The notes beneath the pieces were generated by a model, which was not told where the DNA came from, did not search any database, and worked only from the letters and a program-made list of their open reading frames with translations. This document shows, piece after piece, positions 1-17,553 of a stretch of 17,553 bases of DNA. Positions within the stretch are counted from its first letter, which is position 1. Each line of letters begins with the position of its first letter. Source of the stretch: a bacterium (lineage in GTDB: Bacteria; JAMCPX01); contig JAJYJX010000030.1 in the NCBI GenBank assembly GCA_021789095.1, positions 1 through 17,553 on the forward strand, given 5' to 3'. The position numbers and the translations under genes were made by a program.

Positions 1-347
1 AACTCCTCGCTTCCGAAATAGCACACGGTGAATGTGTGTATCCTTCCCTCTTTTGGCAACTCTACCCATTCACATTCAGACCCGCATTCCTGGCAGTGGA
101 GTTTTGGCGTTACATGGACATAGCCGCATGACGTACACTTTGTACCAAGGAGTTTCCTGTTCGCAAGACCGGCGAAAAAAGGAGAATCCTGGGCATAGCT
201 GTGGATATAGTTTATACCGTAGCGCTGGAGGGAAATAATAGGACTCATGTTTTTTAACTGCTTAAGATCCTTGGGGAACGGGACATTAAATAAAACAGTG
301 CCTTCCTCTGTCTCTGGTAGTCCAACGGGTTCTTTTTCTTTATCCAT
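1..347 (-). CDS. DUF35 OB-fold/zinc-ribbon acyl-CoA-associated protein (3' end beyond the window)
   Basis: Only the first 115 codons are inside the window; the gene continues past the left edge. The start ATG (345-347) sits behind a strong TAAGGAGG site that overlaps the stop of the thiolase gene, with a 10-bp gap, so the two are surely cotranscribed. After a leader of about 65 residues with an aromatic stretch comes a rubredoxin-like zinc ribbon, CTSCG and CQECG, with Cys71, Cys74, Cys85 and Cys88. It is followed by the start of a beta-rich OB-fold ('GRIHTFTVCY'). This layout is that of the DUF35 family. Family members bind thiolase-fold enzymes and hold CoA thioesters, as in the archaeal thiolase/HMG-CoA synthase complex and the steroid aldolase Ltp2-ChsH2. 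The likely role here (inference) is an obligate partner of the adjacent thiolase-like protein. Confidence in the family is high; the substrate is unknown. Confidence 0.87.
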   Translation of the reverse strand, partial: MDKEKEPVGLPETEEGTVLFNVPFPKDLKQLKNMSPIISLQRYGINYIHSYAQDSPFFAGLANRKLLGTKCTSCGYVHVTPKLHCQECGSECEWVELPKEGRIHTFTVCYFGSEE

Positions 348-357
348 GGTAACCTCC

Positions 358-1668
358 TTAAGCCTTTTCAAGTATTGACACAGTTACATAGGTGCCTGTA
401 CCTGCGTGGCTGTGTATAGCGCCTCTTTTCGCATCTTTAACCTGCAGCAGATCATTGCCGAAGTGCTTTTTTATGGAGTGTTGTATCTGCCAGAACGCAA
501 ACACCGCCTGCATAAGACCTGTAGCGCCTACCGGATGCCCGCACGCCATCAACCCGCCTGACGGGTTTACAGGCACTGTGCCCTTTTTTTTCAGTTTTAA
601 GCCATAGTCTATGTTGGGCAGAAACGGGTTCCCGTCCTCTACGAATTTCCCGCCTTCCCCGTACTTGCACAGTCCCATATCTTCATAGGTTTGTATCTCC
701 GAAGAGGTATACGCATCGTGGAGTTCGACAAAATCCAGGTCCTTCCTCGGATCTTTTATCTTTGCCATCCCGTAGGCAAGCTTGGTAGCCATCCTTCCGG
801 CCCTGAATGAATGTATGCCGGGATAATCAAGGTGTTTATAATCATTTGGCGATTCATGCGGCAACAGGATCACCTTGCCATGGGGTCTGTCGGCCATTCT
901 CATGCTGTCCGTACCTCTGCCTATACCCGAGACCCTGACCGGATTCAGTTTTGTGCCGGATATCTTCTCAAGCTTTTTTACGCCTTCTTCGCTTGCAAGC
1001 AAAGCGACAGCAGCCCCGTCGGACATAACGCATACATCGAGTCTTGTTAACGGCCATGCAACCATGGGAGCGCTGCGCACATCTTTAATGGTAAGCTGTT
1101 CACGCTTCTGAGCATACGGATTATGGTACGCATTTATGTGATTTTTTACCGACACCATTGCCATCTGCTCAACCTTTGTACCGAACTCCTTCATGTGTCT
1201 GACAACCATCATTGCATAATAACCCGTGTAAAACCCGCCGACCGGATAATCGAAGTTCGTGTCGGAAGCAAGGGCTATAAATTCATTGCCTTTCCATGTG
1301 TTCACGTGTGACATTGTCTCAAAGCCATAAGCAACGCACACATCCATAACGCCGGATGCAACGGATTTATATCCTTCCTGAAAGCATATACCGCCTGTCG
1401 CACCCCCGCCTTCAACCCTGTGTCCGGGTTTTGGAACAAGCCCGAGATAGTCCTGAACCATGATCCCTGCCATTAACTGACGGGTGAAATGATCGGAGAA
1501 GTATGATGCCACAGAACCGTCAATGGCGGAAACAGCCTCCCGGTGAGTTAACCCTATATCATTGAGCGCATAATCGTAAGCCTTTTTTACCATAAGCTGG
1601 AATGTCATTTCAGGATGCGCCTTCGCAAACTTTGTTATACCGCCTGACACCATATAAACAGGCCTCAT
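358..1668 (-). CDS. SCP2/lipid-transfer-type thiolase superfamily protein lacking the usual nucleophilic Cys
   Basis: The protein has 436 residues, starting at an ATG 12 bp after the B12-binding gene and preceded by GGAAGG. The fold assignment rests on 'LGLVPKPGHRVEGGGATGG' near residue 89, 'ELHDAYT' (His318, Tyr320) and 'NPSGGLMACGHPVGATG' (His378). These match the SCP2/CT-thiolase branch. In true thiolases the first motif is VEaaCaSGg with a catalytic Cys; here that position is Gly89. The C-terminal block is 'IHSHAGTGTYVTV' rather than a Cys/Asn-Gly-rich thiolase ending. The DUF35 gene directly downstream is the usual partner of these enzymes. A Cys-free thiolase fold paired with DUF35 is known from the steroid side-chain aldolase Ltp2, so a carbon-carbon lyase or ligase acting on a CoA thioester is plausible (inference). 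Classical acetoacetyl-CoA thiolase activity is doubtful. Other automatic names could be acetyl-CoA acetyltransferase or lipid-transfer protein. Confidence 0.88.
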   Translation of the reverse strand: MRPVYMVSGGITKFAKAHPEMTFQLMVKKAYDYALNDIGLTHREAVSAIDGSVASYFSDHFTRQLMAGIMVQDYLGLVPKPGHRVEGGGATGGICFQEGYKSVASGVMDVCVAYGFETMSHVNTWKGNEFIALASDTNFDYPVGGFYTGYYAMMVVRHMKEFGTKVEQMAMVSVKNHINAYHNPYAQKREQLTIKDVRSAPMVAWPLTRLDVCVMSDGAAVALLASEEGVKKLEKISGTKLNPVRVSGIGRGTDSMRMADRPHGKVILLPHESPNDYKHLDYPGIHSFRAGRMATKLAYGMAKIKDPRKDLDFVELHDAYTSSEIQTYEDMGLCKYGEGGKFVEDGNPFLPNIDYGLKLKKKGTVPVNPSGGLMACGHPVGATGLMQAVFAFWQIQHSIKKHFGNDLLQVKDAKRGAIHSHAGTGTYVTVSILEKA

Positions 1669-1680
1669 AGTATTTCCTTC

Positions 1681-2082
1681 CTATATCCTTGGTTTCACTT
1701 CTTTTTTAACGAACTCCAATATCGACTCAAGGCTGGCACCGGGCGTGAATACACCTTTAACCCCGATGCTTTTTAAATACTCGGCATCATCATCCGGTAT
1801 GATACCTCCGCCGAAAACAAAAATATCGTCAAGGTTTTTTTCCTTTAATAGGTCTATAACCTTTTTGAAAAGGGTATTATGCGCCCCCGAAAGTATGCTG
1901 AGTCCTATGGCATCCACATCTTCCTGAAGGGCGGTTGATACGATCATCTCCGGGGTCTGATGAAGGCCTGTGTATATAACTTCATACCCTGCATCCCTGA
2001 ACATCCTTGCAATAATCCGTGCACCCCTGTCATGACCGTCGAGACCGGGCTTGCCTACAAGGATTCTCAGTTTCTTTGCCAT
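1681..2082 (-). CDS. Cobalamin-binding small subunit of an acyl-CoA mutase (methylmalonyl-CoA mutase C-terminal domain type)
   Basis: The 133-residue protein is a stand-alone B12-binding domain. It begins '[19 protein letters not shown]', which contains the DxHxxG motif with His17 as the expected lower cobalt ligand. It continues with '[10 protein letters not shown]' and '[10 protein letters not shown]', the other two cobalamin-contact motifs. Length and order match the C-terminal domain of methylmalonyl-CoA mutase and the separate small subunits of 2-hydroxyisobutyryl-CoA or ethylmalonyl-CoA-type mutases. The start ATG follows GGAGGTAGT. The gene sits 16 bp after aroE and 12 bp before the thiolase. 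No large catalytic mutase subunit is in the window, so it is either beyond the left edge or elsewhere. Which acyl-CoA is isomerised cannot be read from this domain; methylmalonyl-CoA/succinyl-CoA is the default guess. Confidence 0.9.
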
Positions 2083-2098
2083 ACTACCTCCGTTCTCT

Positions 2099-2947
2099 TC
2101 AATGCTTTTCCTTAAGCGCCCTTAACACAGCCTGCCTCATTACGTCAACAGGGGGGTCAATGCCTGTCCAGATCTTAAAACTTTCCGCGCCTTGATGCAC
2201 AAGCATGCCTATGCCGTTATGTGTTGCCAAACCCGCCTTGCCCGCCATTCTTAAAAGCGGTGTTTCCACGGGATTATAAACGACATCGGATATTACGGTA
2301 TCCATGCTGAAATCCGTCAGATCTATGCCAATGCTTCCCGTACCCTTCATGCCGACAGATGTTGTATTAACAACAAGATGTATATCTTTATGCGATATCT
2401 GATTTATGTTTTCAGTGCCGACGCTTTTGAGTGGCGTATCAGGGAAATATTCATTGAGATGTTTGATCAGTTCATCGGCCCTGCTTAAGGTTCTGTTTGC
2501 TATAACGAGCCTGTCCACTCCTGCTTCAAGAAGTGAAAATGCGACAGCCTTTGCAGCACCGCCTGCACCCATAATAAGCACGTGCTTGCCGGAAGGATTA
2601 AATCCTGTTTCTTCTTTCAACGACCTTATATACCCGACACCGTCCGTGTTATAACCTTTCAATCTCCCGTTTTCATTGTTTACCGTATTCACGGCCCCGA
2701 TCCTGAGCGCTTTTTCATCAATGCCGTCAAGGTGACCCATGATCGTTTCTTTATACGGTATTGTTACATTAAAACCTCTTATTCGATCTTTCTTAAACTG
2801 GTTCACGGCATGGGGTATATTTTCAGGAAGCACATCAAAGCTCATGTATACATAATCAATGCCGAGTTTGAATATTACGGACATGTGCATCGGCACCGAG
2901 ACACTGTGGTCAAGCGGATGACCCAGTATTCCCAGGATATAAGTCAT
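2099..2947 (-). CDS. aroE: Shikimate dehydrogenase (NADP+)
   Basis: The enzyme reduces 3-dehydroshikimate to shikimate with NADPH in the cytoplasmic pathway to aromatic amino acids. The 282-residue length is normal for AroE. The substrate domain shows '[13 protein letters not shown]' (Ser15, Ser17), 'NVTIPYKE' with the catalytic Lys66, and 'NTVNNENG...GYNTDG' with the catalytic Asp102. The Rossmann domain has the glycine loop 'GAGGAAKA' at 127-134 and 'NRT' at 151-153, the usual NADP phosphate-binding clasp. The C-terminal '[19 protein letters not shown]' is also conserved. The start ATG overlaps the ribF stop as ATGA, which implies translational coupling. No other aromatic-pathway gene lies in the window, so its place in a mixed operon is probably historical. 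Confidence 0.96.
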
Positions 2948-3903
2948 ACTATTACCTTTTTATGAGATGCACCTGAATTCAGGGCAAATATTTTCCTGGC
3001 GACCCGGACATCCTCCGCGATCTTTTGTTTCAGTTCATCAGACGTAGAGAACCTGGCCTCGTCCCTTATCTTCTGTACAAACTCCACGGTAATGTGTTCA
3101 CCAAGGATATTTTTGTTAAAATCCAGTACATGCACTTCTATTTTCAATTCATGCCCGCCAAATGTCGGATTTGTTCCTATATTTGCAGCTCCGTTGTACC
3201 GGTTATTGCCTGAAGAAACCTTTACCGCATAAACGCCGTCCTGCGGTATCAACTCCCATTGAGTTTCAATGTTCGCTGTAGGGAATCCGAGCACATTGGT
3301 CCCCCGGTGCGTACCTTCGACGACCCTGCCCCTGATATAAGGATTATAACCGAGAAATTCAGCGGCTTCCTGTATCTCTCCGTATTTTATATACTGCCTG
3401 ATCCTGGAGCTCGATACCACCTTCCCGCCTATGACATAAGGTTGGGCAATGACGATATTGTATCCGTATTCCTTGCCGAACGATTTTAAAAGGGATACAT
3501 CGCCGCTTGCCATCCTGCCGAACGTAAAGTTATTACCGACAACCACGGTAGAGGGATTGATAAGTTCTTTCAGGATCCTCCTGGCATATTCATGCGGAGA
3601 CATTCTTGCAAAATCCCTTGTGAACTCCGTAATAATAATGGTTTCTATGCCTATCTTCTTTATAAGTTCATATTTTTCTTCAAACGGCAGAAGAAGATAA
3701 TGCTTTTCCTGCTGATTAAAAAACTTGTAAGGATGGGGTTCAAATGTCATGACAACCGGGATTGTACCCAGAAGTTTTGCTTTTGTAATAGTTTGCTCAA
3801 GGATATACTTATGTCCGAGGTGGACACCGTCAAAATTGCCTATGGTGAGCACGCACCCGTCAAGCTTCTTGGTTGAGTGTTTTATATCGTCCAGTAGAAT
3901 CAT
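2944..3903 (-). CDS. ribF: Bifunctional riboflavin kinase / FMN adenylyltransferase
   Basis: The protein has 319 residues, the usual length for prokaryotic RibF. It converts riboflavin to FMN and then FAD with ATP. The N-terminal FAD synthetase half (about 1-180) carries the nucleotidyl-transferase signature 'GNFDGVHLGH' at 22-31, 'FTFGRMASGD', and 'SSSRIRQYI'. The C-terminal kinase half carries 'GTHRGTNVLGFPTANI' near 198-213 with the PTAN metal/ATP motif, then 'DGVYAVKV' and 'HVLDFNKNILGEHI'. The gene overlaps deoB upstream and aroE downstream by ATGA, so the three are translated as a coupled unit. The start ATG at 3903 has its expected Shine-Dalgarno inside the deoB coding end. Nothing in the protein is unusual. 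Confidence 0.96.
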   Translation of the reverse strand: MILLDDIKHSTKKLDGCVLTIGNFDGVHLGHKYILEQTITKAKLLGTIPVVMTFEPHPYKFFNQQEKHYLLLPFEEKYELIKKIGIETIIITEFTRDFARMSPHEYARRILKELINPSTVVVGNNFTFGRMASGDVSLLKSFGKEYGYNIVIAQPYVIGGKVVSSSRIRQYIKYGEIQEAAEFLGYNPYIRGRVVEGTHRGTNVLGFPTANIETQWELIPQDGVYAVKVSSGNNRYNGAANIGTNPTFGGHELKIEVHVLDFNKNILGEHITVEFVQKIRDEARFSTSDELKQKIAEDVRVARKIFALNSGASHKKVIV

Positions 3904-5105
3904 GATTTATTTGTAACTATCAAATCAATAAAGTCAACACCATGTATATCCGCATCAATGGAAAACGCCTTCAGTACCGACTTGCCTATATCACAGAATC
4001 CGTGTCTTGTTCCAAGCGGGCATCCTTTCAGACCGTGCATATAAACAAGCAGCGGGATATGCTCCCTTGAATGGTCTGTACTGGGCGTTGTAGGATCACA
4101 CCCATGGTCTGCGGTTATAACAAGCATGGTTTTATCATCCATGCTTGCAAGAATATCGGCAAGCCTTGTGTCAAAGTATTCAAGTGCTTTCTTAAAACCT
4201 GAGGGATCATTGCGGTGCCCGTAGAGTGTATCGAAGTCATTTAGGTTTGTGAAAACAATGCCCCTGCCGGACTTTGCACGGAGCAGTTCGTAAGCCTTTA
4301 ATGTTTCTCTTATGCCTTCTTCGTTGGAGCCTGTATGCACGGCATTCGTCAGTCCTCTTCCTGCAAAGATATCGTTAATCTTGCCTATGCCGATGACTTC
4401 ATAGTCCTGGTTTTTGAGTATATCCAAGACCGTGGTGCCGGGCGGAGGTACGGAAAAATCCTTCCGCCTTTCTGTTCTTTTGAATGCACCCGGTTTACCG
4501 GTAAACGGTCTTGCTATAACCCTTCCTACATTATATGGATTTAATATCTCTCGGGCTGTTTCACACCACCTATATAGTTCGGGAACAGGTACAATATCTT
4601 CATGCGCAGCTATCTGAAATACGCTGTCCGCAGATGTATAGACAATGGGCATGCCGGCTTGCACATGCTGACGGCCGAGTTCCTCTATGATCACCGTACC
4701 GGACGCAGGCTTGTTGCCCAGTATTTTCCTGCCTATGCGGGATTCGAACGCTGTTATTATCTCATCCGGAAAACCGTGCGGGAAAACAGCGAACGGTTTG
4801 TCAGTGACCAGCCCCATAATCTCCCAGTGGCCTGTCGTTGTATCCTTGCCCTTTGACAGTTCCGCTGCTTTCCCATAACAGCCTGAAGGATTGTCTTGCG
4901 GCTGCCTGCAGGGAAAAGGCACTATATTCGCAAGACCCAGCTTGTACATATTGGGCAGATCGAGTCCCTCGGTTGCCCTTGCTGTATTTACAAGCGTGTT
5001 GCTGCCTGCATCGCCGTAGGCTGCTGCATCCGGCAGTTCGCCTATACCTACACCGTCCAGAACCAGTAATAGTATCCTTGTTACAGGTATTTTAATTGTT
5101 TGCAT
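3900..5105 (-). CDS. deoB: Phosphopentomutase
   Basis: The enzyme interconverts ribose or deoxyribose 1-phosphate and 5-phosphate, linking nucleoside breakdown with pentose phosphates. It belongs to the alkaline phosphatase superfamily of metal-dependent mutases. Visible landmarks are the N-terminal metal ligand in 'LLLVLDGVGIGELPDA' (Asp17 from this start), the 'DTTTGHWE' active-site block near residue 90, and the C-terminal metal cluster 'ITADHGCDPTTPSTDHSREH' near 330-350. The start is uncertain. The ATG at 5105 gives 401 residues and begins just before the first beta strand; ATG at 5120 adds five residues and a TTG at 5153 adds sixteen. None has a convincing Shine-Dalgarno. It heads the minus-strand operon and overlaps ribF by ATGA. 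It lies back to back with the lipoprotein gene, separated by only about 50-66 AT-rich bp. Confidence 0.94.
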   Translation of the reverse strand: MQTIKIPVTRILLLVLDGVGIGELPDAAAYGDAGSNTLVNTARATEGLDLPNMYKLGLANIVPFPCRQPQDNPSGCYGKAAELSKGKDTTTGHWEIMGLVTDKPFAVFPHGFPDEIITAFESRIGRKILGNKPASGTVIIEELGRQHVQAGMPIVYTSADSVFQIAAHEDIVPVPELYRWCETAREILNPYNVGRVIARPFTGKPGAFKRTERRKDFSVPPPGTTVLDILKNQDYEVIGIGKINDIFAGRGLTNAVHTGSNEEGIRETLKAYELLRAKSGRGIVFTNLNDFDTLYGHRNDPSGFKKALEYFDTRLADILASMDDKTMLVITADHGCDPTTPSTDHSREHIPLLVYMHGLKGCPLGTRHGFCDIGKSVLKAFSIDADIHGVDFIDLIVTNKS

Positions 5106-5128
5106 ATTGGCGCCGTTCATGCTATACA
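5100..5128 (+). promoter_or_regulatory. Weak possible sigma70-type promoter for the lipoprotein gene
   Basis: TTGCAT (5100-5105) and TATACA (5123-5128) are separated by 17 bp and lie 44 bp before the lipoprotein start. The -35 matches consensus in only three positions and the pair overlaps the deoB start codons. The divergent arrangement forces any promoter into this short AT-rich stretch, but the hexamers themselves are poor, so this is only a candidate. Confidence 0.25.
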
Positions 5129-5171
5129 ACAAAAAATAATTTTGATATAGCAAAAAAACAAAGGAGGCTAT

Positions 5172-7088
5172 ATGAAGATTGAACGATCGGTTCCTGTATG
5201 TCTCATGTTTATATCCCTATTTCTATTACCTGTGATGTTATTTTCGGGATGTACTGAAAACAAAACAACTACTTCCGTGCCGGGTTACTTTATTCAGCTT
5301 ACTGCAAACCAGTATTCCATTCCTGCTGATGGCACATCCACAGCAGGGATAACGGCAAATATTAAAACACTGAGTGGAACGTCTGTTACCGACGGCACAT
5401 CGGTACACTTTGTCACAACAAACGGAGTCTTTATGATATCCGGAAACTCGGCGGGACAGTCTGTGTCTGTTGGAACTTCGGGCGGACAGGCTTCTATAAA
5501 CCTGCAGAGCGCAACAACACCCGAGCAGGCAGCAGTAACAGCGAGTGCGGGTGGACTAAATGGTGCTCCAATCTTTGTTCAATTTACATCCCAGTCTACA
5601 GGCGGTGGAACCGGAACCGGGACTGGCACGGGCACGGGAACAGGTGGTGGTACGGGTGGCGGAACAACAGGTACTACCTTTGCAGCATCCAACCTGACTG
5701 CTACTGCAACAGAGTTAAGGGTGTGGCCATTTAATCCTTATATAACAACATTGATATTAACGGCAAGTAATGCGGCAGGCAGCCCGGTTTCCAACGGAAC
5801 AATAGCGACTTTTACGATAAACAATAACCCTGGCGGATGTCAGTTCGTAGCCAGTAACGGAAGCGTCCTTGGCACATCATTTACAACAGCGATTAGCAGT
5901 GGTACGGTATCGACCATATTCAGCAGCGGTACACACTCAGGTGTAGCTCTTGTAACCGCTGCTTATCTAATAAGTGGGCAGACGTTTACAAATTCTGTAT
6001 GGATTGTAGTGGATAGCGGTCCTGTGGCAGGTGCCATTCATTTTGGCATCGATGTTAAAACCGGTGAAACAAATGTACCAGGTCTTATTATAGGCGGACT
6101 AACATCACATATAACCGTTTTCCTCACAGACAGGTATTCGAATCCAGTGCCTGACGGCACACCTGTTTATTTTTCCTCAAGGGGTGGAGTAATAGACCCT
6201 ATTGTATATACTACAAATGGACAGGCAACTACTACACTTTATTCCTCCGTTTTGCCACAGGTAGAGCTTATTTCAGAGCCTATGGATATTGCACTCAGAA
6301 TACCTTTTGTAAATGTATTTAATACTCCGCTAAACGGGGTGAACGAGGTTATAGCATATACTTACGGGGAAGAGTGGTTTAATGACGTAAACCAAAATGG
6401 CACACATGATCCAGGCGAACCAGTTATACATCAGGGAGACCCCTATATTGATGCGAATTTGAATGGCAAGCATGATACTGACACAACTACTCTCTGGTAT
6501 CATACAAGCAACGGTACAGCCTGTGCTCCGAGCTTTACATTAGGGGAATGCTTTACAGATACAATAACCAATGCCTATCCTTTCCCAGCCGATGCTTCGT
6601 CAAAAGTAGGACCGGAATGGTACTGGCCAAGTTCGACCGGCGCTCCATACAATCCGCCTTTGTCCGACCCTAACAACTTATACTTCTTTACCCATACTAC
6701 AGTATGGAACATAGCATATGTCGTTTATTCCGGTTATCCGGTAATAACATATACAGCAACAACTATGACAGGAAGTACATTCACGGGTACTATGCAAACA
6801 GGAACAACTGTCAACTATGAAGTATATTTTGGCGACGAAAACGGGAATACATTGGCACCTGGAAGCAGTATTTCTGCTTCATTCCAGGGAGGGGTACAGG
6901 GAAGCGTATTCCCGCAATCCTATGATGCAGGTTCGAAAAATATCGGACAATTCATAGTTAGCGCACCAACACAACCTTTACCGAACGGGCTGCCTCAAAG
7001 CGGCTTTTTTGAATTAAAACTAACATCGCCAAACATTGCTAATGGCAGTACGATGAAAGCGGAAATACCGATTACAATTACGCCTTAA
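5172..7088 (+). CDS. Exported lipoprotein with Ig-like (Big-1 type) domains and calcium-loop segment
   Basis: The 638-residue protein starts at an ATG behind AAGGAGG. It opens with a basic-then-hydrophobic signal sequence ending 'VMLFSGC', giving a probable lipid-modified Cys27. Residues about 38-140 ('LTANQYSIPADGTSTAGITA...DGTSVHFVTTNGVF') are a typical Big-1/invasin-like Ig domain. A low-complexity Gly/Thr linker follows (about 143-168), then further Ig-like repeats: 'LTATATELRVWPFNPYITTLILTA' from about 172, and 'ITVFLTDRYSNPVPDGTPVYFSSRGGVI' in the 310s-330s. Residues 405-437 hold two Asp/Asn/Gly-rich loops, 'DVNQNGTHDPGE' and 'DANLNGKHD', which look like EF-hand-type calcium sites. It is likely anchored in the outer membrane and surface-exposed or periplasmic, with a structural or adhesive role. 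No enzyme motif is seen. It is transcribed away from deoB and stands alone. Confidence 0.8.
   Translation: MKIERSVPVCLMFISLFLLPVMLFSGCTENKTTTSVPGYFIQLTANQYSIPADGTSTAGITANIKTLSGTSVTDGTSVHFVTTNGVFMISGNSAGQSVSVGTSGGQASINLQSATTPEQAAVTASAGGLNGAPIFVQFTSQSTGGGTGTGTGTGTGTGGGTGGGTTGTTFAASNLTATATELRVWPFNPYITTLILTASNAAGSPVSNGTIATFTINNNPGGCQFVASNGSVLGTSFTTAISSGTVSTIFSSGTHSGVALVTAAYLISGQTFTNSVWIVVDSGPVAGAIHFGIDVKTGETNVPGLIIGGLTSHITVFLTDRYSNPVPDGTPVYFSSRGGVIDPIVYTTNGQATTTLYSSVLPQVELISEPMDIALRIPFVNVFNTPLNGVNEVIAYTYGEEWFNDVNQNGTHDPGEPVIHQGDPYIDANLNGKHDTDTTTLWYHTSNGTACAPSFTLGECFTDTITNAYPFPADASSKVGPEWYWPSSTGAPYNPPLSDPNNLYFFTHTTVWNIAYVVYSGYPVITYTATTMTGSTFTGTMQTGTTVNYEVYFGDENGNTLAPGSSISASFQGGVQGSVFPQSYDAGSKNIGQFIVSAPTQPLPNGLPQSGFFELKLTSPNIANGSTMKAEIPITITP
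5600..5675 (+). repeat. Low-complexity Gly/Thr-coding repeat
   Basis: The DNA is a run of near-repeats of GGNACN and GGYGGN codons that encode alternating Gly-Thr and Gly-Gly-Thr. It forms the flexible linker between the first and second Ig-like domains of the lipoprotein. Such tracts change length easily by slippage. Confidence 0.8.
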
Positions 7089-7118
7089 GATACTGTAAGA
7101 GGAGAGGAAGCCAATATT

Positions 7119-7146
7119 GTAGGGGCACGTTGCAACGTGCCCCTAC
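7119..7146. repeat. Perfect 28-bp palindrome (REP-like element)
   Basis: Fourteen bases, GTAGGGGCACGTTG, are followed directly by their exact reverse complement with no spacer. It starts 31 bp after the lipoprotein stop. Without a following T-run it is not a classical intrinsic terminator, though a transcript would fold strongly. The GTAGGGGCACG...CGTGCCCCTAC form is like short palindromic elements dispersed in many bacterial genomes (from memory; copy number cannot be checked in this window). Confidence 0.85.
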
Positions 7147-7318
7147 TAATTCAGGGAAAGATCACCAGAGGAATAACGGTAAAGGAAAAGATAAACTGCT
7201 CATCGGAAAACCTGTGCGGGTCGGTTTACCGTATATGACGGGCAGGTATTAATCTTACTAATCATATAATAGTCGGCAATGAAATGTCTAACAGCTTTAG
7301 GGTTATGCCCGAGGTATG

Positions 7319-7341
7319 GAGGACGAGATGCCCTCTTTTTT
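7319..7341 (+). terminator. Possible Rho-independent terminator, plus strand
   Basis: GAGGAC (7319-7324) and GCCCTC (7330-7335) pair with one A-C mismatch around a five-base loop and are followed by six T. It could end transcription of the lipoprotein gene about 230 bp upstream. The stem is short and imperfect, so confidence is low. Confidence 0.35.
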
Positions 7342-7448
7342 AATGCTTGTCATGATGAACAGAAGAATCTCTGTGCGTGGGTTTATTGGGGGGAGAAGGA
7401 AGATCTCTGCTATTTAATAAATGTATTATTTTGACCTGCATCTGACCT

Positions 7449-8207
7449 TCAAGGTCTGAGAATATTCGATGCGCCTTTATACTCTTCCTTACCTGTAGGT
7501 TGAAATGATTGATAAATACTAAACCCAACTAATTTATCATTCTTGAATTGAATTCGTATACGAGATAATACATTAACAAATGGGTATTTTATCAGTTCTG
7601 CAATTGGATATGAGCGAGTAAAGCGTAATATCAGTTTATCATTTATTTTCTCATCTGCGAAGTAATTATATGTCATTATATTGTTATCCCAATAGCTTGG
7701 CTTGCCCCATTTTTTATACAATTGTTCTTGAGTAATACCAAAGGTGAGATCTCCTATACGGACAACATTGGGTATTTTATCATTTACAACACAATGATTT
7801 CCTAAAAAATCCGTTTTTAATGCTCCAGGAACATAAGATAGTAATTCAGCAAGCGAATCATATTGTGAAACATTTATTGTTTCTACTGTCTTATCCCAGC
7901 TATCTCCTTCAAAAACGACCGCAATTGGATTATTACCCGCTTTTGATTTGTAACAGAAATAAGTGTGCTTACAGCATTCGATTTGTTGTTCAAATTTATT
8001 AGTATAACCGAATATTTTACTTAACTCTTGAAAAGAAGAATACCCAATGTTGACCCCTAATATTGTGGTATATTCTGGTTTTAATTTACCAAACCAGTTT
8101 GGATGTTCTTGATGATTTGGCACGCACTTAATAAATAATATTACAATTATTACAGCAAGCCCTATCTTTTTAAGATAAATTAATATGATATTAATAAATC
8201 TAACCAT
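7449..8207 (-). CDS. Membrane-anchored exported protein with two BamE-like halves; candidate immunity protein
   Basis: I do not recognise a named family. The 252-residue protein has a hydrophobic N-terminus (about 4-27, 'IGLAVIIVILFIKC'). Cys28 might be lipidated, but Lys at the -1 position makes the lipobox poor, so an uncleaved anchor is equally possible. The rest is soluble. Two stretches look alike: 'TILGVNIGYSSFQELSKIFG' (about 48-67) and 'VRIGDLTFGITQEQLYKKWGKP' (about 148-169). Both follow the 'iGmtkeqv...lGkP' pattern of BamE/SmpA-like folds, suggesting an internal duplication. The motif 'CCKHTYFC' suggests disulfides outside the cytoplasm. The ATG at 8207 follows GGTGAG. It lies 147 bp downstream of, and on the same strand as, the Rhs toxin gene, the usual place for an immunity gene. 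Its exported location fits a peptidoglycan-directed toxin. The gene is clearly more AT-rich than the core genes nearby, pointing to horizontal origin. Confidence 0.6.
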   Translation of the reverse strand: MVRFINIILIYLKKIGLAVIIVILFIKCVPNHQEHPNWFGKLKPEYTTILGVNIGYSSFQELSKIFGYTNKFEQQIECCKHTYFCYKSKAGNNPIAVVFEGDSWDKTVETINVSQYDSLAELLSYVPGALKTDFLGNHCVVNDKIPNVVRIGDLTFGITQEQLYKKWGKPSYWDNNIMTYNYFADEKINDKLILRFTRSYPIAELIKYPFVNVLSRIRIQFKNDKLVGFSIYQSFQPTGKEEYKGASNILRP

Positions 8208-8354
8208 ATCTCACCATAAATGCTTATATCGTTAATATTATATATTCATTTGTGTTTTTAATTTTTGTATATCTTTCCCACTGTATACGGAACCATATCA
8301 AAACCGCCAGATACACTATAAATAGTATAGATAAATAATTTGTCTTTAAAAATT

Positions 8355-11300
8355 TTACGGACCTACATAAATTGGTTCTCCCGGTGGTATAGTGCTTCTA
8401 ATAGGTGCGGGGAGTATTATACAACCTTCTGACCCATGAGGGCCAGGGCCATGAATCCAAAAACTGTAAGGATCTCGATTCGTATCAAAAACAGGAGCAC
8501 CAGGTACAGGGGAAAGAGGTATAGAATAAGGACCCATGCGAGGTCTATCTATTGGGATACCGGTTTCCCATGGACCTTGTGGAATTGGACCAGTATTAGG
8601 CACACCTTGCATAGAAGGATTATTTAAGCCTCTTCCTTGCCCTGAATATCCTTGATTACATTCTGTATACGGTACAAATCCTCCGTAATTTGGCCAACAA
8701 ATAATTGACCCTCTGCTTTGGCTGTATATACAATATAATCCAGTAGGGTCAGTGTTATTTGTCGGGTTATTTAAGGCATATATATATGACACTTGTAGAC
8801 CAGGTTGCTGCAGTAAATCCATATAGGGTTTATTAGTGAGGTGCAGATTAATCGGTTCATCATATGATGGAATGTGTCCAGACATGTATGCCTCTTGAAT
8901 GCGATACTTTATTAAGGTCATTAAATTAATATATGAACTTGCAACATTGAACGGATCAGGCTCTATGTACCTTCCAATCGCAGGGTAGTAATACCTGTTC
9001 ATGTTGTAATAGAAACCTGTTTCAGCATCAGCGTACATGCCGGGGAATCTTAAATTGTTGGTAACTGTCGATACAGAGACGGTTGCCTGTCCGAACGGAT
9101 CGTAGCTTGCCTGCCAGACGATGTTCTGGCTTGCATCAGTCATCATTATCGGAGTTCCGAGATGGTCGAGGTGGTAGTAATACACCTGTTCGCCAGACAC
9201 CTGTGCTTGGGTTTGCCTGCTTATCATGACTACAAGTATTATCATACTGCCAATGGCTAGTAAACTGATCAAATCAAACCTCCCCCTCCTCGCTCTGCGC
9301 AGCGCTATGATAACTGCAATACTCATGAGCGGTAAGAGATAAATAAGCCGGTCAAAGATGTCTTCTGCGGTAAGGAAGCTATTCCTATCGCCTGATGTAA
9401 TAAACGTAGAGCCGCACCCCTGGTAGACTGGTGCTGGAGGAGGCGGCGGGATTACCTCTGCAAGCGGCTTATTGCCAAGGTATACGTATTCCGCATTCAT
9501 ACTGCCGCTGCTGCCGTCATATTCACCGATGAGGTTGTTGTAGATGTCGTAGAGGTAAATGGTTGTCTTTCCAAGCGCGGTTTTTATGATCCTTCTGTTC
9601 ATACCGTCATAGATGTACTGACCAATTGCTGTGTTATTTGCATCCAGCACGTTTGTGAGCCTTCCCATGCTGTCATATTGAAACTGCTCTCCTGATACCG
9701 TCTCTTCTGTTATGTACCCTGCTGCGTCGTAGAGATATGTCGGGTCTGAAGGGTTTAATCCTTTTAGATGGTCAATGACATCTTCCATAGCCTCAAATAA
9801 CCGCTTACCAAGCTTTATATCTGTCTTATCCAAAACAGCATCTATACCGCGCTGGTTGATCCTTTGTAAGATGGCACTGATGTCTGATTTTACATCGTCT
9901 GACTGTATCACAACACCGACAAATACCTGCATATCAATATTCATCTGTTTGGCTGTGTTTGCCATTGTCCATAAAAGGCTGTCGTAGGTGTAGCAGGTCT
10001 TGTTGTCGTCTTTGTCTGAATCGTTGTGAGATTGCTTCGGGACTTCGTCCCTCGCAATGACAGAGGATTCATCGTCTGTATCTTTGGTTACTTTAAAACA
10101 ACGCCTGTCTATACCATTCTCTATAAGATGTTCCCAGTTTTCTATAAGTCTCCTGTATTGTCTCTTTACACTATTTTCATTTGTACCTTTGATAGGATCG
10201 TTGTAGCTCCATAGCCTGTTTGTGCCCGGATAATACAAGTAATTTATCGTTTTTGTAGAGGTAACTTGTGTAAGCCGGTTACCTACGAGATCATAGGAGT
10301 ACTCTATATTCCCATAATCACCTGTTGTGTCCGTTACCCTGTTGAATGCATCATAGTTGTATATGTACGAGGTTGGTGTTGTGGTGATTGTAAGGACATT
10401 CCCAGCATTGTCATATTTGTATGCCCGATTAAGGATATTACCTACTTGTATATCCGTTGCCTCACCTGCAGCGTCTGTTGTTATTGTAAGCGGCAGTCCA
10501 TTGCCATAACTGAGCCCTGCAAGGTCTGCAAACGGCTGATAGGTAATATTGCTCGCTATGGTTGTATTGACACCGTTTACTATTTCATCCACTTCAGAGG
10601 GCTTATTCGGGTCTGAGGTATATTTATAATTCACAACTCTACCTGAAGGATATGTGATGGAGGATAGGTTGCCGTCATTATCATACGTATAGCTTATAAC
10701 GAACGTGTGCCCTGATATTGACCTTGTCTCTGCAATAACATTACCGCGTGCATCATAACTGTACGCTGTATTACCCGAGCTGTCCTGCATGCCTGTAAGC
10801 CTGCTAATGCCATTCGCTACAGATATATTAAGAGGATTCTTCCCATCGTAGTAATAGGTCACAAACGAAACTGAAGAAAATCCAGAGCCTTGATTAGGAC
10901 TAATACTGGTAAGCCTGTTAAGACCGTCTTTATAGGCATAATTAAGTTCCCTGCTGTCAGCATCCATCTTGCCTATGAGACTGCCAGCAGGGGAATTATA
11001 CCGGTAATTCGTATCCCCTGTATCGTGTGAACTGGTCATTACAAGATTGCTCATGTCATCGTATTCGTAATGTGAAGTGTTCCCGTTAGCATCAGTCGCT
11101 GTTATAAGATCCCCATGCACGTTATATTTATATGATGTGAGTGCATTGGCCTGTGATCCGTATTGTGTTACCTGACCGAGTTTGTTCAATTCATTATACC
11201 GGTAATTTATATAATGGCCATTAGGGTCTGTCTCACCGGCTATATTGCCGTTACCGTCATATCCAATATATGTTGCGGACGAATTGCCATTTATAATCTC

Positions 11301-11771
11301 TGAAAGAGTACTATACTGGTCGTACACATAATTCTTAAATCTTACAAGGTTGTTTTGAGCATCGTATACATTCTCAGATGTCTTATTCCCGTGGCCGTAT
11401 GCGCACGTATATACAATTGAGCCAACAACCTGCCCGGAAGCATTATACCTGGTTATACTCGTGATATGATCTCCTGCATCATAGATATATAAAATGTATG
11501 CACCAGAAGGATAGATAACCCGGGATAGATTGCCTTTTATATCATAAGAAAAACTTGTTGTAAGGTCTGCGCCGCTTGATGAAGCGCCTTTTTGCGTTAT
11601 AGAGGTTATCTGACCCCGCCAGTTGTATGTTATATTGCTTATATTACCATTAGGATCCGTCATTGTTCCTGCATGACCCATGTTGTCATAATTGCTGTAA
11701 TAGGTTGTATAATTATTATTGTTGTTTACGCACGTTATATTTCCCATAGTATATAGGAATCCCATTGGCAT
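8355..11771 (-). CDS. Rhs/YD-repeat polymorphic toxin, main segment, with Tlde1/DUF2778-like C-terminal toxin
   Basis: The 1138-residue frame is full of YD repeats ('YDxxGNxxxxxxPNG' type) from the start to about residue 530 and again at 675-770. An inserted region (about 530-675) contains a repeat-encoded peptide and a helical stretch. A Pro-rich segment and two hydrophobic helices (about 807-823 and 830-850) interrupt the shell before 'YYYHLDHLGTPI', the start of the Rhs-associated core. The core runs through 'YDPFGQA', 'NLRFPGMYADAETGFYYNMN' and 'RYIEPDP' to 'NPTNNTDPTGL' (ending at 1012), the usual autoproteolysis motif. The 126-residue tip is treated separately. The first ATG has no Shine-Dalgarno and in-frame stops lie immediately upstream (11772-11777). 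This, with the upstream YD-repeat frame ending at 11716, indicates a frameshift rather than an independent gene. Presumed role: contact or secreted toxin delivery. Confidence 0.85.
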   Translation of the reverse strand: MPMGFLYTMGNITCVNNNNNYTTYYSNYDNMGHAGTMTDPNGNISNITYNWRGQITSITQKGASSSGADLTTSFSYDIKGNLSRVIYPSGAYILYIYDAGDHITSITRYNASGQVVGSIVYTCAYGHGNKTSENVYDAQNNLVRFKNYVYDQYSTLSEIINGNSSATYIGYDGNGNIAGETDPNGHYINYRYNELNKLGQVTQYGSQANALTSYKYNVHGDLITATDANGNTSHYEYDDMSNLVMTSSHDTGDTNYRYNSPAGSLIGKMDADSRELNYAYKDGLNRLTSISPNQGSGFSSVSFVTYYYDGKNPLNISVANGISRLTGMQDSSGNTAYSYDARGNVIAETRSISGHTFVISYTYDNDGNLSSITYPSGRVVNYKYTSDPNKPSEVDEIVNGVNTTIASNITYQPFADLAGLSYGNGLPLTITTDAAGEATDIQVGNILNRAYKYDNAGNVLTITTTPTSYIYNYDAFNRVTDTTGDYGNIEYSYDLVGNRLTQVTSTKTINYLYYPGTNRLWSYNDPIKGTNENSVKRQYRRLIENWEHLIENGIDRRCFKVTKDTDDESSVIARDEVPKQSHNDSDKDDNKTCYTYDSLLWTMANTAKQMNIDMQVFVGVVIQSDDVKSDISAILQRINQRGIDAVLDKTDIKLGKRLFEAMEDVIDHLKGLNPSDPTYLYDAAGYITEETVSGEQFQYDSMGRLTNVLDANNTAIGQYIYDGMNRRIIKTALGKTTIYLYDIYNNLIGEYDGSSGSMNAEYVYLGNKPLAEVIPPPPPAPVYQGCGSTFITSGDRNSFLTAEDIFDRLIYLLPLMSIAVIIALRRARRGRFDLISLLAIGSMIILVVMISRQTQAQVSGEQVYYYHLDHLGTPIMMTDASQNIVWQASYDPFGQATVSVSTVTNNLRFPGMYADAETGFYYNMNRYYYPAIGRYIEPDPFNVASSYINLMTLIKYRIQEAYMSGHIPSYDEPINLHLTNKPYMDLLQQPGLQVSYIYALNNPTNNTDPTGLYCIYSQSRGSIICWPNYGGFVPYTECNQGYSGQGRGLNNPSMQGVPNTGPIPQGPWETGIPIDRPRMGPYSIPLSPVPGAPVFDTNRDPYSFWIHGPGPHGSEGCIILPAPIRSTIPPGEPIYVGP
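8358..8735 (-). other. Toxin tip domain: Tlde1/DUF2778-like L,D-transpeptidase fold
   Basis: Residues 1013-1138 of the main Rhs segment follow DPTGL directly. They contain 'GYSGQGRGLNNPSMQ', 'NTGPIPQGPW' and 'SFWIHGPGPHGSEGCIILP'. His1107 and Cys1117 sit in the HG...SxGC arrangement of the YkuD-like Tlde1 (DUF2778) toxins. Known members act in the periplasm on peptidoglycan tetrapeptide stems as carboxypeptidases and D-amino-acid exchangers. Both catalytic residues are present, so the domain itself looks intact. Assignment is by motif recognition only. Confidence 0.72.
10025..10062 (-). repeat. Dispersed short palindromic repeat inserted in frame in the Rhs gene
   Basis: Arms ATTGC (10031-10035) and GCAAT (10054-10058) enclose a second perfect stem GGGAC/GTCCC (10039-10043 and 10047-10051) with loop TTC. 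Read on the minus strand it begins TGTCATTGCGAGGGACGAAG, a form I recognise as a widespread intergenic repeat in many bacterial genomes. Here it is translated as 'VIARDEVPKQSHN' with no stop, so it sits in frame within a coding sequence. Confidence 0.7.
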
Positions 11772-13014
11772 TCACTACACGTGTCAAATTGCCTAAATTG
11801 TCATAGCTGTACGAAATCTCATATCCAGAATATATTGGACGTACCATGCCTGTTGGGGTCTTAAATTTATAGTCATAGGTAAATCCTGTCTGGGTTATGC
11901 TTAATAGCTCATTCGAGCTGTTATAATTGTAATATGTTATTTTGTGTGGCCCACCAACTATACTTGTTGTTGTTATAGTAGTTGGTTGATGGAGTTGGGC
12001 ATTCCATGTGTATTCTGTAGTTGAGCTGTAAGGAGTACCATAAATTGAACTCGTTGGACTACCACAAGCAGTAGTCATATATTGATAATCACCATTTCTA
12101 TCATAGCCGCTCCACGTTGTAAGGTTCTCATTAAAATCCGTCTGTGAAATTTTGTTGCCGAGTGAATCATACCCTGTCCACTGAATTCCCTGCTCTCCAG
12201 GCCATAAGACTCCATTATAATTACTGCACGCCTCGCAAGGCCGCAAAGGACCTACCTGTTCTACTACCGGATGACTGCCATTACCAAGACTGTTTTTTAA
12301 CCAATAATACACTGGTTCTCCGCTCATATAAGGAGCATAATCTACAAATGTAACATTACATACCTGGCCGTTTATAATAGTTGTAGGTCCTACAAGCAAT
12401 GTGTTAAATGTACCAAATCCACCAGGAGCGTAATATGTAGCTAACGTACCCGGAATGCAGTTTAAATATTGTATCCCGCCTGCATAACAATTCTCATCAA
12501 GGTATAAATAGCTTGCCGTGTTGCCATATTCATCTACAATGGAAGTGAGTTTGCCGGTACTGTCATAACTCAATTGTTTGGTTGATAAATCGGGATAAAT
12601 TATCTGTGTCAGATGATTGGTTGAGTCATAGTTAAGTTGATATACATTGCCATTGGGATCCGTTATAGTATTTATAAGCTTGCTTGTGGTATCTGCATAT
12701 CCATACTTGATTGTCCTTCCCCCACTATCGCTTACACTTATCAATCTTCCATTCGCATCATAGTTGTAATACTTCGCTGCACCGGTACCGTCTGTTTGTG
12801 CTGTGATGTACCCTCCGTATATTGCTGGCATATAAAACCAAGAAGTAATTCCCTTTGTGTCAGTGTATGTCAGACCCTGATTATAAATGTATATTTGACC
12901 ACTATCCCCTAAAAATTCTGCACCACTGCTGCCATGAGCTATAGACCAATAATCTCCATTTACGTGTATCCCTTTTACGATTCCTCCCTTGTAAAAAACA
13001 GTCAGATAGACCAT
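11716..13014 (-). CDS. Rhs/YD-repeat protein, N-terminal segment (frameshifted from the main segment)
   Basis: The 432-residue frame begins with non-repeat sequence and then shows YD repeats: 'YYNYDANGRLISVSDSGG', 'YGYADTTSKLINTITDPNG', 'YDSTGKLTSIVDEYGN', 'YDSLGNKISQTDFNEN', 'YSYDNLGNLTRVVNANG'. A repeat-poor module with several Cys (about 175-290) lies in between. It ends in 'YYGKYNVRKQQ' after leaving the repeat pattern, while the next frame picks the pattern up with 'YTMGNITCV'. That places a one-base shift near 11745-11755. The ATG at 13014 has no Shine-Dalgarno. The frame is open back to about 13100, where it overlaps the signal-peptide stub, so the real start is probably the stub ATG with a second frame disruption in between. 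Confidence 0.75.
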   Translation of the reverse strand: MVYLTVFYKGGIVKGIHVNGDYWSIAHGSSGAEFLGDSGQIYIYNQGLTYTDTKGITSWFYMPAIYGGYITAQTDGTGAAKYYNYDANGRLISVSDSGGRTIKYGYADTTSKLINTITDPNGNVYQLNYDSTNHLTQIIYPDLSTKQLSYDSTGKLTSIVDEYGNTASYLYLDENCYAGGIQYLNCIPGTLATYYAPGGFGTFNTLLVGPTTIINGQVCNVTFVDYAPYMSGEPVYYWLKNSLGNGSHPVVEQVGPLRPCEACSNYNGVLWPGEQGIQWTGYDSLGNKISQTDFNENLTTWSGYDRNGDYQYMTTACGSPTSSIYGTPYSSTTEYTWNAQLHQPTTITTTSIVGGPHKITYYNYNSSNELLSITQTGFTYDYKFKTPTGMVRPIYSGYEISYSYDNLGNLTRVVNANGIPIYYGKYNVRKQQ

Positions 13015-13049
13015 TTGGTGTTTAGAAGATTGTGTGATATATATGAGAC

Positions 13050-13154
13050 TTACCAGAAATAAATAGTCATACTGGCATTTGCAATGTTACTATAGTTCAA
13101 AGCGGCTAAACCTGTTATCAATGTTCCAATTAACAGAAAAATTTTATGCTTCAT
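13050..13154 (-). CDS. Signal-peptide stub, probable original N-terminus of the Rhs protein
   Basis: A 34-codon frame begins with ATG at 13152-13154 behind a clear AAAGGAG site seven bases upstream. It encodes 'MKHKIFLLIGTLITGLAA' and continues to 'NIANAS', a textbook Sec signal peptide with an A-N-A cleavage site at 25-27. It stops at TAA (13050-13052) after only seven more residues. The YD-repeat frame lies immediately downstream in another phase, without its own ribosome site. The simplest reading is that this is the export signal of the Rhs toxin, separated from it by an indel. A real micropeptide is possible but less likely. Confidence 0.6.
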   Translation of the reverse strand: MKHKIFLLIGTLITGLAALNYSNIANASMTIYFW

Positions 13155-13575
13155 AAAAATCTCCTTTAGACGATATAGAAAATTGTTTAAGAGAGGGGCA
13201 ACGGAGAATAAAGGTCAATGAACGGAGTAAATGAAATATACAGCCAAAAAGATATAGTTTTAGTGTGTATGTGCGTGAGTGGTCTCAGAGGAGGAAGTAC
13301 CATCGACCTGTAACGAAACCGGGCCATTACTTCTCCTTGTTAGGATTTGCTTATAACATGTAAATTCGTATGTCAATATGTTTGTAAGCATAAAAATTAC
13401 CATAAATATTTTTTCTCCGTACCGGAGATGATTATCGTGAGGCAAGGAGTCTATGCCGCTTCAGGGACTTCGTGTTCAGCTTTCAATACTCCGGTTTTCG
13501 ACTTTAAATGACACTGTTAATTTATAGTATTGACGTTTCTGTGATAAACTATTAAATAATAAAACAGAGGTGGGT
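13155..13575. other. Gene-free interval between divergent Rhs and gatC genes
   Basis: I see no convincing gene in these 421 bp. It holds an imperfect long-loop inverted repeat (arms 13289-13299 and 13328-13337), and a stretch at 13458-13472, GCTTCAGGGACTTCG, that resembles the core of the palindromic repeat found inside the Rhs gene with one added base. A possible gatC promoter lies at its right end. The left part must contain the promoter for the Rhs stub. Confidence 0.5.
13530..13557 (+). promoter_or_regulatory. Possible sigma70-type promoter of gatCA
   Basis: TTGACG (13530-13535, five of six consensus bases) and TTAAAT (13552-13557, four of six) are 16 bp apart. This predicts a start near 13564 and a very short leader before the AGAGGTGG site. 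The -35 is good and the spacing slightly short. Confidence 0.42.
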
Positions 13576-13881
13576 ATGGCAGAGAAGATAAACATAGATG
13601 TAAAAAAAGTGGCGGAACTTGCAAGGCTTGAGTTCACGGACGAAGAACTCAAGGTGTTCAGTACACAGTTCCAGGCAATCCTTGAATACATAAGCCAGAT
13701 AGATGAACTCGAGCTTGACAACGTGGAGCCCATGTCAAGCCCTCTGCCGGGCCCCCAGAGATTAAGACCGGATAAGGCAATAAGTGGACCTGATGGGCGT
13801 AGTCTTACAAAGGATACGGCTGTTGCAAATGCACCGGAATCAAAGGACGGATTTTTCGTAGTTCCAAAGGTAATAGAATAA
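13576..13881 (+). CDS. gatC: Asp-tRNA(Asn)/Glu-tRNA(Gln) amidotransferase subunit C
   Basis: The 101-residue protein is the small wrapping subunit that stabilises GatA within the GatCAB complex, which amidates mischarged Glu-tRNA(Gln) or Asp-tRNA(Asn). The N-terminal 'VKKVAELARLEFTDEELKVFSTQFQAILEYISQIDELE' helices, the 'NVEPMSSPLP' turn and the C-terminal 'PESKDGFFVVPKVIE' are all family hallmarks. ATG at 13576 is preferred over the in-frame GTG at 13570 because AGAGGTGG then lies at proper spacing. gatA follows after two bases, so the genes are coupled. Confidence 0.95.
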   Translation: MAEKINIDVKKVAELARLEFTDEELKVFSTQFQAILEYISQIDELELDNVEPMSSPLPGPQRLRPDKAISGPDGRSLTKDTAVANAPESKDGFFVVPKVIE

Positions 13882-13883
13882 TA

Positions 13884-15344
13884 ATGAAGCTCTATGAATT
13901 AGGCATAAAGGAACTCAAGGAACTTTACAGAAAAGGTGAGGCCACGCCAAAACAGGTCATTGCTGAACTTTTACAGAGGACAAAACAGCTTAATCAGAAA
14001 TTAAACGCCTTCATAACAGTCGATGATGAAAATGCTTCTGAACAGGCAAAGCAATCAGAAAAGATGGTTAAACAAAAGGATGCCCCGCCTTTATGCGGTA
14101 TACCCATAGCCGTAAAAGACATATTTACCACAAAGGGCATACGTACTACATGCGCATCAAGGATATTAGAGAATTTCGTCCCGCCTTATGACGCAACAGT
14201 CATCCGGAAACTGAAAGATGCCGGAGCAATCATTGTCGGCAAAACAAATATGGATGAGTTTGCAATGGGTTCATCAACAGAAACATCTTATTTCGGCCCG
14301 ACGCGCAACCCATGGGCACTTGATACAGTGCCTGGAGGTTCGAGCGGCGGTTCTGCAAGCGCTGTTGCAGCGGACATGGCCTACGGTGCACTCGGTACCG
14401 ATACAGGGGGCTCCATAAGACAGCCTGCAGCGCTTTGCGGGATCGTCGGGCTGAAGCCAACGTATGGAAGGGTGAGCAGGTACGGGATGATCGCGTTTGC
14501 CTCTTCCCTTGATCAGGGGGGGACAATGACAAAGACAGTTTACGATTCAGCACTGATGCTTGAGGCAATATCAGGGTTTGATCCAAAGGATTCAACATCA
14601 GCAGATGTCTCTGTAGAGCCGTTTACAAGTCTGTTGTCGTCCGGCATGAGCAACATAACAATAGGTGTTCCCAAGGAATACTTTGTAGAAGGCATGGATG
14701 CGGATGTGGAAAAGGCAGTTAACGATGCAATAGCTGCCATGAAAAGCATTGGTGCAAAAATAACCGACATCTCTTTGCCGCATACAAGATACGCTGTTGC
14801 GGTTTACTACATACTCGCATCATCGGAGGCGAGCTCGAACCTTGCAAGGTATGACGGCGTACGGTACGGCTACAGGTCCCAGCATCCGCAAAACCTCCTG
14901 GATATGTATAAATGTACACGCGCTGAAGGCTTTGGCAGGGAGGTAAAACGCAGGATCATGCTTGGTACATTCGCTCTTTCAGCAGGCTATTATTCCGCAT
15001 TTTACGGAAAAGCACAAAAGGCAAGGAGGCTCATATCCGATGATTTTGATCGTGCATTTAAGCAGTGCGATGTTGTTCTGGCTCCTACAAGCCCCACGCC
15101 TGCATTCAAACTCGGGTCAAAACTCGATGACCCGCTCAAGATGTACCTTTCGGACATATTTACAATACCGCTGAACCTTGCAGGCCTGCCCGGTATTTCC
15201 ATCCCCTGTGGATTTACCCCGGACAACCTGCCGATAGGCATGCAGTTAATAGGCAGGCATTTTGACGAAAAGACCATATTAAATGCGGCACATGCATACG
15301 AACAGGCAACGCAGTGGTATAAGCATAAACCCGGCATTCATTGA
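13884..15344 (+). CDS. gatA: Asp-tRNA(Asn)/Glu-tRNA(Gln) amidotransferase subunit A
   Basis: GatA is the glutaminase/amidase subunit that releases ammonia from glutamine for the GatB kinase-transferase. The 486-residue length is typical. The Ser-cisSer-Lys catalytic triad is visible: Lys78 in 'GIPIAVKDIFTTKG', Ser153 in 'PGGSSGGSASAVAA', and the nucleophile Ser177 in 'GTDTGGSIRQPA'. The C-terminal 'PLNLAGLPGISIPCGF...LPIGMQLIGRHFDE' is conserved. It starts two bases after the gatC stop, with no strong Shine-Dalgarno of its own. gatB, often next in line, is not here: the following gene is a membrane protein. GatA therefore needs a gatB elsewhere in the genome. Confidence 0.97.
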   Translation: MKLYELGIKELKELYRKGEATPKQVIAELLQRTKQLNQKLNAFITVDDENASEQAKQSEKMVKQKDAPPLCGIPIAVKDIFTTKGIRTTCASRILENFVPPYDATVIRKLKDAGAIIVGKTNMDEFAMGSSTETSYFGPTRNPWALDTVPGGSSGGSASAVAADMAYGALGTDTGGSIRQPAALCGIVGLKPTYGRVSRYGMIAFASSLDQGGTMTKTVYDSALMLEAISGFDPKDSTSADVSVEPFTSLLSSGMSNITIGVPKEYFVEGMDADVEKAVNDAIAAMKSIGAKITDISLPHTRYAVAVYYILASSEASSNLARYDGVRYGYRSQHPQNLLDMYKCTRAEGFGREVKRRIMLGTFALSAGYYSAFYGKAQKARRLISDDFDRAFKQCDVVLAPTSPTPAFKLGSKLDDPLKMYLSDIFTIPLNLAGLPGISIPCGFTPDNLPIGMQLIGRHFDEKTILNAAHAYEQATQWYKHKPGIH

Positions 15345-15360
15345 CATAAATTATGTATTT

Positions 15361-15405
15361 TGTCATTCTTCGTCATGGCGCAGGACGTTATTCCTCAGAA
15401 CGACA
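15361..15405. repeat. Imperfect inverted repeat, likely relic of a dispersed intergenic element
   Basis: The element starts TGTCATTCT and ends AGAACGACA, whose reverse complement is TGTCGTTCT, so the outer nine bases match with one change. Inner sequence pairs poorly. It lies 16 bp after gatA. It could act as a weak transcript end, but no T-run follows. Confidence 0.5.
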
Positions 15406-15494
15406 CTGTTGTGCTTTGTTATTTATACGGATTGCAGTTCTCAGTAAATTAAAAGTACTTTACTTTGTTAAATAAGTTGTAAGAGAGGTAAGCA

Positions 15495-17553
15495 ATGAAA
15501 AAAGAAACCAGAATAAACCTGATTGTATTCATACTGATGACAGTACTTACGCTGGTCATAACATACCCTGCAATTTCAGAATTCAATACAAGACTTCTTG
15601 GTATAAAGGATTCCTATTTTTATGCGTGGGATCTATGGTGGTTCAAGCATGCATTGTTTTCTCTGCGTAAGTCACCGTTAGAACTAACCACCATTTTTTA
15701 TCCTATCAACGGCATACCTTACATCTGGATGTCTCCCCTGAACGAGCTTATTGGGGTACTGCTTCTGCCGGTAATACCTTTGCCGGTATTGTTCAATATT
15801 CTTGCGCTGCTGCCGGTCGTGCTTGGTGCATATTTTACCTATAAAATCGTTTTCTACCTTACAAAGGAGCGGATAGCAGGCATAACAAGCGGCATTTTAT
15901 TCGGATTTTCTCCGTTTGTCCTCTCAACAATGATGGGAAACCTGTCGTACGCATCCATTGAATTTATACCCCTTGTTGTCTTTACCATGATTAAACTGAA
16001 AGACGAACAGACCACGAGAAACGGCACTCTGTTCATAATTGCGTCTTTGCTTCTCGCTCTCAGCTGCTCAAGCTATATATTTTATGCATACATACCTCTC
16101 ATGATCTACCTCCCCGTATCATGGCTTATAAAAGGCGGGAGAAAGATATTCAATAAAATATTTCTGCTCTACATATTGCTGGGTATTGCGCTGGTAGCGC
16201 TTTTTGCCATTATATTCTATATGCCGCAGTTGAATGTAATAAAAGGTTCCGGGTACGTAAAAGCGGAGAGTATGTCCCAATTGCTTGTTAATAATCAGAA
16301 TTTCCTTGATTACCTTTTACCCAACAAGGCAAATTTCTTTTTTAGCAAGATACTTTATTTTATCTCACAAGACCAGGCATACTTTTCAAACATAGGCATG
16401 GTAACACTGTTCCTGCTTATTCTTGTTATAGCGTTTAAGTATGAAACAACGGAGGTTATAAGATGGGGTGTTTTGGCTGTATTGCTTTATGCATTCTCTT
16501 TGGGACCTTACCTCAGATTCAACGGGCTGGTGACTTATCCATACTACGGTATGCTTCATTTTATCCCCCTTCCATACCTTGCCCTGACAAAGCTAAAATG
16601 GCTGTCTCATCTAACTCAGCCGGCATTATTAATACCCCTGTTATTGTTATGCACTTCTGTTATCGCAGGATTTGGCGTTAAACTTATCATTGAACGCACG
16701 GACATCAAATTTTTCGGTTATATCACGTCTGTATCGCTTATAGTGCTGTCTCTTGCAGAGTACTACCCGGGTTATCCTTTCCCGTCTGTTCAGGCCGGCA
16801 TGCCCATGTACTACATGCCTATTGAAAAGGACAATGTAGCAAGAGCTATTATAGAACTGCCTGTCAGTGCATCGGTATTTGAGAATAAAGACGATATTCC
16901 CTTTATCTACAGGTCCATGTACTACCAGATGTTCACAAACAAGGCACTGGTTGGGGGATATTACAATTATCAATGGGACCTGGCTCTGTCATTTATAAAA
17001 ACAACGCCGTTTTTGTCCGAACTCAATGATCCTTTTACGCTGCTCTATGGAGATATAATACCGGTGAACAGGCAGTCTATTGCCGATTACGGTATACGGG
17101 AGCTGTCAGATCTTGGTGTCGGATACATCATCGTTAACAGGGTTGCCTACAACCAGGCATATTACAACGCAATTGAAAATTTCATAAGATCCTACTGCGG
17201 AGAACCATTGTACAATGACGGGTATGTATCGATCTTCGTTATAACAAGAACCTATCTGTCTGTTTACCCCGGCGAGCTTACGGAACTCGGGTCCGGATGG
17301 TATGCGCCTGCCTTGAATGATAAGGACAATGTCGTTTTCAGGATGATGTCGCAGGACGGAACAATAAAGGTCCTCGGCGTTAAAAAGACAAGAACGGTAA
17401 AACTCGTCATGGGCATTATAAGACCTTTTAAATCAATTAAAACGCTCGTACTGAATGTAAACGGGAAGACAATAAATAAAATTGACCTTGATGCAACCGG
17501 CCAACCAGTTACAGGCTGGGAAAGCGCCCCTTTCAGACTTGAAAAAGGCGATA
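15495..17553 (+). CDS. Large multi-span membrane protein, GT-C glycosyltransferase-like (3' end beyond the window)
   Basis: The frame is open from ATG at 15495, behind AGAGAGGTAAGC, to the right edge: 686 codons without a stop. About ten or eleven hydrophobic helices fill residues 7-420, followed by a soluble part from about 430. The first extracytoplasmic loop reads 'LGIKDSYFYAWDLWWFKHAL' with Asp39 and Asp46, followed by 'FYPINGIPYIW'. A loop with acidic residues right after helix 1 is the usual catalytic site of GT-C enzymes that use lipid-linked sugars. The later part contains 'ARAIIELPVSAS', often seen in the periplasmic domains of such proteins (YfhO/PTPS-related groups). Role in cell-surface glycan or lipid modification is inferred. 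It lies 150 bp after gatA and is probably a separate unit. No specific family name can be given safely. Confidence 0.75.
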   Translation, partial: MKKETRINLIVFILMTVLTLVITYPAISEFNTRLLGIKDSYFYAWDLWWFKHALFSLRKSPLELTTIFYPINGIPYIWMSPLNELIGVLLLPVIPLPVLFNILALLPVVLGAYFTYKIVFYLTKERIAGITSGILFGFSPFVLSTMMGNLSYASIEFIPLVVFTMIKLKDEQTTRNGTLFIIASLLLALSCSSYIFYAYIPLMIYLPVSWLIKGGRKIFNKIFLLYILLGIALVALFAIIFYMPQLNVIKGSGYVKAESMSQLLVNNQNFLDYLLPNKANFFFSKILYFISQDQAYFSNIGMVTLFLLILVIAFKYETTEVIRWGVLAVLLYAFSLGPYLRFNGLVTYPYYGMLHFIPLPYLALTKLKWLSHLTQPALLIPLLLLCTSVIAGFGVKLIIERTDIKFFGYITSVSLIVLSLAEYYPGYPFPSVQAGMPMYYMPIEKDNVARAIIELPVSASVFENKDDIPFIYRSMYYQMFTNKALVGGYYNYQWDLALSFIKTTPFLSELNDPFTLLYGDIIPVNRQSIADYGIRELSDLGVGYIIVNRVAYNQAYYNAIENFIRSYCGEPLYNDGYVSIFVITRTYLSVYPGELTELGSGWYAPALNDKDNVVFRMMSQDGTIKVLGVKKTRTVKLVMGIIRPFKSIKTLVLNVNGKTINKIDLDATGQPVTGWESAPFRLEKGD

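Follow-up and report, generated by a model that had tools for sequence, protein, structure and literature searches.

The target of Tlde1a, an L,D-carboxypeptidase/transpeptidase, is D-Ala4 of the peptidoglycan stems (PMC9638812). Tlde1 works in the periplasm, where peptidoglycan is its substrate, and it is paired with Tldi1a, an immunity protein that bears a Sec signal (PMC9638812). In 2025, immunity proteins that evolve rapidly and combine a membrane anchor with a BamE-like domain were described for Lipocone and related polymorphic toxins (PMC12419801). BLIP, which consists of a domain related to BamE/SmpA-OmlA in tandem, inhibits an enzyme outside the cytoplasm (PMC2954215). Here, we describe a locus in which a gene for a putatively anchored, BamE-like protein follows the Tlde1 tip of an RHS protein, and we believe that this gene probably encodes the immunity protein of that tip. 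The initial annotation knew of no immunity family with this layout, which was wrong in kind as membrane-anchored BamE-like immunity proteins have been described (PMC12419801). What would be new in relation to these is the Tlde1 target and, if it is real, the two-domain form. The locus lies in a window of 17,553 nucleotides, the whole stretch of DNA that was analysed, and comprises the following features:

7449-8207, minus strand: candidate immunity gene, 252 aa, ATG start; predicted membrane anchor, then two putative domains of ~95-100 aa (hydrophobic segment; secondary-structure order of the AlphaFold model)
8127-8189, minus strand: predicted membrane anchor, residues ~7-27 (Kyte-Doolittle 2.64 for 19 residues; modelled helix 2-28)
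7803-8087, minus strand: half 1, residues 41-135; possible divergent BamE/BLIP-like domain (BamE profile, hhalign)
7488-7790, minus strand: half 2, residues 140-240; likely BamE/BLIP-like domain (BamE profile, hhalign, low-confidence model)
8208-8354, minus strand: 147-nt gap from toxin stop to candidate start, in which no terminator was found
8355-8738, minus strand: toxin tip of the RHS protein, a Tlde1 (L,D-transpeptidase-fold) domain with the stop codon (identity to tlde1, PHROG 24118)
8355-11771, minus strand: RHS protein, core and tip, ORF of 1138 aa; two membrane-type segments at residues 805-850
11716-13014, minus strand: ORF of 432 aa with RHS repeats, upstream of 8355-11771 and out of frame with it; frame-broken RHS gene

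The last 127 residues of the RHS ORF form a Tlde1 domain, in agreement with the DUF2778-type tip of the initial annotation. When the tip was compared with plasmid records by tblastn, E-values reached down to 3e-11 and many of the matches were annotated tlde1 or DUF2778; aligned with plasmid tlde1 proteins, the tip is 33-43% identical, and H96, S103, G105 and C106 are invariant. The tip is thus related to Tlde1 proteins and retains their catalytic motif, H...(S/T)xGC. It matches PHROG 24118 with an E-value of 1e-13, and its Pfam score lies below the cut-off (22.5 versus 30.1). Phages have Tlde1-fold proteins as well: these are present in 56 records of Erwinia and Dickeya phages and in an ssDNA phage of Citromicrobium with 4.4 kb (phage records MH248138, MG214764 and others).

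Several other observations were made along the locus. Two membrane-type segments stand just ahead of the RHS core domain, a YD-repeat insert in the same ORF carries SSVIARDEVPKQSHN, which resembles a peptide from an inserted repeat element, and the segment that follows it, IQSDDVKSDISAILQRINQRG..., recurs in RHS genes of the sister genomes. A 57-codon stop-to-stop frame with a membrane-like YLSILFIVYLAVLIWF and no ATG start spans the toxin stop on the minus strand (8224-8397) and may be due to chance in AT-rich DNA. A scan of the locus for promoters and terminators returned nothing better than shuffled sequence, and the window has no Rfam match. On the plus strand, the convergent gene at 5172-7088 encodes a lipoprotein-like, Thr/Gly-rich surface protein with weak matches to invasin domain 3, and downstream of it lies a perfect 28-nt palindrome, GTAGGGGCACGTTG/CAACGTGCCCCTAC (7119-7146), present as a single copy in the window.

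The candidate gene itself is an intact ORF of 252 codons at exactly 7449-8207; as had been claimed, it follows the toxin tip on the same strand, beginning 147 nt past the RHS ORF. Its AT-richness was also borne out, with ~30% GC in the ORF against ~44% in its surroundings; GC is 30-31% over 7501-8250 compared with 42-50% nearby, and no other part of the window is as AT-rich. The three codon positions have GC fractions of 0.40, 0.30 and 0.23, the pattern of a coding gene rich in AT. This bears on the state of the pair. The RHS gene is frame-broken, in that the frame opened by a signal-peptide-like start at 13154 meets a stop and the remainder is split between the ORFs 11716-13014 and 8355-11771 in different frames, and the pair of toxin and candidate may therefore be decaying. 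Taken to its end, this would make the locus an inactive relic, with a broken toxin gene and a partner retained by chance or eroding. Given that the candidate ORF is intact with coding-like codon-position GC, that the tip ORF retains its catalytic motif, and that the breaks may be assembly errors, we regard a relic as highly improbable even with an RHS gene split over at least two frames.

The claim that the protein is membrane-anchored stood as a prediction. The candidate has a single N-terminal hydrophobic segment (residues ~7-27, Kyte-Doolittle 2.64), and an AlphaFold model of the full-length protein (pLDDT 39) places a helix at residues 2-28. A classical lipoprotein was considered and rejected: the segment ends in LFIKC, with a lysine before Cys28 and no classical lipobox, so that an uncleaved membrane anchor is the more likely reading of the N-terminus. 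The candidate has no trustworthy match in Pfam, NCBIfam, PHROG, PADLOC or PDB sequences; a Pfam match to NdhS (E 0.0025-0.008) was set aside because it spans only 28 residues and falls under the cut-off. A Foldseek search with the full-length model returned only noise.

The likeness to BamE was evaluated with a profile built from 25 BamE-family domains from other lineages, and the two halves of the protein fared differently. Half 2 scored 10.7 bits, a value equalled by one of 5000 shuffles and above that of every unrelated tile among ~1310 tiles of real proteins, and in hhalign none of 200 shuffles did as well. Half 1 scored 2.6 bits (180 of 5000 shuffles as good; 11 of 200 in hhalign), its profile match starting at the same motif and register as that of half 2. 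PF04355 was matched at the Pfam cut-off neither by the full candidate nor by either half, and the sole tblastn match of half 2 in plasmids, an annotated bamE, was insignificant (E 3). Half 2 was also modelled alone, with low confidence (pLDDT 44). Foldseek placed Neisseria BamE first for this low-confidence model (E 0.05, probability 0.99) and BtiO second, while the VIA aligner placed BtiO first, followed only by BamE chains within the first 19 rows, at Z ~5 over 67-77 residues; BLIP came lower in the VIA list (Z 3.9). Z values of this size can arise from a common arrangement alone, and a good part of the BamE entries are near-copies of a single protein. Since the matches of the model and the sequence profile agree, half 2 likely has a BamE/BLIP-like fold, the hallmark of which is a helix hairpin with three or four antiparallel strands after it. 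The BamE-like reading of the initial annotation is thereby supported for half 2 by profile, hhalign and fold match, whereas for half 1 the profile and hhalign scores are only suggestive of a divergent domain of this kind.

Whether the protein is a tandem is a separate matter. The initial annotation had described two similar halves, and a short motif does recur in both (VNIGYSSFQELSKIFG / LTFGITQEQLYKKWGKP), but the pairwise likeness of the halves is at chance level, with 238 of 1000 shuffles scoring equally well. This pairwise test is low in power: a tandem BamE-like protein from another genome (L083) fails it too (466 of 2000 shuffles), so that a tandem of two BamE-like domains in the candidate, though unproven, is possible. 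The L083 protein (4154-4642) has 162 aa and no anchor, and its context contains no toxin.

Homologues of the candidate were sought widely. None was found in genome contigs and viral contigs, a search that reaches close relatives only, none in plasmids and phages by tblastn, and none among nine genomes of its phylum, the gene being absent from all eight others, near-complete ones included. In 386 genomes across the domain no homologue was accepted; two matches below E 0.01, spanning 42-55 residues, were put down to chance. When half 2 was used in a relaxed search, most matches were again due to chance; two (L064 and L069) bear the BamE motif, the former in a non-toxin context. No BamE was detected at the Pfam cut-off in the phylum. 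The candidate is therefore an orphan sequence and a single case of co-occurrence with Tlde1; to be both unique in its phylum and AT-rich is as expected of a fast-evolving accessory gene. These searches also speak to the idea that the protein is an envelope accessory factor from the BamE/SmpA-OmlA/BLIP-like superfamily that plays no part in immunity and lies next to an RHS gene by chance. Anchored and tandem BamE-like proteins do occur in non-toxin contexts (L081, 4546-4947; L083, 4154-4642). However, a housekeeping factor would not be expected to be missing from all eight other genomes of the phylum that were searched, the composition of the gene differs from its surroundings, and the layout of the locus is that of a toxin and its partner. 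We consider such a factor very unlikely.

The position of the candidate gains weight from the sister genomes. Three further members of its bacterial family have the RHS core in their genomes, with ~45-57% identity for the closer sister genes, up to residue ~1012 of the window protein, where similarity ends and the tip begins. Different tips are thus carried on a shared core. Five of these other tips were read: four have a partner gene directly after them on the same strand, and after the fifth comes a transposase-like gene. One partner is an 86-aa two-helix protein with an Imm17 match just below the cut-off (E 1e-4), and another is soluble and has 269 aa. A membrane protein with four helices stays with its tip in two genomes, at 58% identity for the partner and ~70% for the end of the RHS core with the tip. 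The tip in this last case is glycine-rich (L028, 2004-3256; L029, 1789-3838), and together with the membrane protein it likely makes up a toxin-immunity pair that acts at the membrane. Given that four of five sister tips have such a partner, the gene that follows a tip in this lineage is very probably the partner of that tip, and in the window the candidate is the first and only same-strand gene after the Tlde1 tip. The immunity role that had been proposed for the candidate is in this respect well supported by position, as sister cores with other tips carry partners of their own, one of them Imm17-like.

Tlde1 genes elsewhere give a second point of reference. We surveyed the neighbours of nine Tlde1 genes, of which seven are carried by plasmids and two come from genomes in other phyla; a scan of genome contigs with the toxin tip gave no match, and class-wide searches gave no further Tlde1 loci. 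In all nine, the next gene encodes a protein with an N-terminal export signal, as judged by eye. Among these partners, at least five types can be told apart, with no similarity detected between the types; no partner is BamE-like by score, and the best BLASTP match to the candidate has an E-value of 0.40 (n=9). Tlde1 toxins thus regularly have an exported partner, and the candidate's type is seen only once.

That single occurrence invites the suggestion that the candidate is a displaced or orphan immunity protein, whose own tip was replaced by the Tlde1 tip and beside which the true partner of Tlde1 is lost or elsewhere. Tips have been exchanged on the same RHS core in this family, no other surveyed Tlde1 has such a partner, BamE-like immunity has been reported with lipid-head-group toxins rather than Tlde1 (PMC12419801), and most surveyed partners start at or within the toxin stop, whereas the candidate is set apart by its 147-nt gap. 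Yet nothing else follows the tip on that strand, and the stretch from one gene to the other showed no trace of a further tip. On this evidence, we think displacement unlikely.

We therefore return to the candidate as the immunity protein of the Tlde1 tip, and propose the following model, which we hold to be probable. The N-terminal helix would hold the protein in the inner membrane, leaving one likely, and perhaps two, BamE/BLIP-like domains exposed to the periplasm. There, these domains would bind a Tlde1 tip that is incoming or mis-targeted, and the bound protein would block the active-site cleft before D-Ala4 could be trimmed or exchanged on peptidoglycan stems. Such capping of Tlde1 may be likened to the way in which BLIP covers the active site of beta-lactamase. 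The model builds on results for the ORF, its hydrophobic segment, its place beside the toxin gene, the Tlde1 nature of the tip and the BamE-likeness of half 2 by sequence profile. Export, binding and inhibition are steps that we infer from known cases (PMC12419801, PMC2954215). A stricter version, in which an anchored BLIP-like protein of two domains is the cognate immunity to an RHS-delivered Tlde1, inhibits it in the style of BLIP and is the first BamE/BLIP-like protein to act against a toxin of the L,D-transpeptidase fold, we put forward only tentatively. If the proposal is true, BamE/BLIP-like immunity would extend from predicted lipid-head-group toxins to a peptidoglycan toxin of the L,D-transpeptidase fold, the superfamily would gain support as a general set of inhibitors outside the cytoplasm (an idea of PMC2954215), and one more immunity type would stand opposite Tlde1, besides the at least five seemingly unrelated partner types.

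How, then, does the candidate compare with known systems? Like the Tldi-type partners, it is encoded directly downstream of Tlde1 and is presumably exported; in contrast, the partners surveyed have 112-176 aa and signal-peptide-like N-termini, are not BamE-like and give no significant alignment with the candidate. Half 2 shares with BamE/SmpA-OmlA (PF04355) the motif G-x-T-x-E-x-V/L-x4-G-x-P and, in its low-confidence model, the order of helix and strands, whereas BamE is lipid-anchored and has no second half, and the candidate, with no Pfam match, has two halves and a predicted helix anchor. BtiO, a T6SS immunity protein of Bacteroides fragilis (PDB 9uu1), is the best VIA match of half 2 (Z 5.2, 77 residues, rmsd 4.3, 13% identity, with the low-confidence model); we found no paper on BtiO or its toxin. 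BLIP (PF07467) resembles the candidate in that the half 2 model aligns with it, and PDB sequences gave no direct sequence match between the two; BLIP is secreted and targets a serine beta-lactamase, while the candidate is putatively anchored and lies beside Tlde1. Closest in kind are the immunity proteins of Lipocone and related toxins, which, as described, have a TM anchor, a BamE-like domain and an adjoining polymorphic toxin (PMC12419801). The candidate likewise combines a single predicted N-terminal anchor and a probable BamE-like domain with a neighbouring polymorphic toxin tip, and the rapid evolution and predicted periplasmic action of those proteins are what we propose for it, as compared by description. 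The difference lies in the company that they keep: the described proteins occur with Min-Wnt, CapCone and Colicin M-like toxins, whereas the candidate, perhaps with two domains, stands beside a Tlde1 peptidoglycan enzyme.

Follow-up and report, generated by a model that had tools for sequence, protein, structure and literature searches.

What kind of protein stands at the variable end of this Rhs gene from an uncultured bacterium, how it could reach a target, and what would protect the cell that makes it are the questions raised by the locus analyzed here. The window, meaning the whole stretch of DNA under analysis, has 17,553 nucleotides (GCA_021789095.1, contig JAJYJX010000030.1), and the features below are on its reverse strand unless stated otherwise. 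A preliminary description had proposed that the tip of the Rhs protein is a Tlde1/DUF2778 domain attacking peptidoglycan, carried by a YD-repeat shell with a Sec signal and possibly delivered without a type VI secretion system (T6SS). The probable reading, in our view, is that of a polymorphic toxin gene of the Rhs type whose tip is a Tlde1 domain, followed by a gene for an exported immunity protein.

The tip (8358..8735) has 126 residues and forms the C-terminal end of an ORF of 1138 aa that contains YD repeats, core and tip (8355..11771). It begins immediately past NPTNNTDPTGL, an Rhs cleavage-type motif at the border between core and tip (8736..8768). The motifs GYSGQGRGLNN, GPIPQG and HGPGPHGSEGC were all found in it, and the position of the tip, its span of residues 1013-1138 and the numbering of His1107 and Cys1117 had been given correctly in the preliminary description. 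The homology to annotated Tlde1 proteins is full-length, with the whole domain aligned at about 33-47% identity. In plasmids, tblastn matched the tip with an unannotated Caballeronia Tlde1 (E 3e-11) and with proteins annotated as tlde1/DUF2778 (E 3e-9 to 7e-6). Stand-alone relatives from viral contigs were found by blastp with E-values down to 2e-22, and phrog_24118 matches tip residues 29-118 (E 1.1e-13). Judged by these sequence comparisons, the likeness to Tlde1 proteins is well above chance. The Pfam HMM search gave a borderline result: PF10908 reaches 29.5-29.6 bits against a gathering cut-off of 30.1, with only 29 residues aligned, and the tip has no direct match to the YkuD model. All members of our Tlde1-type alignment (55/55) match PF10908 at E<=1e-3. 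For the genome scan for tip relatives a tighter alignment was used, the A2 alignment being too divergent.

Within the 55 rows, His1107, Gly1108, Ser1114, Gly1116 and Cys1117 are invariant. The catalytic motif of the window tip (HGPGPHGSEGC, 8421..8453) has Glu1115 at the position of His129 of Tlde1a, whose catalytic-motif residues were taken from PMC9638812. This second motif His does not define the family, since Glu occupies its column in 24/55 rows, with His in 18/55. The residue after HG is Asp in 51/55 rows and Pro in the window tip, which is also among the longest branches of the tip tree, so its activity could be altered. In Tlde1a, R115 binds the D-amino acid (PMC9638812). Inspection by eye suggests that the corresponding Arg is kept 2 residues further upstream in the window tip, where the automatic alignment puts Thr at the R115 position, and the same shifted spacing is found in the tip of another Rhs-Tlde1 protein, L088 (CAJPGC010000030.1).

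The AlphaFold model of the tip (pLDDT 90.9) has as its best structural match the Salmonella Tlde1a 7UMA (Foldseek E 8e-4), with 115 residues superposed at an rmsd of 2.5 and a Z of 12.1. Pgp2, YkuD and Csd6 come next, and the model superposes on L,D-transpeptidases along its whole length; the predicted fold is of the L,D-transpeptidase type. The link to solved structures goes through this predicted fold only, because a sequence search of the tip against the PDB gave nothing meaningful. Compared with Tlde1a, a Salmonella T6SS effector (PF10908; PDB 7UMA, 7UO3, 7UO8), the tip shares the fold and an equal spacing of 10 residues between the catalytic His and Cys, at ~17% identity in the structural alignment of the toxin domains. 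On the other hand, it has Glu in place of His129 and sits on an Rhs shell, in a genome where T6SS core genes were not found. The homology, the invariant His and Cys and the confident fold model together identify the window tip as a Tlde1 domain, for which the Pfam score by itself is marginal.

The carrier had been described as a YD-repeat shell, which is borne out by the repeats themselves and by the RHS core domain PF03527 (9078..9185; 62.5 bits, above the cut-off). YD repeats, RHS core and a PxxxxDPxGL border before a variable tip were all found, and this is the only Rhs locus recovered by an RHS-repeat search of the window genome. Directly before the core is a hydrophobic hairpin, with two TM-like segments and a basic loop (9219..9353, residues 807-851). 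Upstream, the shell is broken. An ORF of 432 aa with the N-terminal YD repeats (11716..13014) does not share the frame of the ORF downstream of it, the frame change occurring near 11716-11771 beside an AAC/AAT run. A Sec-type signal sequence is encoded by an ORF of 34 codons (13050..13154), which stops before the shell and is out of frame with it. Signal, N-terminal shell and core-plus-tip are spread over three ORFs in different frames. Programmed frameshifting is thought unlikely, no obvious slippery site being seen by eye at either break. The usual Rhs N-terminal domain, DUF6531, was not found in the window genome; it was found in the sister genome G005 and in that of L088. Given the frame breaks and the missing DUF6531, the locus looks truncated and interrupted, or mis-assembled, and with a broken carrier lacking its N-terminal domain in this assembly, delivery of this copy may have been lost. 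The assignment of a Sec signal to the shell does not hold here, with a stop and a frame change between the two; by sequence, it holds for the related Rhs-Tlde1 proteins L088 and G094. Two minor features of the shell were also observed. The hairpin (9219-9353) ends in a signal-peptide-like SRQT[HQ]AQ, with equivalents in G006 and G008 (L115/L116), and the YD repeats contain an insert (9726-10190, residues about 528-682), part of which is also present in G008 (L126) and which includes VIARDEVPKQSHND, resembling translated dispersed repeats.

The phylum of the window is represented in our sample by nine genomes, all from one family. The Rhs cores of G006, G008 and the window are 83-97% identical to one another (83-87% for the window core against its sisters), and their tips are unrelated, except for one pair at 54%. 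Both G006 and G008 have two core-tip units. By sequence, this combination of conserved cores and exchanged tips is the pattern of polymorphic toxins. The window and G006 share the hairpin before the core. Of the two G008 units, one has it too and the second has a related hydrophobic stretch; the hairpin was not seen in G005 or L088. Truncated Rhs pieces also occur in the sister genomes.

Other Rhs-Tlde1 proteins were found, two of which, L088 and G094, come from a phylum sample different from that of the window. L088 is intact (1371 codons) with a Sec-type N-terminus, and G094, also intact (2296 codons), has a signal, MopE, DUF6531 and a Tlde1 domain at 32.2 bits. In G128 and G219, Tlde1-type tips are on pieces of Rhs core. 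The tips of L088 and the window are 49% identical and form one clade (support 99/95), in a tree whose bootstrap is not fully settled and where the window branch is long. They share the DPTGL border and a Cys pair that is in no other row of the alignment. L088 differs in being a single intact ORF with a signal, without the TM hairpin and with an unrelated downstream gene. An Rhs shell was not seen on the remaining matches of the genome scan or on the viral matches of the tip. On bacterial chromosomes and plasmids, stand-alone Tlde1 genes often directly precede ORFs with Sec signals. Among phages, stand-alone Tlde1-like proteins (phrog_24118, no assigned function) adjoin short membrane proteins (L063, L066 and L086); the neighbor at L063 matches a holin family (E 3e-5), so some of these phage proteins may be lysis enzymes.

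The gene after the Rhs ORF (7449..8207) encodes a protein of 252 aa with an N-terminal membrane or export helix and two suspected BamE/SmpA-like repeats, and is likely the immunity gene for the Tlde1 tip. The assignment comes from G094, where a protein of 236 aa starts 28 bases past the Rhs stop. The two proteins are homologous (20% identity over 199 residues, E 5e-5 by blastp in a five-sequence comparison), with an alignment score of 91 against 34 +/- 6 for shuffles (Z 9.5, 0/500). The G094 protein, in turn, has two relatives that adjoin Tlde1 genes in G306 (E 4e-14); for one of these relatives, a weak BamE match was obtained. The direct similarity of the window protein to the G306 proteins is not significant, at or near shuffle level, and against the wider family, hhalign gives a weak profile match (E 0.021). 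Also counting against the assignment, the gene is 147 bases downstream of the Rhs ORF, with no overlap, and the neighbor of L088 is unrelated, its comparison with the window protein also giving values at or near shuffle level. In a single-sequence model, the N-terminal helix is present and the remainder is unreliable (pLDDT 39). No match to the 252-aa protein was found in plasmids or sister genomes. No Pfam model covers the candidate family above the cut-off, and an NdhS match of the 252-aa protein (E 0.0076) was treated as chance. Relatives found in G272 and G162 have no Tlde1 gene as a neighbor within the stretches read, which indicates that the family also occurs as single genes. The partner may represent a new immunity family.

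Regarding delivery, the search for type VI genes suggested earlier did not find TssC, TssK or TssB in the window genome (92% complete, 203 contigs), nor TssK or TssB in that of L088. The absence of three core genes makes T6SS-independent delivery plausible, as had been supposed. Secretins are present in both genomes and permit a type II-like route, by which the shell might leave the cell. By analogy with Tlde1a, the tip would act on peptidoglycan in the periplasm of a rival, cleaving the terminal D-Ala of tetrapeptide stems or swapping it for another D-amino acid, and this change would weaken the wall. The shell, which in intact relatives has a Sec-type signal, would release the tip by cleavage at DPxGL, and the product of the next gene would protect the periplasm of the producer. 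The tip probably attacks the cell walls of rivals; its enzymatic activity, the cleavage, the passage of the shell across the outer membrane and its reach to the target, and the immunity function are what we infer.

The broken reading frames can be read differently. The locus could be a decaying remnant, with a truncated and frameshifted shell and a tip that is not exported, the downstream gene persisting as orphan immunity against siblings. We give this reading, which is compatible with the identity of the tip, a little less than an even chance. It would account for the three ORFs in different frames with a stop directly after the signal, for the failure to find DUF6531 in the window genome, for the truncated Rhs pieces of the sister genomes and for the long branch of the tip. 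However, the last ORF is open over 1138 codons with its catalytic motif intact, and in a draft assembly such breaks can arise from errors of the assembly itself.

Two further explanations were weighed. The tip could be an L,D-transpeptidase domain with a housekeeping or lysis-type role and no antibacterial toxin, a role that its stand-alone phage relatives might also have, given that most of the closest matches are such phage proteins and some adjoin a holin-like gene. We regard this as quite improbable, since the tip follows DPTGL as the variable end of an Rhs shell, tips are swapped among the sister genomes, and the exported downstream partner is homologous to that of another Rhs-Tlde1 protein (G094). 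It is even less probable that the protein is a type VI effector whose secretion genes are too divergent to detect or lie in the missing 8% of a genome assembled to about 92% in 203 contigs. Against it, three core families are absent in this genome, TssK and TssB are also absent in G009, whose Rhs-Tlde1 protein is intact with a signal, and PAAR and VgrG domains are not on the carrier by Pfam scan.

Sec-exported Rhs proteins of the WapA type, from Gram-positive bacteria, consist of a YD-repeat shell with a secretion signal and a variable tip. The window protein resembles them in shell and variable tip; the WapA tips are different and the carriers are Gram-positive, and the N-terminus is broken here. 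L,D-peptidase toxins on RHS repeats with linked immunity genes were tabulated by Zhang et al. in 2012, with T2SS, T6SS and TcdB/TcaC as routes (PMC3482391), so the delivery format, which the preliminary description proposed as less usual, is not new. The window locus agrees with these Tox-LD-peptidase toxins, compared at the level of their description, in its L,D-peptidase tip on RHS repeats and its linked candidate immunity gene, and T2SS is one of the routes given for them. The immunity families given for them are Imm16 and Imm57 (PMC3482391), whereas a Pfam scan gave a match to neither for the partner found here, whose relatives bear a weak likeness to BamE/SmpA. Since toxins of this class had already been predicted in 2012, what is gained are concrete examples and an immunity partner. 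Most work on Tlde1 domains has treated them as type VI effectors; they are extended here to Rhs carriers in lineages without detected T6SS core genes, and through these carriers and the candidate immunity family, the route of delivery becomes testable, as does the inhibitor. Sec-exported Rhs-Tlde1 proteins could even be a separate, T6SS-independent branch of peptidoglycan weapons, present in at least two phyla, with its own exported family of two-repeat BamE/SmpA-like immunity proteins and with hairpin shells in the phylum of the window, a generalization that we put forward only tentatively and consider rather doubtful at present.

Some additional observations concern other genes. In the window, 5172-7088 on the forward strand encodes a lipoprotein-like protein of 638 aa, in which repeats weakly match the invasin D3 type (E 1.3e-5, below the cut-off). 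In G094 (L155), a second core-tip unit lies downstream of the first, at 2122-3084 of the reverse strand; its tip is also L,D-peptidase-like but of another kind (GPLPRG...HGG...GTSGC). In G306 (L156), a Tlde1 tip and immunity-like genes are repeated in tandem at about 6000-8655, possibly forming a tip/immunity array.
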